Origin: Candidatus Woesearchaeota archaeon CG10_big_fil_rev_8_21_14_0_10_44_13
GTDB taxonomy: Archaea > Nanobdellota > Nanobdellia > Woesearchaeales > UBA12501
Direction of reading: 5' to 3'
DNA: 64,000 nucleotides
Assembly (NCBI GenBank): GCA_002762985.1
Contig: PCXZ01000003.1
Span: forward strand, 1 to 64,000
Shown here piece after piece: positions 1 through 64,000 of this stretch. Position 1 is the first letter of the stretch. Every line of letters begins with the position of its first letter. Made by a program: the position numbers and the translations under genes. The notes under the pieces were generated by a model. That model was not told where the DNA came from, searched no databases, and was given only the letters and a program-made list of their open reading frames with translations.

Positions 1-91
1 AAAATATACCTTGCTCGGGGGTCTTATAGGCAATTCACTGCGGGTTTCGCTCCGCTCAACCGCGCGAGGGTTCTTGCCGCCCCTCGCACTA
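1..91. repeat. Partial nested-hairpin intergenic element at window edge
   Basis: The first 91 bases hold two GC-rich hairpins: GCGGGTT pairs with AACCGC around 40-63, and GCGAGGG pairs with CCCTCGC around 64-87. They are separated by almost nothing, as in the other palindrome clusters of this window. No gene is apparent here. The element may continue to the left of the window, so its extent is unknown. Confidence 0.4.
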
Positions 92-100
92 AAAATCCCA

Positions 101-931
101 TCACTTTCCTTCGACGATCCTTTTCATCTCATCCACAAACCGCCTTGTCTTCTCATAGTACATCGCATACTCATCTCCCTTTATCTCCTTCACTTCCCTA
201 TGCATGATCTTCTTCGAGATGTTGTAGAGTTCCCTCATCGTCATCACATATTTGAATTTCAGCCTTCTTGTCTTCACGAGCTTGTCATTGAGAAGGTCTG
301 CGACATGCTCAGGGGTCGGAGGGACTTCCCCTATCCTCATCAATGCCGCATGCGCAGCGTCTATCGCAGCCCAGTAGAGGTCAAGCATCCCCTGGGTTAT
401 ATGCCATCTTGAATTCTGCAAAGTTGCAGGGGCCCTTATGAAATAGCTCCATACTGCCTCTGGTGTCGGCCTTATCCTGCCCTGCTTCAGCAATGCCTGC
501 ATGGGGTCGAAAAATCCTGTGTCTATGATAGAAAAACCATCTCTCAGGATATTGATCGCAACAGGATCGCCTGATTTGAGGTATTCCCAGAAAGATGTCA
601 GCTTCAATGTAGTCACATGCAGCCTTGTGCTTATGTCATTTATGAGCTTCTGGACTATTATCCTGTATGTCTCCACTACCTCTCCCCTGAGGACTATTGA
701 AAGGTCATCGACTATTATGAGGATATCGATGTCTCCCTCGGGATTGTCCTTCCTTGTCGAAGAGCCGAAAAGGACTATTGCTTTCACGAAAGGGCCGAAC
801 TCCTTGTATGCTTTCTCAGAGAACTTATAGGCAATATCAAATTCGTCCCTTGAGAATCGGTCTCTGTTCGGCTTCACAGCCGGCTCGAACTTGAACTGCA
901 CTTTGCACCCCTTTTTTGAATGATCCTTCAA
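101..931 (-). CDS. MNT-type nucleotidyltransferase with helical HEPN-like C-terminus
   Basis: Residues about 45-75 carry a minimal nucleotidyltransferase core: G56-S57-S58 followed by D67 and D69 (GDIDI), the Gly-Ser plus two-Asp metal site of the polymerase-beta superfamily. The C-terminal half (about 150-276) looks entirely helical, with a Trp-rich stretch, and resembles the HEPN domains that usually accompany MNT proteins. In known MNT/HEPN pairs the MNT protein AMPylates and silences a HEPN RNase. Here both parts sit in one chain, and I see no clear Rx4-6H RNase motif, so a toxin role is not supported. The gene is alone and is transcribed away from the MFS gene. The nucleotidyltransferase fold is fairly sure; the substrate is unknown. 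Confidence 0.7.
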   Translation of the reverse strand: MKDHSKKGCKVQFKFEPAVKPNRDRFSRDEFDIAYKFSEKAYKEFGPFVKAIVLFGSSTRKDNPEGDIDILIIVDDLSIVLRGEVVETYRIIVQKLINDISTRLHVTTLKLTSFWEYLKSGDPVAINILRDGFSIIDTGFFDPMQALLKQGRIRPTPEAVWSYFIRAPATLQNSRWHITQGMLDLYWAAIDAAHAALMRIGEVPPTPEHVADLLNDKLVKTRRLKFKYVMTMRELYNISKKIMHREVKEIKGDEYAMYYEKTRRFVDEMKRIVEGK

Positions 932-1103
932 TGATATTCTACTGTTATAGTTATACGTAGTAAAACCGTCTTATTTAAGGGTTTTGGCTTGTAATATATA
1001 TTAATCTTTATTACTATCTTGGAGTGGAGTAATATAGAAACACCAATATGCTGAAATACGCTGAAAGGGAATATTTATTAAATAATCAGGAAATAAGGGC
1101 CTT

Positions 1104-2285
1104 ATGGAACGCAAAGATCTTGAATCAAACATAAGGAAGTACAAGTATATCCGGCTTTTCGGCTATTTCCTTTTCATGATGCCCATAATAACTGTCTTCT
1201 GGCAGGAAAACGGGCTTGATCTGAGGCAGATATTCATCCTCCAGGCGATATATGCTGCAGTCATACTCGTGACTCAGATTCCGACAGGGCATTTTGCGGA
1301 TGTATACGGAAGAAAACTTTCGATCGTGATGGGAGGCGCAGCTATCCTCCTTGCAACAGTAGGATACTCGATCTCTTACGGCTTTATCGGATTCATGATA
1401 GCAGAGATATTATGGGGCGCAGGCATGAGCTTCATCTCAGGAGCAGACACAGCATTGGTCTATGATACATTGGCCGAACTTAAGAGGAAGGATGATTATA
1501 AGAAGATAGAGGGCCAGGCGCAGTTTTTTTCCAATATCACTGGTGGGGTAGCGGCGATCCTGGGCGGGTTCATCGCCACGATGGGCCTGAGGGCGGCAGT
1601 GTATGCGACAATAATCCCATACACCGCCGTGTTTTTTATTGCGCTGTCCCTCAAAGAGCCGAAAAGGCATGCCAAGATACACGAGAAGGGACATATATTC
1701 CATATCTATAAGATAATGAGGTTCGCATTGCACAGGAACAAGACGATCAAATGGATCATATTATACTCCTCAATCATCTTATCGATGCTTATGATTGCTT
1801 TCTGGTTCTATCAGCCATATATGCAGATGATCAAGGTGCCATTGGCTTATTTCGGCATAATCTATGCGTTCGGGAATCTTATCTCTGCCATATCATCAAG
1901 ATATGCTTACCTATTTGAAAGGAAGATAGGCATTAAATGGGCATTGATATCCCTCCCGCTGATATGCGTCGCAGCATTCTTCCTCATGGGCAAGGCTATA
2001 TTCGCTTTCTCATTCATGTTCATATTCATTTTCCCGTTCGTAGGCGGGGTAAGGCTGCCTATAGTCAATGATGCCATAAACAGGATCGTCTGGCCGGAAA
2101 AAAGGGCCACTGTGCTTTCGATAAGCGGAATGGTAGAAAGATTATTTTTTGTGATCTTGTCCCCATTCATCGGCTGGTTCGCTGATGTTTATACAATGCC
2201 CCAAGCATTGATGCTGTCAGGCGTAATAGTCCTGGTAGGCGGAACAATAACATTAATAATGCTGTGGAGGCATAAGGTGCTGTGA
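1104..2285 (+). CDS. MFS transporter
   Basis: A 393-residue, strongly hydrophobic protein with about 12 membrane segments. The loop after TM2 carries the Major Facilitator signature GHFADVYGRK (62-71), and a charged central loop (about 185-210) divides two six-helix halves. The family moves small solutes by proton coupling; the substrate cannot be told from sequence. The stop codon overlaps the start of the next gene (TGATG), so the two are probably translationally coupled. The partner is a DNA-binding protein, which hints at a regulated efflux unit. Confidence 0.85.
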   Translation: MERKDLESNIRKYKYIRLFGYFLFMMPIITVFWQENGLDLRQIFILQAIYAAVILVTQIPTGHFADVYGRKLSIVMGGAAILLATVGYSISYGFIGFMIAEILWGAGMSFISGADTALVYDTLAELKRKDDYKKIEGQAQFFSNITGGVAAILGGFIATMGLRAAVYATIIPYTAVFFIALSLKEPKRHAKIHEKGHIFHIYKIMRFALHRNKTIKWIILYSSIILSMLMIAFWFYQPYMQMIKVPLAYFGIIYAFGNLISAISSRYAYLFERKIGIKWALISLPLICVAAFFLMGKAIFAFSFMFIFIFPFVGGVRLPIVNDAINRIVWPEKRATVLSISGMVERLFFVILSPFIGWFADVYTMPQALMLSGVIVLVGGTITLIMLWRHKVL

Positions 2286-2938
2286 TGACGCCCGAAAAAC
2301 TCGAGGAGAAGACAGAAGAGAAGAAGCATGTAAAGCCCATAGTAGATGAAGCCCTGCACAAGGGATTCGGGATCACGATCGATGAGATGACAAGGGATAT
2401 CTCAGAGAAGCTTGAGAGATCGCCCCTGCTGAGATTCGATATCGACACAAGGGTGCCATTCAAGAAGGCGAAGAAGGAGTTCATAAAAAGATACCTCCAG
2501 AAACTCCTCGAGACGAATTACGGCAATGTCTCTGAGGCCGCAAAGGTCGCTGATGTCGACAGGCGCTCTGTGCACAGGGTCGTGAAGTCGGGCAAGATAG
2601 CCGTAGGGAAGATAAGGAAGGACATGCCCAGGGCCTACGATGTCAAGCATATCGCCATCAGCTCGATAATAGAGGATGTGCTCGGCAATTACAAGACAGT
2701 TATACACCCAACAAAGCTGAATGAGATGTACAGGAACATATCTGATGTCTCAAGGGAGATCCTTGATGCAATGCCTGAGAAGCAGCTCACGCTGAAGGAG
2801 GCAGAGGAGGAGTTCGAGAAGGAATTCATCAGGAAGGTCCTTGAAGAATACAATGGGAATGTAACGAGGGCTGCGAAGAAGATAAAATTGAGGTATGAGA
2901 CGCTGCTGAGGAAGGTAAAGAGGTATGGTTTAGGCTGA
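2285..2938 (+). CDS. Tandem Fis-type helix-turn-helix protein
   Basis: The start is taken at ATG 2285, which overlaps the MFS stop; an in-frame GTG lies one codon earlier. About 217 residues. Two copies of a Fis/HTH_8-like module are visible, around residues 61-105 (KRYLQKLLETNYGNVSEAAK) and 172-217 (RKVLEEYNGNVTRAAKK, then LLRKVKRYGL). Both share the pattern EF-I-(K/R)-x-(Y/V)-L-x(4-5)-GNV-x-(E/R)-AAK. This fold closes bacterial NtrC-type activators, where it binds DNA; no AAA+ or receiver domain is present here. The middle (about 110-165) is helical and unassigned. Likely a transcription or DNA-architecture protein, perhaps controlling the coupled transporter (inference). Confidence 0.65.
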   Translation: MTPEKLEEKTEEKKHVKPIVDEALHKGFGITIDEMTRDISEKLERSPLLRFDIDTRVPFKKAKKEFIKRYLQKLLETNYGNVSEAAKVADVDRRSVHRVVKSGKIAVGKIRKDMPRAYDVKHIAISSIIEDVLGNYKTVIHPTKLNEMYRNISDVSREILDAMPEKQLTLKEAEEEFEKEFIRKVLEEYNGNVTRAAKKIKLRYETLLRKVKRYGLG

Positions 2939-3022
2939 TTTCTGACCATGACTTTTTTGTCTCACTTACCTATTCTGGGCTTTAAACGTCTTTATAAAGC
3001 CTTATAGTATATATACCCTATC

Positions 3023-3952
3023 ATGACTTATATGTCCAATAGCGGATGCAATGGAGGTTATTCAGGCTGCGGCTCAGGATGCAGCAGCGGTTCTGGATAT
3101 AGCTCTGGCTCTGCCTGCTCAAGCAATTACAACACTATAGACAGCATCGTTTCATCATACTCCAGCTCTTCTATGAACACGATGGAGACAGGGACTTCAT
3201 CTTACACAAGAGATGCGCCCATGCCTGTAATCGATATGAGCAGCAATGCAGAAATCCTGAATTACAGGAAAGAAGAGGTAAGTTCTGCAGGCAAAGGCTA
3301 CAATATGCCCTACAATAACATCTACAAGATCAGCAAAGGGCCAATGCAGGATGATTTCTCAGCTTCATCTTTCCTGAAAACTGAAAGGCCAAAAGCCCAG
3401 TTCATCGGAAGCGTTGAACAGATAAAAGATTATATACATCAAGCATTCGTGGCGACAACAGGAAAGGGATTGCCGGAGGACATCTCAATCGAAGTCGTCA
3501 GCCAGGATGAGCTTAAGCAGAGGCATGACATCTTCAATGCAAGCAGAGGAGAGAGCAGATGGAGCCCGGGCATACAGGGATTCTCGATAAACAGGAGAGG
3601 TTTCGGGCAGAGCCTCATCTTCGTGAATGAGAATGACCTTGACATCCTGATGATGGTGATAGGCCACGAGATAGGCCATGTCGTGAATTTCCAGCTCAGT
3701 AACAGGCTGGATGAGGAGGCAAAGGCATTCGCTTTCGAGATGGCATGGGTGAAGGCGATCTATGAAAAAGACATCGCGGGATTGAAGAATTCCATAGATC
3801 CTGATCCTAAGCCTGCAAAGAACGGATTGCATGATGTCGCTTTCGGATTCGTGAAGAAACTGATGCTGCTCGGCAGGGATGCGTTCGATGTGTTCAATGA
3901 CCTGATGAAGAGGAAAATAAGCGTTGAGGTGCCGCAATATGGGATGTACTGA
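3023..3952 (+). CDS. Zincin-like metallopeptidase with Ser/Gly/Cys-rich N-terminus
   Basis: A 309-residue protein. The first ~60 residues are a low-complexity Ser/Gly/Cys/Asn/Tyr tract with six cysteines and no signal peptide. The folded part begins near 125. HEIGH at 215-219 is a classic HExxH zinc site; E231/E232 in the next helix (LDEEAKAFAFEM) would supply the third ligand as in gluzincins or M48-like enzymes. The upstream TATA-like run TATAGTATATATA lies about 20 bases before the ATG. It overlaps the next gene by 14 bases and heads a three-gene cassette ending in a second HExxH protein. Peptidase activity is inferred from the motif alone. Confidence 0.65.
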   Translation: MTYMSNSGCNGGYSGCGSGCSSGSGYSSGSACSSNYNTIDSIVSSYSSSSMNTMETGTSSYTRDAPMPVIDMSSNAEILNYRKEEVSSAGKGYNMPYNNIYKISKGPMQDDFSASSFLKTERPKAQFIGSVEQIKDYIHQAFVATTGKGLPEDISIEVVSQDELKQRHDIFNASRGESRWSPGIQGFSINRRGFGQSLIFVNENDLDILMMVIGHEIGHVVNFQLSNRLDEEAKAFAFEMAWVKAIYEKDIAGLKNSIDPDPKPAKNGLHDVAFGFVKKLMLLGRDAFDVFNDLMKRKISVEVPQYGMY

Positions 3953-4268
3953 ACCAGGATATCTTGCAGTGATAGGGATCTATCCGTTAGGAAATGATCC
4001 TTCAATAGGCTATCAGATGGGCAAAGGCAATGGCATGCTGCCGAACAAACCAGGTATGCCTTCGCTGCTGGAAAAAAAGCTTCCATCAGATGACATGATG
4101 AAGGATATTTATGATAGGACAAGAGGGATGCATTCATACTCTGGCGGTCCTGCGCATGATTCGAATCTTAATGCTCTCTCAAGGATCATTGCAGACCAAT
4201 ACCTGACTGCGATGAGGGAATATGCCAATGCGCAGAAAATACTGACTATGGGCATGAGATCAAACTAG
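3939..4268 (+). CDS. Small protein of metallopeptidase cassette, function unknown
   Basis: The start is chosen at ATG 3939 (MGCTEPGYLAVIG), overlapping the metallopeptidase gene by 14 bases; 109 residues. The sequence is Gly/Met/Pro-rich with no recognisable domain, signal peptide or membrane segment. The C-terminal part (about 60-109) is predicted helical. The tight overlap upstream and the 2-base gap downstream place it in an operon with two HExxH proteins, so it may be a subunit or substrate of that module (inference). I do not recognise the family. Confidence 0.55.
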   Translation: MGCTEPGYLAVIGIYPLGNDPSIGYQMGKGNGMLPNKPGMPSLLEKKLPSDDMMKDIYDRTRGMHSYSGGPAHDSNLNALSRIIADQYLTAMREYANAQKILTMGMRSN

Positions 4269-4270
4269 CG

Positions 4271-4627
4271 ATGTATTCGCCAGATATTCACAAGAGATAT
4301 AACCCGAGAGAGCTATACCTCTGGCCCCATCCGGATTATGGCAAAAGCAGGCCTGACGACAATTATGGCAGGAGACTGCCTGTTGTCGAGTTAGAGCCGA
4401 TGGTTGATTCTATCCCCCTTACAAGAGCGCATATCCCTTATGGGGTAAGAGGATTCTGTTTCCCTGCGACAAAAGAGAGCTATGTTCATATAGATGATGT
4501 TGATACGCACAGGGTCAATTACCACGAGAACCTGCACATGAGGATTTACAGGACAAACCCCAATCATCCGGAGTGGGAGATAAGGATGCTCGAGGACTGG
4601 AGATTGGGTGAGGAAAAGCAGAATTAA
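4271..4627 (+). CDS. Small HExxH-containing protein
   Basis: 118 residues, starting two bases after the previous stop. HENLH at residues 85-89, followed by acidic residues E101 and E103 (PEWEIRML), looks like a compact zincin site; the N-terminal part is Pro/Tyr-rich. It is too short for a standard peptidase domain, so it may be a minimal metallopeptidase or a metal-binding accessory. Being the third gene of the cassette that starts with another HExxH protein makes the motif less likely to be chance. The end overlaps the convergent methyltransferase gene by 4 bases. Confidence 0.5.
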   Translation: MYSPDIHKRYNPRELYLWPHPDYGKSRPDDNYGRRLPVVELEPMVDSIPLTRAHIPYGVRGFCFPATKESYVHIDDVDTHRVNYHENLHMRIYRTNPNHPEWEIRMLEDWRLGEEKQN

Positions 4628-5148
4628 TTTTTGTATATGCTGAATGAGGTTCCATCAATAATTCTATTTTTCTCCAGCCCCATGTTCAGCGGCCTGTAAA
4701 GATTTCCCAGGACAACAAGCCTTGCAGTCTTTTTCATCTCCTTCCTCAGCTTCTTCTCAAGCGCATAGAAAGGCTGGTCTGGGTTTAGGAATAAGATTTC
4801 ATATTTTGAAAGGTCGTGCATGAGGTAATCTTCTCTGAGGAATTCCGCTCTTATGCCAAGCTTCTTCTTCATCTTCCCGGAAACCTTGATCAATTCCATG
4901 TCAATCTCGATTCCTGCTGCTTTTGTGAAAAGCGCTGCAATCAGGACAACCTTGCCGTCACCAGAGCCGAGGTCGAGGAAACTTTTCTTCTTTTCCAGCT
5001 CCATCTTCCTGAAGAAATTGAATACGGGGTCTGCAGGAGCGGAGCCGTAGTAGCCCAATGAAGTCTCGCGGAGAAGCTTATGCTTTGGGATGAGTGAGAC
5101 AGAGTAAGAGTCGTATTCTTTTTTTAGCTGGGTGAATTTGTGGAGCAT
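4624..5148 (-). CDS. Class I SAM-dependent methyltransferase
   Basis: 174 residues. Motif I is LDLGSGDGKV at 58-67 (the AdoMet glycine loop), followed by the acidic strand GIEID (79-83), which would bind the ribose. NPDQPF at 122-127 occupies the position of the NPPY-type motif IV, suggesting an amino-group target on nucleic acid or protein (inference). It is short for the class, a bare Rossmann core with a ~50-residue N-terminal extension. The gene converges on the HExxH cassette and has its own AT-rich promoter region (5150-5240), shared divergently with the beta-helix gene. Confidence 0.7.
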   Translation of the reverse strand: MLHKFTQLKKEYDSYSVSLIPKHKLLRETSLGYYGSAPADPVFNFFRKMELEKKKSFLDLGSGDGKVVLIAALFTKAAGIEIDMELIKVSGKMKKKLGIRAEFLREDYLMHDLSKYEILFLNPDQPFYALEKKLRKEMKKTARLVVLGNLYRPLNMGLEKNRIIDGTSFSIYKN

Positions 5149-5274
5149 AATGATGTTACAAGGGCAATTTATATAAATGTTTTGATGGAGGAAAATAAAA
5201 GATAAGATTTATATAGTTTAATATCCTATTCCTTATAGGGGTGTAATATCACAGCTAAACGATGTGATTTCAGC

Positions 5275-7167
5275 TTGGGTGCCATATTTCTGTTTCTTCT
5301 CCTAATCATAACCTCTTATGTTGTCATCGCTGTAAATGAAACTAATTCCACTGATAATGATTATTCCTGTGTTCTTCCAGATGTGGTTTTTACCGCAGCA
5401 GACATGACAACAGAAAATAGTGATGGTGTAATCACTGCAAAATTTAAGAGGGACAATGTTTCTGTCACGTTAAGAAATGTTGACACATCAGAAATAGGGA
5501 AAATGGAGTTCAAGGATGGAATATTCACGGCAGATTCTATTTCAGTTGACAGCGCTACTATGCAGGTGCCTCACTGCCCTTTAAACCCGGTGGTTGTAAA
5601 GCCGAAATTATACATACGAGATACTGAAAATGATTTCAGGCTTGCAGAGCCATACTGCAGGAATGAGACAACAGGGGAATGCTTCAATCTTGTCAGGGTA
5701 ACTTCTGGCTATTATGAATATAATGTTGAGCATTTCACTGATTATTATGTCAATTCTTCAGGTGGGGATTACACTTCATTAAAAGAATGCCTTGATGCAA
5801 TAAACAACACAAACGGCAATTCCTGCGTCATAATCGGAAGCGGAGATTACGCAATCGGCGGCGCTTATGGCTTTAATATAACTACTGATACCTATTCAGG
5901 TGTGATAGAAACAGGAGCGGACAACATAGCAATAGACTGCAATAACTCCATTCTCATTGGCAGCGGAATTGAAAGCGGAATCTATACCCCATATATGAAC
6001 ACGACAATAAAGAACTGCCATTTCCAAAACTTTGGCAAGGGTATATACTATGCTAATGCCGATCTGGGCCTTGTTGAGGGCTGCAGCGGAAACAACAACA
6101 GCATGGGCCTCAATATGTGGTTTGGCACGAACATTGATATAAAGGATTCCAATTTCACAAATTCAAGCGACCTTAATATCAAACTGGACGGCGCCTCTGA
6201 AAACATATCTATTGTCAATGTGGACGCAAGATATAGCAGTTCAGCCAATTTATGGGCCCACACCACAGCAGCCAGCAACATAACTGTCATAAACTCAAGG
6301 TTTGGCAATTCAAGCTCCCAGACATGCGTTGCTTTAGCTGATTCATGTGCATTCATTAACAACATAGTTGAAAACTGCCTTGCAGATGACAGAGCAGGAC
6401 TGACAATCGGGACAGGCAGCATAGTAAAGGATAATCTATTCTATAATAATAATGTCCATCTTTATCTGTATGGCAACCCGAATGTAACCTTAGAACACAA
6501 TGTATTTAATAGGAGCAATGATGCTGATTTCTATGGCTTCGGAATAGGTTTCTGCCTTGCGCTGCTTGACAACTCTGCTGGTGTTAATGTGATCAACAAC
6601 ACCTTTGCTGACTGCCTTGACACGGGCATAACAATGGCAGAAATCAATGAAGGCGGAAATCTTGACAATAATAACATTACAAAAAATGTTTTCACGAATA
6701 TGACGTCATCAGGCACGAACAAATATATCTATATCACCAGCATTGATGTCGAGAACACAAAAGTGTGGCTTAACAACTTCACCTCTTCAGGGGTTGATGA
6801 TAGCGGTTCTAATACTGTTTTCTGCGTCAATGGCCAGGGGAATTATTACGGAGATGGCATTTCAAGGCCTGCTGGAGAGTGCCAGATTGATGTTTATAAT
6901 TTATCAGTAATCTTTAGTGCCAGTCAGTCAAGAATCTTTAAATTTAAAACAAAGAATATAGATGTACAGGTAACCAGTATTAATTACACATCACTAAACA
7001 CAGAAGAGAAAGATATCAACAGCACGCTGGGAGTAGGCCTAAATGCAGGCAAGGAGATATTCACCTTTGTTGATTATGTTTATGCTGGCAGCGGCAGCTT
7101 TGGGATTACTGCTTATGCCAACAGCACTGTGACGGATGATGAGGAAAGCATAACCGAAACAGTATGA
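5275..7167 (+). CDS. Secreted parallel beta-helix (NosD/pectate-lyase-like) surface protein
   Basis: 630 residues. A hydrophobic N-terminus (about 2-20) is followed by many short Asn/Ser-rich turns of the form I-x-N-x-x-F/I-x-N-N typical of right-handed beta-helix repeats (about 150-520, for example IKNCHFQNFG and VIDNNTFADC-like rungs). This implies an extracellular, probably polysaccharide- or surface-binding role. No C-terminal membrane anchor is seen. The start is uncertain: the only usable codon is TTG at 5275, which would leave the signal peptide without its usual positive residues, although the in-frame codons just upstream encode Lys-Arg. It precedes the protease cassette by 80 bases. 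Confidence 0.65.
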   Translation: MGAIFLFLLLIITSYVVIAVNETNSTDNDYSCVLPDVVFTAADMTTENSDGVITAKFKRDNVSVTLRNVDTSEIGKMEFKDGIFTADSISVDSATMQVPHCPLNPVVVKPKLYIRDTENDFRLAEPYCRNETTGECFNLVRVTSGYYEYNVEHFTDYYVNSSGGDYTSLKECLDAINNTNGNSCVIIGSGDYAIGGAYGFNITTDTYSGVIETGADNIAIDCNNSILIGSGIESGIYTPYMNTTIKNCHFQNFGKGIYYANADLGLVEGCSGNNNSMGLNMWFGTNIDIKDSNFTNSSDLNIKLDGASENISIVNVDARYSSSANLWAHTTAASNITVINSRFGNSSSQTCVALADSCAFINNIVENCLADDRAGLTIGTGSIVKDNLFYNNNVHLYLYGNPNVTLEHNVFNRSNDADFYGFGIGFCLALLDNSAGVNVINNTFADCLDTGITMAEINEGGNLDNNNITKNVFTNMTSSGTNKYIYITSIDVENTKVWLNNFTSSGVDDSGSNTVFCVNGQGNYYGDGISRPAGECQIDVYNLSVIFSASQSRIFKFKTKNIDVQVTSINYTSLNTEEKDINSTLGVGLNAGKEIFTFVDYVYAGSGSFGITAYANSTVTDDEESITETV

Positions 7168-7247
7168 GGTGGCAAAGTTTCAAATTGGATTAAAGCTAAC
7201 TTAGGGGTTTAAATAGGAATCTCAATTATAATATTAAGGGTGAAATT

Positions 7248-8117
7248 ATGAAAAAAAGAAAAGAATGTTTGAAATGTGCAATTGTTTTGGTGAGTTTAAT
7301 ATTCTTTATACTGGGTAATTCTTCTTTTGCATTTGCTTTAGAAGAAAAAATAATTTATGAAGTCAGCAGTAACGTTACTAACTCCCCAGAACAACCAGCT
7401 CCACAGTGGGTAATTGATAAAGCGAACGATTACATTATTTCTGTACTTGGTGAAAGTTATTTTGAAGAGCATATAAAACTAACAAAAAATTCAACAGGTA
7501 AAAGTAGAGGATATTTCTTCTATTATAACTATACCCATAATGTAAGAGATGAGCCAAATGGAGCACCCCATCAAGTTATGCATTTATTTCAAGTACAAGC
7601 TAATTGGAGTGGCGCAATTGTGGGATATAATGGTCCAAGAGAACCCTTTCAGTTTTTAATAAGTAGTAGTGAGGCAAGGGATATTGCAATTCAAAATGGG
7701 ATGAAAGAGCCAGTTGTTGAATTGGATTGTGGTATTCAAGGTTATGATTCAGACACCCCTATCTCTGATGGGACTTGTATATGGGGGGTATGGACGTATG
7801 AGGGCGTTCCAAAAGGAAATCCTGACTTGTTTTTTATTCATGTAGATACTGGTGAGGTACTTGGCAAAAGGCTAAGTGAGGGAGAGGCTCGTACAGGGGT
7901 TGCTGCTCAGACTGGAGAAAATGCACTTGAATCAAAAAACAATGAAAAAATAGACATTGAACCCACACAAGACATTCAAATCAACAATAGCATCCCAGAG
8001 GATATATCAAATAAAAAGGACGTAAACGAAAACATGATTACTCCAAAAAATGAAGAAGTGAATATTATTCAAATAATAATTAGTTGGGTAAAATCCTTGT
8101 TTGTGGTGGTAAAATGA
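7248..8117 (+). CDS. Secreted PepSY-like protein A1 of protease cassette
   Basis: 289 residues. The basic start MKKRKE and hydrophobic stretch 9-30 form a signal peptide or N-terminal anchor. The conserved body runs from APQWVIDKANDYIISVLGE (about 51-69) to a C-terminal PepSY-like unit (FLISSSEARDIAIQNG, then W-x(10-20)-FFIHVDTGEVLGK, about 135-205). PepSY domains are found in the propeptides of secreted M4 proteases and inhibit them. After a Lys/Asn-rich linker the protein ends in an amphipathic tail, SWVKSLF. SD-like GGGTGA precedes the ATG. It shares ATGA with the next gene. A2 is a close paralogue and A3 a more distant one. Codons are AT-rich compared with neighbours. Confidence 0.6.
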   Translation: MKKRKECLKCAIVLVSLIFFILGNSSFAFALEEKIIYEVSSNVTNSPEQPAPQWVIDKANDYIISVLGESYFEEHIKLTKNSTGKSRGYFFYYNYTHNVRDEPNGAPHQVMHLFQVQANWSGAIVGYNGPREPFQFLISSSEARDIAIQNGMKEPVVELDCGIQGYDSDTPISDGTCIWGVWTYEGVPKGNPDLFFIHVDTGEVLGKRLSEGEARTGVAAQTGENALESKNNEKIDIEPTQDIQINNSIPEDISNKKDVNENMITPKNEEVNIIQIIISWVKSLFVVVK

Positions 8118-8683
8118 GAAGATTAATAAGACTTAGTTTATTTTTATGGGCAATTCTTATTTTGATAGCTTTATCTATAAATGTTTCTTCTTCTAGTGGC
8201 ATAAGTAATTCTGACTCATTTTTGGTAAATTTAAAACCAATAATCCAAACTAATGCTGGAATTACTGTTAATGCCACAACAGAAGAAAAAGCTTTAGCAG
8301 AACAATTAGAAATCACAAATCCCAGGCAACCTTATTCCCTTGGTTTTGTATCGGAAACTTTTACTCCAACTGAAAAAATAGATAATAAAATCTATTCAAA
8401 AATTGATGAGATTTCTTCTCTGCAAATAACAGATATTACGCCCAAATATGTCAAAGATAATTACACTTATGGATTTATAATGATTCTTGGAGATATATGG
8501 GAATACAAACTTAATGATTTAAAGAATATGGGAATAAAAATGTTGGGTCCTCACTCAACACACTCATATAAGGTAAAAATCCCGCTAAACAAGATTAATG
8601 AATTAGAGCAATTGTCATTTGTAAAGTGGGTTGGTTATAGCACCAATAAACAAAAATTTGATCATTTAGAGGCAGGATTGTGA
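8114..8683 (+). CDS. Secreted propeptide-like protein B1 of protease cassette
   Basis: The start is fixed at ATG 8114, which overlaps the A1 stop as ATGA; 189 residues. Signal peptide at 1-28 (MRRLIRLSLFLWAILILIAL). The mature part has an N-terminal motif EQLEITNPRQPYSLGFVSE and then an I9-like alpha/beta unit (YTYGFIMILG ... LKNMGIKMLG ... SYKVKIPLNKINELEQLSF-VKWVGYS). The same ~120 residues form the N-terminal prodomain of the subtilase at 10999-14505, so this is a free-standing copy of that protease's propeptide. Subtilase propeptides fold and inhibit their enzyme; here a secreted inhibitor or chaperone acting in trans is the natural guess (inference). Confidence 0.65.
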   Translation: MRRLIRLSLFLWAILILIALSINVSSSSGISNSDSFLVNLKPIIQTNAGITVNATTEEKALAEQLEITNPRQPYSLGFVSETFTPTEKIDNKIYSKIDEISSLQITDITPKYVKDNYTYGFIMILGDIWEYKLNDLKNMGIKMLGPHSTHSYKVKIPLNKINELEQLSFVKWVGYSTNKQKFDHLEAGL

Positions 8684-9525
8684 AAAAAAGAAAGAATTGT
8701 CTAAAATGTGGTATTGTTTTGATAACTTTGATATTAGTTGTAATTATTGTCTCAGGTTTTGTAGTTGCACAGGAAAAAAAATATACACCAAAAACAATGG
8801 AGGTTGGTGGGGAAGTTACTAACCCCCCACAACAATCAGCCCCCCAATGGGCAATTGACAAAGCAAATGATTACATAATCTCTGTGCTTGGTGAAGATTA
8901 TTTTGAAGAGCACATAAAGCTAGTAACAAACACAACAGGGAATAGTAGGGGATATTTCTTCTATTATAATTATATACACGATGTAAAGGATGAGCCGACT
9001 GGCACGCCACATCAAGTTGTGCATTTATTTCACGTACAAGCTAATTGGAGTGGTACAATTGTGAGATATGGTGGCCCGCGAGAGCCTTACCAGTTTTTAA
9101 TAAGCAGCAGCGAAGCGAGGGATATTGCAATACAAAATGGAATGAAAGAGCCAGTTATTGAATTAGATTATGGTACCCAAGGTTATGACTCTAACACACC
9201 TATCCCTGGTGGGACTTGTGTATGGGTTGCGTGGACATATGGGGGTGTTCCAAAAGGGGATCCGGACTTGTTATTTATTCATGTGGATACTGGTGAGTTA
9301 CTTGGTAAAAGGATAAGTGAGGGTTATAGTGGTGCAATTATGACTAGTACAATAGACCTAAATGAAGAAAAAAGAGATGGAGAATCCACACAACCTAATA
9401 ACACTGATAAAAAAGTTAATCTAACAGATAGAGAAGAAAAAGTAGCTTCTTCAGCCAAAGAAGAAACAGGCATTTTTAAGAAAATAATAAACTGGGTAAA
9501 AGCATTATTCGTGGAGATAAAATGA
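8680..9525 (+). CDS. Secreted PepSY-like protein A2 of protease cassette
   Basis: 281 residues from GTG 8680, which overlaps the B1 stop (GTGA). It is nearly collinear with A1: a basic signal peptide (MKKRKNCLKCGIVLITLIL), the block APQWAIDKANDYIISVLGE, the aromatic segment GYFFYYNY and the PepSY-like end SSSEARDIAIQNG ... LLFIHVDTGELLGK. The tail is again amphipathic, NWVKALF. The A1/A2 similarity is high in the body and low in the linker (about 210-265), the pattern of a tandem duplication with constrained folded parts. Its role should match A1. Confidence 0.6.
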   Translation: MKKRKNCLKCGIVLITLILVVIIVSGFVVAQEKKYTPKTMEVGGEVTNPPQQSAPQWAIDKANDYIISVLGEDYFEEHIKLVTNTTGNSRGYFFYYNYIHDVKDEPTGTPHQVVHLFHVQANWSGTIVRYGGPREPYQFLISSSEARDIAIQNGMKEPVIELDYGTQGYDSNTPIPGGTCVWVAWTYGGVPKGDPDLLFIHVDTGELLGKRISEGYSGAIMTSTIDLNEEKRDGESTQPNNTDKKVNLTDREEKVASSAKEETGIFKKIINWVKALFVEIK

Positions 9526-10112
9526 GAAGACTAATCAAGTTTAGTTTATTAATGCTGGTTGGCCTTATTTTGATAACCTTGTCTATAAGTGCCTCTTCTT
9601 CTAGTGAAATAGATAATTTAGATACTTCTTTTAAAGAGTTGACAATGAAACAAATCACTAAAGGGATCATAGTTGAAGCTACAGAAGAAGAAAAAGCCGT
9701 AACAGAACAATTAGAGATTACAAATCCAAGGCAACCTTATTCCCTTGGTTTTGTTTCAGAAACTTTTACCCCAACTGAAAAAATAGATAATAAAATTTAT
9801 TCAAAAATTAATGAGAGTCCTTCTCTGCAAATAACAAATATTACTCCTGAATACATCAAAAATAATTATACTTATGGTTTTATTATGATTCTAGGAAAAA
9901 CAAGAGAAGAAAAAATTGACACATTGGAAAATATGGGGGTAAAATTATTAGGGTATCATTCTTATCATTCGTATAAAGCCAAGATTCCGTTAAATAAGAT
10001 TAATGAATTGGAGCAATTGCCTTTTGTAAAATGGATTGGATATAGCACTAATAAACAAAAGTTTGATACCGTACTAAACTCTAAATTTGATGATAAGAAG
10101 GTGGGATTATGA
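9522..10112 (+). CDS. Secreted propeptide-like protein B2 of protease cassette
   Basis: 196 residues from ATG 9522, overlapping the A2 stop by four bases. Signal peptide about 1-25. The mature protein repeats the B module: EQLEITNPRQPYSLGFVSE, then YTYGFIMILGKTREEK, the helix DTLENMGVKLLG, and SYKAKIPLNKINELEQLPF. It is closer to the subtilase prodomain than B1 is, sharing the GKTREEK loop that B1 replaces with GDIWEYK. The gene pair A2-B2 therefore looks like a second copy of A1-B1, with drift in B1. A secreted trans-acting propeptide or inhibitor is the likely role. Confidence 0.65.
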   Translation: MRRLIKFSLLMLVGLILITLSISASSSSEIDNLDTSFKELTMKQITKGIIVEATEEEKAVTEQLEITNPRQPYSLGFVSETFTPTEKIDNKIYSKINESPSLQITNITPEYIKNNYTYGFIMILGKTREEKIDTLENMGVKLLGYHSYHSYKAKIPLNKINELEQLPFVKWIGYSTNKQKFDTVLNSKFDDKKVGL

Positions 10113-11002
10113 GGAAAGAAAATCATTTAAAAAGTAGGTTTATGTTAATAAGTTTGACTATTTTTATAGTTATGCTATCTTGTGTGGTTGCACAAGAAGA
10201 ATTGCCTCTTAAACCAGATACTTATCCTGATGTTGTAAAAGTTATTCCAACAGAACCAGCTCCACAGTGGGTAATTGACAAAATGAATAATTACTTCATC
10301 TCAATGATTGGTGAGGATTATTTTGTTGAACATCTTAAGCTTGTAAAGAATCGTACCCTAAGTAGTATGGGTAAATCAGGAGAAAAATATCTTTTTATTT
10401 ATAATTATACACATAACTTAAAAGACAAACCTAGCGATAATCCTTATAGGGTAGCGCATACATTTAATTTGAGGGCCGATTCAAATGGAGAGTTAGTAGC
10501 AGTTAGAGGTGTTAGATATACGGGTCCTAACAAACCCTATAAGTTTTTGATTAGTAAAGAAGAAGCGATATCAATAGCAGCTGAATTTGGTCTGACAAGG
10601 CCTTTTTTTAAAACGGCGGGTAGCGAGGCATACGTATATTATGGTAACCAAGGGTATAATACGGACACTCCTGTTGAGGAAGGCACCTATGCGTGGGAAA
10701 TGTCATCATTCAGGAATTGTATTCCCGGAAAACGTGTGGAAGCTTTGTGGGTTGATGTTGATACTGGTGATATTATTACTACAAAATCGGTTGAATCGGA
10801 CTGTAAAGGGGAGGAATTGGGTTCCACTAATGATAGTATCCAAACAGACAATATTAGTATTAGAGATAGCATTAAAGAGATAAATTATACTGAAGAATTA
10901 AAGGAGAGGATAAATAATTTTAATAATAGAAATTCAAGTATTACCCAAAGAATAATCAAATGGATTAAAGGATTATTTATAAGAACGGATGAAATAAAAT
11001 GA
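10109..11002 (+). CDS. Secreted PepSY-like protein A3 of protease cassette
   Basis: 297 residues from ATG 10109 (ATGA overlap with B2). Signal peptide about 10-28 with a Cys at the end of the hydrophobic run (MLSCVV), so a lipoprotein is possible. It is the most diverged A copy, but it keeps APQWVIDKMNNYFISMIGE, a PepSY-like end (FLISKEEAISIAAEFG ... ALWVDVDTGDIITTK) and the amphipathic tail IKWIKGLF. The segment DTYPDVVKVIPTE after the signal peptide is echoed in the following subtilase (DSYPIVRKVIPTE), so A and D genes share this leader piece. It lies directly upstream of the protease. Confidence 0.6.
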   Translation: MRKENHLKSRFMLISLTIFIVMLSCVVAQEELPLKPDTYPDVVKVIPTEPAPQWVIDKMNNYFISMIGEDYFVEHLKLVKNRTLSSMGKSGEKYLFIYNYTHNLKDKPSDNPYRVAHTFNLRADSNGELVAVRGVRYTGPNKPYKFLISKEEAISIAAEFGLTRPFFKTAGSEAYVYYGNQGYNTDTPVEEGTYAWEMSSFRNCIPGKRVEALWVDVDTGDIITTKSVESDCKGEELGSTNDSIQTDNISIRDSIKEINYTEELKERINNFNNRNSSITQRIIKWIKGLFIRTDEIK

Positions 11003-14000
11003 AAAGAAAAATAAGTTTTGGTTTATTAATATGGATTAGTCTATTTTTTATAACCTTATCTTGTGTGGTTGCAATTGGAATGTCAGAAGAAAAACTTACT
11101 AAACCAGATAGTTATCCCATAGTTAGGAAGGTTATTCCTACAGAAGAAGAAAAATCAATAACAGAGCAATTAGAAATCACAAATCCCAAACTGCCTTATT
11201 CCCTTGGGTTTGTCTCAGAGTTATTTACCCCTACAGAAAAAATAGATAGTAAGATATACTCAAAAATTGAAGATATTCCTTCTCTGAAAATAACGGATAC
11301 CACGCCACAATATGTTAAGGATAATTATACCTATGGTTTTATTATGATTCTCGGAAAAACAAGAGAAGAAAAACTTGATGTTTTGAAAAATATGGGAATA
11401 AAATTGTTAGGATATCACCCCTATCATTCATATAAAGCAAAAATTCCATTAAATCGTATTAATGAATTAGAGCAATTGTCTTTTGTTAAATGGGTAGGAT
11501 ATTCTACAAGTCGGCAAAAATTGGATTCTGAATTAATAGGAATGTTAAACAATGTATCACAAAATAAAGAGGAGATTGTAAAAATATTTATAGCTCTATT
11601 TGATAATGATACAAACGAAGAATTTAAAAATATTCTTGAAAAAAATGGTGTTAAAGTTATAAAATATCATCCTAATCTAAATACATACCTCGCTGAGGCC
11701 CCCTTAAAATTGATAAATGACACATTAATCAATTTTGATTTTATATTAGCTATTGAAAGATCAAGTTATGGACTTGAAAACCATGACCAAAGCATACCTT
11801 TGATTGGGGCAGATTATACCAGAAGTTATGGTTATAACGGAAGCGGTGTGCGTGTAGGGATGGTGGATTCTGGTTATACTAGTGGTCATGAGGATTTAAT
11901 ATCTTATAGTTTATGTGGTGATTGGTCCCAAAGCCCACTTGATTGTTCTGATTCGACAGGTCATGGGACACATACAGCCTGTAGTTTTTTTGGTAGGGGT
12001 GAAGCTGATCTAAAGTATAGGGGAGTTGCACCTGGAGTAGAGGATATCACTATAGCTAAAGTAATTGAAGATGATGGTTCTTCTACTGAGGCAGAGATAA
12101 TTGATGGGTGGGAATGGATTGCAGATGTATCACCAACACCAGAAGTTGTTAGCTCAAGCCTTTCTGTCTATTCTGTTGGTTGTAATGGCACAGATACAGC
12201 AAGCAGGGCGATTGATGAAGCTGTTTTTAATGATGGGGTAGTTTATGTGCTTGCAACTGGTAATGCTGGACCTAATTCAGACACATTGCTTACTCCTTCA
12301 TGCGCTAAAAATGCAATTGCTGTTGGAAATATATATGATCATGGTCATGGACAAGTGGATAATATAAACGCTAGTAGTAGTAGAGGGCCAGCTGATGACT
12401 GTTTTGACAGTGATTGTAGACAAAAGCCAGATTTAGTTGCGCCTGGAACTTCTGTTACATCATGTGATAGATTTGATTGGGAAGGATATACAACTAAGTC
12501 AGGTACAAGCATGGCCGCACCACAAGTAGCAGGAGTTATAGCTACACTGATTGACCATTACCCCTCATGGAGTGGACACACTTCCTTAATAAAAGCAAGG
12601 TTATTATCAACAGCTTTAAATAAAGGAGGAGATAAATCAAATATCGGAAATACCTATGGATTTGGTAAAGTTGATTCTGATCTTGACCATTGGAATATGA
12701 ATCAGTCAGATGGATGGGTTGGTGGTTTTAGCGAAGGTTCCCTAACTGATAGCGATGAAACTGATTATTATACAATTTATGTACCTTCTGGATCAAAGAG
12801 ATTAACAGTTGTTCTTGTATGGCATGAACCACCAGCTTCGGCTGATGCATCCAATGCCGTAATTAATGACCTAGATTTATGGGTAGATGGGCAATGGTCT
12901 GATTCTTCTGTTGATAATGTAGAACATATCTCAATTGATAATCCTTCGGCTGGCACTATTGATGTAGAAATTTATGCTTATAACATCGCCCAAGGTCCGC
13001 AAGCGTGGGATTTGGCTTATATGATCACTAGAGGCGACCCAACACCAGTCACCAATCTAACCAACAAAACAAGCAACACTTCTATTTATATCAACCAACC
13101 ATTCACTGTCACAGCAAAGGTTTCACCATCTGAGTTTGTCGCTTCAGGTGTATCCACCAATATCACTGTTCCGTCTGGCGTTACAGTATTGTCAATGAAT
13201 ACAACAAGAGAAGATGGAGTGTTTATGAATTATACAGGTTCAGAACAGAGCATCGAAGGAGTAGATAGAATAAATTTGGGGGATATTATAGTTGGGGATT
13301 CCAGAGAAGTGACTTGGGTCTTAAAAGCAACCACATCAGGAACAAAAAACATCTGTGTCAATACCAATTCAGACAATGCCGGAATAAACTCTAGCTGCAT
13401 GAATATTGCAGCATCCAATCCCCCTCCTGAAAATTGCACTAATAATATTGATGATGATCTTGACAGCTATACTGACTGTGATGATGGGGACTGTACAGAG
13501 GGAACGTCTTGCGGAACAAACCAATGGTGCTGTGGTTCTGGTTGCTCGACAAACGGGGGAAGTTGCTCATGTGCCGGAATTAGTGGCCTATCATGTGTAG
13601 ATGGCACATGCAACACTTATAACGAAGCATGTTGTGATGGGGAATTAGGGAGAAATATGCAATGTTCCGGTATATCTTTGGAATGTATTGGTGGGGTTGG
13701 TTCGTGCGTATATGCAACTTGTGGTGCCCCTCAATGGTGCGATGGGTTGACACCTGGCGGCTCGGTATGTGAGGATTCTCCAGGAATTTATAATGAATTA
13801 GCTTGCGAACTTCTTGGAACTGATTGTTATTATCAAGGAGAAAATGATTGTAATACCCCTTCTGGTTGTGATGAAAAGGACGAAAATGACTGCTCAGCCA
13901 CTTCAGGATTCCAGTGTGAATGGCAAGATACTTACCTTGATAATGTTGTAGAAGAGTGCGAGTATACTGATTGTGGAGCCATATCACTATGCGATGAGCA

Positions 14001-14505
14001 GCAACCAGGATATGATTATGCAAGCTGCACAACCGGAGACCAAAGCTATTTTGCCGATCAATGCACATCTTCCTGTCAAGGAGAAGATAGAGGAGATAAC
14101 ATCTGCAGGAGCAGTGCTTTTGCCGCTGGCTGTACTGCAGATGCTGAATGCGACGGGTTAGAAGCAGGTGTAGAATGTAGTGCAGATTGCATCCATTTTG
14201 CCAGCGAAACAGAAGGAAGGACAGCAATAGAGCAGGGAATAAACAATTCTGTAATAGGGGGCGCAATCATCTATACAGATTATTATATCAGATACCTAAA
14301 CGAAAGCAGAGAGGTTATAGGATTATTTGATAAAATAACAGAAAACCTAAACCAGACATGGGCATTCAATTATATAACCGCTGGCGAATTGTTTACCAAT
14401 ATGGGAAATTTGACAAATAAGGTTTATGTTTTAGAGCTGACAAATAGAACAATGGCAAACGTAACCTCTGAAATAGAGACTTTTATTGATGCAACAAAGA
14501 TATAA
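10999..14505 (+). CDS. Secreted subtilisin-like serine protease with two prodomains and Cys-rich C-terminus
   Basis: 1168 residues, overlapping A3 by four bases. Order: signal peptide 1-25; B-type propeptide about 50-170; second I9-like propeptide about 190-256 (IVKIFIALFDND ... TYLAEAPLKLIN); S8 catalytic domain about 266-560 with D290 (MVDSGY), H322 (GHGTHT), oxyanion N422 (ATGNAGP) and S504 (GTSMAAPQVAG). Then a jelly-roll/PPC-like domain (about 575-680), an adhesion-type beta domain (about 690-800), a Cys-rich region (about 810-1080) with many CC and CxC pairs, and a helical end without a membrane segment. All catalytic residues are present. The enzyme acts outside the cell; its substrate may be the Cys-rich surface proteins, or host or prey proteins (inference). 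Confidence 0.85.
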   Translation: MKRKISFGLLIWISLFFITLSCVVAIGMSEEKLTKPDSYPIVRKVIPTEEEKSITEQLEITNPKLPYSLGFVSELFTPTEKIDSKIYSKIEDIPSLKITDTTPQYVKDNYTYGFIMILGKTREEKLDVLKNMGIKLLGYHPYHSYKAKIPLNRINELEQLSFVKWVGYSTSRQKLDSELIGMLNNVSQNKEEIVKIFIALFDNDTNEEFKNILEKNGVKVIKYHPNLNTYLAEAPLKLINDTLINFDFILAIERSSYGLENHDQSIPLIGADYTRSYGYNGSGVRVGMVDSGYTSGHEDLISYSLCGDWSQSPLDCSDSTGHGTHTACSFFGRGEADLKYRGVAPGVEDITIAKVIEDDGSSTEAEIIDGWEWIADVSPTPEVVSSSLSVYSVGCNGTDTASRAIDEAVFNDGVVYVLATGNAGPNSDTLLTPSCAKNAIAVGNIYDHGHGQVDNINASSSRGPADDCFDSDCRQKPDLVAPGTSVTSCDRFDWEGYTTKSGTSMAAPQVAGVIATLIDHYPSWSGHTSLIKARLLSTALNKGGDKSNIGNTYGFGKVDSDLDHWNMNQSDGWVGGFSEGSLTDSDETDYYTIYVPSGSKRLTVVLVWHEPPASADASNAVINDLDLWVDGQWSDSSVDNVEHISIDNPSAGTIDVEIYAYNIAQGPQAWDLAYMITRGDPTPVTNLTNKTSNTSIYINQPFTVTAKVSPSEFVASGVSTNITVPSGVTVLSMNTTREDGVFMNYTGSEQSIEGVDRINLGDIIVGDSREVTWVLKATTSGTKNICVNTNSDNAGINSSCMNIAASNPPPENCTNNIDDDLDSYTDCDDGDCTEGTSCGTNQWCCGSGCSTNGGSCSCAGISGLSCVDGTCNTYNEACCDGELGRNMQCSGISLECIGGVGSCVYATCGAPQWCDGLTPGGSVCEDSPGIYNELACELLGTDCYYQGENDCNTPSGCDEKDENDCSATSGFQCEWQDTYLDNVVEECEYTDCGAISLCDEQQPGYDYASCTTGDQSYFADQCTSSCQGEDRGDNICRSSAFAAGCTADAECDGLEAGVECSADCIHFASETEGRTAIEQGINNSVIGGAIIYTDYYIRYLNESREVIGLFDKITENLNQTWAFNYITAGELFTNMGNLTNKVYVLELTNRTMANVTSEIETFIDATKI

Positions 14506-14513
14506 TAAAAAAC

Positions 14514-16556
14514 TTACTCCAGCGGAACCTGGCTCCAAAGCGTCCAGTCATTGCTCGGCGAATATGATCCGAAGACATAATAAGGCATCTGGCCCCTGCC
14601 GAAATAGGAATTCTGCACATCAGACCACCTCACTGGCGCCCCCGGCCTCACGGGGCCTGCTGCAGAATAGATAGGGGAGCCGAAAGTCTTCCATGCCTCT
14701 GTGAGCATCCTTGTCACATCCCCATAACCTTCAGAGAGATAAGCGCCAGTATATCCTCTTTTTTTCAGGTAAGCGATAGCATCTACAACGGGCATGTCAC
14801 CATGTCCTGCAGGAAGGTTTGCATGGCCGTAACCGAAACCGTCTGCGATATGGATATGCCCTATTATCCCTGCCTTGTCCATCTTCTTTATCTGCTCCAT
14901 GTACCATTCGTTGAATCTCTGCGTGAACTGCGCTTCATTCTCGCCTTCATGCCTCTGGTAATATCTCTTCCACATGCCTATGTGCTCTGTGTCGAGCGTC
15001 GCCTTTATGTGCTGTGCAGCGGCCTTTTTCGCCTGGTCCTCATTGAACCCCCTTTCCCTCATGAGCCTCTCTGCCATCCTCTGTCTCCCCATCTGGACAA
15101 GCTCTATCATCTCTTCAGGATGGCTGCCATATCCCATCTCAGGGAAGACCTGCTCAGGCGCTACAAAGACAGGCTTCGGCAGTCTCCTTGCATTTGTCTG
15201 GTCCATCGCATATATTCCCACTTCAGCATAAGACGTTGCTGATTTCTCTTTTGCATATCTCTCTATGGGTTTTGCATGTGATTTGAACAATTCCTGCTCC
15301 TTTGCCTGCTGCTCATAACCTATTGAAGCCTGATGAGTGTGTTCTATGTGGCTCCTGTAATCCCTTATCTCTTTCTCAAGGAATTCCGAAGGAAGCTTCA
15401 TATCCTTAGGCAGAATCCCATAATCCTGCTCAAATTGCCTTTTCAGCTGCCATTTGTCCTCTTCGGGTGTTGCGGCTTCGAGCTGTTTATAAAAATCAAG
15501 GGATTTCTTGAATTTTTCAAGTTTTTCCTGGAACTGCCTCATCTGCACTCCGTGGTACAATGCCCATCCTCTTGCCTGCCCTGCGTTCGTCTCTATGTTG
15601 GCGTGCAATAATGCTTCCTCGGGGGTTATCCATTCTTCCTGAGGCCTTTCCATGTTCCTCTCTTTCGCCTCTTCGACAAAATCGTCCCATACCATCTTCC
15701 TTACCCTGAACCTGCCGCTTTCAGTATCATAGACCGGCACCCTGCTTTCTCCGGTTAATTTTCTTTTCTCATAATCGATATAATCCCCTTTCTTCACCTG
15801 CACCTTCTGGCCGTTCTCGTTAAGGTATTCATAATCATCATCCGCTCTAAGCCATATGGGCCTGTAGACCTCCTGGTTCTTCCTTACCTGCTGGATCACC
15901 TGGCCGGTCCTGTCATCGACAATCCTCATTATGGCCCTCTCAGGCTCCTCCTCATAATGCTTGAATATGTATCTCCCGTACTCGTCCCTTGCCCAGGCCT
16001 GTTCTGACATTGGCCTCTGGTATTCCCCTGTATGGACGACGACTGCGCCTCCCTGAGTCACGTCTGCTGCAAAATTCACGGCCTTCTTGACCTCATTGAC
16101 AAAGGCTTCCCTCTGCTCATCCACAAAGCCCCTTTCCGGCCCTGCGAAACCGCTTAGGTTGCCTATCTGTGAAGGAGTATGCACTGACGCGATCTTGATC
16201 TCGTTGGCTCTTGCCAATTCCCTGAGATCCTCCCTTTTCTGGACGCCATAGCTCTCGACACCAGTGCCGGGCTCTGAGCCTGCAGGCACTGCAGAAAGCT
16301 CGACAGAAGCGGCTCCTTTGAATATTGCTGCCTTCACTGTCTCTACGAAGGTTCCTCCTCCTGCCCTTCCTTCTGTGACTGTCTGGCCGATCTCATTCAC
16401 GCCAAGGATCGGCTCCCCTCTTGTGGCTGCGCGTATAGGCCTGTTCAGATTTGTAGAACCAGTATAGACGGCATCTGCCTCGCTGACAGAATTCGCAGCA
16501 TATTCCCTGTCCATAGAACTTGAGTATGAATAAGGTTCGCGTTCATTGAATATCAT
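14514..16556 (-). CDS. Large xylose-isomerase-like TIM-barrel protein
   Basis: 680 residues, about twice the length of endonuclease IV or sugar-isomerase TIM barrels. Barrel signatures are split: N-terminal IASVHTPSQIGNLSG (about 107-121) and GGAVVVHTGEYQRP (about 159-172), and C-terminal GIIGHIHIADGFGYGHANLP ... GHGDMPVVDAIAYLKKRGY ... AYLSEGYGD (about 565-625). His/Asp/Glu residues at strand ends would form the metal site of AP-endonuclease-2 family barrels. The middle third (about 190-470) is a charged, helical insertion. No signal peptide. It is last in a minus-strand run with two conserved proteins of unknown function. Enzymatic function unknown; a divalent-metal TIM barrel is well supported. 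Confidence 0.7.
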   Translation of the reverse strand: MIFNEREPYSYSSSMDREYAANSVSEADAVYTGSTNLNRPIRAATRGEPILGVNEIGQTVTEGRAGGGTFVETVKAAIFKGAASVELSAVPAGSEPGTGVESYGVQKREDLRELARANEIKIASVHTPSQIGNLSGFAGPERGFVDEQREAFVNEVKKAVNFAADVTQGGAVVVHTGEYQRPMSEQAWARDEYGRYIFKHYEEEPERAIMRIVDDRTGQVIQQVRKNQEVYRPIWLRADDDYEYLNENGQKVQVKKGDYIDYEKRKLTGESRVPVYDTESGRFRVRKMVWDDFVEEAKERNMERPQEEWITPEEALLHANIETNAGQARGWALYHGVQMRQFQEKLEKFKKSLDFYKQLEAATPEEDKWQLKRQFEQDYGILPKDMKLPSEFLEKEIRDYRSHIEHTHQASIGYEQQAKEQELFKSHAKPIERYAKEKSATSYAEVGIYAMDQTNARRLPKPVFVAPEQVFPEMGYGSHPEEMIELVQMGRQRMAERLMRERGFNEDQAKKAAAQHIKATLDTEHIGMWKRYYQRHEGENEAQFTQRFNEWYMEQIKKMDKAGIIGHIHIADGFGYGHANLPAGHGDMPVVDAIAYLKKRGYTGAYLSEGYGDVTRMLTEAWKTFGSPIYSAAGPVRPGAPVRWSDVQNSYFGRGQMPYYVFGSYSPSNDWTLWSQVPLE

Positions 16557-16661
16557 CTTAGCCTCTTTTTCCGGAATATCCTGGAATGCTTCTTTTTCTG
16601 ATTATTATCCTTTTAGGTTTATTAATTTTTCCTGGTTTTTCCTGTCCTCTCCTGTTCCGGT

Positions 16662-17312
16662 TCATCTCGCATACCAGTGAAGGAGCTTGTCTATCTGCTT
16701 GCTCATGCTCGCCTCTTCATGCAGGGATTCGCCTGCTGTCTTGTATTTCTGATCCATCCTCTCCCAGTCATTCTTTATCATCTCAAGCTCTTCCTTGTAC
16801 TTGGACTCATATTTCATGAACCTTGCAGGCTCAGTCTCCGCCATCGTCTGGAGCTGATAGACCCTGTCTTTCATGCCTTCGAGCTTTGCAGTGTACTGGG
16901 TCTGATGCTGCGCCTCGTCCATGCTCCTCTGGAGGTTATCCTTGTCAAGGACCTCCTCAAGGGCCCCTCTTCTCCTCCTGAACTCGATATCTTCAAGTGT
17001 TTTCCCTTCTGCACCCTTTCCTGCAGGTGCGCCCCCCTCATTTTCTGATCTCCTGTCGCTGACAAACCTCTTTGCCTTGAAGATCTCCTTTTCTTCGGAT
17101 GTGAACAGGCTGTCGATATCGACTGATGCCAGCTGGGGTATCGGCATGTCCCTCTCTATCTCCTCTTTTATCTCGATCTCCCTCTCTGACTCCACCATCA
17201 GCTTCCTGGCTTCTTCTATCTCTTTCCTGCTCTTCTCCTCAAGCTCTTTCAGGACCTTAAGCCTCCTTTCAGGGCTGAGCTTCTTCAGCTCATCAGCGTC
17301 AAAATCTGTCAT
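16662..17312 (-). CDS. Charged coiled-coil protein, function unknown
   Basis: 216 residues, rich in Glu/Lys/Arg and mostly helical. Heptad-like stretches lie about 10-55 and 115-210, separated by a Gly/Ala/Glu linker near 90-105. No catalytic motif, membrane segment or zinc site is visible. It sits between the zinc-ribbon protein (17437-18891) and the TIM-barrel gene on the same strand, with gaps of about 100 bases, so the three may form one functional unit. I do not recognise the family. Confidence 0.6.
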   Translation of the reverse strand: MTDFDADELKKLSPERRLKVLKELEEKSRKEIEEARKLMVESEREIEIKEEIERDMPIPQLASVDIDSLFTSEEKEIFKAKRFVSDRRSENEGGAPAGKGAEGKTLEDIEFRRRRGALEEVLDKDNLQRSMDEAQHQTQYTAKLEGMKDRVYQLQTMAETEPARFMKYESKYKEELEMIKNDWERMDQKYKTAGESLHEEASMSKQIDKLLHWYAR

Positions 17313-17436
17313 TTTTTATGGCCTGTGCTTCAATGGTATTTCCTGCAAAATTGTCAAAAACTTAAAAATTTTAATGGAAGCCTGGATGCGTTTAGCTTTA
17401 AGGAGTGGTGTTAATGAACGGTTTTAGTGAGCATGA

Positions 17437-18891
17437 TCAGTATATCCAGCCGTGCGCTGCCTTGACCCTTTTCGTGATTGCATATATCACTTTTTTCGCA
17501 TCGCTTTTTGCAGCATCTTTTGCATCCTCTAGCTCTAAGGCCTCATCCTTCGTTAGCTTGCCTATTATCCATCCGCACTTCTTGCAGTATTTGGCTTCGT
17601 TGTTGTTCTTCGCTCCGCAGGCGGGGCATTTTATGGCGACGTTAACCGGCTTGAAAGCACCCACAAGCTCTCCGGCGCCCCTGAAAGCCGCTCCGAACGG
17701 CCCGAGCATTGTCTCATGCGGCGCTTTCGGCTTTTCCCATTCCTTGCCCAATTCTTCCCCTGATTCTGCAAGATATTTCTCAAGCTCTTCCCCTAAAGAG
17801 GTATATGCTGCCTGGACAGATGAGTCTATGTTGCCCAGCAGATCAAAGGCTTCCTGGTCCCTGAATTTCTTGTACTGCTCGAGCTGCTTCCTTGTCCATG
17901 AATATGCCCTGAATGTTATGACTACCCTTCCCACATGGATGGGCCCTCTCTGGTATCCCTCCTGCACGAATTTCATCTCAGGCCTTGACCTGTAATCGAA
18001 ATGGACGTCCATCACTGAATAGCAAAGGCCTTTTGCAAACGGCTTCAGCGCCAGGAACTCTATCTCTATCATCGAGCCTTCGAAAGCAGATATCAGGTTA
18101 GGGGAATCCATCTTCGACTCGTCCATAGTGAGCCTCTTTATGTTCTTCATGTAAGGCTTGACCCAGTTCATGTACATCTTTATTATGTCATAATGCTGCC
18201 TGAGGTATTTCAGCGTGAAGACCCTCCTGCTCTTGTGCTCCCTGTATGTGTGCTCTTTCCATATGATGAATGTCTTCAGCTTCCTTGCAAGGACCTCCCT
18301 GACTTTCCTGTTGAACTTCAGGCCCTCGATATAATCCTGCACTTTTGTTGAAGACATGGGCGGAGCTGCGAAAAAAATGTCAGGCAGGGTAGTGAAACCG
18401 AGCTCCCTTGACATGCCGTACACAGATGCAGGATTTTTTGCTCCCCCTTCAACAAGGTCTATCCAATACCCTTTGAGGCTTATCTCAGAAGGCTCGTCGT
18501 TCTCATAGCTCCGGTCATACAGCTCAAGCCTCTCGTCCAATATCCTCAGCTCCCTCACGAGCTGGAACAGCTCCTTCACCATCTTCCCTATGGTCGCAAG
18601 GAACTGGCTGACCTTGTCCTGCTGCAATCCCAGTCTCTGCTGGGCAACGCCGAAAAATGCCGAGTTCTCTGAAGCTGCAAAGACATCAGTGACCTTGAGG
18701 AACTGCGAGTATTCCATCTCCTCCCTGAGATTATCCAATATCCAGAAGTAGACCTCTTCGATCGACTGGTTGTGTTTCTCATGGATGAGCCTCATCCTCT
18801 CTACGGGCTTCGGCCATCCTGTGAGCATCTTCTTATGGATGACTTCCTCTGCCTCTTCTTCCTCAAAACCGAAATCGGTCACGTGTGTCAT
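17437..18891 (-). CDS. Conserved helical protein with C-terminal zinc ribbon
   Basis: 484 residues. The N-terminal two thirds are mostly helical with many Trp, Tyr and charged residues; the segment around 190-260 (KVREVLARKLKTFIIWKEHT, then YIRQHY-like) suggests long helices. A zinc ribbon CPACGAKNNNEAKYCKKCGW lies near 425-445. No membrane segment. A scaffold or nucleic-acid-binding role is possible, but I do not recognise the family. Upstream is the CRM-domain RNA-binding gene; downstream are the coiled-coil and TIM-barrel genes, all on the minus strand. Confidence 0.6.
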   Translation of the reverse strand: MTHVTDFGFEEEEAEEVIHKKMLTGWPKPVERMRLIHEKHNQSIEEVYFWILDNLREEMEYSQFLKVTDVFAASENSAFFGVAQQRLGLQQDKVSQFLATIGKMVKELFQLVRELRILDERLELYDRSYENDEPSEISLKGYWIDLVEGGAKNPASVYGMSRELGFTTLPDIFFAAPPMSSTKVQDYIEGLKFNRKVREVLARKLKTFIIWKEHTYREHKSRRVFTLKYLRQHYDIIKMYMNWVKPYMKNIKRLTMDESKMDSPNLISAFEGSMIEIEFLALKPFAKGLCYSVMDVHFDYRSRPEMKFVQEGYQRGPIHVGRVVITFRAYSWTRKQLEQYKKFRDQEAFDLLGNIDSSVQAAYTSLGEELEKYLAESGEELGKEWEKPKAPHETMLGPFGAAFRGAGELVGAFKPVNVAIKCPACGAKNNNEAKYCKKCGWIIGKLTKDEALELEDAKDAAKSDAKKVIYAITKRVKAAHGWIY

Positions 18892-18988
18892 TTTGATTGC
18901 ATCCCTTGTTTTGTGTGCTTTGATTATTTAAATACTTTTTGATGTTTTGGCCGGGTTTTTCTTTTATCTTTCTTTACCCTTTTTATCC

Positions 18989-19300
18989 TTATTCGTCTTC
19001 TTTCGTTCTCTCCTTGTACAATACTGCGATGAAGCCTACCTGATGGACCAGATGCGATCCGGTCATCCCTGCTATCTCTTTTGCGAGCTCTTTCTTGCTT
19101 TTCTGCTCCATGGACTGCTTCAGGAACTTGACTTTTATCAGGCCCTTGTTCTTGAGCTGTTTTTTCGCCTCCTGTATGACTGTTTCTGTGATGCCGGCCT
19201 TGCCTATCCATACTACCGGCCCAAGGTCATAGCTCGCTGCTTTCAGCTGCTTTATCTTCTCGTTGCTCAATCCGTCCTCATCATTGTTCCCGTTTTTCAT
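18989..19300 (-). CDS. CRM/YhbY-domain RNA-binding protein
   Basis: 103 residues. The CRM fold is visible from about 17 to 95: LKAASYDLGPVVWIGKAGIT (with the GxxG-like loop region), a helix VIQEAKKQLKNKGLIKVKFL, then ELAKEIAGMTGSHLVHQVGF-IAVLY. Family members (bacterial YhbY, archaeal homologues) associate with pre-ribosomal RNA. The length is typical for a single-domain member. It sits about 57 bases downstream of the antiporter gene on the same strand. Confident on fold; ribosome assembly is the family expectation. Confidence 0.85.
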   Translation of the reverse strand: MKNGNNDEDGLSNEKIKQLKAASYDLGPVVWIGKAGITETVIQEAKKQLKNKGLIKVKFLKQSMEQKSKKELAKEIAGMTGSHLVHQVGFIAVLYKERTKEDE

Positions 19301-19356
19301 CCTTATCCCCTTTTTTATCGTTATCTTTTATTATTGCCATCGTCCGTGATGTCTTC

Positions 19357-21054
19357 TCATGCCTTTCTCGGGTGCTCGTGCTCAAGCTCGATCCTCTTCT
19401 TCAGCTCATTGATCTGCTCAAGCTTCGTAAGGCTCACTTTCCTGTAATCTCCCTGCGTCTCCTCTATCAATGTTGATACTTTCTCCCCTCCGAGGAAGTA
19501 CGGCAATATCACATAGTCCGCCCCTTCCCTGTACAATATGAGGGCATCTTCTATCACTGATGCCGTAAGGTAGACGATTGCGCGGGGGTTTTCCCTCTTC
19601 ACCTTTTTCAGCAGGAAGGTATTATCCTTGATGTCAGGCACAGTCGATATGACAAGCTCTGTCTTCCTGAGATCCAGCCTGTTAAGTATCTCGGAATCCC
19701 CTATGTCCCCGTATATGCACTGTATTTTCCTGGAGATCATCCTTTTTATTATGTCTGGATTGAAATCTATCACAAGGAAGCTCTTCTTCTGTTTTGTCAG
19801 CATCTTGAATATGTTGTAGCCTATCCTGTCGTAGCCTACCAGGACAACATCATATTTCAGCTCCTGGGGGAGGTACTGGAGATTCTCGCATGTCTCCTTG
19901 ACATCGAACAGGGCCAGCGGTCTTGAGAATTTCTCGTAGATCCCGCTCTCGAATTTTATCATGTAGGATGTTATGGTTATCGTGATCACTGCTATTATCA
20001 CCATCAGGGAAAAAGTCTCATTCGAGACATAGCCTGAAGCAAGACCCTGCGCAGCTATTATCATGGAGAACTCGGATATCTGTACCAGGGATATTGCAGT
20101 GAGGAATGACGTGCGCTTGGTATACCTGAATAAGGCGGATATGATCATGAGGACCAATGGCTTGAATATGAGCACTATCACAAGGAATGCTGCCAAAGGG
20201 ATCATTATCCTGCTGAAGCTCGAAAGGACGACGCCCAGGCCGAGTGACACGAAGAATAATGTCACGAAAAAATCCCGCAGAGACCTCACTTTTCCCACTA
20301 TCTCTATGTTATAGGGGAGGTTTGCAAGGCTTATGCCCGCTATGAATGCCCCTATCGCTATCGAGAACCCTATGTATGAGACAAGTATCGAGAACAGGAA
20401 GCATATCCCCAATGACAGCAGCAGCAGCAGCTCCTGTGATTCTGCCGCTTTCTTAAATATCGAGGGGAAAAGATATTTGCTTGAGAGGTATGCTAGGACT
20501 ATGAGCGCAGCTGCTTTTGCAAGCGAAAGGAGGATGAATGCAGCTGATATCCCTTTCAGCGTGATGAGGGTGGATAATGCGAACAGCGCTATCACATCCT
20601 GTATGAGGAGTATCCCGACGACGATCCTGCTGTGCAGAGTCTCCAGTTCGCCTTTGTCAGACAGCAGCTTCACTACGACCATTGTCGAGCTGAATGAGAG
20701 TATCATCCCTATGTATATGGCTTCAATGCCGCCATAGCCGAGCATGACTGCCACCCAGAATCCTGTAAGCGCGACCAGTATGACCTGCAATACACCCATC
20801 ACTATCGCAGCAACACCTGTGTCCCTGAGCTTATTTATGTTGAGTTCCAGGCCCACTATGAACAGGAGGAAAGCTATGCCTATCTCGCTCATCGTCTTTA
20901 TGACATCAGAACCTGTTATCAATCCAAGGATCGGGCCCAGGAGTATGCCCGCAAAGATATATACAGGGATGATGGGCTGCTTCATGAGCTTTGCTATGTA
21001 AGCGCCTATTGTGGCTATTATGAACATGATGCCGATCTGGAAAAATATGTCCAT
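19357..21054 (-). CDS. CPA2-family cation:proton antiporter with RCK (TrkA-N) domain
   Basis: 565 residues. Residues 1 to about 385 contain 12-13 membrane segments of the Na+/H+ exchanger fold (PIIPVYIFAGILLGPILG; FSSTMVVVKLLSDKGELETL; IAIGAFIAGISLANLPYN). From about 405 to 520 there is a Rossmann RCK_N domain (YDVVLVGYDRIGYNIFKML ... VIDFNPDIIKRM ... YGDIGDSEIL), which binds NAD(H) or another nucleotide and gates K+ transport in KefB/KefC. No glutathione-site partner (KefF/G) is nearby. Role: K+ or Na+ homeostasis in the cytoplasmic membrane. The C-terminal ~45 residues are a charged tail without a full RCK_C. Confidence 0.88.
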   Translation of the reverse strand: MDIFFQIGIMFIIATIGAYIAKLMKQPIIPVYIFAGILLGPILGLITGSDVIKTMSEIGIAFLLFIVGLELNINKLRDTGVAAIVMGVLQVILVALTGFWVAVMLGYGGIEAIYIGMILSFSSTMVVVKLLSDKGELETLHSRIVVGILLIQDVIALFALSTLITLKGISAAFILLSLAKAAALIVLAYLSSKYLFPSIFKKAAESQELLLLLSLGICFLFSILVSYIGFSIAIGAFIAGISLANLPYNIEIVGKVRSLRDFFVTLFFVSLGLGVVLSSFSRIMIPLAAFLVIVLIFKPLVLMIISALFRYTKRTSFLTAISLVQISEFSMIIAAQGLASGYVSNETFSLMVIIAVITITITSYMIKFESGIYEKFSRPLALFDVKETCENLQYLPQELKYDVVLVGYDRIGYNIFKMLTKQKKSFLVIDFNPDIIKRMISRKIQCIYGDIGDSEILNRLDLRKTELVISTVPDIKDNTFLLKKVKRENPRAIVYLTASVIEDALILYREGADYVILPYFLGGEKVSTLIEETQGDYRKVSLTKLEQINELKKRIELEHEHPRKA

Positions 21055-21080
21055 GCTTGTCCTCTTTTTTTATTTATTTT

Positions 21081-21899
21081 TTATCTTAATACTAAATGTA
21101 GATTCTCTACGATATCCGAAGCGATGAATGTCCTGCCTCTCTTCTTCAGCAAATAGTCTCCCACTTTTCCGTTGAGATAAGCGGCCATGCATGCTGACCT
21201 GAACAGGTCTCTTGTCTGGGCAAGAAACCCTGCGCACAGTCCTGCAAGCACATCTCCTGTGCCTCCTTTTGTCATGACAGGATTGCCTGTGCTGTTGTAG
21301 GCGATCTTATCCTTTGAGACTATCATATCTATAGGGCCTTTCAGCAACATCACATTATTCCTGAGCTTTTTCCTGTAATCATCGCTTTTCAGCCTGCTGT
21401 TCTTCAGCAATATCTCAAATTCCTTCCTATGGGGGGTGAGTATCGAGTTATCGACGTCCTGCAGCCTTATCGCCTTCAGGGCGTCCGCATCTATCACCAT
21501 GGGCTTTTTCATCCTGGTCAGATTCTTCACGACCTTTTTTATGAAAGCCATTGTCTCTTTTTTCCTGCCTATGCCGCAGCCGATCTGGATCACGTCTGCT
21601 TTTCTTGCTTCTTTTATGATATCATTTGAATGTCTCATCGTAAAATAATCCCCTTTGTACTTCTTTGTTATTATGTCCGGGCTCAATGCATTCGCAGCCC
21701 AAGCGACCTTGGCAGGGGCAGCTAGTTTGGCGATATCTGCCCCTGCTCGTAGGACGCTCTTGGCAGCTGTCGCTGCCAATATTGGCGCTCCTGCAAAATC
21801 TGCACTTCCTCCGATAATCATGACTGTGCCGAAGTCCCCCTTATGCGAGGCTTTCTTTCTCTTCGGCATCTTTAGGATTGATTGTGTGAGGTATCTCAT
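21081..21899 (-). CDS. nnrD: ADP/ATP-dependent NAD(P)H-hydrate dehydratase
   Basis: 272 residues, the YjeF C-terminal ribokinase-like fold. Visible motifs: GTVMIIGGSADFAGAP (24-39), VIQIGCGIG (103-111), PMVIDADALKAI (133-144), ILTPHRKEFEIL (153-164) and the catalytic GGTGDVLAG (212-220, D216). It repairs hydrated NADH/NADPH. The usual epimerase half (YjeF_N) is absent, so that activity must be encoded elsewhere or be dispensable. It ends 26 bases upstream of the antiporter start, on the same strand. Confidence 0.9.
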   Translation of the reverse strand: MRYLTQSILKMPKRKKASHKGDFGTVMIIGGSADFAGAPILAATAAKSVLRAGADIAKLAAPAKVAWAANALSPDIITKKYKGDYFTMRHSNDIIKEARKADVIQIGCGIGRKKETMAFIKKVVKNLTRMKKPMVIDADALKAIRLQDVDNSILTPHRKEFEILLKNSRLKSDDYRKKLRNNVMLLKGPIDMIVSKDKIAYNSTGNPVMTKGGTGDVLAGLCAGFLAQTRDLFRSACMAAYLNGKVGDYLLKKRGRTFIASDIVENLHLVLR

Positions 21900-21962
21900 T
21901 TTTGCCAGGTCTTTATCGTTTTTATCTTGTATCTTAATCTTATCATCATCTTTATCATCTCA

Positions 21963-22139
21963 TCATCCTATCTCATCAAGATAATCCTGCTGCGGCGATG
22001 CGACAGGCGAATTGAAAAGCATGCACAGGTTCCTTGTCTTCATCCTGTGGCTTATCACGATGTCCCTCAGCTCTTCGAAATCTGCGAGCTTCCTGTTCCC
22101 CATCGCTGCCTTTGCGGTCTTCACTTTCTTCAGCTTCAT
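21963..22139 (-). CDS. 58-residue protein coupled to AbrB-type regulator
   Basis: A short reading frame (start ATG at 22139) that overlaps the stop of the AbrB gene as ATGA. The peptide is basic and helical in its first half (MKLKKVKTAKAAMGNRKLA) and contains FEELRDIVISHRMKTR and MLFNSPVASPQQD. No hydrophobic segment. The 4-base overlap and the AbrB partner suggest a two-gene toxin-antitoxin-like unit, with this as the effector or accessory (inference). I do not recognise the family. A codon-position GC pattern like the neighbours supports it being real. Confidence 0.5.
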   Translation of the reverse strand: MKLKKVKTAKAAMGNRKLADFEELRDIVISHRMKTRNLCMLFNSPVASPQQDYLDEIG

Positions 22140-22300
22140 CCATTCACCTCTTCTTCCCCTTTCTTCGAGAGGATTATATTCCCCTTGCTGTCAATGCTGA
22201 CCTTGATGTCATTGCCTTTGGCCCACCCCATCGCATCTATCAGTGCCTTCGGCAGGGTTATCTTGTACTGCTTGTTGAGATCGAACTGGAGTTTTACCAT
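22136..22300 (-). CDS. AbrB/SpoVT-type DNA-binding protein
   Basis: 54 residues from ATG 22300 (MVKLQFDLNKQYKITLPKAL); an in-frame extension upstream (to 22378) lacks family similarity and runs into the AT-rich promoter. The swapped-hairpin beta barrel is complete: YKITLPKALIDAMGWAKGND, then VSIDSKGNIILSKK. AbrB-type proteins are antitoxins or global regulators and bind their own promoters. TATA-like runs and AT-rich sequence at 22330-22430 fit a promoter on the minus strand. Coupled by ATGA to the 58-residue protein downstream. Confidence 0.75.
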   Translation of the reverse strand: MVKLQFDLNKQYKITLPKALIDAMGWAKGNDIKVSIDSKGNIILSKKGEEEVNG

Positions 22301-22597
22301 TCTTTCTGCGCCAAATCTTTCCTGACTGATTTTATTTACTTTAATTATGTATAATTTAAGGTATCTTTCTATATACAACTATATGTTTTTTTTAAGGTAT
22401 TTAATTATACATATATAAATATTTCGATTTTAAAGGCTTCAGATTGTGTTTTGAGAGATTTTGACTAGGTTTTTGTAGTAACTATTTAGTGGTTAATAAT
22501 GGAAAGGTTTATATAGGAGTAGTATTTAGTACTCTGAAGTGGTTTTGTATAAGAAATATGTATGGAAAAAGATAAAAAGGTATGAAAGAGGAATAAG
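22301..22597. promoter_or_regulatory. AT-rich divergent promoter region
   Basis: 297 bases without a gene between the AbrB unit (minus) and the Tat-exported zincin (plus). It is strongly AT-rich with several TATA-like runs: ATTATACATATATAAATATTT at about 22403-22423 and TTTATATAGGAG at about 22508-22519. The latter lies roughly 80 bases before the ATG at 22598, so a leader is expected. No hairpin or gene is evident. Confidence 0.4.
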
Positions 22598-23289
22598 ATG
22601 GATGAAAGACCTAGAAGAGAATTTTTAGGAAACCTATGGACAGGCGCAAAGGCAGCAGCAGGCATCTCTACGGCTTCGAAGGTGTTGGAGCTATTGCTTC
22701 CTGATAACGCAGTCGCTCAAGAAGAACAGCCATCAAGATCCCTTGGTCATGAAGCAAACGGGTACATATTGACTGTCGAAGGTTATTATGATGCAGACAA
22801 GATGATCCAGGCAGATGATACATTCAAGCTGCTTGAGTTCTTCATCAGGAAACCGACTGTCATAAACAACAAGGTCTATTTCGAATATATATCCCCCTCC
22901 CCGGCAGAAGACCATCAAGGCAAGACAGGCATACTTACAGGAGAAGAACCTCGTTTGGATGGTTCAAGAAAATTTATCTATTCCCCAGGAAGCATGTATA
23001 TAAACAGATCAGGTGACATACAACCGGTCCTACTGCATGAATTCGGCCATTGCTGGTTTAAATTCATGGATTTCCTTGTGGACAAAGAATGGGTGGATGC
23101 ATTCAACAAAGTTTATTGTTCTTCAAAACCAAAAAAACAGGTGAGATCCAGGCGAAGATGTTCATGAATCATGTCTTGACTAAAGAACATTCTGATCTGC
23201 TTCAGGATGGGTTCAGGATATATAATGCTTATGTTGAGAAAGCGAAGGACGACCTAAGAACTAAAATCTTAGCACCAATTAATCGCTGA
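22598..23289 (+). pseudogene. Tat-exported HExxH metallopeptidase, frameshifted
   Basis: The N-terminus is a twin-arginine signal (RPRREFLGNLW, residues 5-14, then an Ala-rich core and a likely cleavage site AVA-Q near 40). HEFGH at 147-151 is a zinc-peptidase motif. The frame runs out at 23167 in a basic spurious tail. Adding one A to the A7 run at 23131-23137 joins it to the other frame, which continues TGEIQAKMFMNHVLTKEHSD to 23289, giving a coherent ~230-residue protein. Either a recent one-base deletion or a homopolymer read error. Peptidase role inferred from the motif; exported if intact. Confidence 0.6.
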
Positions 23290-23325
23290 ACAAATCAAAA
23301 CTTTTTGAGGATAAACAATAACAAA

Positions 23326-23469
23326 ATGAAACACAAGCTATCAATATCAATGGATGAGGAGACTATCCTTGCGCTGTTCGACAAGATCAGGCAGAGCAAG
23401 GGAGATCTCAGGAACAAGAGCCATGCTATAGAGATGGCTGTGAAGAAGTTTGTCGAGGGGAACCAATGA
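23326..23469 (+). CDS. 47-residue ribbon-helix-helix-like protein
   Basis: Starts at ATG 23326; peptide MKHKLSISMDEETILALFDK, then a helix IRQSKGDLRNKSHAIEMAVKKF. The pattern (short basic strand, D-E-E-T turn, two helices with the second beginning N-K-S-H) is that of CopG/Arc-type DNA-binding antitoxins. It shares ATGA with the next gene, which is larger and unassigned. Likely the regulator of that pair. Confidence is moderate because the domain is minimal. Confidence 0.6.
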   Translation: MKHKLSISMDEETILALFDKIRQSKGDLRNKSHAIEMAVKKFVEGNQ

Positions 23470-24128
23470 TTGATCCTAGATCAGAAAAAACGAGAAGATC
23501 ATCGATATTCTCAAGGAGGAGACCGGATGAAGATGCCCCTAAAGAGAATGATCAGAAGAAATTATATCTTATCGTAGATGTGGGGGGACAGCCTTTCGCC
23601 CTTGATTATAATCTTTTAAAAACAGATATAAAGCCGATGGATTACCTCAAGATCGCAAAAAGGCAGGATTCAGGCCTTTATCTCCTGACGGACCAGAAGA
23701 GGACGAAGCATGGCACTGGCACGATAAGCCACCAGTTATTGCCGGTCTACCTTGCAGGCGTCCTGGGCTTAGAAGAGAGCATAGACCATGACTCAAAGCA
23801 TTATATGCTGATAAAGAGGAGCCTTACAGGGATCCCGACGCATATCCCTGATGAGAAAACAGGGAAAAAGACAGAGCTCAACTTCAGCCTTGCGCTCATA
23901 GCGGGGAAAAGGCCAGATTTCATGGCATTCGACGATAAGAGCACCAGGAGGTTGCCTTCAACTTATTGCCCTGCAGGGATTGTAGATAAAGAGAGGGTGA
24001 TCCCCATAATCGATCTTGAAGTCTCGCTGAACAGGTTCACTGACAGGTTCTGCCAGATCTATCCTGAGCTTTCGCAGTATTATCCTTTCAGCAAAGATTT
24101 CAAATATAAGGAGTCTGACGGATTTTGA
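23466..24128 (+). CDS. Unassigned 220-residue partner of RHH protein
   Basis: Starts inside the stop of the RHH gene (ATGA). The first ~30 residues are very basic and charged (RSEKTRRSSIFSRRRPDED), then a folded domain begins at KKLYLIVDVGGQPFALDYN. Short segments such as GTGTISHQLLPVYLAGVLG and YPELSQYYPF show no family I can name. No membrane segments. The coupling resembles a toxin-antitoxin operon, but no nuclease, kinase or transferase motif is visible, so function is left open. Confidence 0.55.
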   Translation: MIDPRSEKTRRSSIFSRRRPDEDAPKENDQKKLYLIVDVGGQPFALDYNLLKTDIKPMDYLKIAKRQDSGLYLLTDQKRTKHGTGTISHQLLPVYLAGVLGLEESIDHDSKHYMLIKRSLTGIPTHIPDEKTGKKTELNFSLALIAGKRPDFMAFDDKSTRRLPSTYCPAGIVDKERVIPIIDLEVSLNRFTDRFCQIYPELSQYYPFSKDFKYKESDGF

Positions 24129-24154
24129 GCTTCTAGGCAGGCCTATTGGGAAAA

Positions 24155-24958
24155 TCACTTCCTGACCTTGGCTCCGCCGGAAGGTATGACTTTGATTATA
24201 TCGTCCAGGTCTCCGCCGATCTTCGCCCTTATCTTCTTCGCTGTCTCAGAAGTCTTCTCATTCCCCTGCGAGATCTCCACATACTTCTTGCAGTGCGCCT
24301 TGACTGCATTGACAGAAGCGCCCATCACCCTGCCGTCATCAAGCATGCCTATGGCGATATTCAGCCTCGGCTTCACGTAATTCGTCTTGCCCCTGATCAT
24401 GAAAGCGCCTTTCGGAAGGAATTCCCCTGGCTGCGCTGTCTTGGAAACCTGATCGGGATTCACCCAGAAAACCTCTGTTGTGGACATGCCTAATTTCCAT
24501 GCCCTAGAATAAGCGCATGTAGTGTCTGCAACCTCCTGCAGTGTCTTTTCTGTGGGCTTTTTGCCTGGCTGAGAATTAGCCTTCACTATGAAGAACGGCG
24601 AGCCCGCCATGTCAGTATGGAACACAAGATCATCCTTTTCAGCGTGCTTCTTTATCATGATCTCGTTCGTCGTGGCATCCCTGCCTCCGACAACAAGGAA
24701 ACCTTCAGAGCTGAAGAACCACCTGAATTTCTCGTACCATTCCTGCTTCCTTGCCTTCTTCTTCTCGACAGCCTTCTTCTGCTCTTCTTTCTTCACAAGC
24801 CTCTCTTTTTCCTCATGATGCAGCCTCTCAAGCTTTTCCCTTGCAGAGGCTATCGCTTTGTTTATGCCGTCTATCTTTCTCCTGGCCTTCTTGGCCTTCT
24901 CGAAGTACACCTCGGCGTTCTGTTCCACTGATTTGTTCAGGTCAAGCTCCATCTGCAT
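24155..24958 (-). CDS. NFACT-R domain protein (Rqc2-related) lacking NFACT-N
   Basis: The start is placed at ATG 24958 (MQMELDLNK); 267 residues. A coiled coil fills about 15-85 (KARRKIDGINKAIASAREKL ... KKEEQKKAVEKKK). The NFACT-R (DUF814) domain follows: KFRWFFSSEGFLVVGGRDAT, FHTDMAGSPFFIVKA, the tRNA-contact helix region, and KGAFMIRGKTNYVKPRLNIAIG. In Rqc2/RqcH this domain binds tRNA and 60S/50S ribosomes during quality control of stalled nascent chains. The usual N-terminal FbpA-like half (~400 residues) is missing here, so the protein is either a split part or a reduced form. Confidence 0.85.
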   Translation of the reverse strand: MQMELDLNKSVEQNAEVYFEKAKKARRKIDGINKAIASAREKLERLHHEEKERLVKKEEQKKAVEKKKARKQEWYEKFRWFFSSEGFLVVGGRDATTNEIMIKKHAEKDDLVFHTDMAGSPFFIVKANSQPGKKPTEKTLQEVADTTCAYSRAWKLGMSTTEVFWVNPDQVSKTAQPGEFLPKGAFMIRGKTNYVKPRLNIAIGMLDDGRVMGASVNAVKAHCKKYVEISQGNEKTSETAKKIRAKIGGDLDDIIKVIPSGGAKVRK

Positions 24959-25070
24959 GATGGAGATGATGTAGGGCTTGTTTTTAAGGTTTTTGGTCGG
25001 GAAGGGAGAGATTTGTTTGATAATATTTCTTATTGAGATGGAGAAAGTGTGCAATTTTTTCCTCAAAAAC

Positions 25071-25133
25071 CGTCCCGCCCCTATCTGATAAACTGACGGA
25101 CATCCCACCCCGTCGCATGAATGTGCTCAGAAG
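25071..25133. repeat. Dispersed intergenic repeat, copy 1
   Basis: Sequence with the blocks CCCCTATCTGATAAAC and CCCCGTCGCATGAATGTGCT matches copy 2 (53912-53975) at nearly every base except a few in the middle. Weaker similarity extends about 27 bases further, to 25160. Read on the minus strand it contains TGTGCTC paired with GAGCACA, and ends in GGTTTTTGAGG-A6, as a small transcribed RNA might. Both copies lie about 95-115 bases upstream of a minus-strand gene start. Differences are not biased to third codon positions, so it is probably not coding. Confidence 0.5.
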
Positions 25134-25440
25134 TTGCATCGGAGAGCACAGACATTTGAAAGCGAGGCAGCAACGAAAAGTTTACAATTTTTCTAGTTCC
25201 AAAACAGTATGTGTTATAACAACAGAAAACTCCTGGTTTAGCTGCTTCGCTTCGTTCAGCAGCAATGGCGCGCTGGGAAGACAAAAATTTCAAGGATTCT
25301 TGGGGATCTAATCCAAATCCGCAGAAATTTTTGGCTGACAGGGCAAGCTTTTTTACTGTCCATTTTTTCTCAAGTAAAAAAGTTGTCCGTGAGCGCCGCC
25401 AATATTGCTGCTGCCCTGATAATATGTCATGAAAATCCGC

Positions 25441-25640
25441 AAAAGCGCCCTACCAAGCACCGAAGTGCTTGGCTTGATCGGACGCTTTTATTTATAACGG
25501 ATCCCATAAAAACACGAAGTGTTTTTAGGGTGCCAAAAATCCCAAAAGGATTTTTGTGCATTCAGGACGCTGAAAACCCAGAGAATGCAAAGATGGACCC
25601 ATTCATCCGCAGATTGAAATCTGCGGCTTTCTGGGTTTTC
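25441..25640. repeat. Nested hairpin cluster
   Basis: Five consecutive perfect or near-perfect hairpins: CCAAGCAC-CGAA-GTGCTTGG (25453-25472, inside an outer stem AAAAGCG/CGCTTTT); AAAAACAC-GAA-GTGTTTTT (25508-25526); CAAAAATCC/GGATTTTTG (25534-25556); and CCGCAGA/TCTGCGG (25607-25626) inside GAAAACCCAGA/TTTCTGGGTTTTC (25572-25640). Small GAA-type loops recur. Either a structured RNA or a graveyard of palindromic units. Confidence 0.5.
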
Positions 25641-25717
25641 CTCGTAAAAAATAACCATAGTCTCAAAAACTCCATCAAAAAGAGTATCTATATAAACAAC
25701 CTCATATTTAACCCCTT

Positions 25718-26035
25718 ATGGTCGTCAGATACAAGCAAAAATGCACCCGCTGCAAGAAAAACTACGTTCTTTCGGGCTGGAGGGACAGGTACCCTTTATG
25801 CTATGAATGCCAGAAAAGCGAGCTTGTGGGCAATATAAAGGATCCTAAGATGAAGAAACTGTTCAATATCCCTGAAGAGTATTACAGGGAAAACGCCTTC
25901 CTCAGGAACATAAAGATAACCTACCTAAAATTCAAGAGGCTCACTGACCCGCAGATCGAGGCTTTCAAGAAGGTCGCCAAGAAGATGAAAGATGAGAAAG
26001 CCGGCATCAAAAGCGATGATAAGAAGAACAGATAG
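25718..26035 (+). CDS. Small zinc-finger protein, function unknown
   Basis: 105 residues. An N-terminal zinc-binding knuckle pair CTRCKKNYVLSGWRDRYPLCYEC (about 9-31, CxxC-x17-CxxC) is followed by a basic helical region and a Lys-rich tail. It may bind RNA or a ribosomal partner (inference). It sits 8 bases upstream of the MBL hydrolase gene and probably shares its promoter (TCTATATAAAC near 25690). Confidence 0.65.
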   Translation: MVVRYKQKCTRCKKNYVLSGWRDRYPLCYECQKSELVGNIKDPKMKKLFNIPEEYYRENAFLRNIKITYLKFKRLTDPQIEAFKKVAKKMKDEKAGIKSDDKKNR

Positions 26036-26043
26036 GGTGCCGG

Positions 26044-26784
26044 ATGGAGATTTCTGTTATCGCATCAGGAAGCAATGGGAACTGCTGCCTGGTTGAAGAG
26101 AAAGATGTTTCTATACTAATTGACGCAGGGAAGAGCTGCAGGGAGATAGAAAAACGCATGAATTCCATGGGAAAAAGCCTTGAGAATGTCAATGCATTGC
26201 TCATCACACATTCCCATTATGACCATTGCTCAAGCGTAGGGATTGTCTCAAAGAGATACGGCCTTCCGATATACCTTATGAAAGATGTCCACTCATTGAT
26301 CGATGACAAGGTAAGCGAAGCTGAAAAGAGATTCATCTCTCCAGGGAAAAGCTTCACGGTAAAAGGCGTTGAGATAAGGCCTGTCGCTACTTCGCATAAT
26401 GTCCCTTCGTGCGGGTTCGTCATAGGCGGGTTCGGACTGTTCACCGACACAGGCATTGTGACCAGGGAGATGGAAGCGATGTTCCCGAAGCTCAGGTGCG
26501 CCCTGCTGGAATCAAACCATGACATCGACATGCTCATAAACGGGGCTTACCCTGCATTCCTGAAGCAGCTGATATTGTCGGACAGGGGCCATCTCAGCAA
26601 TGTGCACGCAAGCAAGTTCATACAGGAGAAAGGGCAGAATCTCTCGCATGTCCTTCTGGGCCATCTTTCTGGAAATAACAATACGCCTAAGGCAGCAAGA
26701 GCCGCATTTGAAACCCTTGTCAAGAGGAAGATCGACTGCCATATCTGCTCAAGGGAGAGCATAAGCGGAAGCTGGGTAATTTGA
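26044..26784 (+). CDS. MBL-fold metal-dependent hydrolase (YycJ/WalJ-like)
   Basis: 246 residues. The beta-lactamase-fold metal motif THSHYDHC (55-62) follows the leader SVIASGSNGNCCLVEEKDVS and IDAGKS; further ligands are in SHNVPS (about 120), FTDTG and GHLS near the end. The SGSNGN start is typical of the YycJ-like subgroup, proposed DNA/RNA-processing exonucleases. Cytoplasmic, no signal. Cotranscribed with the zinc-finger gene upstream (8-base gap). The fold is confident; the substrate is open. Confidence 0.85.
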   Translation: MEISVIASGSNGNCCLVEEKDVSILIDAGKSCREIEKRMNSMGKSLENVNALLITHSHYDHCSSVGIVSKRYGLPIYLMKDVHSLIDDKVSEAEKRFISPGKSFTVKGVEIRPVATSHNVPSCGFVIGGFGLFTDTGIVTREMEAMFPKLRCALLESNHDIDMLINGAYPAFLKQLILSDRGHLSNVHASKFIQEKGQNLSHVLLGHLSGNNNTPKAARAAFETLVKRKIDCHICSRESISGSWVI

Positions 26785-26966
26785 GAAAAAAGCCGGGAAA
26801 GAAGGTTTGATTCTGATCGGGTATTTATCGATGCATGGGCATATGACTGATATGGTCATATAGGATGATTGAAGATTTTAGGGGGTATCAGTACCGGGAT
26901 TTGTTGCAAACTTTATAGTAGTTACAGATAGAAATATTTATATAAAGAAAATAAACTTTTACTGTT
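26785..26966 (+). promoter_or_regulatory. Promoter region of cysteine-cluster gene
   Basis: Contains the inverted repeat ATATGAC-tgatat-GGTCATAT at about 26839-26859, and TATA-like AATATTTATATAAAG at about 26932-26946, some 20-30 bases before ATG 26967. The palindrome lies about 75 bases above the TATA run and could be an operator or a terminator of the upstream unit. Confidence 0.35.
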
Positions 26967-27503
26967 ATGGACGAAATCGAAAAGATCATAAGCCTATGGA
27001 AGTCAAATATCCTCAATCCATCCTGTTTAAAAAGCTGCGACCATCTCTGCTGCAGTAAGGACTTCAGTCTTACAGAAGAGCAGGCAAGGCTCATCTTCAG
27101 CATAGACGGGAAGATGTATTTTCCATCGGGGAAGAACGGACAGCCGCTCCTCGGGAACAATGATGATGCACAGGACGGAAATCCCGAAGGCGATCAGGAT
27201 ATGATTTTCAGGACAAGATTCTCAATTGCAGAGGAATACTGCCCCATGCACAAGGAAGGGAGATGCGGCATCTATGATAACCCTCTAAGGCCGAAAATCT
27301 GCTCGGATTTCCCGGTCTTCGCTGATGCAGGGATAAGATTGGTCGTCTATGACTCTTCATGTAGCAGGACAGAGCGGGGATCAGCATTGGCTGTCTTCTC
27401 AGAGGCGATCAGGCAGGGATACAGGGTGATAGACTGCGCTGAAGACATGGAGATAACAATAAAGGACGGCAGGATGCACAAGGGCATCATCGAAAAAAAA
27501 TAA
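26967..27503 (+). CDS. YkgJ-family cysteine cluster protein
   Basis: 178 residues. The N-terminal cluster C20-x3-C24-x3-C28-C29 and a second motif EYCPMHKEGRCGIYDNPLRP-KIC (about 91-116) match the Fe-S or zinc CxxxCxxCC family (UPF0153/YkgJ). Metal binding is the expected property; a biochemical role is not established for the family. Short leader with a TATA box. It converges on the zinc-ribbon gene downstream. Confidence 0.8.
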   Translation: MDEIEKIISLWKSNILNPSCLKSCDHLCCSKDFSLTEEQARLIFSIDGKMYFPSGKNGQPLLGNNDDAQDGNPEGDQDMIFRTRFSIAEEYCPMHKEGRCGIYDNPLRPKICSDFPVFADAGIRLVVYDSSCSRTERGSALAVFSEAIRQGYRVIDCAEDMEITIKDGRMHKGIIEKK

Positions 27504-27534
27504 TGTAAGAATCCAGAATAAGAGTATAAATGGC

Positions 27535-27978
27535 CTAATCATCGTCCCCGTCATCATCTTCTTCTGCAGCGCCTTTCTTCTTCCCGGCCTTCATCTTCTT
27601 CGTTATGCCTATCTTCTTCTTGCACTTGCCGCATTCGAAGACATAAGAAGGCACCCCTTCAAAAGATTTCCTCTTATAAGGAGTAGTGGCTTCGCCTACA
27701 TTCCCGCAGAACGGGCAGGCATATTTCACTTCAACAGTCAGCTTAGGCTCATGGACTTCTTTTGATTCTGTATAAGCACACTCAGGGCACACATAAATCT
27801 TTGCCCTGATTTTCTTATGGCCAGTCTCATCTTTAGGCTTGCCCATCTTTGCCTTCCTGCATTTCGGGCAGTCCATCTTATAGACCCACGCCATTATCTT
27901 GCCGTTATTGCCCTCTCCGAATGTTCTCCTTGTGAAATAAACGCATTCGTTTATCGAGCCCGGTAGTTTCAGTGCCAT
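27535..27978 (-). CDS. Double zinc-ribbon protein with acidic tail
   Basis: 147 residues with three pairs of CxxC: CPKCRKAKMG (about 36-45) with CPECAY (68-73), and CPFCGNVG (about 92-99) with CGKCKKK (115-121), followed by a Lys-rich and then all-acidic end (EEDDDGDDD). Resembles small archaeal transcription or translation-associated zinc-ribbon proteins; no specific family identified. Upstream, separated by 18 bases, is a small membrane protein gene on the same strand. Cytoplasmic. Confidence 0.65.
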   Translation of the reverse strand: MALKLPGSINECVYFTRRTFGEGNNGKIMAWVYKMDCPKCRKAKMGKPKDETGHKKIRAKIYVCPECAYTESKEVHEPKLTVEVKYACPFCGNVGEATTPYKRKSFEGVPSYVFECGKCKKKIGITKKMKAGKKKGAAEEDDDGDDD

Positions 27979-27996
27979 GTTATCACCTTCTCTCCC

Positions 27997-28287
27997 TCAT
28001 TTTTTCCTTATTGCAAAAGATTTTCCCTTCTGGTACCACTTCTTTGCATGGTAATGATAATATTTATAGTTGAAATACCTGTATATCTTCTCAAGGTACG
28101 GCGCACCCTCAACTCCGCAGATATACGCCCCAAGTACGATCACGGGCCAGCTTATTATATAGACTATAAGGCTCAGGTATCTCCATAACCTGCTGTCATA
28201 AAAAAGTATGAAGGAGACTGTTGTTATCTTGCCTATGATGAGGCTTACAAGGACAAGCGCCAATCCGAGGAAGAGTTTAGGGTTCAT
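27997..28287 (-). CDS. Small membrane protein
   Basis: 96 residues, with hydrophobic segments about 3-27 (LFLGLALVLVSLIIGKITTV) and 38-62 (LIVYIISWPVIVLGAYICGV), then a Tyr/Lys-rich cytoplasmic tail (YFNYKYYHYHAKKW). No family recognised. Probably cotranscribed with the zinc-ribbon gene that follows 18 bases later. Confidence 0.55.
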   Translation of the reverse strand: MNPKLFLGLALVLVSLIIGKITTVSFILFYDSRLWRYLSLIVYIISWPVIVLGAYICGVEGAPYLEKIYRYFNYKYYHYHAKKWYQKGKSFAIRKK

Positions 28288-28330
28288 TTTGTTGTGGGTG
28301 GCGGCGGTTATATATTAATGTTTTCCAGCC

Positions 28331-28479
28331 TTAGTGCAGTCAAGTTAAGTGTCAAAGCCGCTACTGCCTAGCGGAGTCCAAGTTCTAAACAGAGAATTAC
28401 AAATAAATCTGACGCCCATCAGAATATAGGATAGGCACGGAGCGTGGTGCTGGTCTTAAGGCCCATTACTTGACTGCAT
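28331..28479. ncRNA. Candidate structured RNA closed by a 12-bp helix
   Basis: TGCAGTCAAGT at about 28335-28345 pairs with ACTTGACTGCA at about 28469-28479, enclosing ~120 bases that fold into further hairpins: CCGCTA-CTGCC-TAGCGG (28361-28377), TCTGA-CGCCCA-TCAGA (about 28409-28424) and a GCAC/GTGC stem near 28434-28451. The 3' side reaches into the last ~25 bases of the DegT-type gene. It does not fit a tRNA, and I see no RNase P or SRP consensus. Could be a structured RNA or another palindromic element. Confidence 0.35.
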
Positions 28480-29319
28480 TTCCAGCCGTTTAACTTCAAT
28501 ACTCACTGCGTTCTCATCCACCCTTATATCCTTCGGGCAGAGCACGAATTCATAGCCGTTCTTGCTGCAGTAATCGATGAGCTTCTGCTTCTCTGCATCA
28601 TTCTTGAACCCGACGACCGCATTAAGGCCTCTTTTTTCAGCATGGAAGACATCAAATCCTTCTTTTTTCAGGTCTTTCCTGATTTTTTTTGATTTCTCAA
28701 GGAAAAACAAAGTCCTTTTTTCTGCATCCTCAAGCTTCTCAAGCAGTTTTTCTGCATCGCCATCAAATTCAAGTCCAGGATAGATATCTTCTGTCTTCTC
28801 AAAGTATTCTTTCTTATCCGTAGAGATGAATCCTCCTGTGCCCAGGTTCACAGGCTTCCACCTGCCGAAGCTTCCGACGATGATATCCGAATATTTCCCA
28901 TTGCACAAACTGTCGTCAGACATTCCTATCGCGCCTGTGGCATCTTCAATCAGCAGACATCTGTTTTTCCTGCATATTTTTGAGATCTCAGGCATGGGCT
29001 GTTCTGCGAAATAGCCTGCGAAGCTTGTGACAATGAAAGCTGCTGCGTCTTTGTCCTTTGTTTTCTTCTCAAGGTCTTCAAGGTCTATCAATCCCCTGTC
29101 TGTCTTCACTTCCACAGCTTCAAGCCCGAACTTCTTGGGATATTTCCTGAAGGATATCCAGCCACCTTGGTCAGGTATGAGGACGATCTTCCTTTTACTG
29201 ATCCTGCTTGCTATGCACAGCGATGCGAGTATAGCAGAATTGCCTGAATTAAGTATTTTGGCATGCTTGTGCCTTGTGAGCTCTTTCAGCCTGCCCGTGA
29301 TCTTTTCTTGGATTTCCAT
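28456..29319 (-). CDS. DegT/DnrJ-type PLP-dependent enzyme
   Basis: The start is set at ATG 29319 (MEIQEKITG), downstream of an upstream-extended frame that overlaps the promoter; 287 residues. Family pattern: HAKILNSGNSAILASLCIAS (cofactor phosphate binding), CLLIEDATGAIG (Asp that binds the pyridine ring), and SFGRWKPVNLGTGGFIST, where the Lys would be the Schiff-base residue. At 287 residues it is shorter than typical sugar aminotransferases (~370), lacking part of the C-terminal domain. Probably an aminotransferase or Cys-metabolism-like enzyme; the substrate is unknown. Confidence 0.7.
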   Translation of the reverse strand: MEIQEKITGRLKELTRHKHAKILNSGNSAILASLCIASRISKRKIVLIPDQGGWISFRKYPKKFGLEAVEVKTDRGLIDLEDLEKKTKDKDAAAFIVTSFAGYFAEQPMPEISKICRKNRCLLIEDATGAIGMSDDSLCNGKYSDIIVGSFGRWKPVNLGTGGFISTDKKEYFEKTEDIYPGLEFDGDAEKLLEKLEDAEKRTLFFLEKSKKIRKDLKKEGFDVFHAEKRGLNAVVGFKNDAEKQKLIDYCSKNGYEFVLCPKDIRVDENAVSIEVKRLEMQSSNGP

Positions 29320-29449
29320 AATAAATAAGAACTTAGGCCGATATATAAATCTTATTCGGTTGAGCATTCACCAATCCAAACTTTTATATACTTCAAAAAC
29401 ACTATATATCATTCATATAGGGGTTGGTTGAAGAGGTGGGAGTCGTGTC

Positions 29450-29734
29450 ATGGAGAGCAAGCCACCACAGGATGACCTCGTCAAGAGGATAATCAAGTTT
29501 CAGGACGAAGAGATATCAAGATTTCTTAGGGAGAAGATAAATGTCAGAGTTCTCGGCGATATCGGCGTTATAGTCGATGATTCTGTCCTGCGTTCATTGC
29601 GAGAGCCGACAAAGAAAGGCATATTGGCCGGTCTTGAGATTTATCTTAAGGCAAAAGGCAGGGAAGGGAAACCATTATATCCCATCAGCTTCGATGACAT
29701 ACCCTCTCAACAAAGGCATTATATGATCTTATAA
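29450..29734 (+). CDS. Small protein, function unknown
   Basis: 94 residues starting with MESKPPQDDLVKRIIKFQDE. Helical, charged, no motif recognised. Preceded by TATA-like ACTTTTATATACTTC near 29378-29392 and a G-rich leader. A second small frame follows 11 bases later, so the two may be an operon. Confidence 0.5.
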   Translation: MESKPPQDDLVKRIIKFQDEEISRFLREKINVRVLGDIGVIVDDSVLRSLREPTKKGILAGLEIYLKAKGREGKPLYPISFDDIPSQQRHYMIL

Positions 29735-29745
29735 GAGACGAATCA

Positions 29746-29952
29746 ATGCAGAAGCAGATATTTGATAATATCATCTCTACCCTCCCTGAGAGGGACGCAA
29801 TGTTCTATTCCCACTATGTCTCTGAGAGATACAGGGAATTTGCTTATAAGGAGTCGTTTCACAGATATAAGGGAATATTCAGGAAATGCACACTGCCCAC
29901 ATCGATCAACCAATCTTTACGCTATGCCCAGGACGCCCATTCAAAGTCATGA
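29746..29952 (+). CDS. Small protein, function unknown
   Basis: 68 residues (MQKQIFDNIISTLPERDAMF), aromatic and charged. It overlaps the 3' end of the convergent TYW1 gene by 47 bases, so the last ~15 residues are shadow-like; the body before 29906 is free of overlap. Placed as a second gene of a small operon with 29450-29734. No family recognised. Confidence 0.35.
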   Translation: MQKQIFDNIISTLPERDAMFYSHYVSERYREFAYKESFHRYKGIFRKCTLPTSINQSLRYAQDAHSKS

Positions 29953-30856
29953 GCACAACCCTGCTCTCTTTCTGCTCATCCACTATCCTGTAATCAGAAT
30001 GCTTCTCGATCTCCTTCGCGAACTCGACGATATCCTTATGGTAAGGCATATTCGCCTTCTCAAGCTTCTGCCTTGATGCGCCTACGAACATGTATGCCTT
30101 GACCTCGAGGAAATCAGGCTCTGCTTTCTCGATCAGCTTCGCATAATTCTCAGGCTCGGCCATATTATAGCCCTTTACAAGCGTAAGCCTTATCGCAGTC
30201 CTTGTCTTCTTCTTCAGCTTCATCCCTTTCAATGCTTCAAGGGACCTATTGAGCCTTTCCCAGTAATCCTTATTCGATGGCCTGCAGACTTTCTTGTAGA
30301 TCTTTGCATTCGGCGCAGCCAATGTCATGTAAAGCTGTGTAGGCGGTTCCATCTTCTCCATCACTTCAGGAAGCTGGCCGTTCGTTACGACAAAAACAGT
30401 GCATTTCCTTTGCTTGAGCTCCCTTATCAGCTCGCTGAGCTTAGGGTAATAAAGCGTCTCTCCGGTGAGAGAGATCGCAAACTGGTTGGGATTCTGGGCT
30501 TCCTTGAGCTTCTGCCTGTCCCTGACCTTCTCATTCCCGCCCATGCCTGAGAGCAGGAGCCTTTGGTATTTTATGGCGTTCTCTATTATCTCTTTAGGTT
30601 CATCTATCTTACTGAAGCCCGAAAACGGCTCATTGTGCCTCTTGCGCCAGCAGAACACGCAGTCCTGGTCGCAGAAATTCACCGTTACGGATATCTGGCA
30701 GCACCTGTGGGATTCGATGCCATAGAACTTCTGCTTGTAGCAATGGCCTTTGTCTGTCAGGCTCTTCTTCGTCCATGCGCATATCTTCACTGCAGAATGA
30801 TCTCCTATGAACCTGTACTGCTGTTTTTCAAGCTCTTTCCTGTAAGAACCGCCCAT
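29906..30856 (-). CDS. taw1: tRNA 4-demethylwyosine synthase (TYW1/Taw1)
   Basis: 316 residues. Radical-SAM cluster motif C62-x3-C66-x2-C69 (CDQDCVFC), plus C26, C39 and C52, the three cysteines known to hold the second [4Fe-4S] cluster of archaeal TYW1. Other motifs: SLTGETLYYPKL (SAM binding), FVVTNG and TLAAPNAKIYKKVCRP. It converts N1-methylguanosine-37 of tRNA-Phe, with pyruvate, into 4-demethylwyosine. No flavodoxin domain, as usual for archaea. An 18-base-spaced HxlR regulator gene lies upstream on the same strand. Confidence 0.92.
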   Translation of the reverse strand: MGGSYRKELEKQQYRFIGDHSAVKICAWTKKSLTDKGHCYKQKFYGIESHRCCQISVTVNFCDQDCVFCWRKRHNEPFSGFSKIDEPKEIIENAIKYQRLLLSGMGGNEKVRDRQKLKEAQNPNQFAISLTGETLYYPKLSELIRELKQRKCTVFVVTNGQLPEVMEKMEPPTQLYMTLAAPNAKIYKKVCRPSNKDYWERLNRSLEALKGMKLKKKTRTAIRLTLVKGYNMAEPENYAKLIEKAEPDFLEVKAYMFVGASRQKLEKANMPYHKDIVEFAKEIEKHSDYRIVDEQKESRVVLMTLNGRPGHSVKIG

Positions 30857-30873
30857 ATCGCATCCTCTTTAAG

Positions 30874-31233
30874 CTAACCCACCATGCATTCTTTGCAGTC
30901 CAGCCTGCTGCATGTCTTATTGGTGAATTTCCATCTCAAAGCCCATTTTTTTATGTTCTTTATTATGCCTATGAAATCCCCGCCGCTCTTTGTCAGCGAA
31001 TAATCGCACCTGACTGGAAATGTCCTTGTATCCACCCTTTTTTTCACAAGGCCCTCCTTCTCTAGCTCCTTAAGCCTTGTTGAGAGTATTTTTGGGGTTA
31101 TGCCCGGAAGGCTCTTCTTGAGCTCAGAGTACCTTCTTGACGGCTTCCCTTTGCAGAGTTCAAGCAGTATGAGCAGGGTCCATCTCCTGCCTATGAAATC
31201 CGCTGTCCTGTACACTGTGCAGTCCTTGTCCAT
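30874..31233 (-). CDS. HxlR-type winged-helix regulator
   Basis: The start is chosen at ATG 31233 (MDKDCTVYRTAD); 119 residues. The HxlR pattern is clear: C-T-V-Y (Cys6 near the N-terminus), FIGRRWTLLILLELCKGKPS, the recognition helix ITPKILSTRLKELEKEGLV and a wing RTFPVRCDYSLTKSG. The C-terminus CSRLDCKECMVG adds cysteines that may sense redox or metal. Divergent from the ferredoxin gene; the perfect inverted repeat at 31293-31315 between them is the likely operator. Redox-responsive control is inferred from the cysteines. Confidence 0.85.
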   Translation of the reverse strand: MDKDCTVYRTADFIGRRWTLLILLELCKGKPSRRYSELKKSLPGITPKILSTRLKELEKEGLVKKRVDTRTFPVRCDYSLTKSGGDFIGIIKNIKKWALRWKFTNKTCSRLDCKECMVG

Positions 31234-31264
31234 TGTATCCCCCGGTATCTTTCTGGAAACCCGC

Positions 31265-31315
31265 ACATATTTATATAAGTTTTGCTTTTATACTTAGTAT
31301 AAAAAAGATACTAAG
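31265..31315. promoter_or_regulatory. Divergent promoter with 23-bp operator-like palindrome
   Basis: CTTAGTAT-N7-ATACTAAG at 31293-31315 is a perfect 8-bp inverted repeat lying 9 bases before ATG 31325. On the other side, ATTTATATAAG (31269-31279) read on the minus strand is a TATA box about 35 bases from the HxlR start. The arrangement fits autoregulation plus control of the ferredoxin gene by the HxlR protein. Confidence 0.6.
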
Positions 31316-31324
31316 AGGGGCCAT

Positions 31325-32332
31325 ATGCCTTCAGGACAAAGAACACCTCCAAAGACGCACGGTAAAGCGGTGCAGAGGACACAGAAGAAGAGGAAGATCA
31401 TAAGGATTGACGAAAAGAAGTGCAACGGCTGTGGCTTCTGCATGCCGAACTGCCCTGAAGGCGCCCTCAGAATCATAGACGGAAAGGCCAGGCTTATAAG
31501 CGACATATTCTGCGACGGGTTGGGCGCTTGCATAGGCCACTGCCCCCAAGGCGCAATCAGGATTGTTGAGAGGGACGCAGAGCCATACAATGAGAGGAAA
31601 GTCATGGCGAACATAATCAAGCAGGGAAAGAATGTCATAAAAGCCCATCTCGAGCATCTCAGGGAGCATGGCGAGACAGGGTATCTGAATTCAGCTTTAG
31701 CTTTCCTGAAAGAGAAAAAGATAAAGAATCCCCTGGAAGAGAAAGAGGGGCATGAGAAAGAGACAGGCAAAGGGGCGATCAAGGCAGCAAAAGACTGCCC
31801 TTCAGGGGATCATTCGCAGTTTTCACAGATAAGGATATGCCCTGGCTCAGCTGAGATGGACCTCAGGGATAAAAGCAGATCATCAAACCAATCAAATGCG
31901 GGCCTTAAGGATGAGATGTCAAACAGACAGGTAAAATCCGGCCACTATGCCCAAAAACAGGAGTCTATGCTCAGGCAATGGCCCGTGCAGCTGAGTCTTG
32001 TCTCGCCCAATGCGTCCTTTTTCAACGATGCGCATCTCCTTGTTTCAGCTGACTGTGTGCCTTTTGCAAACCCCAATTTCCACTCTGAACTGCTCAAGGG
32101 CAGATCGCTAGTGATAGGCTGTCCAAAACTTGATGATGTCGAGCATTATGTTGGGAAACTGACAGAGATAATCCGGAACAACAGGATAAAAAGCATAACT
32201 GTCGCGATAATGGAAGTCCCATGCTGCTATGGCCTTTATTCTGCAGTCGAGCAGGCTGTGGGCAATTCAGGGAAGAAGGTGCCATTCGAACAGAAGATAG
32301 TCTCTGTGAGCGGAAGCATGGACGGTTCTTGA
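31325..32332 (+). CDS. Two-cluster ferredoxin-type protein
   Basis: 335 residues. N-terminal 2x[4Fe-4S] unit: C33-x2-C36-x2-C39-x3-C43-P (CNGCGFCMPNCP) and C63-x5-C69-x3-C73-P. The second motif has a wider first gap than a standard ferredoxin. The rest (about 85-335) includes a low-complexity stretch (about 140-220) and a folded C-terminal part (LLVSADCVPFANPNFHSELL ... VIGCPKLDDVEHYVGKL ... IMEVPCCYGLYSAVEQA) with three more cysteines. Such proteins appear beside hybrid-cluster or stress enzymes; here the partner is a cupin gene 34 bases downstream. Probably a soluble electron carrier or sensor under HxlR control. Confidence 0.75.
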   Translation: MPSGQRTPPKTHGKAVQRTQKKRKIIRIDEKKCNGCGFCMPNCPEGALRIIDGKARLISDIFCDGLGACIGHCPQGAIRIVERDAEPYNERKVMANIIKQGKNVIKAHLEHLREHGETGYLNSALAFLKEKKIKNPLEEKEGHEKETGKGAIKAAKDCPSGDHSQFSQIRICPGSAEMDLRDKSRSSNQSNAGLKDEMSNRQVKSGHYAQKQESMLRQWPVQLSLVSPNASFFNDAHLLVSADCVPFANPNFHSELLKGRSLVIGCPKLDDVEHYVGKLTEIIRNNRIKSITVAIMEVPCCYGLYSAVEQAVGNSGKKVPFEQKIVSVSGSMDGS

Positions 32333-32366
32333 GCAGCAGTGCTGCAGGGATCATAGGAGGTCAATC

Positions 32367-32678
32367 ATGAAAAAAAACACGGGAGAAGGCATAAGGCAGA
32401 TGATAGAATACCCAAAATCAGGCATACTGAGCAAGGATATTTCATCAGAGGATAAGATAGACTCCACTCTGTTCTGCATGGCCAAGGGGACGAAGATGTC
32501 AGAGCACACGTCGACAAAAGAGGGGATATTCTATGTCCTTGACGGCAAAGGCACATTCAACCTTTCTGGGGCAAGGCATGATATGGTCCCTGGAGCGATA
32601 ATCCACATGGATAAGAATGCAGTCCATTCTCTCAAGGCAGATGAGAACACAAGCTTTGTCCTTTTTCTGTTCGATTAA
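32367..32678 (+). CDS. Small cupin-domain protein
   Basis: 103 residues. A single cupin_2 barrel: GTKMSEHTSTKEGIFYVLDG (motif 1, with H and E ligands) and PGAIIHMDKNAVHSLKADEN (motif 2, with H). GGAGGT, a good ribosome-binding site, lies 6-12 bases before the ATG. It follows the ferredoxin gene and is likely in the same HxlR-controlled operon. The family includes metal-binding sensors and small isomerases; no substrate can be inferred. Confidence 0.8.
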   Translation: MKKNTGEGIRQMIEYPKSGILSKDISSEDKIDSTLFCMAKGTKMSEHTSTKEGIFYVLDGKGTFNLSGARHDMVPGAIIHMDKNAVHSLKADENTSFVLFLFD

Positions 32679-32749
32679 ACCCCTGTCTGATTAAGCCTGA
32701 TTGCAAGATTCCGGGGGCATATGCTAAATCCGAGCTAAAACCTGCTCTA

Positions 32750-32849
32750 AATGCCGTTTAAAACCACGTTAAAAACCCCATTAAAAACTAGTTTCATTCA
32801 AGAATTGAGTTTCATAAACTATATAAATGACGTAACTAGTTGATTTCTC
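32750..32849 (+). promoter_or_regulatory. Promoter with iterated 12-base repeats
   Basis: Three head-to-tail units of about 12 bases (CGTTTAAAACCA, CGTTAAAAACCC, CATTAAAAACTA) cover about 32752-32787. AACTAGTT palindromes follow at about 32787 and 32835, bracketing TATA-like ACTATATAAATG (about 32818-32829). The ATG is at 32850. Looks like a regulated promoter, plausibly bound by the membrane HTH protein it drives (inference). Confidence 0.4.
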
Positions 32850-33317
32850 ATGAAAAACAGAAACGTCGGCATACTATTGCTTGTAGTCGCCTTGTTCATA
32901 CTCTTTTTGATCGTATCATACAACAAGGCCATGGAAGACATAGTCAATGCCACATGCACGCACGGCCCTGAATGCTCGATGTATAAGACGATAGGCGTCC
33001 AGAAGACGATAAGCTACAGCCTCATAGGCATGCTCATAGCAGCAAGCCTTTATGTGATAATCTTCCTGAAAGACAGGACTATGCCCGGGCAATCAGCCCC
33101 GAAACCGTCAAAGAAAGTGCTTGAAGGCCTTGACAACACAGAGAAAAAGATACTGGACCTTGTTTCGAGAAGCGAAGGTTCAATGTACCAGAGCGACATC
33201 ATGAAAGAAACCGGGTTCTCAAAGGTCAAGGTCACAAGGGTGCTTGACAGGCTCGAGGCAAAAGGCCTCACCGAGAGAAAAAGGAGGGGAATGACGAATA
33301 TTGTCGTTCTCAGGTGA
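32850..33317 (+). CDS. Membrane-anchored MarR/winged-helix regulator
   Basis: 155 residues: TM1 about 5-25, a short outside loop with two cysteines (CTHGPEC), TM2 about 51-72, then a cytoplasmic winged helix (about 92-155: TEKKILDLVSRSEGSMYQSD, SKVKVTRVLDRLEAKGLTER, wing RRGMTNIVVLR). Membrane-tethered HTH proteins of this layout are common in archaea and can read an outside signal. It heads the copper island; the extracellular Cys pair could be a metal sensor (inference). Confidence 0.75.
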   Translation: MKNRNVGILLLVVALFILFLIVSYNKAMEDIVNATCTHGPECSMYKTIGVQKTISYSLIGMLIAASLYVIIFLKDRTMPGQSAPKPSKKVLEGLDNTEKKILDLVSRSEGSMYQSDIMKETGFSKVKVTRVLDRLEAKGLTERKRRGMTNIVVLR

Positions 33318-33328
33318 CTTAAAAAGAT

Positions 33329-33368
33329 GGATGAAACCAATTTCTCAGTTATATATATAAGTTGTTTC
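33329..33368 (+). promoter_or_regulatory. Promoter of copper chaperone gene
   Basis: TATA run ATATATATAAG at about 33351-33361, flanked by an imperfect inverted repeat GAAACCAA (33333-33340) and TTGTTTC (33362-33368). The ATG is at 33445, so a leader of about 60 bases is expected; GGAGG (33436-33440) precedes the start. Confidence 0.4.
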
Positions 33369-33444
33369 AATTCTATGCCCTTCATTGGGTTTTAGGATAA
33401 TCAGTTTAAGATGATAAAAAATAACAAAGATTCGGAGGCAAAAA

Positions 33445-33651
33445 ATGAAAAAACTTGAATTCAATGTTGAAGGCATGCACTGCAGGAGCTGCGGCATGAT
33501 AATAGAGGAGAACCTGAAGGATATCGGTGTTGACAAAGCAGAGGTATCGCAGGAAAAAGGCAGGGTCATCGTGACATTCGATGAAAGCAAGGTGAATCCT
33601 GCCCAGATAAGGAAGGCCATAGAGAAAGACGGCTATAAGATCAAGAAATAG
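33445..33651 (+). CDS. copZ: Copper chaperone (HMA domain), CopZ-like
   Basis: 68 residues, one heavy-metal-associated ferredoxin-like domain. The metal motif GMHCRSCG has C13 and C16; the rest fits (VDKAEVSQEKGRVIVTFDES, then IRKAIEKDGYKIKK). It would bind Cu(I) in the cytoplasm and pass it to the HMA domains of CopA (36295-38490) or the SafE fusion just downstream. Strong GGAGG ribosome-binding site. First gene of the copper operon. Confidence 0.88.
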   Translation: MKKLEFNVEGMHCRSCGMIIEENLKDIGVDKAEVSQEKGRVIVTFDESKVNPAQIRKAIEKDGYKIKK

Positions 33652-33675
33652 GAAAAACAACAGGAGAAAAACAAA

Positions 33676-35172
33676 ATGAGCGGAAAGATAATAACAAAAG
33701 GATTCATCGCAGAGGGCATGACATGCACTTCATGCGAGAAGGTAATAGAAAGGCAGGCTTTCAAGGTCAAAGGGGTCAAGAGCATAAAGATAGACTACTC
33801 CACACAGGAAGGCACTGTAACATTCGACAGCGCAAGGACAGACATTGACACGATCCTGAGCAGGATAGAGGAGAAAGGATACACCTGCTATATACTGAAA
33901 GAACCCGGGCAATCTGGGCAGAGCAGCAATTCCAGCAATCCCCTCGGATGGGTATTCTGGCTGATAGGCCTGTTCATTGCAGGTTATTTCATACTCAAGC
34001 TTGTCGAGGGGATAAATCTTCCCGAAATAAGCCAGAACATGGGGTATGGGCTGTTGTTCGTCGTGGGGCTTCTCACAGGATTCCACTGCGTAGCAATGTG
34101 CGGCGGTTTTGTTGTCTCATACACGGCAAAAGACGCCAAAGAAGGAAGAAAACCCCATATGTCGCATTTTATGTACGGCCTGGGGAAGGTCATCTCTTAT
34201 ACAGTCATAGGCGCATTGTTCGGCCTTCTGGGGTCCATAATAGCATTCACGCCTTTCATGAGAGGGGTAGCAGGAGTGATAGCAGGATTGTTCCTCATAC
34301 TGTTCGGGCTTAACATGCTCAATGTGTTCCCTGCGCTTAGGAAGATACAGTTCAGGACGCCTAAGTTCATAGCCAAATTTGTGGGAGAAGAGACAAGAGA
34401 GAGCTCAAGCCCGCTTGTGATAGGGCTATTGAACGGCCTCATGATAGCATGCGGCCCATTGCAGGCGATGTATGTGATGGCAGCAGGCACAGGCAGCATG
34501 ATCGAAGGAGCGAAACTGCTGTTCGTTTTCGGCCTGGGCACACTTCCTGTCATGCTCGGCTTCGGCTATCTGACAACATTCATCTCAAGCAAGATGACAC
34601 ATAAGATACTGAAGGCATCAGGCATAATAGTCATAATACTTGGAGCGATAATGCTCAACAGAGGCCTGGCATTGGCCGGCACGGGCTATGATTTCGGGAG
34701 CATACTGGCTGCCGTTTCAATAAGCCAAGGAGGCCTGGATTCAGGTGCAGATTCATCAGGGACAAACAACCTAAATAACATCGCAGTACAGAAAGACGGC
34801 TATCAGGAGATAAGGATGGATGTCACAGCAAGAGGATGGGAGCCTGACAAGTTCGTCCTTAAGACAGGCGTTCCTGTAAGATGGATAATAAACGGTAAGC
34901 TCATCACAGGATGCAATAATGCGATAATTGTTCCGAAGTACGGCCTCAACTTCAAGATAAAGCCAGGGGAGCAGGTCATCGAATTTACGCCGACAGCATC
35001 AGGCACTATACCCTGGAGCTGCTGGATGGGGATGATAAGAGGGACATTCATAGTGAAGGATGACATAACAAACAGCGCTGATGTGCAAAAGGAACTGAAC
35101 ACAGTCCAGACACCTAAAGGGGGCTCTTGCGGCATGGCTGGCGGAAGCTGCTCATGCGGCGGAGCAAGATGA
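33676..35172 (+). CDS. HMA-SafE-cupredoxin fusion membrane protein
   Basis: 498 residues in three parts. Residues 7-74: HMA domain with C17-x2-C20. Residues about 90-335: 7-8 membrane segments of the TauE/SafE/UreH-like (DsbD-related) family, with the conserved TGFHCVAMCGG at 134-144 and IACGPLQAMY at 257-266. Residues about 370-462: a cupredoxin with C413, C449 and M451/M453 as likely copper ligands, and a Cys/Gly-rich end (SCGMAGGSCSCGG). The layout suggests copper taken from the cytoplasm, moved or its thiols reduced through the membrane, and bound outside. The transport direction is inference. Confidence 0.8.
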   Translation: MSGKIITKGFIAEGMTCTSCEKVIERQAFKVKGVKSIKIDYSTQEGTVTFDSARTDIDTILSRIEEKGYTCYILKEPGQSGQSSNSSNPLGWVFWLIGLFIAGYFILKLVEGINLPEISQNMGYGLLFVVGLLTGFHCVAMCGGFVVSYTAKDAKEGRKPHMSHFMYGLGKVISYTVIGALFGLLGSIIAFTPFMRGVAGVIAGLFLILFGLNMLNVFPALRKIQFRTPKFIAKFVGEETRESSSPLVIGLLNGLMIACGPLQAMYVMAAGTGSMIEGAKLLFVFGLGTLPVMLGFGYLTTFISSKMTHKILKASGIIVIILGAIMLNRGLALAGTGYDFGSILAAVSISQGGLDSGADSSGTNNLNNIAVQKDGYQEIRMDVTARGWEPDKFVLKTGVPVRWIINGKLITGCNNAIIVPKYGLNFKIKPGEQVIEFTPTASGTIPWSCWMGMIRGTFIVKDDITNSADVQKELNTVQTPKGGSCGMAGGSCSCGGAR

Positions 35173-35220
35173 ACACAGAACAATGAGAGATAAGACGACA
35201 AAAGATGAGGTAAGATTGCA

Positions 35221-35748
35221 ATGAGCGGATGCCATAAACATAACAATGCCGACCAAGGAAAGAAGACAAGCCCTCTTCTACTAGCCATCGGAGTGATTGT
35301 GGTCCTGGCCTTGATTTTTTTTGTCAGGAATCAGGGAAAAGATGATGGTAGAAGCATACAGCAGATATCTGTGGAAACAGAAAAATCTGCGGCAGCAGGA
35401 AACAGCAGTGATTATGTGAGGATCCCCCTGTCCGAACTGTCATCAACACTGAAAAAGTACACCTATGATGTGAATGGTGTGCAGGTGAGATTCTTTGCCG
35501 TTTTAGGCAGCGACGGCAAGGCCAGGACAGCGATTGATGCCTGCGATGTCTGCGGAGGATACGGCTATATCCAGGAAGGAGGAGATGTCTCATGCAAAAA
35601 ATGCGGAAGATCCTTCGGCATAGATGATATAGGCACAAAAAACACGCCTGGAGGATGCTGGCCGAGCTATCTTGCGAACTCTGTCGATGGGGATTATGTT
35701 TCCATAGGCAAAAAGGACCTCGAAAAAGCAGCCAGCAGGTTCGCATGA
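35221..35748 (+). CDS. DUF2318 membrane-anchored Cys-rich protein
   Basis: 175 residues; N-terminal anchor about 18-36 after a short Cys/His-rich leader (MSGCHKHN). The DUF2318 core carries C108-x2-C111 (ACDVCGG), C125-x2-C128 (SCKKCGRSFG) and C146 in NTPGGCWPSYL. The family occurs in Ftr-type iron/copper systems and is thought to bind metal or heme-like cofactors outside the membrane. It follows the SafE fusion, so it likely works with it in metal handling or electron transfer. Confidence 0.82.
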   Translation: MSGCHKHNNADQGKKTSPLLLAIGVIVVLALIFFVRNQGKDDGRSIQQISVETEKSAAAGNSSDYVRIPLSELSSTLKKYTYDVNGVQVRFFAVLGSDGKARTAIDACDVCGGYGYIQEGGDVSCKKCGRSFGIDDIGTKNTPGGCWPSYLANSVDGDYVSIGKKDLEKAASRFA

Positions 35749-35840
35749 AGATTTTGCAGATCCTCGCTCCTGACCATTCGTCTAAAAGGAAATAATCAAG
35801 ATACAATAACTTAAACGATTAATGACCAGAAATTCATAAA

Positions 35841-35867
35841 GTTTAAATAGTTGAACGAGTTTTCAAC
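35841..35867 (+). promoter_or_regulatory. TATA box and operator-like palindrome of ArsR gene
   Basis: GTTTAAATAG (35841-35850) is a TATA box. It abuts the perfect inverted repeat GTTGAA-CGAGTT-TTCAAC (35850-35867), which ends 4 bases before ATG 35872. A repressor bound here would cover the transcription start, the usual ArsR arrangement. Confidence 0.6.
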
Positions 35868-35871
35868 CATT

Positions 35872-36216
35872 ATGGCAGAGATAGACAGGAGGATAACACA
35901 GTTTTTTTCGGCACTTGCCGACGAAACAAGGCTTAAGATACTCTTGAGCATCTTAGACAAGCCAAAGACTGTGAATGATATTTACAGCGAGGTAGGCAGG
36001 GAGAATATGACCTTGTCAGCCATATCCCATCAATTGAGGCAGATGAATGATATGGGCATGGTCGCATATGAGAAAAAAGGAAGGGAGAGGCACTTCAGGC
36101 TGTCAGACAATTTTTGCTGGTGCATACTGAGAAGCGCCATGTCACATTTCGGATCAAAGGCAAAATGCGAGGAATGCTCAAAAAAGCTGAGGATAAAAAA
36201 CAGCAAGATAAGATGA
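35872..36216 (+). CDS. ArsR-family metal-responsive repressor
   Basis: 114 residues from ATG 35872 (MAEIDRRITQFFSALADETR); an upstream in-frame start at 35851 would lie within the operator. ArsR fold: FFSALADETRLKILLSILDK, TLSAISHQLRQMNDMGMVAY (recognition helix) and wing KKGRERHFRLSD. C-terminal cysteines (FCWCIL and AKCEECSKK) are candidate metal ligands. It immediately precedes CopA, so copper or related soft metal is the likely inducer. Promoter palindrome at 35850-35867. Confidence 0.85.
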   Translation: MAEIDRRITQFFSALADETRLKILLSILDKPKTVNDIYSEVGRENMTLSAISHQLRQMNDMGMVAYEKKGRERHFRLSDNFCWCILRSAMSHFGSKAKCEECSKKLRIKNSKIR

Positions 36217-36228
36217 AAATATGATAAA

Positions 36229-36259
36229 AAACAATAAAAACAATAAAAACAATAAAAAA
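36229..36259 (+). repeat. Short tandem repeat, 10-base unit
   Basis: Three copies of AACAATAAAA lie between the ArsR stop and the CopA ribosome-binding site (GGGAGGAAAAATC before ATG 36295). Replication slippage here would alter spacing within the operon leader; no other role is visible. Confidence 0.5.
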
Positions 36260-36294
36260 TACATAATGGACATACCTTAACGGGAGGAAAAATC

Positions 36295-38490
36295 ATGAAA
36301 AAAATAAATCTGCATATAACTGGCATGCACTGCGCAAGCTGCGCTTTGATAATAAGCAAGCACCTGACGAAAACAGACGGCGTCAAAGAGGCGAATGTGA
36401 ATTTCTCCACTTCAAAGGCGACCGTCTCTTTTGATGAGACAAAGGTCCTGGAGAGCCAGATTCTGGAGATAGTGAAGAATGCGGGCTATGGCGCAGCGAT
36501 CCTCACCCTGGGAAAAGATGATGCTCAAAAGCAGGCAGAGATGCAGAAAGCAGAGATTAAGGACGCAAAACTCATGTTCCTCATCAGCCTTTTGTTCGCA
36601 TTCCCTGCATTCATAATAGGCATGGTCCTTATGTGGATAGGGGTGGAGGTGCCTTATAAGGTGTATATCCTGTGGGCATTATCAACGCCCGTCCAGTTCT
36701 TCGTAGGATGGAGATTCTACAAAGGCACATGGCATTCCCTCAAGAATTTTTCAGCGAGCATGGATACATTGATAGCTGTAGGCACGAGCGCTGCATATTT
36801 CTTCAGCATATATGTCGTGCTGTTCAATCCAATACTCGACCAGTATTTCGAGGTATCCGCAATACTGATAACATTCGTCATGCTGGGAAAATACCTTGAG
36901 ATGAGGGCAAAGGAGAAGACATCTGATGCGATAAAGAAACTCATGGACCTTTCGCCGAAGATAGCGACAGTCATAAGGAATAATATCGAGATGCAGATAA
37001 AGGTCGACGATGTAGTCGAAGGGGATATCATAATCGTGAAGCCAGGCGAGAAGATCCCTGTGGACGGGAAGATAATAGAAGGGATGTCTTCTGTCGATGA
37101 AAGCATGATAACAGGCGAAAGCATACCTGTCGAGAAGAAGAAAGGGGATCTTGTTGTAGGAGCGACGATAAACAAGAACGGAAGCTTCAGGTTCACTGCG
37201 ACAAAGGTCGGAGAGAACACGACTCTTGCGCATATAATCAAGCTGATAGAGGAAGCGCAGGGCAAGAAGGCGCCCATACAGAGGTTTGCTGATGCTGTCT
37301 CTGCATATTTTGTGCCCGTTGTCATACTGCTTGCGATAATCACATTCTTGGTGTGGCTTGTTGTGTTGGGAAAAGGGGTATCTTTCGCGCTTATCGCAGG
37401 GGTTTCTGTGCTTGTGATAGCATGCCCATGCGCACTTGGCCTTGCGACACCGACTGCGATAATGGTAGGCACTGGAAAAGGCGCAAAAGAGGGAGTATTG
37501 ATCAAAGGAGGAGATGCCCTTGAGACTGCCCATAAGGTAAAGCATGTCATATTCGACAAGACCGGAACAATAACAAAAGGCATGCCAGAGGTGACAGATA
37601 TCATCCCTCTAAGCAAAGAAAGCCCAGACTCATTGCTTCAGATCGGAGCAAGCATAGAGAAGCCATCAGAGCATCCTTTGGCTGACGCTATCGTGAAAAA
37701 GGCGAATGAGAAGAGCATATCATTAAGTTCGGCAACGAATTTCAAGGCAATATCCGGCCATGGCATTGAGGCAAAGATAAACAAGAAGCAGTATTATTTC
37801 GGGAATATGAGGCTTATGGAAAGAGAGAAGATCAAGATTGGCGACATCAAGGCAAGGGTCAATGAGCTTGAGAGCCAGGGAAAGACAGTGATGATACTCT
37901 CTGATACGAAGAAGGCCCTGGGCATGATAGCGGTCGCAGACACGATAAAAGATACATCAAAGGCTGCTGTTGAAGAGCTGAGGAGGATGGGCATAGAGGT
38001 CTACATGATTACAGGAGACAATGAAAGGACCGCAAAAGCGATTGCAGCCCAGGCAGGCATAACAAATGTTTTCTTTGAAGTGATGCCTGCGGATAAGGAG
38101 AGCTATGTGAGAAGGCTCCAGATACTCGGAAAAGTCGCGATGATAGGCGACGGCATAAACGATTCGCCTGCATTGGCGCAGGCAGACATAGGCATAGCGA
38201 TGGGCTCAGGCACAGATGTGGCTATGGAGACAGGCAACATTGTCCTGATGAGAAATGACCTCTTGGATGTGCCAAAGGCAATAAGGCTGAGCAGGAAGAC
38301 GATGTCAAAGATAAGGCAGAACATGTTCTGGGCATTGTTCTACAACATACTCGGCATACCGATCGCAGCAGGAGTGTTGTATCCATTCACAGGGTGGCTT
38401 CTGTCGCCGATAATCGCAGGCGGAGCGATGGCAATGAGCTCTGTGAGCGTAGTCAGCAACTCGCTGCTGCTGAAGTATAAGAGGATATGA
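36295..38490 (+). CDS. copA: Copper-transporting P1B-type ATPase
   Basis: 731 residues. N-terminal HMA domain with C13-x2-C16; eight membrane segments; actuator loop motif TGES in [12 protein letters not shown]; ion-site CPC at 377-379 ([16 protein letters not shown]); phosphorylation site D421-KTGT; nucleotide-binding HP ([11 protein letters not shown]) and hinge [13 protein letters not shown] with a MxxSS end ([16 protein letters not shown]) marks the Cu(I) class (CopA). It exports Cu(I) from the cytoplasm. Preceded by ArsR and GGGAGG; it receives copper from the CopZ-like chaperone. Confidence 0.95.
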
Positions 38491-38563
38491 ACCAATCGCA
38501 GATTCCCTGCGAATCTTGAGAATATACCTTAAAGCATATCAACCGAACATGTTAGGTGAAACT

Positions 38564-38791
38564 ATGAATAAAGCATTATTGCTGCCGATTACGCTTGCAG
38601 CATCATCAGCTTCAGTCTCTGCCCAATCAGGCTATGGCGGCAGCGGCTGTGGGATGATGGGTGCCGGTTATGGCGGAGTTTTTGGCAGCATCATCAGCCT
38701 GATCTACATCGCGCTTGCAGCATTCATAGTCTCAGCGATCTTCTGGCTGACATACAGGCTTTTCAACAAAGATCAGAAAAAGAAGGGATAG
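38564..38791 (+). CDS. Small Met/Gly/Cys-rich membrane protein 1
   Basis: 75 residues from ATG 38564 (MNKALLLPITLAASSASVSA, a signal peptide). A Gly/Met/Cys patch GYGGSGCGMMGAGYGG (about 24-39) precedes one membrane helix (IISLIYIALAAFIVSAIFWL) and a basic tail. The Met/Cys-rich outside patch would suit Cu(I) binding. A paralogue lies at 40899-41135 with the same helix (YLALAAFIVSGIFWLTYK). No named family. Confidence 0.65.
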   Translation: MNKALLLPITLAASSASVSAQSGYGGSGCGMMGAGYGGVFGSIISLIYIALAAFIVSAIFWLTYRLFNKDQKKKG

Positions 38792-38951
38792 GAAAAGACA
38801 ACGACTTAAACATTTGATGGCCCGGTGATTATACTTTGATTCTTGTTACCTTCTCAAAATCATAGAATTCACTTTCATAACATTTTTAAATGATCCGAAA
38901 AGACCAAACTGCACCAAAAAGATTAGATTTGCAAAAAGTAGGGGGGCAAGG

Positions 38952-39335
38952 ATGAAAATGAATAAACTGGTCTTATTTATTGTATTGATGCTATTATCTG
39001 CTGTCATCAGCGGCTGCAACAAGTCTTCACCTATAGGCAGCGTTGTCCAAGAGAACGGCGCAGATGGGGTTGTAGGGGCTGTGAAGGAGATCAATGTAAA
39101 AGCATTCCAGTTCGGATATGATCCTGATGTGATAAAAGTTAAAAAAGGGGAGAGGGTGAGGATAAACATCGATAATTCCGACGTATTGCACGGCATAAGG
39201 GTGCCTGATTTGGGACTTAGGGGAGATTATAGCCTGGAATTCACAGCAGACAAGCAGGGCGAATTCGCCTGGTATTGCACTAATATGTGCGGCCAGGGCC
39301 ATATGGGGATGAAAGGGAAGCTGATTGTGGAATAA
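38952..39335 (+). CDS. CuA-type cupredoxin lipoprotein 1
   Basis: 127 residues. Lipobox VISGC (C22), then a single cupredoxin barrel. The metal ligands match a binuclear CuA centre: H80, C109, C113, H117 and M120 in WYCTNMCGQGHMGM, the same C-x3-C-x3-H-x2-M spacing as cytochrome oxidase subunit II. No oxidase subunit I or membrane helices of subunit II are present. Likely a membrane-tethered electron carrier or copper acceptor outside the cell. A paralogue is encoded at 62431-62778 beside a ferric-reductase-like protein. Confidence 0.82.
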   Translation: MKMNKLVLFIVLMLLSAVISGCNKSSPIGSVVQENGADGVVGAVKEINVKAFQFGYDPDVIKVKKGERVRINIDNSDVLHGIRVPDLGLRGDYSLEFTADKQGEFAWYCTNMCGQGHMGMKGKLIVE

Positions 39336-39372
39336 GTTATAACACCAGGTTATAAGATATTAAGGGTGGAGC

Positions 39373-39605
39373 ATGTTAACTATTTTTGGAAGAGGGATGG
39401 TTTATTGGACAGGGATCTTAACAGCTCTTTTTTTATAGTTTCTTTTCTTGGGGGCGGCTGTGTTTATGGCAAAAGAAAGGGTGATGGTGCTATATTGGGG
39501 GATATAAGGAGAATCCACAAATATGCCGTCTGGCTGGCCCTTCTATCTTTCTTGATTCATATGGCTTTAGCAATAATATCAAACAACCTTGCTCTCTGGT
39601 TCTGA
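39373..39605 (+). pseudogene. Disrupted small membrane protein
   Basis: ATG 39373 has a good Shine-Dalgarno (GGTGGA) and opens MLTIFGRGMVYWTGILTALFL, a membrane segment, then hits TAG. The same frame continues FLFLGAAVFMAKER and stops again; another frame continues GDIRRIHKYAVWLALLSFLI to 39605. A T7 run at 39427-39433 is a likely slip site. The pieces together look like a two- or three-helix protein with a His-containing helix of the cytochrome-b561/ferric-reductase sort (weak). Either decayed or misread; it lies next to the cupredoxin gene. Confidence 0.45.
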
Positions 39606-39641
39606 ATAGGGATTCTGAATAAGGAAAATATGATAGATGCC

Positions 39642-39917
39642 CTATCCCAGCCCGAAAGAATCCACGAAATCGACCATGAGATTGTACTTGCTCAGGTAAT
39701 CGAAGCCTTTGTTCGTAAGAGAATAAGTCTTGCCCTTCTTCGTATTTTCCTCGGTAATGAACCCCTTTTCGATCAGCTCTTTCAGGTATTCATTCATCAT
39801 CTGGTGGGACAAGTTTGCCTTGTAAAGTATGTGCGTGGGTTTTATCCTTCCGTTCTTGTCCTTGATGGCATTCAGTATATCCTTGATCACCTGAAGCCTG
39901 TCTCTTTTCGCTCCCAT
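39642..39917 (-). CDS. Archaeal winged-helix DNA-binding protein
   Basis: 91 residues, the single-domain HTH_45 layout: RLQVIKDILNAIKDKNGRIK, PTHILYKANLSHQMMNEYLK (recognition helix), ELIEKGFITEENTKKGKTYS and LTNKGFDYLSKY. Often autoregulatory or plasmid/virus-like regulators in archaea. It lies 12 bases downstream of the multi-helix membrane protein on the same strand and is probably coexpressed with it. Confidence 0.82.
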   Translation of the reverse strand: MGAKRDRLQVIKDILNAIKDKNGRIKPTHILYKANLSHQMMNEYLKELIEKGFITEENTKKGKTYSLTNKGFDYLSKYNLMVDFVDSFGLG

Positions 39918-39929
39918 GTTCCTATCGTC

Positions 39930-40592
39930 TCACTTATTGATCACTATGATAAGATTTATCAGGATGAGTATGTATGCGACAAGGCCGAGCATGTGACCCA
40001 GGGCATAGAACAGGCTGTGGTTTATTGAAAATATGAAATGTATGCTTCCGAAGAGCAGGAATGCGAATGCGACAAGCACAAGCAGGGTCCTCTTCTGCTT
40101 CTTCCTTACGAATGCAACGAGATAATGTATCAGGATATATGTCAAGAGGACAGAAGACAGGAAATAGAATGTATAGAATGTGTTTGATGCGAACCATAGC
40201 AGCGCATAAGCGAGTATGAACATCAATGAGAATGTCTTCGCACATTTCGTCTTTAGGGTCATATAGACAAGGAAAAGAAGGCCTGATATGAAGAAGAACG
40301 TGTGGAAATATATGCCTAATGCATTCAGGGTGTCGATATTCGCAAGTTTCATCGCATTGCATATATCCCTGTTGAGCTCGGAGACTATCATGAAATTGAG
40401 GAAAGACTGCGCCATGTAAGATGCCGAGATGAAGATGAATGAGACCCCGAAAAGCAGGGGCTGGTTCTCTCCCGAGAGCTTGTAGACCTTGAAGGCATAT
40501 ATCGCCACGAGCAGGGTCACAAAGGCGAACAGCAGCTCAAGAAGCACATCATACCCGAAGAACCATTGCGGAATAAGATACATATGCACCAT
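39930..40592 (-). CDS. Seven-helix membrane protein, function unknown
   Basis: The start is taken at ATG 40592 (MVHMYLIPQWFFGYD); a longer frame (to 40685) adds a hydrophilic leader that overlaps the likely promoter. About 220 residues with seven hydrophobic segments (for example VLLELLFAFVTLLVAIYAF; HTFFFISGLLFLVYMTL; LLVLVAFAFLLFGSIHFIF). His residues in several helices (IYFHTFF, IHYLVAF, ALGHMLG) could hold heme or metal. Paired with a winged-helix gene. No family named. Confidence 0.65.
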   Translation of the reverse strand: MVHMYLIPQWFFGYDVLLELLFAFVTLLVAIYAFKVYKLSGENQPLLFGVSFIFISASYMAQSFLNFMIVSELNRDICNAMKLANIDTLNALGIYFHTFFFISGLLFLVYMTLKTKCAKTFSLMFILAYALLWFASNTFYTFYFLSSVLLTYILIHYLVAFVRKKQKRTLLVLVAFAFLLFGSIHFIFSINHSLFYALGHMLGLVAYILILINLIIVINK

Positions 40593-40685
40593 ACCGACGT
40601 AAAAGCACGTGTCATTTTTAAATTTTGTGAATCGATTCTCCTGATTTTCCTTTAATAATCGTTTAATAAATGATATGCGTAACAA

Positions 40686-40898
40686 CCTGCATCAATAATG
40701 CGAGGTGAGACTATGAGGTATAAGGATCCGGGGTACAATAGGCTGTTGGTGATAGACATTTATGATTTTTTTTGCTGATTTTCTTGGGTTCCCTGATGGG
40801 AGCAGGTGGTGCGGGCCTCCCTTTGGCCCCCACCATCGCCTAATCGTGGAAAAATTTAAATAAACCCCCCTCTTTTCTCTTTCATAGAGGTGATTGAT
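40686..40898 (+). promoter_or_regulatory. Intergenic region with hairpin and promoter
   Basis: A GC-rich stem (GGTGG-x3-GGGCC with GGCCCCCACC, about 40806-40833) is followed by TATA-like AAATTTAAATAAAC (40852-40865), about 34 bases before ATG 40899. A 21-codon frame at 40713 is too short and featureless to call a gene. Confidence 0.4.
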
Positions 40899-41135
40899 AT
40901 GAAAAAATATATTGTTCTGCCTTTTTTATTCGCCCTTGCCAGCACATTAGTTTCAGCTGACTGGGGGGGAATGATGGGAGATTATGGTTCTGGAGGATAT
41001 GGCATGATGGGATGGGGCGTGGGTGTTATGGGCCTGTTCGGGCTTTTGTACCTGGCATTGGCCGCTTTCATCGTGTCAGGGATATTCTGGCTGACTTATA
41101 AGTGGATTGTAAAGGATAAGGGAAGAAAGAGGTGA
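40899..41135 (+). CDS. Small Met/Gly-rich membrane protein 2
   Basis: 78 residues from ATG 40899 (MKKYIVLPFLFALASTLVSA, signal peptide); ribosome-binding site AGAGGTGA. The outside patch GGMMGDYGSGGYGMMGWGVG is Met/Gly-rich and suited to Cu(I) or heme contact; one helix follows (LLYLALAAFIVSGIFWL) with a basic end. Paralogue of 38564-38791. Its stop overlaps a possible GTG start of the next gene. Confidence 0.65.
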   Translation: MKKYIVLPFLFALASTLVSADWGGMMGDYGSGGYGMMGWGVGVMGLFGLLYLALAAFIVSGIFWLTYKWIVKDKGRKR

Positions 41136-41140
41136 AGAAT

Positions 41141-41386
41141 ATGGCGGAAAAGCTGAATTCGCTCGCATTAGGCTATTCAGCGGCTATAATAGCAGGCGCA
41201 TGCATGTTATTGCTGAGCTTGGCCGGATATTTTGGGATGTACCCCGGGGCTGTTGAGATGATGACCAATGCCCATATGTTCTACTCGCTGAGCATATTGG
41301 GGACTATAACCGGGATTATAGAAGCCGCAGTTATGGCGTTCGTGACAGGACATGTTTTCGGGAGATTATACAACAGGCTCGCTTAG
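41141..41386 (+). CDS. DUF5676-like small membrane protein
   Basis: 81 residues from ATG 41141 (ribosome-binding GGTGA); an alternative GTG at 41132 overlaps the previous stop. Two to three hydrophobic segments: SLALGYSAAIIAGACMLLLS-LAG, HMFYSLSILGTITGIIEAAV and MAFVTGHVFGRLYN. The layout resembles the DUF5676 family often found beside copper and redox membrane proteins. Cotranscribed with the Met/Gly-rich protein upstream. Confidence 0.6.
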   Translation: MAEKLNSLALGYSAAIIAGACMLLLSLAGYFGMYPGAVEMMTNAHMFYSLSILGTITGIIEAAVMAFVTGHVFGRLYNRLA

Positions 41387-41475
41387 AAAAACATCGAAAA
41401 ACAAAAAGTATATAAGCATCCTCAGCTTCATCAATCAAGATAATTTAAAAAAGGGTTGGTGTTGGGAGAAAAGAG

Positions 41476-42099
41476 ATGTTCAGAAAAAAGGTGAGTAGTA
41501 GATCATTCAGCTTGGGCATCAGCCTCAGCGCAATATTATTTTTTGTTCTATGTGCAGTCTTCTCGTCAGCAGCAGAGAGGGCAGACTATGTTGACAGGAG
41601 CGGGAAACAGATCAGCGGCCGCGAAGGCCAGACATACACCGTCGATTTCAGCGACAAGTCTTATGTAGTAAAGATAAGCAGCATAGAGGGGGATTATGTC
41701 ACAGTATATGTCGATGGCGAAGGCCCTAAAACTATAAGGGAGCAGGAGACTGCGCTCTTTGCCAGGACAAAAGAAGGCACAGCTATGAGCATCGAGGTCA
41801 TAGGCGTAAGCGGGAATTACACAAACCTCAGGATGAGGATGGTTGCAGGCATCAAGCCGGCTGAACCTGTTGTCGAATCTCCAGCGTATATAGTCGAGGA
41901 CAAAGTCCAGGCAGAAGCCAGCCAGACACAGGCAGGGACAGCTCAACAATCATACTCTGCATCAGACAAGATGATTACAGGCGTTCTTATCGCAGTCGCT
42001 TCAGTGCTTATGGTGTTTTTTGTCAGGCATTTGATGAGGAAAAAGGCCAGGACCAAGCCCAGCAGGATAATCATAAAGAAGGCTAAAAGAGGGCGATAA
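41476..42099 (+). CDS. Secreted, C-terminally anchored protein
   Basis: 207 residues: signal peptide about 10-34 (SFSLGISLSAILFFVLCAVF), a beta-rich outside domain about 40-130 (GQTYTVDFSDKSYVVKISSI ... VTVYVDGEGPKTIREQETAL), an Ala/Gln/Ser linker, and a membrane helix about 164-186 followed by a strongly basic tail (KKARTKPSRIIIKKAKRGR). The topology suggests the domain faces outside. No family recognised; last gene before the tRNA cluster. Confidence 0.65.
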   Translation: MFRKKVSSRSFSLGISLSAILFFVLCAVFSSAAERADYVDRSGKQISGREGQTYTVDFSDKSYVVKISSIEGDYVTVYVDGEGPKTIREQETALFARTKEGTAMSIEVIGVSGNYTNLRMRMVAGIKPAEPVVESPAYIVEDKVQAEASQTQAGTAQQSYSASDKMITGVLIAVASVLMVFFVRHLMRKKARTKPSRIIIKKAKRGR

Positions 42100-42172
42100 T
42101 TCTTGTTCTTTTTTTATTGATACCAAAAACTATATAAAGCAAAATCGAAAAAAAGCCATTTAAGGCATATAT

Positions 42173-42277
42173 GCGCCAGTAGTCTAATGGTTAGGATAGG
42201 GCCTTGCCAAGGCTCTGATCCGGGTTCAAAAGAGGCGGTTATGCACAATAACCCTCATGAAAGTCCCGGCTGGCGCA
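42173..42277 (+). tRNA. tRNA-Gly (GCC) with T-loop intron
   Basis: Acceptor stem GCGCCAG/CTGGCGC (42173-42179, 42270-42276), discriminator A. D arm GTCT...GGAT. Anticodon stem GGGCC/GGCTC with loop TTGCCAA, anticodon GCC. The T stem CCGGG/CCCGG is split: after TTCAA a ~33-base insertion (about 42230-42262, with a GAGG...CCTC and GGTTAT/ATAACC stem) precedes GT, restoring the loop TTCAAGT. This is an intron at a non-canonical site. TATA-like ACTATATAAAG lies at about 42129-42139. Confidence 0.85.
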
Positions 42278-42283
42278 TTCAAT

Positions 42284-42375
42284 AAAGGTTAAATTCCAGA
42301 CGAGCTTGCGAGTCGGAATTTCACCTTTTTGAATGTCTGATAATCCCAGACGAGGCTTGCCGAGTCGGGATTATC
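42284..42375 (+). repeat. Core-sharing hairpins a and b
   Basis: Two hairpins after the tRNA-Gly gene: (a) 42284-42330, stem AAGGT-AAATTCC with GGAATTT-ACCTT; (b) 42339-42375, stem GATAATCCC with GGGATTATC. Both enclose the same core A-GACGAG(G)CTTGC(C)GAGTC, whose two GA/AG steps would form tandem sheared G-A pairs. Outer stems differ in sequence but remain paired, which is covariation. They may serve as tRNA terminators or 3' ends. Confidence 0.6.
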
Positions 42376-42390
42376 TATACAAGTTACATC

Positions 42391-42602
42391 GGGCCCGTAG
42401 CTTAGCCTGGCAGATGGTTACGCGCATCTGGAGCGCAAACGCAAGGTGGGCATAAAACTTCGTTTTAGCCCCCCGACGAACGCAGAAGTTGAGCGTACCA
42501 CCTGGGCAATGGAGCACTGCTCTTATATGGGAGTGTTTCGGTCATGAAGCTGACACAGCTTGAGCGAAGCAGTGGTCGCGAGTTCAAATCTCGTCGGGCC
42601 CA
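42391..42602 (+). tRNA. tRNA-Ile (UAU) with two introns
   Basis: Acceptor GGGCCCG/CGGGCCC (42391-42397, 42595-42601), discriminator A. D stem GCTT/GAGC, with a ~90-base intron in the D loop (about 42413-42503; flanks CAG-AT-GG and CC-AC-CTG form a bulge-helix-bulge). Anticodon stem CTGCT/AGCAG; after joining A37 (42527) to A38 (42567) the loop is CTTATAA, so the anticodon is UAU at 42524-42526; the intron is 42528-42566. T arm GCGAG-TTCAAAT-CTCGT. A Lys-CUU reading would need a shifted stem and loses base 26, so Ile is preferred. Confidence 0.75.
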
Positions 42603-43005
42603 TTAAAGAAAGGCAAAATGCCAGACGAGGCTTGCCGAGTCGGCATTTTGCCTTTTTAAATGCATAATAATCCCAGACGAGCTTGCGAGTCGGGATTATT
42701 TTTGCATTAATTTATTTTTGGGGTTGTAAGAGAGTACCTATTTTTTTAGGTTAGTGCTCTTTTTATTTCCTCTGAAATTAGCCACGCCCAAAACCGAAGC
42801 AACCCACCTCTATCCCACCCTATCACCTCAAGGTGCCCGATTCACAAAAGGAGAGCATAAAGATTTAGTTGTGCGCATTGGGATTGTTGTGCAGAAATCA
42901 GTTATGCGGCCATGAGCCATATCGATGAGTTGTGCGGTGGAGGCGAATGGAATGATGTCGTTTTTAGTAATATTTAAAAAGGCGCCTTATCAAAACTAAT
43001 ATATC
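42603..43005. other. Intergenic region between tRNA genes
   Basis: About 400 bases without a gene. It holds hairpin c (42609-42655, stem AAAGGCAAAATGCC/GGCATTTTGCCTTT) and hairpin d (42666-42700, stem AATAATCCC/GGGATTATT), both with the core seen after tRNA-Gly. A terminator-like stem AAGAGAGTACCTA/TAGGTTAGTGCTCTT with a T run follows at 42728-42767. The stretch 42781-42960 shows nothing I can assign. ACTAATATAT before 43006 is the likely promoter of tRNA-Glu. Confidence 0.5.
42609..42700 (+). repeat. Core-sharing hairpins c and d
   Basis: Third and fourth members of the hairpin family: the loop cores GACGAGGCTTGCCGAGTC (c) and GACGAGCTTGCGAGTC (d) match those at 42300-42365, while the stems are unrelated in sequence yet fully complementary. 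They follow the tRNA-Ile gene directly, as a and b follow tRNA-Gly. Confidence 0.6.
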
Positions 43006-43119
43006 GCCCCGGTAGTGTAGCCCGGAAATGACCCATGCGGTTATTGGGTAAACAATCATTTCGCCCTCTCGATTTTCAGGGGAAAGGCGAAGACCCGAGT
43101 TCAAATCTCGGCCGGGGCA
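43006..43119 (+). tRNA. tRNA-Glu (CUC) with two introns
   Basis: Acceptor GCCCCGG/CCGGGGC (43006-43012, 43112-43118), discriminator A; T arm CCGAG-TTCAAAT-CTCGG. Anticodon stem TCGCC/GGCGA; joining G37 (43071) to A38 (43085) gives the loop CTCTCGA, anticodon CUC. The canonical-site intron is only 13 bases (43072-43084). A second insertion of about 28 bases interrupts the D loop (about 43026-43053) and folds as ACCCA/TGGGT. Mature body otherwise matches archaeal tRNA-Glu (GTGTAG...ATCAT). Confidence 0.82.
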
Positions 43120-43133
43120 TCTAATCCTATATC

Positions 43134-44246
43134 CTAACCAAGAACCTTATGCTTCAGTTTTGACAAGAACTCGATGAACGGTTTCTTTTTCAGCCCGATC
43201 GTATGATACGGGCAGAGCTCATGGCAGCAGAAGCAATGTATGCATCTTCTCCTGTTGAACACAGGGTAAGGGTTGAGCCTTATCGCCTTGGAATAGCAGA
43301 CCTTTGCGCATGCGCCGCACCTGACGCATCTCTCTTTAATCACATGCGGCTCTGGCACGCTGTACCTGAAGATAAGCTCGCTTATTATGGCAGGCACACG
43401 TGATGAGTTTGCCCCCGCGTGCCTGAAACGTATCTTTTTTATCTCCCCTGAGACATTTACCTTGTCAGGATCGAGCAGCCTCCTGGCGATTGCGAATCTC
43501 GTAGTGTAGACTTTCCCTTCAAGGCCGATCATCTTCTCGACTACAAGGTCGAGGGCAGCAGCGTCGTCAGCAGCGATAACAAGGCCGATCTTTTTCGGGT
43601 CCCCTCCTGATGGCCCGTCCCCTTCCATGCCCACTATCCCATCCATTATATTCAGCTCAGGCATTATGAGGGAATATATATCGACAATCAGATTGCAGAA
43701 TCTCTTTTCGCTCGGCGCTTTGACATGATATTTCTGCTTCAAAACCCCCGGTATGCAGCCGAACAGGTTCTTCACAGCGCCGGTGTATTTTGTCAGCGTG
43801 TGCGTCTTCAGCTTAGGCAGGTTTATTATCAGATCCGCCTCAAAAAGAATCTTTGAGACCTTAGTCTCTTTCAATACCTTCGCGCCTTCTATCCTTTTTG
43901 TGATGATGCTCTCCGAGCTCAATGATACGAGCTTCGCATCATATCTCCTTGCGACTTCAGCGATCCCGCAGACCTCATAGTTCTTCAGCGTCGAGGTGAA
44001 TCCTGAGCTCTCTGCGATTATTATACTGCAATCTTTCTCCCTGAGGACCCTGCAGACAGCTTCAACTACAGAAGGATGAGTCGTTACAGCATCATTCGGC
44101 CTGCTCCCATTGAGGACATTCGGCTTGAGAATCACTTTAGATCCAGGTTTTATCCGGAAGCCGATGTCATCTATAACTTTTTTTATTGCAGCATATACCC
44201 TTGCCTTGTCATAAGAACTGCATTTGACTATTGAGACGTTTGGCAT
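43134..44246 (-). CDS. DUF362 protein with C-terminal ferredoxin domain
   Basis: 370 residues. The DUF362 domain (about 1-290) has KPGSKVILKPNVLNG, THPSVVEAVCRVL, LIINLPKLKTH and MDGIVGMEGDGPSGGDPKKI. The end is a 2x[4Fe-4S] ferredoxin: CVRCGACAKVCYSKAI and CIHCFCCHELCPYHTI. The family is widespread in anaerobes; biochemical role unproven, but redox coupling through the clusters is expected. Cytoplasmic. It lies just after tRNA-Glu, convergent with it. Confidence 0.88.
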   Translation of the reverse strand: MPNVSIVKCSSYDKARVYAAIKKVIDDIGFRIKPGSKVILKPNVLNGSRPNDAVTTHPSVVEAVCRVLREKDCSIIIAESSGFTSTLKNYEVCGIAEVARRYDAKLVSLSSESIITKRIEGAKVLKETKVSKILFEADLIINLPKLKTHTLTKYTGAVKNLFGCIPGVLKQKYHVKAPSEKRFCNLIVDIYSLIMPELNIMDGIVGMEGDGPSGGDPKKIGLVIAADDAAALDLVVEKMIGLEGKVYTTRFAIARRLLDPDKVNVSGEIKKIRFRHAGANSSRVPAIISELIFRYSVPEPHVIKERCVRCGACAKVCYSKAIRLNPYPVFNRRRCIHCFCCHELCPYHTIGLKKKPFIEFLSKLKHKVLG

Positions 44247-44305
44247 GAGAAGAAGAGTAAAAAGAAAGTATAAAAAGTTTTATGTTCTGCTATCAGGGTC
44301 ATTTC

Positions 44306-45534
<1,229 letters not shown>

Positions 45535-45645
45535 TTAAAGATTTATTATCATTATATAATGGGGAATGGCCTATTGTTGATGGAAAGCGATATTAGCCTG
45601 AATAGACAGAAATATTTATATATAATTTTCTTTTTGGGGGTTTAT

Positions 45646-46341
45646 ATGGCCAAACCAAAGCATATAGGGATAATCCTGGACGGCAACAGGAGATTTGCCA
45701 AAAGGCTCATGCTTGAGCCCTGGAAAGGCCATGAATTCGGCGTCGATAAGGTGAAACAGCTCCTGAAATGGTGCAAAAGGCAGGAGATAAAAGAGCTCAC
45801 TCTTTATGCATTCTCAATGCAGAACTTCAACAGGCCTAAGAAGGAGTTCGATTTCATAATGGGCCATTTCACAAAAGCGTTCAATGACATAGTTGAGAAC
45901 GAGGATATCCACAAGAACAAGGTGAGGATGAGGGCGTTTGGAAGGATAAATCTGCTGCCGAAAGAGGTCCAGGCAGCGATAAAACGAGCAGAGGAAGCCA
46001 CAAAGGATTACAAGGGTTATTTCGTCAATGTCGCGATAGCTTATGGCGGAAGAGAGGAGATCGTAGATGCCGTCAAGAAGATCGGCAGGGCCATTGAGGA
46101 CGGGAAACTCAAGCCTGAGCAGATAACAGAAGCTATGTTCCAGAAGAGCCTTTATATTGCAGACGAGCCTGACCTGATAATAAGGACCGGCGGCGATCAT
46201 AGGACTTCCAACTTCCTTGTCTGGCAGTCCAATTATTCTGAATGGATATTCCTTGAGAAGACATGGCCTGAGTTCGAGGAAGAGGATTTAATCAAGTGCG
46301 TGGATGAGTTTGAGAAGAGGGAAAGAAGGTTCGGGAAGTAA
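45646..46341 (+). CDS. uppS: cis-Prenyltransferase (UppS family)
   Basis: The start is at ATG 45646, after TATA-like ATATTTATATATAAT and a G-rich site; 231 residues. Motifs: HIGIILDGNRRFAKR with catalytic D12, ELTLYAFSMQNFNRPKKE, VNVAIAYGGREEIVDAV and RTGGDHRTSNFLVWQSNYSE, where the first Arg and downstream Glu bind isopentenyl diphosphate. It makes the long cis-polyprenyl lipid that carries sugars for cell-surface glycosylation. Length typical. Cytoplasm-membrane interface. Confidence 0.92.
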   Translation: MAKPKHIGIILDGNRRFAKRLMLEPWKGHEFGVDKVKQLLKWCKRQEIKELTLYAFSMQNFNRPKKEFDFIMGHFTKAFNDIVENEDIHKNKVRMRAFGRINLLPKEVQAAIKRAEEATKDYKGYFVNVAIAYGGREEIVDAVKKIGRAIEDGKLKPEQITEAMFQKSLYIADEPDLIIRTGGDHRTSNFLVWQSNYSEWIFLEKTWPEFEEEDLIKCVDEFEKRERRFGK

Positions 46342-46361
46342 TTGCTGTTATCTTTGATTGT

Positions 46362-46670
46362 TCACCCAAAAATGACCTTAAAACTCTTCGAGTCTATAAC
46401 TTCTGTCCTGACTTTCCTTCCAGGTTTCAGGCCGAGCTTCTCAGGCAGCGTTATCCCTATGGAATTGCCTATCTTTATTATCTTCCTTTCGCCGCCTATC
46501 ATCTCTCTTATCTCTTTCAGCCTGCCATATTCCATGGCCTGCTCTTTTGTGAATGTAATGTGGCCGCATCCAGGGCAGACCAAGGCCTTTGTTGTGATGC
46601 TGCCTACCTTAACCATTTTCTCTGCAAAAAATTTCCCGCAATCACACCTTATCTTCCTTGCCTTTTCCAT
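46362..46670 (-). CDS. Zinc-finger plus AbrB antitoxin (MqsA-like), module 1
   Basis: 102 residues. N-terminal zinc site CDCGKFF ... CPGCGH (about 9-37) followed by a helix, then an AbrB swapped hairpin (KIIKIGNSIGITLPEKLGLK-PGRK ... SFKVIF). This is the zinc-finger/AbrB antitoxin layout. It overlaps the upstream toxin-like gene by 22 bases, both on the minus strand. It would neutralise the toxin and bind the promoter palindrome at 47059-47076 (inference). Confidence 0.75.
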   Translation of the reverse strand: MEKARKIRCDCGKFFAEKMVKVGSITTKALVCPGCGHITFTKEQAMEYGRLKEIREMIGGERKIIKIGNSIGITLPEKLGLKPGRKVRTEVIDSKSFKVIFG

Positions 46671-46858
46671 GCTGTTTTTACCTCAATAAACTTGTTCCTG
46701 ACAATGCATACAAGGCAGTAAGTCTCATTCTCCTTACCGAAATACCTTTCAATGATGACTTTTCTCCCTCTGGAACGAATCACACTCCCTGTTTTTATAG
46801 TCTCTTCAGCCTTTTCAATCTCAATATCCCTTATCTTCCATCTATTGATGAAATGCAA
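46649..46858 (-). CDS. DUF4258-like toxin, module 1
   Basis: 69 residues: MHFINRWKIRDIEIEKAEET, then IRSRGRKVIIERYFGKENET and YCLVCIVRNKFIEVKTAWKR. The small alpha-beta fold with a late basic strand resembles DUF4258/RelE-like RNase toxins found with zinc-finger antitoxins. Gene order toxin-antitoxin with overlap matches module 2 at 48727-49357. Weak at the sequence level, good by context. Confidence 0.6.
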   Translation of the reverse strand: MHFINRWKIRDIEIEKAEETIKTGSVIRSRGRKVIIERYFGKENETYCLVCIVRNKFIEVKTAWKRQGR

Positions 46859-46866
46859 GGTGTATG

Positions 46867-47005
46867 TTATTGAAAATTGTCGGGGTTTAATACCTCGGAC
46901 TTCAGTCCGACAATTTTCAAGACTAAAAACTCGCCTATCAAGGCGAGGAGCGTAATACCACTGCCTTTAGGCAGGGGATAGCTCCAAGCGGCGAGTTTTT
47001 ATTAT
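46867..47005. repeat. Nested structured element, scaffold type, short form
   Basis: Begins TTATTGAAAA and ends GCGAGTTTTTATTAT. Stems: GAAAATTGTCGG with CCGACAATTTTC enclosing CGGACT-TCA-GTCCG; then AAAACTCGCC ... GGCGAGTTTT enclosing CTCGCC/GGCGAG, ACTGCC-TTTA-GGCAG and the GGATAGCTCC segment. Junctions carry TAATACC. The larger element at 59511-59818 keeps the same ends, the block AAGACTAAAAACTCGC, the TAATAC junctions and GGAGATAG, but has extra hairpins. Confidence 0.55.
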
Positions 47006-47058
47006 CTCCTTTTCGTTTGTCTTCGGCAGCCCTTCCATACTCTCACTTAGAACTGCAA

Positions 47059-47076
47059 TTATAACATAAGTTATAA
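47059..47076. promoter_or_regulatory. Operator-like palindrome
   Basis: TTATAAC-ATAA-GTTATAA is a perfect 7-bp inverted repeat, with a further GCA/TGC match outside. It lies just upstream, on the minus strand, of a region about 200 bases from the toxin start and next to a TATA run. Candidate binding site of the AbrB-type antitoxin. Confidence 0.45.
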
Positions 47077-47273
47077 CTGCTATATAAATTTTTCTGTTTT
47101 GTTCTGCAATACATTCCTAGTTTATCAATGAAATTATCAATGAAAGGTTCTTTATATGGCTTTCCCGGAAAAATCCGGAGGATTTTCGGATGATAATCCT
47201 ATTTTCGGAGATCTTTCAGAAGGATATAAGATTATAGATAAATTTTATAAACTCCTCTCCTAACCTATATCCA

Positions 47274-48041
47274 ATGGCGAGTGACGGAGACCCAATCATC
47301 TATGCGGGCGCAGGATTCTTCGGAGGACTCTACCTATTCTACAAAGGTTTCACATGGCTGAAGCTGAAAAAGCTCATAGAGAACATGCCCACATCGAAGG
47401 TAAGGGCGATTGCGATGGGCCTTGTCGAGGTCTATGGCGAAGTCGTGCCATATGAGAAAAAGCTGCTCAAGAGCCCATTGCTGGACAAGGACTGCGTCTA
47501 TTACTCATACTCCATCCAGGAGGAAAGAGGCTCTGGCAAGCACAGGCACTGGGTGACATTGAAGAGCGGCCGAGAGATGGTGCATTTCTATCTTAAGGAC
47601 AACACAGGCGAAGTCCTTGTGGATCCTGAAGGGGCCACAGTGGACATGAAGGCAGACCTGAACGTGACTTCATCCTTGGGCAAGGACCCTCCAGCGGCTG
47701 TCATGCAGGCCCTCAAGAGGATGAAGCTTTCCCATGACGGCTTCCTTGGGATGAACAAGACCATGAGATACACCGAATATCTTGTAGAGCCGAAAGACAA
47801 GCTCTACATCCTTGGCGTAGCAGGCGACAATCCTTTTGTCGAGGACACAAAAGGACAGAAGAATGAGGAGGACATAATGATACAGAAAGGGAAGCACGGT
47901 GACATATATTACCTGTCTGACAGGAATGAGAAGGAGCTGCTGAAGAGCCTGAAATGGAAATCGATAGGAGGGGTGATAGGGGGCGCTGTCCTGTCCTTGT
48001 TCTGCCTTACCCTCATAATAGCTTATTTTGGGTTGTGGTGA
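47274..48041 (+). CDS. GIDE-domain membrane protein
   Basis: 255 residues: membrane helix about 9-28 (IYAGAGFFGGLYLFYKGF), a GIDE domain about 40-225 (VEVYGEVVPYEKKLLKSPLL, DCVYYSYSIQEERGS, YTEYLVEPKDKLYILGVAGD) and a second helix about 231-253. GIDE is named from the mitochondrial ligase MUL1, but the RING part is absent, as in all prokaryotic versions. It stands directly upstream of lemA, a recurring pairing. Likely a membrane-organising or signalling protein; no enzyme activity shown. Confidence 0.85.
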   Translation: MASDGDPIIYAGAGFFGGLYLFYKGFTWLKLKKLIENMPTSKVRAIAMGLVEVYGEVVPYEKKLLKSPLLDKDCVYYSYSIQEERGSGKHRHWVTLKSGREMVHFYLKDNTGEVLVDPEGATVDMKADLNVTSSLGKDPPAAVMQALKRMKLSHDGFLGMNKTMRYTEYLVEPKDKLYILGVAGDNPFVEDTKGQKNEEDIMIQKGKHGDIYYLSDRNEKELLKSLKWKSIGGVIGGAVLSLFCLTLIIAYFGLW

Positions 48042-48120
48042 CGGCAATCCACCATAATATTAATAAATAATGGATTATTTCGGCAGTAGAGATATCATAA
48101 CAAAACAAGGGGGTTGAAAA

Positions 48121-48690
48121 ATGATCGGAATCGTGATGATAATATTGTTGGTCGTAATTCTTTTTGTCGTAGGCCTGGCAGGCTATATCTTCGCGATATA
48201 CAACAGCCTTGTGAGGCTGAAGAACGACATCAACAAGGCATTGGGGAACATCGATGTCCTGCTGAAACAGAGATATGACGAGCTGCCCAAGCTGATAAAT
48301 TCGGTCAAGGGCTACATGAAGCATGAGAAAAGCCTGCTTACTGATATAACAAAGGCAAGATCGATCTACAGCAGCGCAGGCAATGACATCCATAAGAAGG
48401 CGCAGGCCGACAACATGATGACAGGCGCATTGAAGACATTGTTCGCAGTCTCAGAGAATTATCCTCAATTGAAGGCGAACGAGAATTTCATGCAATTGCA
48501 GGGCAGGATCTCAGGCATAGAGAACGAGCTTGCAGACAGGAGGGAATTCTACAACGATTCCGTCAACACATTCAACATAAGGATACAGTCCATCCCTGAT
48601 GTGATCATAGCAAGGATGCTGGGCTATACTGCACAGGAGATGTTCAAGGCTGCAGGAGAAGAGAAGAAGGATGTGAAGGTGGAGTTCTGA
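48121..48690 (+). CDS. lemA: LemA-family protein
   Basis: 189 residues. N-terminal helix about 5-27 anchors it, then the LemA helical bundle: YNSLVRLKNDINKALGNIDV, LLKQRYDELPKLINSVKGYM, LTDITKARSIYSS and YPQLKANENFMQLQGRISG-IENELADRREFYND. Typical length and order. The body is predicted outside or at the membrane; the function of the family is unknown. Probably cotranscribed with the GIDE gene (79-base gap). Confidence 0.92.
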   Translation: MIGIVMIILLVVILFVVGLAGYIFAIYNSLVRLKNDINKALGNIDVLLKQRYDELPKLINSVKGYMKHEKSLLTDITKARSIYSSAGNDIHKKAQADNMMTGALKTLFAVSENYPQLKANENFMQLQGRISGIENELADRREFYNDSVNTFNIRIQSIPDVIIARMLGYTAQEMFKAAGEEKKDVKVEF

Positions 48691-48726
48691 TTTTTTATCT
48701 TTTTATTATTGTTTTTCTGTTCTTTT
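48691..48726. terminator. T/A-rich bidirectional terminator region
   Basis: Between convergent lemA and the antitoxin gene lies TTTTTTATC-TTTTTATTATTG-TTTTTC, offering T runs for archaeal termination on the plus strand; complementary A-poor content makes minus-strand termination less clear. Confidence 0.4.
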
Positions 48727-49023
48727 TCAGATTCCCACTATGATCTCTTTTTCCTTTATCCTAAGCGTGACTTCCTTCCCTTTTTCCCATCCCAATGCAT
48801 CCTCAACAGCCTTCGGTACCCTTAATATCAGATTGCTCCTTATCCTTCCTAGCCTGATCTTTATCGCTTCTTTCTTCAGCTTATTCAGGAGAAGTATCTT
48901 CTGGGCCTGCCCAGGGTCAAAATATGTCTCGCCGCAGCCGCATCTCCAGCCATCTATCTTCGATTGGTTGAATTTCAATCCTTTGGCAAACTTCATCCCC
49001 TTCCCGCATCTGTGGCATTTCAT
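48727..49023 (-). CDS. Zinc-finger plus AbrB antitoxin, module 2
   Basis: 98 residues from ATG 49023 (MKCHRCGKGMKFAKG), chosen over an upstream GTG because GGAGTGAT sits 5-12 bases before it. Zinc knuckles CHRCGKG and CGCGETYFD, a connecting helix, then AbrB strands (SNLILRVPKAVEDALGWEKG, VTLRIKEKEIIVGI). Same layout as 46362-46670. It follows its toxin partner by 13 bases. Confidence 0.75.
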   Translation of the reverse strand: MKCHRCGKGMKFAKGLKFNQSKIDGWRCGCGETYFDPGQAQKILLLNKLKKEAIKIRLGRIRSNLILRVPKAVEDALGWEKGKEVTLRIKEKEIIVGI

Positions 49024-49036
49024 TTGTATCACTCCT

Positions 49037-49357
49037 TCATTTTTTCCTTGTGAATTTTCCGAAGTGCACTAAGACCCAGACCTCTTCTTTCGCCTGCTCA
49101 TTGTAATCCATGGCTGCAACTGCGTTGAAAGTCTTTTTTCCGCTGTCAGCCCATCTTTCGATGACGCCTTTTTTCCTCTTCCTCGGCGCATCGTGGCCGT
49201 TTTCAAGGATTTCAGCGGCATCAGCAAGGGTCTTTCCATGCTTCATGAGATCCCTCATGGCCGAAATGGAAGGCACTATCTTTAGGCCTTTATACCTTGG
49301 CGTATCTATATGACATATGTAGTCAACGTATGTATATAAATCTTCTGTTTCATACAT
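49037..49357 (-). CDS. DUF4258-like toxin, module 2
   Basis: 106 residues. A helical N-terminal half with ISAMRDLMKHGKTLADAAEI-LENG, then basic strands KRKKGVIERWADSGKKTFNA and MDYNEQAKEEVWVLVHFGKF. The late pattern VIERW...VWVLVHFGK parallels the module 1 toxin and DUF4258-type proteins. Both modules lie within 2.7 kb with identical gene order, but the proteins are quite diverged, so the duplication is old or they were acquired separately. Confidence 0.6.
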   Translation of the reverse strand: MYETEDLYTYVDYICHIDTPRYKGLKIVPSISAMRDLMKHGKTLADAAEILENGHDAPRKRKKGVIERWADSGKKTFNAVAAMDYNEQAKEEVWVLVHFGKFTRKK

Positions 49358-49472
49358 CTATGGTATCATGCTGGAATCTTTTATATGGGTTTATTTTCTC
49401 TCCCGGAAAGTTTGCGAAAAGTAAGGATGAAGACCGGAGAATTTGCGGAAAAATCGGGAAAATCCAGGGAAT

Positions 49473-50102
49473 TTACGGAGAAGGATCAAACTCTTTTTCA
49501 ACAACTTCCCCTTTTGGTGATTTCTCCGAGAATATCTGCGCCTGGAACTTGTACAATTTATTATCAATGTCCTTCCATGCGTTCTGGTCTATCCCAGCCT
49601 TCACCCCTATCTGCTGCAAGAAATCATCAGCGTCCCATTTCCATTCGACTGGCACTTGAGGCAAAAGCAATCCTGAGCCATAGATTCCCCTAATGATCAG
49701 GCCGTCCTTTCCGATCTCTATCTTCTTAAGGTATTCCTCAGGCTTATTCACTTCAATGAGCTCAGGGACAGAAAGCACAGAGACCTCGATCAGGATATCA
49801 TCAAACTCTTTCTTCTGCAGGGGAGGGAATCTGGGATCCTCAAATGCCGCTGAACGCGCTGCCTCAAAGACTGCCCTGTACAATTGATGGGTCGGCTCAG
49901 GAAAACCTATGCAGCCTCTCAGCTCGCCTTCCTTTGTCAATGTCACAAAGACTCCCTGCTTCACGGGAAAATCCTTCTTGTACTCCTCAATGCTTATCTT
50001 TTCCCTTGAGAAATGCGTTTCGATAGAATATCTGGCCAACCTTACAAGTTTCTTCCCTTGCTCAAGATTGAACATATTATTGTCTTTAAAGCGGTTTATC
50101 AA
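49473..50102 (-). CDS. AMMECR1/TIGR00296-family protein
   Basis: 209 residues. Family core: GVFVTLTKEGELRGCIGFPE (the LRGCIG signature), LYRAVFEAARSAAFEDPRFP, ISVLSVPELIEV-like strand and KDGLIIRGIYGSGLLLPQV. AMMECR1 proteins are conserved in archaea and eukaryotes; function unproven, radical chemistry or RNA modification have been suggested. Fourteen bases downstream of RpoL on the same strand. Confidence 0.9.
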   Translation of the reverse strand: MINRFKDNNMFNLEQGKKLVRLARYSIETHFSREKISIEEYKKDFPVKQGVFVTLTKEGELRGCIGFPEPTHQLYRAVFEAARSAAFEDPRFPPLQKKEFDDILIEVSVLSVPELIEVNKPEEYLKKIEIGKDGLIIRGIYGSGLLLPQVPVEWKWDADDFLQQIGVKAGIDQNAWKDIDNKLYKFQAQIFSEKSPKGEVVEKEFDPSP

Positions 50103-50115
50103 TTTATATTATGGC

Positions 50116-50391
50116 CTATTTGATCTCTTTCAAGAAAGTGTTCCTGAACTTATCATTCTCTTTCTTGAGCCTTTTCACTGCGTCAAGCAAAGCTTCCTTC
50201 GGGTCCTTGCCGTTCGTCTCTATTATTATCTTAGGTGAATCTGAGGATGGATGCTCAAGGTTATAGGCCGCTACCTTGACTTTGTCGTCATTCCACAGCT
50301 CTTTCCTTATGGCATTGCACAATGTCGAATCTTCCCCTTTCACTTCAATAACAAGCTTGTTTTTGCCTTTTTCAAGAACTTTTATTTCCAT
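50116..50391 (-). CDS. rpoL: DNA-directed RNA polymerase subunit L
   Basis: 91 residues, typical for archaeal Rpo11. The alpha-like motif GEDSTLCNAIRKELWNDDKV (19-38) and AAYNLEHPSSDSPKIIIETN, then the helix ALLDAVKRLKKENDKFRNTF, are diagnostic. RpoL pairs with RpoD in the assembly platform of the archaeal polymerase. It heads a two-gene unit with the AMMECR1-family gene. A strong marker that the organism is an archaeon. Confidence 0.95.
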   Translation of the reverse strand: MEIKVLEKGKNKLVIEVKGEDSTLCNAIRKELWNDDKVKVAAYNLEHPSSDSPKIIIETNGKDPKEALLDAVKRLKKENDKFRNTFLKEIK

Positions 50392-50589
50392 TTATAGCAC
50401 CTAAAAAGGGAGTATTAGAAGTCATTTATAAAGCTTTTGGGCCTTGCGGACCCCCCTTAGATTAAGAGGGAAAAGGGGTTAAATTTATATATAAGAATGT
50501 ATTCCAGTATATATATATGTATATTGTGGTTCAGCCATGATATACTTGGTATCATCCAGACATCATCCAAAAAATAAGGGGCGATATGA

Positions 50590-53151
50590 ATGGCAAGGAT
50601 AGGATTCAAGGGATTCTCTGTTTTTGTGTTATTCGCTGCAATGCTGATTTCTTTATGCGCAAATGCAAGCGCATTCGTATGGGTGGGTTACATAAAGAAC
50701 TCCACAGGAAGCTATGTCGAAGGCGCAAATGTCTCTGTGAATTCATATGACCCTGCAGCGATGAATACGATCGCGGCCACATACTCTGCACTCACGAATT
50801 CATCAGGTTATTTCGCCGTCACTGTGACTGAAGGTGCAGGGTACATGTACGAGCCTAAGATAAGGGTCTATTCAGGGAATCTTGCCCTTGAAGTGGGGCC
50901 GTCGTTGCCTATATTCCCCCTGGAGGTATTCCAGATGGGCCTTAATGGCACAACACTCCATACCCAGGATGCAGTTTCAATAAACCTAACCATGTACAGG
51001 GGGGAGGATGCGAATAACCTGACTACATTCAGCGGCCAGATAACTGATGCTGATAAGGGGTATTTCATCCAGAGCTTCTCGAGCAGCAACGGAACAATGG
51101 CTTATCTCCCTTCCGATAGGAATTACACAATCTCAGTTTATGGCGGCGGGCCTCCTGTCTCATATACCCTGAATAACATAAGCTCATACAGCTCTCCAAA
51201 ACGTATTGATTTCAAGGAGAACACAAGCGTCACATTCTACAGCCTTACGGGCTATGCCATAGTGACAGAGAACAACACTGCAGATGTCAATTTCACAGGG
51301 TTCTATTATTCTGATTTCACGGGAAACATGGTGTTTTTGGAAGATGTGCCCCACCCGATGTATGAAGGGGATAATGTCAACCCTGGTACAGGCTATTATA
51401 ACCTGAGCCTTCCTGGCGGGGCCCCCATGCTGCTCATGGTCTATGCGAATGACTCAAGCAAGCATTACATGGGCCTGCTCAACCTGAGCATGACACAGGA
51501 CAGGGAGCTTAATGTGACATTGCATACTCTCGCAGGCACATATAGGGCAGACAGCAGCGTGATCAACACGAGCAGGGTCCAGATAGATGTCAAGGATGCA
51601 TCTACAGGCGCAGCAATATCGGGGGGCGGTTTTGTAGAGATTGAGACGACATATTCCACCACATACACTGACCTCACTATAAAATGGGAGAAAGACATCT
51701 CATCGGACACTAACTCGCTGAACGTCTCCCTGTTCAACTCATCGACGGCAAAGATAACGATCTTCAGCAGCAACTATGCGCCGAGGAAATACAAGGCAGG
51801 CACAGCAGCATTGAATGCAGCTAATGCGACTATAACTGTGGGCCTGTACACCATGAACCTCTCGACAGACACAGGAACCGAACTTGACATGAATATGGTC
51901 TTCTATAAGTCGAACTCGACATGCGATGTGATATCGCCGCCAGCAGGATGCCTCATGTCAAATTTCTCTTCTGATGACCAATTCAACCCTATGCAGGCAT
52001 TGCTCGGCGGGGATGTGAGCATGAGACTCGTGCAGGACAATGGCGTCGTCGTCCATTATGCGGATGTTGACATGCTCAAATCAGGGCCTCCAGACATAAT
52101 GATGACCCCGAACGGGGCGAATGCCACTTCAGGCGCTTCCTTTGAATCAGCATGGAAATTCGGGAGCAAGGGGCCCGACACATATGATCATATACTCATA
52201 GGAGTACCTTACAACCCTGCAACACTTGACGAGGCTTCCAGCGTGAACCTCAGCATACCTGTGCTGTACGATGAGGATTGGGCGCCCCAATGGAACACCA
52301 CGACGATGGGGACAGGAGTGAACCTGACAGATTATGCGGCTTATGACTCAACATGGTTCAGCAGTGCAGGAATGAACTGCAATGCGGCAGCCAACCTGAG
52401 CCAGGGCCAGAACTGCTCGATGAACACATCAACAAATATGGTGTGGCTGAGACTGCCCCATTTCTCGGCAGTAGGCCCTACACTGAAAGGGACTGCTGTA
52501 GTGGCCACAACAACGACAACCACAACAACGACCAGTTCTGGAGGAAGCGGAGGCGGTTCAGTCTCAGGGGCAGCTGCGGCAACAGGGACCGCATTGAGCG
52601 AAGCATCTGTCGACACAGGCCCGGCTCTTGCAGGTGATGTCATCAAATTCGCGCTTGAAAAAGGCAGCACGACAACGTACTCTTTCGATATAATCACAGT
52701 GAGGGCTGACAATGTCGATATAAAGCTCAGCACAGGCGAAAAGTCAGTGATAAGGCTCGGAGAGCCGAAAGAGTTTGACATGAACAATGACGGAAGCAAT
52801 GACATCTCCATAAACCTCTACTCGATAAAGGGTGAGAAAGCCTACATGAAGATATCGATGGTAGAAAAGCCCGTCGTGTCAGGACAGGAAGCGCCTGAAG
52901 CAGGAAAAGAGACGCAGCTTGCGCCCGAAGCCCAGCCCGCTGTAGCACCAGGGCAGAAGGAAGATGAAGGAGATATTGTTGAAAAGACAGCAGGGACCTC
53001 TTTGACAAAGATCGCAGGCATAGCAATACTCGCCCTTGCAGCGATAATGCTTGGCGTGATGGCATGGCATAAGCATATGAGGAAGATCTACGAGAAGACT
53101 GCAGAGAAGATAAACATAAACGACTTTTTCAATGATACTAAGAAGAAATGA
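50590..53151 (+). CDS. Large surface protein with C-terminal anchor
   Basis: 853 residues: signal peptide about 1-28 (GFSVFVLFAAMLISLCANAS), carboxypeptidase-regulatory-like beta repeats (KNSTGSYVEGANVSVNSYDP; SGQITDADKGYFIQSF; DASTGAAISGGGFVEIETTY), many N-x-S/T sequons, a Thr/Ser/Gly linker near 640-665 (TTTTTTTTSSGG...), another beta domain, a Pro/Glu/Ala stalk, a membrane helix about 806-826 and a basic cytoplasmic end. An anchored, probably glycosylated cell-surface protein. Preceded by TATA run TTTATATATAAG. Confidence 0.8.
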   Translation: MARIGFKGFSVFVLFAAMLISLCANASAFVWVGYIKNSTGSYVEGANVSVNSYDPAAMNTIAATYSALTNSSGYFAVTVTEGAGYMYEPKIRVYSGNLALEVGPSLPIFPLEVFQMGLNGTTLHTQDAVSINLTMYRGEDANNLTTFSGQITDADKGYFIQSFSSSNGTMAYLPSDRNYTISVYGGGPPVSYTLNNISSYSSPKRIDFKENTSVTFYSLTGYAIVTENNTADVNFTGFYYSDFTGNMVFLEDVPHPMYEGDNVNPGTGYYNLSLPGGAPMLLMVYANDSSKHYMGLLNLSMTQDRELNVTLHTLAGTYRADSSVINTSRVQIDVKDASTGAAISGGGFVEIETTYSTTYTDLTIKWEKDISSDTNSLNVSLFNSSTAKITIFSSNYAPRKYKAGTAALNAANATITVGLYTMNLSTDTGTELDMNMVFYKSNSTCDVISPPAGCLMSNFSSDDQFNPMQALLGGDVSMRLVQDNGVVVHYADVDMLKSGPPDIMMTPNGANATSGASFESAWKFGSKGPDTYDHILIGVPYNPATLDEASSVNLSIPVLYDEDWAPQWNTTTMGTGVNLTDYAAYDSTWFSSAGMNCNAAANLSQGQNCSMNTSTNMVWLRLPHFSAVGPTLKGTAVVATTTTTTTTTSSGGSGGGSVSGAAAATGTALSEASVDTGPALAGDVIKFALEKGSTTTYSFDIITVRADNVDIKLSTGEKSVIRLGEPKEFDMNNDGSNDISINLYSIKGEKAYMKISMVEKPVVSGQEAPEAGKETQLAPEAQPAVAPGQKEDEGDIVEKTAGTSLTKIAGIAILALAAIMLGVMAWHKHMRKIYEKTAEKININDFFNDTKKK

Positions 53152-53181
53152 TTTTTTCTTTTTTATAATATTTTTATTCTT
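53152..53181. terminator. T-rich region between convergent genes
   Basis: TTTTTTCTTTTTTATAATA followed by TTTTTATTC separates the surface-protein gene from the convergent methyltransferase gene; multiple T runs suit archaeal termination on the plus strand. Confidence 0.4.
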
Positions 53182-53817
53182 TTATAATCTCTTCTGCTCC
53201 CTGACCAATCTCCAGCAGCCGACCTTTATCCTGTGGATATTCTTCTTATGGAAAAGCTGCGATGCTTTCAGCGGGAAATCAAACCCATAATAGTTCGCTA
53301 TCCTGAAGCCATTGTCTGACGAGATCTTCTCTATGAAATTCTTCGATGTCGCCTTATGGAAAGAATATATAGAATCTGATATCTCAAATGCTTTCATAAG
53401 GAAATCCCTGTCCGCATGCTTCTGTTTTGTGCCGAAAGGGGGGTTCTGTATGACCGTGTCGACGTTCTCCTTGAAATCATTGACATCCTTGACTATGAAA
53501 ACGGCCTTGTCCTTGTCCAGGATCGTGAATCTGCTCAGGTTTTCCTTTGCTATGGCTATCGCTTTTTCGTCAGAATCCACAAAATAGACGAGCTTTGCGC
53601 CCAATAAGAGGGCTCCGATGCCGAGGATGCCTGTGCCGCAGCCGAGGTCTGCGACGGCCTTGTTCTCGATATCCCCTTTGAAATATGCGTCCCAGAGGAC
53701 TTCTGCGCCGAACTCAGAGTCCATGGGATATTGCTCTGTCTTCACGTCAGGATTCTCGAATACCTTGAGCTTGGATAATTCGATTGCTAATCTTGATTTG
53801 GAGTTCAGGTATGGCAT
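53182..53817 (-). CDS. METTL5-like RNA adenine methyltransferase
   Basis: 211 residues. AdoMet site VADLGCGTGILGIGAL (55-70), VYFVDSDEKAIAIAKENL (77-94), and catalytic NPPF in VIQNPPFGTKQKHADRDFL (123-141), the motif of N6-adenine methylation. The N-terminal LSKLKVFENPDVKTEQYPMD-S matches the METTL5 group, which modifies small-subunit rRNA in eukaryotes. The archaeal homologues are presumed rRNA enzymes. Upstream lies the second copy of the dispersed intergenic repeat. Confidence 0.85.
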   Translation of the reverse strand: MPYLNSKSRLAIELSKLKVFENPDVKTEQYPMDSEFGAEVLWDAYFKGDIENKAVADLGCGTGILGIGALLLGAKLVYFVDSDEKAIAIAKENLSRFTILDKDKAVFIVKDVNDFKENVDTVIQNPPFGTKQKHADRDFLMKAFEISDSIYSFHKATSKNFIEKISSDNGFRIANYYGFDFPLKASQLFHKKNIHRIKVGCWRLVREQKRL

Positions 53818-54005
53818 ATTATGAAACTTGTTTTGGTAAGTTTATAAATTTTTACTTGATAATATTTTGAGCATATAATCTTAAAAAATGAGCGTGTTAA
53901 AAAATCAAAAACCGGCCCACCCCTATCTGATAAACCAACTCATATCCCGCCCCGTCGCATGAATGTGCTCAGAAGCCCGGCGAGAGGGCACATATTTTGA
54001 ATAAT
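53818..54005. repeat. Dispersed intergenic repeat, copy 2, in 188-base gap
   Basis: The block 53912-53975 repeats 25071-25133 (CCCCTATCTGATAAAC ... CGCCCCGTCGCATGAATGTG), in the same orientation, with weaker similarity to about 54001. Minus-strand read: TGTGC...GCACA stem, then GGTTTTTGATTTTTTAAC, a possible terminator. The start of the METTL5-like gene lies about 95 bases further on the minus strand, as the NFACT-R gene does after copy 1. Confidence 0.5.
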
Positions 54006-54914
54006 CTATCCCTTCTTCTTCGCCAGGTACCTTGCGGCTTTCAGCAAAGCCATGCATCCCTGGCCCGCTGCGATTATGTACTGGTATTCATGGCCTGAAG
54101 CGCAGTCTCCTGCAGCGAAGATGCCCTCTACGCTCGTATTTGTCCAGCCGTCCACCATTATGTGCCCATGCTCATCTGTCTTCACAAGGCTCATGAACCT
54201 GTCTGTGTTGGGGATCCTGCCTGCTTCGACAATGACTCCTTTGACATAGATCTTCTTTATCTTGCCTTCCTTCTCATAGACAATGGCTTCCACAAAATCT
54301 TTTCCAAGGATCTCTTTCACTCTCGCCCGGCTTATCATCTCGACATGGGCATTGTTCTTTATCTTCTCTATCAAGGATTCATGGGCCATGAGCTGCTCTG
54401 CTGAATCTATCATATATATCCTGTCTGCGATCTTCAGCATGAAATCCGCTGCCTCTAATGCAGAATTGCCTCCGCCTATTATCGCCACTTTCTTGTCCCT
54501 GAACAACGGCCCGTCGCATATCGCGCAGTATGTCACGCCCTTATTGGCGAGCCTTTCTTCTCCTGGCACACCAAGTTTTCTCGCCCTTGCCCCTGTCGCT
54601 ATGATCACTGACCTTGTCTCGTAATCCATCTTGCCTGTGATGACCCTGAAATTATTGTTCTTTATCCCCTCAATCCCCTGGACCTCCTCTATCTTTATGC
54701 CTATGCCGTTGAATTTCATCTGCTCCATCAATACCGTAGAGAATTCTATTCCGGTCGTCTTTACGATCCCGGGATAATTGAGGACCTCATTGCTCAGGTT
54801 CATCTGTCCTGCGAAATCGCTCGAGAATATGAGGAAATCCATGCGTTTCCTCGCTGCATAGATGGCTGCAGTCATGCCTGCGATGCCAGCCCCGATTATT
54901 ATTGTGTCTTGCAT
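54006..54914 (-). CDS. trxB: Thioredoxin reductase (TrxB-type flavoprotein)
   Basis: 302 residues. FAD site IIIGAGIAGMTAAIYAARK (6-24), NAD(P) site KVAIIGGGNSALEAADF (about 142-158), redox-active C130-x2-C133 (YCAICDGPLF) and the closing FAD motif GIFAAGDCAS. The reductase passes electrons from NAD(P)H to thioredoxin or a similar thiol protein. The CAIC sequence (rather than CATC) occurs in archaeal members. No thioredoxin gene in the window. Confidence 0.92.
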   Translation of the reverse strand: MQDTIIIGAGIAGMTAAIYAARKRMDFLIFSSDFAGQMNLSNEVLNYPGIVKTTGIEFSTVLMEQMKFNGIGIKIEEVQGIEGIKNNNFRVITGKMDYETRSVIIATGARARKLGVPGEERLANKGVTYCAICDGPLFRDKKVAIIGGGNSALEAADFMLKIADRIYMIDSAEQLMAHESLIEKIKNNAHVEMISRARVKEILGKDFVEAIVYEKEGKIKKIYVKGVIVEAGRIPNTDRFMSLVKTDEHGHIMVDGWTNTSVEGIFAAGDCASGHEYQYIIAAGQGCMALLKAARYLAKKKG

Positions 54915-54943
54915 TGGCCTCTTTTTTTGTCGATCAAATACCG

Positions 54944-55852
54944 CTAATCATTCTCATAATTATACCATCCCCTGAACTGATAGACGAATGCATTGATCAT
55001 CTTAGATAGCTTGATGAGGCTGTCCCTATCTATTGCCTTATCCTGGCCATTATTTTGCCCCAGCTCTCTTATCTTCTCCTTCACCAGGTCAACGAACCTG
55101 GAGCTGTTGACAAATTCAAAATTAGCGTCATAGTGGTTGTCTAAACTTCCGTCTTCGATCGCTCCATAGACTTTTTCCTTGATAGCATCACGGACAGCAA
55201 CTCCCAATTTGAAGACTGCGCTTTCGGTCCTCTCATCCTCAGGGGAATCATATATCAGCCTGTCCATCTCGCTGAGGAATTCTTTTTCTGTCGAATCCAG
55301 CTTCTTTATCATATGCTCTCCTTTGACCAAAGCAGAGAACAGGCTGTGGAATGTCTGCACATCCTGCACCTTTTTTATCACAGTCAGTTCTATCTCAAAC
55401 TGCTGTTTGATGTGGGATATCAGCCTTTCAGGGTCATTTGATCCGGCAAGAAGTTTTTCTGTCAGGTGCATCTGGTTCTTCAGGATGTTGTATATGTAAT
55501 GCGATAACCAATATGCATACTCATGCTTTGTTTCTGCATAGGCCAGGCATTGCTCAAGCCTGTGCAGTCTTTTGATCTTCAGGGAATGCTCCATCCATTC
55601 CAGGTCAGAAATCAGCTCTTCCTCCTCTTTCTGTTCGTCATGGATATCGACCAGTTCTGTCTGCAGGATCTTTTTCAGCGCCAAAAGGTCAGTTTTAAAA
55701 TTGCTGCCTGCTTTCAATCTCTCAATGATGAGCTTCTTTTCAGGGATGGTCCCAAGATATCCGTTCAGGTTCTTTATGATGGCCTCATCATCAAGCTTTA
55801 TCTCTTTTGCAGCCGTTTCCTCTGAGCCGAAGAGATGATCCAGTATTTTCAT
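54944..55852 (-). CDS. Helical protein, function unknown
   Basis: 302 residues, almost wholly alpha-helical and charged, with long stretches such as LISDLEWMEHSLKIKRLHRL and YAYWLSHYIYNILKNQMHL, and a C-terminal MINAFVYQFRGWYNYEND. No signal peptide, membrane helix, zinc site or catalytic motif. It ends 30 bases upstream of the trxB start on the same strand, so coexpression is possible. Family not recognised. Confidence 0.6.
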   Translation of the reverse strand: MKILDHLFGSEETAAKEIKLDDEAIIKNLNGYLGTIPEKKLIIERLKAGSNFKTDLLALKKILQTELVDIHDEQKEEEELISDLEWMEHSLKIKRLHRLEQCLAYAETKHEYAYWLSHYIYNILKNQMHLTEKLLAGSNDPERLISHIKQQFEIELTVIKKVQDVQTFHSLFSALVKGEHMIKKLDSTEKEFLSEMDRLIYDSPEDERTESAVFKLGVAVRDAIKEKVYGAIEDGSLDNHYDANFEFVNSSRFVDLVKEKIRELGQNNGQDKAIDRDSLIKLSKMINAFVYQFRGWYNYEND

Positions 55853-56017
55853 ATGGCTGAGGAGGCACGAAGTGTTAATAAATTTTTCTCTTTATCATCC
55901 TTTAAACCGCTTTATGGCCCTTAACAAACAAGTTTATTAATCGTTTTTCCCGGAAACCAAAATCTTTATATAGAATCCCATTACCCCAACATAATATTGT
56001 TATTGGGGGTGTAATAC

Positions 56018-56563
56018 GTGGAGTCAAAAGAGGTAGAGACATTAGTCCACAAACATGTCCTGCCGCTTAATGAGCAGATAAAGGCAGCTTTCAGGACAGT
56101 CCAGGAGGAATTCGAGGACCATCTGGATGCGATCAATGAGAACACCCAGGAACTGCAGCACCATCACGACGCAATCTCTGAGCTCAACAGGAAGCTCGAG
56201 AAGATCAATGAGAGGATTGACGAGATGCAGCTGATGATAAAGCAGGTCTATATGGACAAGAGGGACATAAGCCTCAATTTCGACGAGCAGAAGATATTCT
56301 TGCTTTTGTACACGCATGAGAACGGCTATCTTTCGTTCGATGAGATCTCAGCGAAGACAGGATTCTCTCCTGACTATACGAGGAGCATGATAAACTCCAT
56401 GCTTGACAAGGGCATATCGATGATCAGGGAGATCATAGATGCGAAGCTTTTCTTCAGGCTTAACCCGAGGTTCAGGGCGATGCAGGCGAAGGAGAACATC
56501 GTGCAGATAGAGCCTGCTGTCGTGAGGCAGTTCGAGAACAGGATGCTGGGAAGCTTCTTCTGA
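56018..56563 (+). CDS. Coiled-coil protein with winged-helix domain
   Basis: 181 residues from GTG 56018. A long coiled coil covers about 15-80 (QEEFEDHLDAINENTQELQH, ISELNRKLEKINERIDEMQL), then a winged helix about 90-140 (EQKIFLLLYTHENGYLSFDE, GFSPDYTRSMINSMLDKGIS) and a short basic end. The promoter TATA (CTTTATATAGAATC) is about 50 bases upstream. Probably a DNA-binding or chromosome-associated protein; similar archaeal small regulators combine these parts. Confidence 0.65.
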   Translation: MESKEVETLVHKHVLPLNEQIKAAFRTVQEEFEDHLDAINENTQELQHHHDAISELNRKLEKINERIDEMQLMIKQVYMDKRDISLNFDEQKIFLLLYTHENGYLSFDEISAKTGFSPDYTRSMINSMLDKGISMIREIIDAKLFFRLNPRFRAMQAKENIVQIEPAVVRQFENRMLGSFF

Positions 56564-56590
56564 TTTTTTTGTTATTTTTTTCTCAGAAAA

Positions 56591-57316
56591 CTATCTTGAT
56601 TTATAACCTGCGACAGAACTTTCAACAATACCCATTATATCGGCAGCAGACAGGCCTTCTTTCCCATTCCTCCTTTTCAGGCTGTTATTGAGATCATTCC
56701 CGAAATCTGTGCATACCTTAAGCCTCTCCCTGAAATTATGCCCTGAAAACCTGTCTGCAACATTATCTTCGGGCTTCTGGCAACAGAATACCTTGCCTTT
56801 AACATAGCCATACGCAGGCAGCTGTTCACGATAACTGCAATTCCCGCAGGAGATCTTATTCAGCGCAAACTGGAATGCATAGTCAAGGCATTTCCTCATC
56901 AGATTGCTGTATTCGGGCTGAGAAAGATTGCCTGCTATTATAGGGAATACATGCGGGGCGTAATCATAGACGCTGAATGCAGCTGAAGGGTGCTTGATAT
57001 CCTTCCTGCAGTCATATACTGTTTTAGGGATGTGCACATTCATTGGCGGGAATCTCTGTGCAAGTACAGAAGCCATGACATGTGCGACAAGAGAATTTCC
57101 TGCATATCTCGCTGCCTTTGCGATGTCCTCCTTCGATTCTTCGGGAGGTTCTTTTTTTGCGACCGAGAAAGGGATCACTGCTCCGATCTTGATTATGATT
57201 CCTGCGATGTGCTCACTTTTTGCAAGGATCTTATCTAAATCCCATTTCTCTCCGAGGAATTTAGGATCTACTCCTACTTCACTGCTCACTTTCACTGTTC
57301 TCACCAACCGGCTCAC
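56591..57316 (-). CDS. Cys-containing protein, function unknown
   Basis: 241 residues starting MSRLVRTVKVSSEVGVDPKF. Cysteines CGNCSYREQ (about 155-163) and VFCCQK (about 175-180) could form a metal site. The N-terminal part includes HIAGIIIKIGAVIPFSV; the rest is helical with an Arg/Lys-rich end. No membrane segment or catalytic motif. It stands alone, convergent with the winged-helix gene. Not recognised. Confidence 0.5.
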   Translation of the reverse strand: MSRLVRTVKVSSEVGVDPKFLGEKWDLDKILAKSEHIAGIIIKIGAVIPFSVAKKEPPEESKEDIAKAARYAGNSLVAHVMASVLAQRFPPMNVHIPKTVYDCRKDIKHPSAAFSVYDYAPHVFPIIAGNLSQPEYSNLMRKCLDYAFQFALNKISCGNCSYREQLPAYGYVKGKVFCCQKPEDNVADRFSGHNFRERLKVCTDFGNDLNNSLKRRNGKEGLSAADIMGIVESSVAGYKSR

Positions 57317-57591
57317 TTTTTGCTGAAGTTGCTTTTAAATATTTTGTTTATGCCTGTTTTTTGGGGTTGCTGTTGTTTTTAAGCACTCACTTTTTGGGCC
57401 TATTATAGCTTTATACCGGCAATTGTCTGGGTTTTGCCGTTCTTGATTATCCCGACAACGTTTTGGTATTTTTTCTGTTTTTAGTTGGGTGTATTTCGAC
57501 ACGTTTAAGGGACTTTAAAGAATACAAAATGGTATAATAATGGCTATAAACTGGGTATAATAAAGGAATAGACGAAAATAGCCAAAAAGCT
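57317..57591. other. Intergenic region with a short repeat
   Basis: GCTCACTTTTTGC occurs at 57211-57223 (inside the upstream gene) and again at 57311-57323, exactly 100 bases apart, and a variant CACTCACTTTTTGGG at about 57384. No gene, tRNA or strong hairpin seen in the remaining ~200 bases. Confidence 0.35.
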
Positions 57592-58149
57592 TTAAGCCTC
57601 TACAGAAGGTTTTTGCTCAATTTCTAATGTCTCTGGCTCCTCTTCCTTTTCATCAATCGCATTTATCCTTTGGGTTTCTGAGATTTTCTCGTTTTTTACA
57701 GAGCGCTGCAATTCTCTTATGAGTTTTTGGGTGTTATCCAGGTTATCCTTGATGACACTCATGGATTTTTCAAATGCTTTTTCCAAGGTATTCCCATTCA
57801 GCTTGTAGCCTATGATCACCTTCCCTTCATTGATATAGCTTGTTTTGACGATCAGACTCAGCTCTGTCCATCTGCTGAGGTAGTCATACATCGTCTGCCT
57901 GGAAATGCCTGCAAATGTCCCCATATCTTCGACTGTCATTATCGCCAGCTCTGGATGCTTTTTTCTGTAGGATTCCTTTGAACGCTCGTAGAGCTCTAAT
58001 AATGTCTGATGCATCTTGTCTGTCGAGCCTTTTTTCCTCGGCATGAGGCCTATCCTGTTAAGGATGATCTTAGAAAGCTCCTCTGCTGAAGGGTTCAAGC
58101 CGGGCTCGTGGCTCGTCAGGACTATTTTTTCTGTTGCGAATTTGATCAC
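57592..58149 (-). CDS. HTH regulator with acidic tail
   Basis: 185 residues. Central helix-turn-helix: IMTVEDMGTFAGISRQTMYD-YLSRWTEL (about 69-97), followed by a wing-like strand (INEGKVIIGYKLNG), a long helix (KAFEKSMSVIKDNLDNTQKL) and an acidic, disordered end (EKEEEPETLEIEQ). The N-terminal LNPSAEELSKIILNRIGLMP may form a dimer helix. Likely a DNA-binding regulator of DPANN-type; target unknown. It has its own AT-rich promoter. Confidence 0.65.
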   Translation of the reverse strand: MIKFATEKIVLTSHEPGLNPSAEELSKIILNRIGLMPRKKGSTDKMHQTLLELYERSKESYRKKHPELAIMTVEDMGTFAGISRQTMYDYLSRWTELSLIVKTSYINEGKVIIGYKLNGNTLEKAFEKSMSVIKDNLDNTQKLIRELQRSVKNEKISETQRINAIDEKEEEPETLEIEQKPSVEA

Positions 58150-58842
58150 CTCTTACTGGAAAATTCTGGTGTTATGGTTTATAAGCTTTTGGGATTATGG
58201 CGACAGATGGAAGAAAAAAGATGGTAATCTTTTAGAGTTGATTGAAGGTTTTAGCAGGTAATTTTTGTTTGATATTATAATAAATCAACAATATTTGCGG
58301 GGGAACGCCGTTCCCCCCGTCCCCCTCCTACACTTTGCTAGGCTACGGAGCAATCTAGCGAGGCAACAACAATGGCGCTGGCGAGCCGGGGGTTGCCCCC
58401 TACGGGGTGGCGAGTCGGGCAAAGCCGAAGGCTTTGACCGTCAGCTGCCAATTTTGTTGTTGCCGAGCTTACATTTTCATCAAAAATCTCCAATCTCTGC
58501 CAAAACCTTCCTGTCAAAATCCAATTTAACCCAATAGAGCCATCATCTCCTCTTAGGTATAGGTTTATCATGGCTAAAACAGGCCATTTCTGCCTGAAAA
58601 TTTTAGTTTATTTTTTATTCGGGATAATGCCGAAAAAGGTGTTTTTGGAAAAACGGCAGATTCTGGGATAATACCCTAAGACCCCCAATATTCTGGGATC
58701 ATCCCGAAATTTTCTGGAAAACGAGTTTGAGGGGTCCCGAATGAAGAACCAAGGGGGAACGATGGAAGATCTGGAAAGATGGACAAATGGAGGGGTTTGA
58801 GTTGGTATTATGGGATAATGGCGACGGCACTGAACCAGTATA
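58150..58842. other. 690-base intergenic region with structured element and iterated repeats
   Basis: No gene supported. It contains the hairpin cluster 58299-58464 and three imperfect copies of ATTC(T)GGGAT-A/C-AT-N-CCC/G-AA at 58617-58634, 58660-58679 and 58690-58708. Open frames through the GC-rich hairpins give low-complexity translations and are not genes. Confidence 0.5.
58299..58464. repeat. Nested GC-rich hairpin element
   Basis: GGGGGAA-CGCCG-TTCCCCC (58299-58317), then a long stem GGCAACAACAA (58362-58372) with TTGTTGTTGCC (58454-58464) enclosing TGGC/GCCA, CCGGGGG/CCCCC steps, and GGGCAAAGCC-GAA-GGCTTTGACC (about 58417-58439). GCGAGTCGG inside resembles part of the core of the tRNA-linked hairpins. 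Branching and GAA loops parallel the other elements. Confidence 0.5.
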
Positions 58843-59352
58843 CTATTTATTGAGAATTTTTTTGCATTTACCATCAATACATTTAGCCACATACCCTTCA
58901 GGATTTTCATATGTGGTCTCGCACGCAGGACATGTTCTTGGCTGCTCGCAATTTTTATTAATCCAATTGATATAATTTTCAGTAGTCATTGCAATTACAT
59001 CATCACTTGAAATATCCATCCAGCATGGCAGACAGCATTTAAACTCAAAAAATTCACAGTCTGAGTCCTGCTCACATGGCTTGATTTCTTGACATTCCCC
59101 ATCAATACAGCTGCAATTAGGCTTTGGTCCCTTTTCTTCCTCAGAACAAAACCTCGCACAATCTTCTCTTGGTTCATCCGTTTTTTTAACACAACCCATA
59201 TAACTGCAACTACAAGAGGAGAATACTGCTTCACATTCACCATCTTGGGTGCAGGAGTTGTTTATGCTTGATTGGTCTGTTGTAAGGATTTGTTCATCGC
59301 ATCCGCTGATTAGAATCAACACCAAGGCCAGGAATAAGAGCGCTTTTTTCAT
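58843..59352 (-). CDS. Cys-rich lipoprotein
   Basis: The start is taken at ATG 59352 (MKKALLFLALVLILISGC); 169 residues. Lipobox LISGC gives a lipid-anchored, outside-facing protein. The mature part has about 20 cysteines in EGF-like or knot-like spacing (CTQDGECEAVFSSCSCSYMGC; CIDGECQEI; CEQDSDCEFFEFKCCLPC; CPACET). The units C-x-x-D-x-x-C recall the Cys-rich region of the subtilase at 10999-14505. Family not recognised; probably disulfide- or metal-stabilised surface protein. Confidence 0.65.
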   Translation of the reverse strand: MKKALLFLALVLILISGCDEQILTTDQSSINNSCTQDGECEAVFSSCSCSYMGCVKKTDEPREDCARFCSEEEKGPKPNCSCIDGECQEIKPCEQDSDCEFFEFKCCLPCWMDISSDDVIAMTTENYINWINKNCEQPRTCPACETTYENPEGYVAKCIDGKCKKILNK

Positions 59353-60071
59353 ATATCCAAAACAGGGCAAAGGAAGTTTTTAAAGGTTGTTGTGTGGATG
59401 ATTCCGACGGGTGGGAACTGGTGTAGGGATTTGTGAGAATTAAATGATATCCATAATTTCCCGTGTATTAAACACTTTTATGCCTTTTGCCTTTTTTAGT
59501 CTTTTATTAGTTATTGAAAATGGCGTAAGCCATTTTCTGGCGGTTTAAAGAAAATTCCGACTAAAGTCGAGATTTTCAGACTTGCGAACAAGTTCGCAAG
59601 TAATACCTCGCACTTTAGTGCGATTGCACCATTTTCAAGACTAAAAACTCGCTATCAATGCGAGGCGCGTAATACTCCGGCCAACAGAAAATCTGCGGAT
59701 TTTCTTAGTTGAGTCACTTCGTTCCTCAACTTTAGGCCGGAGATAGTCACCGAGCTAAGCGAGCGTGACTATGAACATCGCAATGTTCAGTAGCTCCGAG
59801 TGCGAGTTTTTATTATAATGGCTGTTCTTGGAGAACTGATACTTTTGTTACTAAACTAACAAGAATAAGGGGCAAGGAGATAAAAGTCCCCTTAAATAAA
59901 AGAAAAAATGATAATAAAACAGCTCAGCATTGCTCAGCAGAGAACCTCAACTGTTAACAATTTGTTTACAGTTGAAATACACCCCCTGTATCCAGGTGAC
60001 CACAAAAACACTCAAATGTGGTCAACCAAACCCTCGCAACCTTTTTATAACCCCTCATCCCCAACAACCGC
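59353..60071. other. 720-base intergenic region with large structured element
   Basis: Holds the element 59511-59818; the rest (59819-60071) is AT-rich with a stem CTCAGC-ATTG-CTCAGC-like repeat near 59922-59937 and no TATA box of high quality before ATG 60072, apart from CTTTTTATAACC at about 60038. No gene recognised. Confidence 0.45.
59511..59818. repeat. Nested structured element, scaffold type, long form
   Basis: Shares ends and internal blocks with 46867-47005 (TTATTGAAAA; CCATTTTCAAGACTAAAAAC; TAATAC junctions; GGAGATAG; GCGAGTTTTTATTAT), but with added hairpins: AAAATGGC-GTAA-GCCATTTT, GAAAAT-CGACTAAAGTCG-ATTTTC, ACTTGCGAA/TTCGCAAGT, TCGCAC-TTTA-GTGCGA, CTCCGGCC/GGCCGGAG enclosing AGAAAATC/GATTTTCT and GTTGAG/CTCAAC, ATAGTCAC/GTGACTAT, and GAACAT-CGCA-ATGTTC. 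A full outer stem AAAACTCGC/GCGAGTTTT closes it. Confidence 0.55.
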
Positions 60072-61118
60072 ATGAACCGCATCCTCCAAACAGCCATCTT
60101 CATCTCACTCTTTTTAGCCATCTACATATCCCTCAATTCTTACGTCACACTGAGATTAGGCTCATTGTTAGGCATAAAACGATATTACCTCTACTTCGTC
60201 ATCGCATTCGTGACTCTCGGGCTTCCCGCTACCATGTTCATCGAGAACAGGTTTCCCAATATCATAACAAAGGTCATCTACACAGTCTCTGCATTGTGGA
60301 TGGGAGCCCTGCTTTTCCTATTCGTCACATTAATCCTTTACGAACTGATCCGTCCTTTCTACAGCGTACCTTTCGCAGGATTCATCATTCTAGGAATAAC
60401 ATTGATCTTAAGCTTCATCTCAATCATAAACGCCTCAACTATCGCTGTAAAACACATAAATGTCCCATTAGGAGCAAACGTAACAATAGCCCAGATATCA
60501 GACCTCCATGTCGGCACGATAAGAAACTCAGCCTACCTGAAGGAAATAGCATATCTCATCAACAAGGAAGACCCTGACATAGTCATGATAACAGGGGATT
60601 TAGTCGATGCATCAGCTCCTCTCCATAAAAGCATGTTCAGCCCGTTCAACCAATTGAGGGCCCCGGTCTACTTCGTCACAGGCAACCATGAGACCTATGA
60701 AGGAGTGGACAAGGTATACGCCCTCTTCGAAGGCACTAAGATAACCCCCCTGAAGAACCAGGCCGTGAAATGGGACGGCATACAGGTCGTAGGCATAGAG
60801 TTTTCCACAGATAAAACCTACTTGAAGCAGCAGCTCTCAAAGATGAACATCACGCAGCCTTCTGTATTGATGTACCATCCTCCGATGAGCATGGAAGACG
60901 CAAAAGCAGCAGGCATCAACCTCCAATTATCAGGCCACACCCACAACGGCCAGATATTCCCGTTCAACTTCATAGTGCAGCTGGTCTTCAATAAGATCCG
61001 AGGATTATATGACCTCGACGATTTCTACCTCTATATCTCCCCTGGCACAGGCACATGGGGGCCTTATATGAGGTTGGGATCGAGGAATGAGATTACTATA
61101 ATAAAGCTGAATGTCTAA
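60072..61118 (+). CDS. Membrane-anchored metallophosphoesterase (YkuE-like)
   Basis: 348 residues: four membrane segments in the first ~125 residues, then a calcineurin-like phosphoesterase: ISDLHVGTI (about 143-151), IVMITGDLVDAS, VTGNHETYEGV, LMYHPPMS and LSGHTHNGQIFPF. All metal ligands (DxH, GD, GNHE, H, GHxH) are present. The family hydrolyses phosphodiesters, such as UDP-diacylglucosamine-like lipids in bacteria; here the substrate is unknown. Membrane-associated. Confidence 0.88.
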   Translation: MNRILQTAIFISLFLAIYISLNSYVTLRLGSLLGIKRYYLYFVIAFVTLGLPATMFIENRFPNIITKVIYTVSALWMGALLFLFVTLILYELIRPFYSVPFAGFIILGITLILSFISIINASTIAVKHINVPLGANVTIAQISDLHVGTIRNSAYLKEIAYLINKEDPDIVMITGDLVDASAPLHKSMFSPFNQLRAPVYFVTGNHETYEGVDKVYALFEGTKITPLKNQAVKWDGIQVVGIEFSTDKTYLKQQLSKMNITQPSVLMYHPPMSMEDAKAAGINLQLSGHTHNGQIFPFNFIVQLVFNKIRGLYDLDDFYLYISPGTGTWGPYMRLGSRNEITIIKLNV

Positions 61119-61142
61119 ATCCCCCCCACTAGGGGGCAAGCA

Positions 61143-62441
61143 TCACCAGAAGAAATCCTCGATCTTGATATCCCTCCTCTCGACACCCATATTTGAGAGG
61201 GCTTCCTTAACGCACCTTTTCATCGGCTCAGGTCCGCAGATATAGAACACACATCCGGATATATCATCAACATGCCCCTTAATTATCTTTTCATCAACAT
61301 AGCCTTTCCTGCAAACGCCATAATCCTTATCTTCATCGCTCAGAACATATAATTTCTTTAGCTTCTTCATAGAATCAAGCTCTTTCCTGAATATGATGTC
61401 CTTGTAATTCTTGGATCCATAAACCAGCACAATATCTTTTTTCTTTTTCCCGCCCCTCATCGCCCTTATCATGCTCATGAAAGGGGTTATCCCGACGCCG
61501 CCAGATATGAATACATGCTTCTTTGCAGAATCGTCCATTATGAATGCCCCGAAAGGCCCCTCGACAAAAACCCCGTCTCCTTTCTTCAGCGCAGAAACAG
61601 CCTTTGTGAATCTTCCCTGCAGTTTTATCGTGAACTCAAGATACCTGCTGCTGGGGGCGCTGGATATTGTGAACGGATGCCTTGTGTAGAGGCTCTTCAG
61701 CCTGAGGAAGCAGAACTGGCCAGGCTTGAATCCCATCTTATTGCTGCTTTCGAGCGCAACAGTGAATGTGTCTTTTGTCTCCCACTTCAGCCATGCAACT
61801 TTAAACTTGTTCTTTCTCTGCCTGATCTTGTACGAGAACCTGTAAACTGCACCCAGCGGTATGATAAGGATAAAGAACCAAATCATGATCCTTATCGGCA
61901 GTCTGCCTGTGTCAGAGCCCGTATTCAGCGCATGATACACGACCATTGCGAAAAGAGCGTAATTAAGCATGTGGATGTATTGCCATAAACCATAATGGAT
62001 TCTCTTATGGACGGCAGATGCGGCCATCATGATGCAGAAAACATACAATGACAATATGCCCATTGCAAGCGGAAGAATAGCGAAATCAGGCACTATGAAA
62101 TCCCTTATCTTCCCCGTCGAAAATATGAGCAGAAGAGGATGCGAGATTATGAGGATTGCGGCTGCTGTTGCATACTTCTTATTGAAACTGATTATCCTGT
62201 CAAGTCCGTAATATCTGTCAAGGAATCTTGAGGTGTCGCCGATGAATATGAGCGATGAGAGCATGAAGAAGCACAAAAGCCCCGCGAATCTCACTGATTC
62301 TCTCATGAAATCGCTTAATGATGCACTATCGCCCAGAGGCCAGAATATTGCGTATGAAATCACAAAAAAAGAGAAAATAAATGATATTGCCGCAAAAAAA
62401 GTTATTGTCTTTCTTGCCAATTTAAGGTGATCATTCAACAA
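61143..62441 (-). CDS. Ferric-reductase-like membrane flavoprotein
   Basis: 432 residues from a TTG start that overlaps the cupredoxin gene by 11 bases. About six membrane helices to residue 205 with paired histidines (HPLLLIFSTG; RIHYGLWQYIHMLNYALFAM-VVYHAL) that could hold two hemes; then an FAD domain (GFKPGQFCFLRLKSLYTRHP-FTISSAP) and a NAD(P) domain (VFISGGVGITPFMSMIRAM; YICGPEPMKRCVKEAL). It passes electrons from NAD(P)H across the membrane. The overlapping CuA-type cupredoxin is the obvious outside acceptor (inference). Confidence 0.87.
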   Translation of the reverse strand: MLNDHLKLARKTITFFAAISFIFSFFVISYAIFWPLGDSASLSDFMRESVRFAGLLCFFMLSSLIFIGDTSRFLDRYYGLDRIISFNKKYATAAAILIISHPLLLIFSTGKIRDFIVPDFAILPLAMGILSLYVFCIMMAASAVHKRIHYGLWQYIHMLNYALFAMVVYHALNTGSDTGRLPIRIMIWFFILIIPLGAVYRFSYKIRQRKNKFKVAWLKWETKDTFTVALESSNKMGFKPGQFCFLRLKSLYTRHPFTISSAPSSRYLEFTIKLQGRFTKAVSALKKGDGVFVEGPFGAFIMDDSAKKHVFISGGVGITPFMSMIRAMRGGKKKKDIVLVYGSKNYKDIIFRKELDSMKKLKKLYVLSDEDKDYGVCRKGYVDEKIIKGHVDDISGCVFYICGPEPMKRCVKEALSNMGVERRDIKIEDFFW

Positions 62442-62778
62442 TGATCTTTCCTCTCATCTGCATGTGGCCGCTGCCGCACGGTATGAGGCAGTACCATGCG
62501 AACTCTCCTTTCTTGTCTGCTGTGAACTCAACAGTGTTCTCGCCTTCTGCATTGAAATCAGGGATCATTATGCCGTGAGGCGTGTCAACATTGTTTATAT
62601 TGATCCTGACATCATCCCCCTGCTTGACCCTTATCTCATCAGGGGTATAACTGAATCTGAAAGCATCCACATCGTATTCCTTCACGCCATCTACATCTGT
62701 CACTGCCTGGCCTGTTGAGGCATTCTTCGCGCATCCTGCAAGCAGCAGAACAACCAAAATCAAGATCATCTTTTTCAT
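62431..62778 (-). CDS. CuA-type cupredoxin lipoprotein 2
   Basis: 115 residues from ATG 62778 (MKKMILILVVLLLAGC); an upstream extension is hydrophilic and less likely. Lipobox LLAGC. Cupredoxin barrel with H68, C97, C101, H105 and M108 (WYCLIPCGSGHMQM), the ligand set of a CuA centre, as in the paralogue at 38952-39335. First gene of an overlapping pair with the ferric-reductase-like gene, so electrons may leave the membrane through it. Confidence 0.82.
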   Translation of the reverse strand: MKKMILILVVLLLAGCAKNASTGQAVTDVDGVKEYDVDAFRFSYTPDEIRVKQGDDVRININNVDTPHGIMIPDFNAEGENTVEFTADKKGEFAWYCLIPCGSGHMQMRGKIIVE

Positions 62779-62889
62779 GTTAAACCTCAACCACTTATCG
62801 CCCTGCGGCGGTTTTATAAATCTTATGAAAGACAAATCCATGCCTATCCCCTCATTAAATTTATATATGACTTCTTACCCACCCTCCCC

Positions 62890-63033
62890 ATGGCAATGTC
62901 AAAGAAAGACCTTGAGAAGAGATTCAAGGACACAAGGGAAGAGCTTCAGGCATTAGAAGCGAAATGCAAGGACGGCGGCGGGACAAAAGAGGACTACATA
63001 GCGCTTGCGAAGCTGAGAAGGAAGATGAAGTGA
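62890..63033 (+). CDS. 47-residue basic helical protein
   Basis: Starts at ATG 62890 (MAMSKKDLEKRFKDTREELQ), preceded by TTTATATATGAC about 25-30 bases upstream. Peptide continues ALEAKCKDGGGTKEDYIALA-KLRRKMK. Two short amphipathic helices with a Gly turn. Short but with a clear promoter and coding-like codons. Converges on the antitoxin-like gene. Family not recognised. Confidence 0.5.
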   Translation: MAMSKKDLEKRFKDTREELQALEAKCKDGGGTKEDYIALAKLRRKMK

Positions 63034-63035
63034 TG

Positions 63036-63272
63036 TCATCTTTTCTTCAGGAAATCCTTTATCAATCCTTCGACAACAGCAGACATCTTCATGTCATTCT
63101 TCAGGCAATATGACCTTAACTTGTTCATCAGCTCTTCATCTATAGTGAAATTATATCTTCCTTTATAATTGGCCTTCCTGAGCTTGCCTGTCCTGTCGAA
63201 TTCTTCAAGCGTCTCAAACAGGCCTTTGTTCTCCTTTATTATCTTCCTTGCCTTTTCAATGAATTGCGCCAT
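63036..63272 (-). CDS. RHH-type antitoxin of Doc-like module
   Basis: 78 residues: MAQFIEKARKIIKENKGLFE, then YKGRYNFTIDEELMNKLRSY-CLKND and MKMSAVVEGLIKDFLKKR. The second half is a ribbon-helix-helix unit (strand RYNFTID, two helices). It overlaps the Doc-like gene by 17 bases (toxin first). It would bind DNA and shield the toxin. Confidence 0.65.
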   Translation of the reverse strand: MAQFIEKARKIIKENKGLFETLEEFDRTGKLRKANYKGRYNFTIDEELMNKLRSYCLKNDMKMSAVVEGLIKDFLKKR

Positions 63273-63597
63273 TTCTGATCAGCCTCGCTATCTTATTTAT
63301 GTCATCTATGCTTTTTTTCGATATCTTATGCACCATCTCGACCATCTTCTGCTTGTCGCATTCTATACCTTCATAATCAAGATAGACCAATATCAATGCA
63401 AGCGCCGTCCTCTTGTTGCCTTCACTGAAAGCACGGTCTGCAAGCATGCTTCTTGCAAGGTAGCTCAGCTCATAAAGCCAGCTTTTCTTCTGCTTGATGA
63501 TGCCCAGCGCGAAGTCAAGGGAACTTTCGTTATGGAACTCTCCTTTCTCGCCTATCTCTATGTTCAGCGAGATCATGTCTTTCTTGTTTATCTCCAT
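63256..63597 (-). CDS. Doc/Fic-like protein with altered catalytic motif
   Basis: 113 residues from ATG 63597 (MEINKKDMISLNIEIGEKGE). The Fic-fold motif appears as RAFSEGNKRTAL (55-66) versus the usual HxFx(D/E)GNxR: the catalytic His is Arg. The Doc-type first helix (HNESSLDFALGIIKQKKS) is present. Doc phosphorylates EF-Tu; without the His this copy is likely inactive or acts differently. Followed by an overlapping RHH antitoxin gene. Confidence 0.65.
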   Translation of the reverse strand: MEINKKDMISLNIEIGEKGEFHNESSLDFALGIIKQKKSWLYELSYLARSMLADRAFSEGNKRTALALILVYLDYEGIECDKQKMVEMVHKISKKSIDDINKIARLIRNGAIH

Positions 63598-63758
63598 TTT
63601 ATACACACTTATACACATTAATGTGTATAATTAATATATAAATCTTTCGTTTTTCAGGCGGTTTTATGAGAATGTGTTTTCGGACTCCCCCCCTCCCCCC
63701 TCCAAAAACCAAGCATTTATAAAGGGACGCTTTTTCTGTATATGATTGAGGTATTAAT

Positions 63759-63956
63759 ATGAAAGGAAAAGTAAAGTTTTTCAACGCTATGAAAGGCTTC
63801 GGCTTCATAGCAGGAGAAGATGGCAAAGAGTATTTTGTGCACAAGACCGGCTTGAATGAAGGTGTTGTCATAAACGAAGGTGACTCAGTCACATTCGAAG
63901 TTACCCAGGGAGATAAAGGCCCTAAGGCAGACAAGGTTTCAAGAGACACAGAGTAG
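63759..63956 (+). CDS. cspA: Cold-shock domain protein
   Basis: 65 residues, one five-strand cold-shock barrel with RNP1 KGFGFI (12-17) and RNP2-like YFVHKTGLNEG. It binds single-stranded RNA/DNA and acts as an RNA chaperone. Uncommon in archaea but regular in DPANN and some methanogens, and bacterial-like in sequence. GAGG sits about 10 bases before the ATG, and TTATAAAGGG about 45 bases before it. Confidence 0.93.
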   Translation: MKGKVKFFNAMKGFGFIAGEDGKEYFVHKTGLNEGVVINEGDSVTFEVTQGDKGPKADKVSRDTE

Positions 63957-64000
63957 AATTTCTAATTTAGTTTTTCTATTTTTTTGTGCAACATAGTCGG

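Follow-up and report, generated by a model that had tools for sequence, protein, structure and literature searches.

The window analysed here, a stretch of 64,000 nucleotides, carries six co-directional genes between positions 7248 and 14505, which according to the ORF calls are arranged in the order A1-B1-A2-B2-A3-D. All five junctions between these genes are 4-base overlaps (ATGA, GTGA, ATGA, ATGA, and ATGA), and purine-rich, Shine-Dalgarno-like stretches are located immediately 5' of the overlap junctions. In 694 kb of the genome, 65 of the 460 same-strand neighbour pairs are able to form a 4-base junction; lone junctions of this type are ordinary in the genome, but a run of five is not. 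The six genes and their 4-base overlaps had been reported in the initial annotation, and all six ORFs and five junctions were confirmed; the translational coupling of A, B, and D proposed there is plausible given the five overlaps and the Shine-Dalgarno-like stretches. The most likely start of B1 is the ATG at 8114, which yields an MRRLI leader identical to that of B2, and a longer B1 ORF beginning with a TTG at 8084 was rejected as a mechanical call. The gene 3' of the operon is convergent. On the same strand, directly 5' of A1, positions 5275-7167 encode a secreted-looking, 630-residue right-handed β-helix protein with a normal, genome-like GC content. This gene probably lies outside the operon because an 80-base gap separates it from A1 and a TATA-like box belonging to the operon lies between them.

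Table 1. Features of the A-B-D operon, with positions given in the window.
Feature	Position	Strand	Basis or remark
TATA-like box TTTAAATA, putative promoter	7208-7215	+	~33 bases 5' of A1; consensus match only
A1, 289 aa: leader, PepSY-like double-unit core, polar linker, C-terminal tail	7248-8117	+	ORF, alignments
C-terminal tail of A1 (NIIQIIISWVKSLF...)	8049-8114	+	tail profile, E 1.2e-9
B1, 189 aa: leader and free-standing propeptide unit 1	8114-8683	+	ORF; 62% identity to D 1-176
Segment within B1	8462-8641	+	alignment and model of D
A2, 281 aa, GTG start, PepSY-like with tail	8680-9525	+	ORF, alignments, tail profile
C-terminal tail of A2	9457-9522	+	tail profile
B2, 196 aa: leader and free-standing propeptide unit 1	9522-10112	+	64% identity to D 1-179
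Segment within B2	9867-10046	+	alignment and model of D
A3, 297 aa, most PepSY-like of the three A proteins, with tail	10109-11002	+	ORF, Pfam, tail profile
PepSY match in A3, best of the whole genome	10550-10780	+	E 2.4e-4, 22.1 bits
C-terminal tail of A3	10925-10987	+	tail profile
D, subtilase precursor of 1168 aa with a Cys-rich C-terminal part	10999-14505	+	ORF, Pfam, motifs
Propeptide unit 1 of D, counterpart of B	11326-11505	+	alignment, unit-1 profile, model
Propeptide unit 2 of D, adjoining the catalytic domain	11575-11757	+	unit-1 profile, E 2.9e-5; model
S8 catalytic domain of D	11839-12666	+	PF00082 match; motifs

D contains a Peptidase_S8 domain (PF00082, E 1.3e-36) whose catalytic motifs are intact (D290, H322, N422, and S504), in agreement with the earlier description of the final gene as a 1168-residue S8 protease, and the protein has 47 Cys residues. 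The alignment of D with KP-43 (PDB 1wmd; residues 7-432, E 3e-32) covers the catalytic domain and the C-terminal barrel, and judged by sequence D is a KP-43-like S8 subtilase. It is the sole S8 peptidase found in the 1.5-Mb genome; hence, the resident partner for B is unambiguous. We found that two tandem, related units precede the catalytic domain. A unit-1 profile matches unit 2 with an E value of 2.9e-5, B2 and unit 2 of D are 43% identical over 37 residues in BLAST, and a profile comparison of unit 1 and unit 2 shows weak agreement, with a probability of 40%. Structure predictions were made from shallow alignments. In the D model (mean pLDDT 59.6), both units adopt the order strand-helix-strand-strand-helix-strand, with blocks at a pLDDT of about 56-78 in a moderate model, and this predicted order is that of I9 propeptides (PMC6993865). 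The Foldseek matches of the whole D model are subtilisins, and its alignments to pro-subtilisin E and ProN-Tk-SP extend over 393-420 columns with a large overall rmsd; these long alignments suggest that the modelled pro region of D is matched but placed differently.

B1 and B2 each consist of unit 1 and its upstream segment, preceded by a leader of their own, and in the alignment both proteins end at the linker between the two units of D. The identity among B1, B2, and the N-terminus of D is 62-72% overall and 78-81% in the core, and the sequence blocks first noticed as common to the three are real. Alignment and profile indicate that B is homologous to the propeptide region of the subtilase D. 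The domain shared with B had been taken as the one that begins D; the homology holds, but the domain is actually the first of two tandem units. Among the cores of B1, B2, and D, dN/dS is 0.115-0.136 at a dS of 0.84-1.1, with bootstrap upper limits of ≤0.29, and this purifying selection argues that free B is kept as a protein and is not a decaying relic. B has no I9 match in Pfam at E≤1 and no relevant match among the PDB sequences, so its fold is assigned from the predicted topology, from its position, and from its relatedness to unit 2. The I9 likeness suggested for B is thus borne out in the predicted secondary-structure order but not as a Pfam match. The idea that the Gly-Leu end shared by B1 and B2 imitates the end of a mature propeptide was dropped because the end of B1 aligns with the interdomain linker of D.

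Each A protein starts with a hydrophobic N-terminal leader, followed by a core in two parts, a polar linker, and a short, helix-like tail at the C-terminus. A1 and A2 are 62% identical, and A3 is ~35% identical to each of them. The second part of the A3 core matches PepSY with 19.5-22.1 bits (E 2.4e-4 to 1.3e-3), below the Pfam cut-off of 24, and A1, A2, and A4, a fourth A protein of the same genome, have no PepSY match in Pfam. Two distant A homologues score 20.1 bits (L040) and 24.9 bits (L043) against PepSY, the latter above the cut-off of 24. In the A model, which is poor (pLDDT 44.5), a helix plus sheet is predicted twice, and a fold search with this model gave no significant match. The A proteins are weakly but consistently PepSY-like. 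All three had been called PepSY-like at first, which agrees with the A3 match being the best in the genome and with the score of L043, but A3 is the only one of the three to match, and it does so below the cut-off.

The C-terminal tail of A is of the type N-[IF]-x-[KQ]-[KR]-[IV]-[IV]-x-W-[IVFL]-K-x-L-F. In the sample of the own genome, only the four A proteins carry a strict form of the motif. Across 118 genomes of the order, most matches to the A-tail profile lie at the very C-terminal end of unrelated proteins that look secreted; the loci are L013, L015, L016, L019, L039, and L160-L180 besides A1-A3. The motif lies ≤5 residues from the stop codon in 18 of the 26 best loci, and 15 of those 18 are independent, as three had seeded the profile. 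Our literature search found no description of this tail. The A homologue L014 has a transmembrane helix at the place of the tail, from which we infer an anchoring role, and the sequences suggest that the tail is a candidate membrane anchor or sorting signal.

Over 1.42 kb, the A1B1 and A2B2 pairs have 74% DNA identity. Chance or an assembly artefact was ruled out as the source of the repeat, since both AB copies are on one 78-kb contig and their DNA diverges by ~26%. Over about 130 bases of their leader regions, A3 and D share 69% DNA identity, a pattern suggestive of a 5' end copied between the two genes. At positions 10109-10255 and 10999-11145 of the window, A3 and D, which are otherwise unrelated, encode a common leader and next segment (LSCVVA...KPDxYPxVxKVIPTE). 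The GC3 values of all six genes are 0.22-0.27, at the 0.6th-2.5th percentile of a genome whose median is 0.55; such an AT-rich operon fits a foreign or otherwise atypical island, possibly acquired elsewhere. In the simplest history, an A-D pair would have been copied in tandem, the copy being cut short behind unit 1, and the resulting AB pair would have been duplicated again. The support in the A tree is too weak to fix the order of the duplications.

Three A profiles and two B profiles were searched against 371 genomes of the phylum, and the search also covered 10 genomes of the family, GTDB contigs, and viral contigs. A second A-B-protease locus was found in none of these sets, and the GTDB contigs, the viral contigs, and the other nine family genomes gave no matches; hence, the complete module is so far seen once. 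In its own genome, B has three occurrences, every one of them in this operon. Elsewhere in the phylum, the ORFs with unit-1 matches at E<1e-4 are >1000 residues long, and in most of them the part that was read includes S8 motifs; unit-1 domains there form part of an S8 protease in nearly every case. No A gene lies next to any of the three B-type S8 genes that are closest (in G154, G202, and G220). Two giant ORFs (L090 and L091, in genomes G050 and G080; 3812 and 3990 residues) also contain unit-1-like domains; S8 motifs are present in the part of L091 that was read, and the part read of L090 ends before them. In G341, a 388-residue lipoprotein-like protein (L112:8907-10070; L092) seemingly contains both units without a protease domain. 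Its gene adjoins a riboflavin-synthesis-like gene and has no S8 neighbour on its short contig, and by sequence the protein seems to be a second, independent free-standing relative of B.

Relatives of A were detected by profile in 7 to 14 of the 371 genomes, the own genome included, and none of the eight A-homologue loci examined in other genomes has an S8 gene nearby. The initial annotation called for a search for the A-B pair next to S8 proteases in DPANN genomes, and the outcome does not support a general A-B-protease system: none of the other genomes searched shows one, and the A homologues examined do not lie beside S8 genes. The A4 gene is solitary, on contig 28, and is likewise not beside an S8 gene. 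The gene directly next to it encodes a Rad50-like ATPase, and RNase HII, NurA, HerA, and Mre11-like genes lie near two distant homologues of A (in G166 and G230); the loci L047:9530-10429, L041:9847-10446, and L042:9592-10200 cover A4 and these two homologues. A shared ancestral location of the three is possible. The neighbourhoods were not accepted as proof of an ancestral housekeeping copy, being only suggestive while the tree does not resolve.

We give about an even chance to the reading that the locus is a lineage-specific subtilase operon in which A and B regulate D, B as a detached zymogen unit and A at the membrane. D would be made as a zymogen carrying two tandem I9-like units. The segment comprising A and the 5' part of D would have been tandemly duplicated, with the D copy cut at the inter-unit linker to give B1 and B2, and each free copy of unit 1 would thereby be paired with a PepSY-like A protein. 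B, presumably secreted, would take the zymogen contact of unit 1 on D and so delay or limit the activity of D, and A, held on the membrane of the producer by its C-terminal tail, would restrain D at the cell surface. Through translational coupling, the regulators and the protease would be made together. The chief caveat to this reading is the unit involved: B is a copy of unit 1, but it is unit 2 that adjoins the active site. On this point the original view of B as a detached inhibitor is not supported, as B matches the upstream unit and not the one abutting the catalytic domain. B could also serve to lock unit 2 or to aid folding, or its function could be an unrelated one.

The distribution of A bears on another reading, which we regard as rather unlikely, namely that A and B have some other surface role (adhesion, decoy, structure, or sensing) or are cleaved by D as its substrates, and that they lie in the operon only through a common regulation or transfer history. 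The A homologues that are not beside proteases, the solitary fourth A gene, the occurrence of the A tail on many unrelated secreted proteins, and the protease-free tandem-unit lipoprotein in G341 would all fit such a role, but it leaves unexplained the ~80% identity of B to the propeptide unit of the neighbouring protease and the repeated pairing of A with B. We consider it unlikely that A and B are folding helpers, with B as a trans chaperone of the large D zymogen once secreted and A holding D at the membrane until it is mature. The propeptides of mesophilic subtilases are chaperones as well as inhibitors (PMC10580911), D is large (1168 aa) with many Cys residues, and B, being encoded upstream of D, would be made first; however, both units are already present in cis on D, and the propeptides of subtilases from hyperthermophilic archaea are mainly inhibitors (PMC10580911), which would bear on D if its organism is a hyperthermophile. 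It is highly improbable that tandem duplication produced the AB pairs as a by-product and that the B genes are truncated, functionless remains of D copies, for although the layout is what unequal crossing-over of A and a 5'-D segment would leave, both B genes end at the linker, and the arrangement is confined to one genome, dN/dS is far below 1 at a dS near 1 and the frames, leaders, and start signals are intact.

Regulation of D by A and B can be compared with several known systems. Stand-alone I9-like subtilase inhibitors include SUB1-ProM of Plasmodium, TgMIC5, POIA1, the yeast peptidase B inhibitor, and Arabidopsis SPI-1; these well-known examples are eukaryotic, and their sequences are not clearly similar to that of any protease gene (PMC6993865). 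Like B, they are small, have the subtilisin-propeptide topology (predicted in the case of B), and exist outside a protease precursor, and SUB1-ProM, again like B, is encoded beside subtilase genes. In contrast, B is archaeal, shares ~80% identity with unit 1 of the protease next to it, corresponds to an upstream unit, and is paired with A. The propeptide of pernisine can inhibit its cognate enzyme as a separate polypeptide (PMC10580911), and in PDB 9ues, titled as Tk-SP with the TKS propeptide, the propeptide also binds the subtilase as a separate chain. By this analogy, inhibition of D in trans is plausible; however, the pernisine and Tk-SP propeptides stem from the precursor, whereas B represents extra gene copies of the upstream unit of a tandem. 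The catalytic and barrel domains of D align with KP-43 (PDB 1wmd) and Tk-SP (PDB 3afg) over about 400 residues, but D differs from both in its two tandem I9-like units, its Cys-rich C-terminal extension, and the detached unit-1 copies in its operon. The propeptide of SpBcA, which is of the KP-43 type, is reported to be unlike I9 (PMC11982257).

If the free units act on D, the locus shows the prodomain of a protease turning into a separate regulator, and since the free units are still ~80% like the co-encoded protease and under selection, their origin is visible here. More tentatively, and with some doubt, the operon may be read as gene-encoded self-protection, in which the upstream unit of a zymogen has been freed as a soluble regulator and coupled with membrane-held PepSY-like proteins. 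An inhibitory action on as yet unidentified proteases has been proposed for PepSY-like proteins of DPANN archaea (PMC6393860), and if the self-protection reading is true, a subtilase becomes a concrete candidate partner for them. The double-PepSY/YpeB-like family cls.004634, whose members are proposed protease inhibitors (PMC6393860), resembles A in being a group of PepSY-like DPANN proteins; the family is reported in 34 of 67 genomes (PMC6393860), against 7 to 14 of 371 for the A relatives. The tail that A has in common with numerous unrelated secreted proteins of the order deserves study in itself as a possible surface-retention signal.
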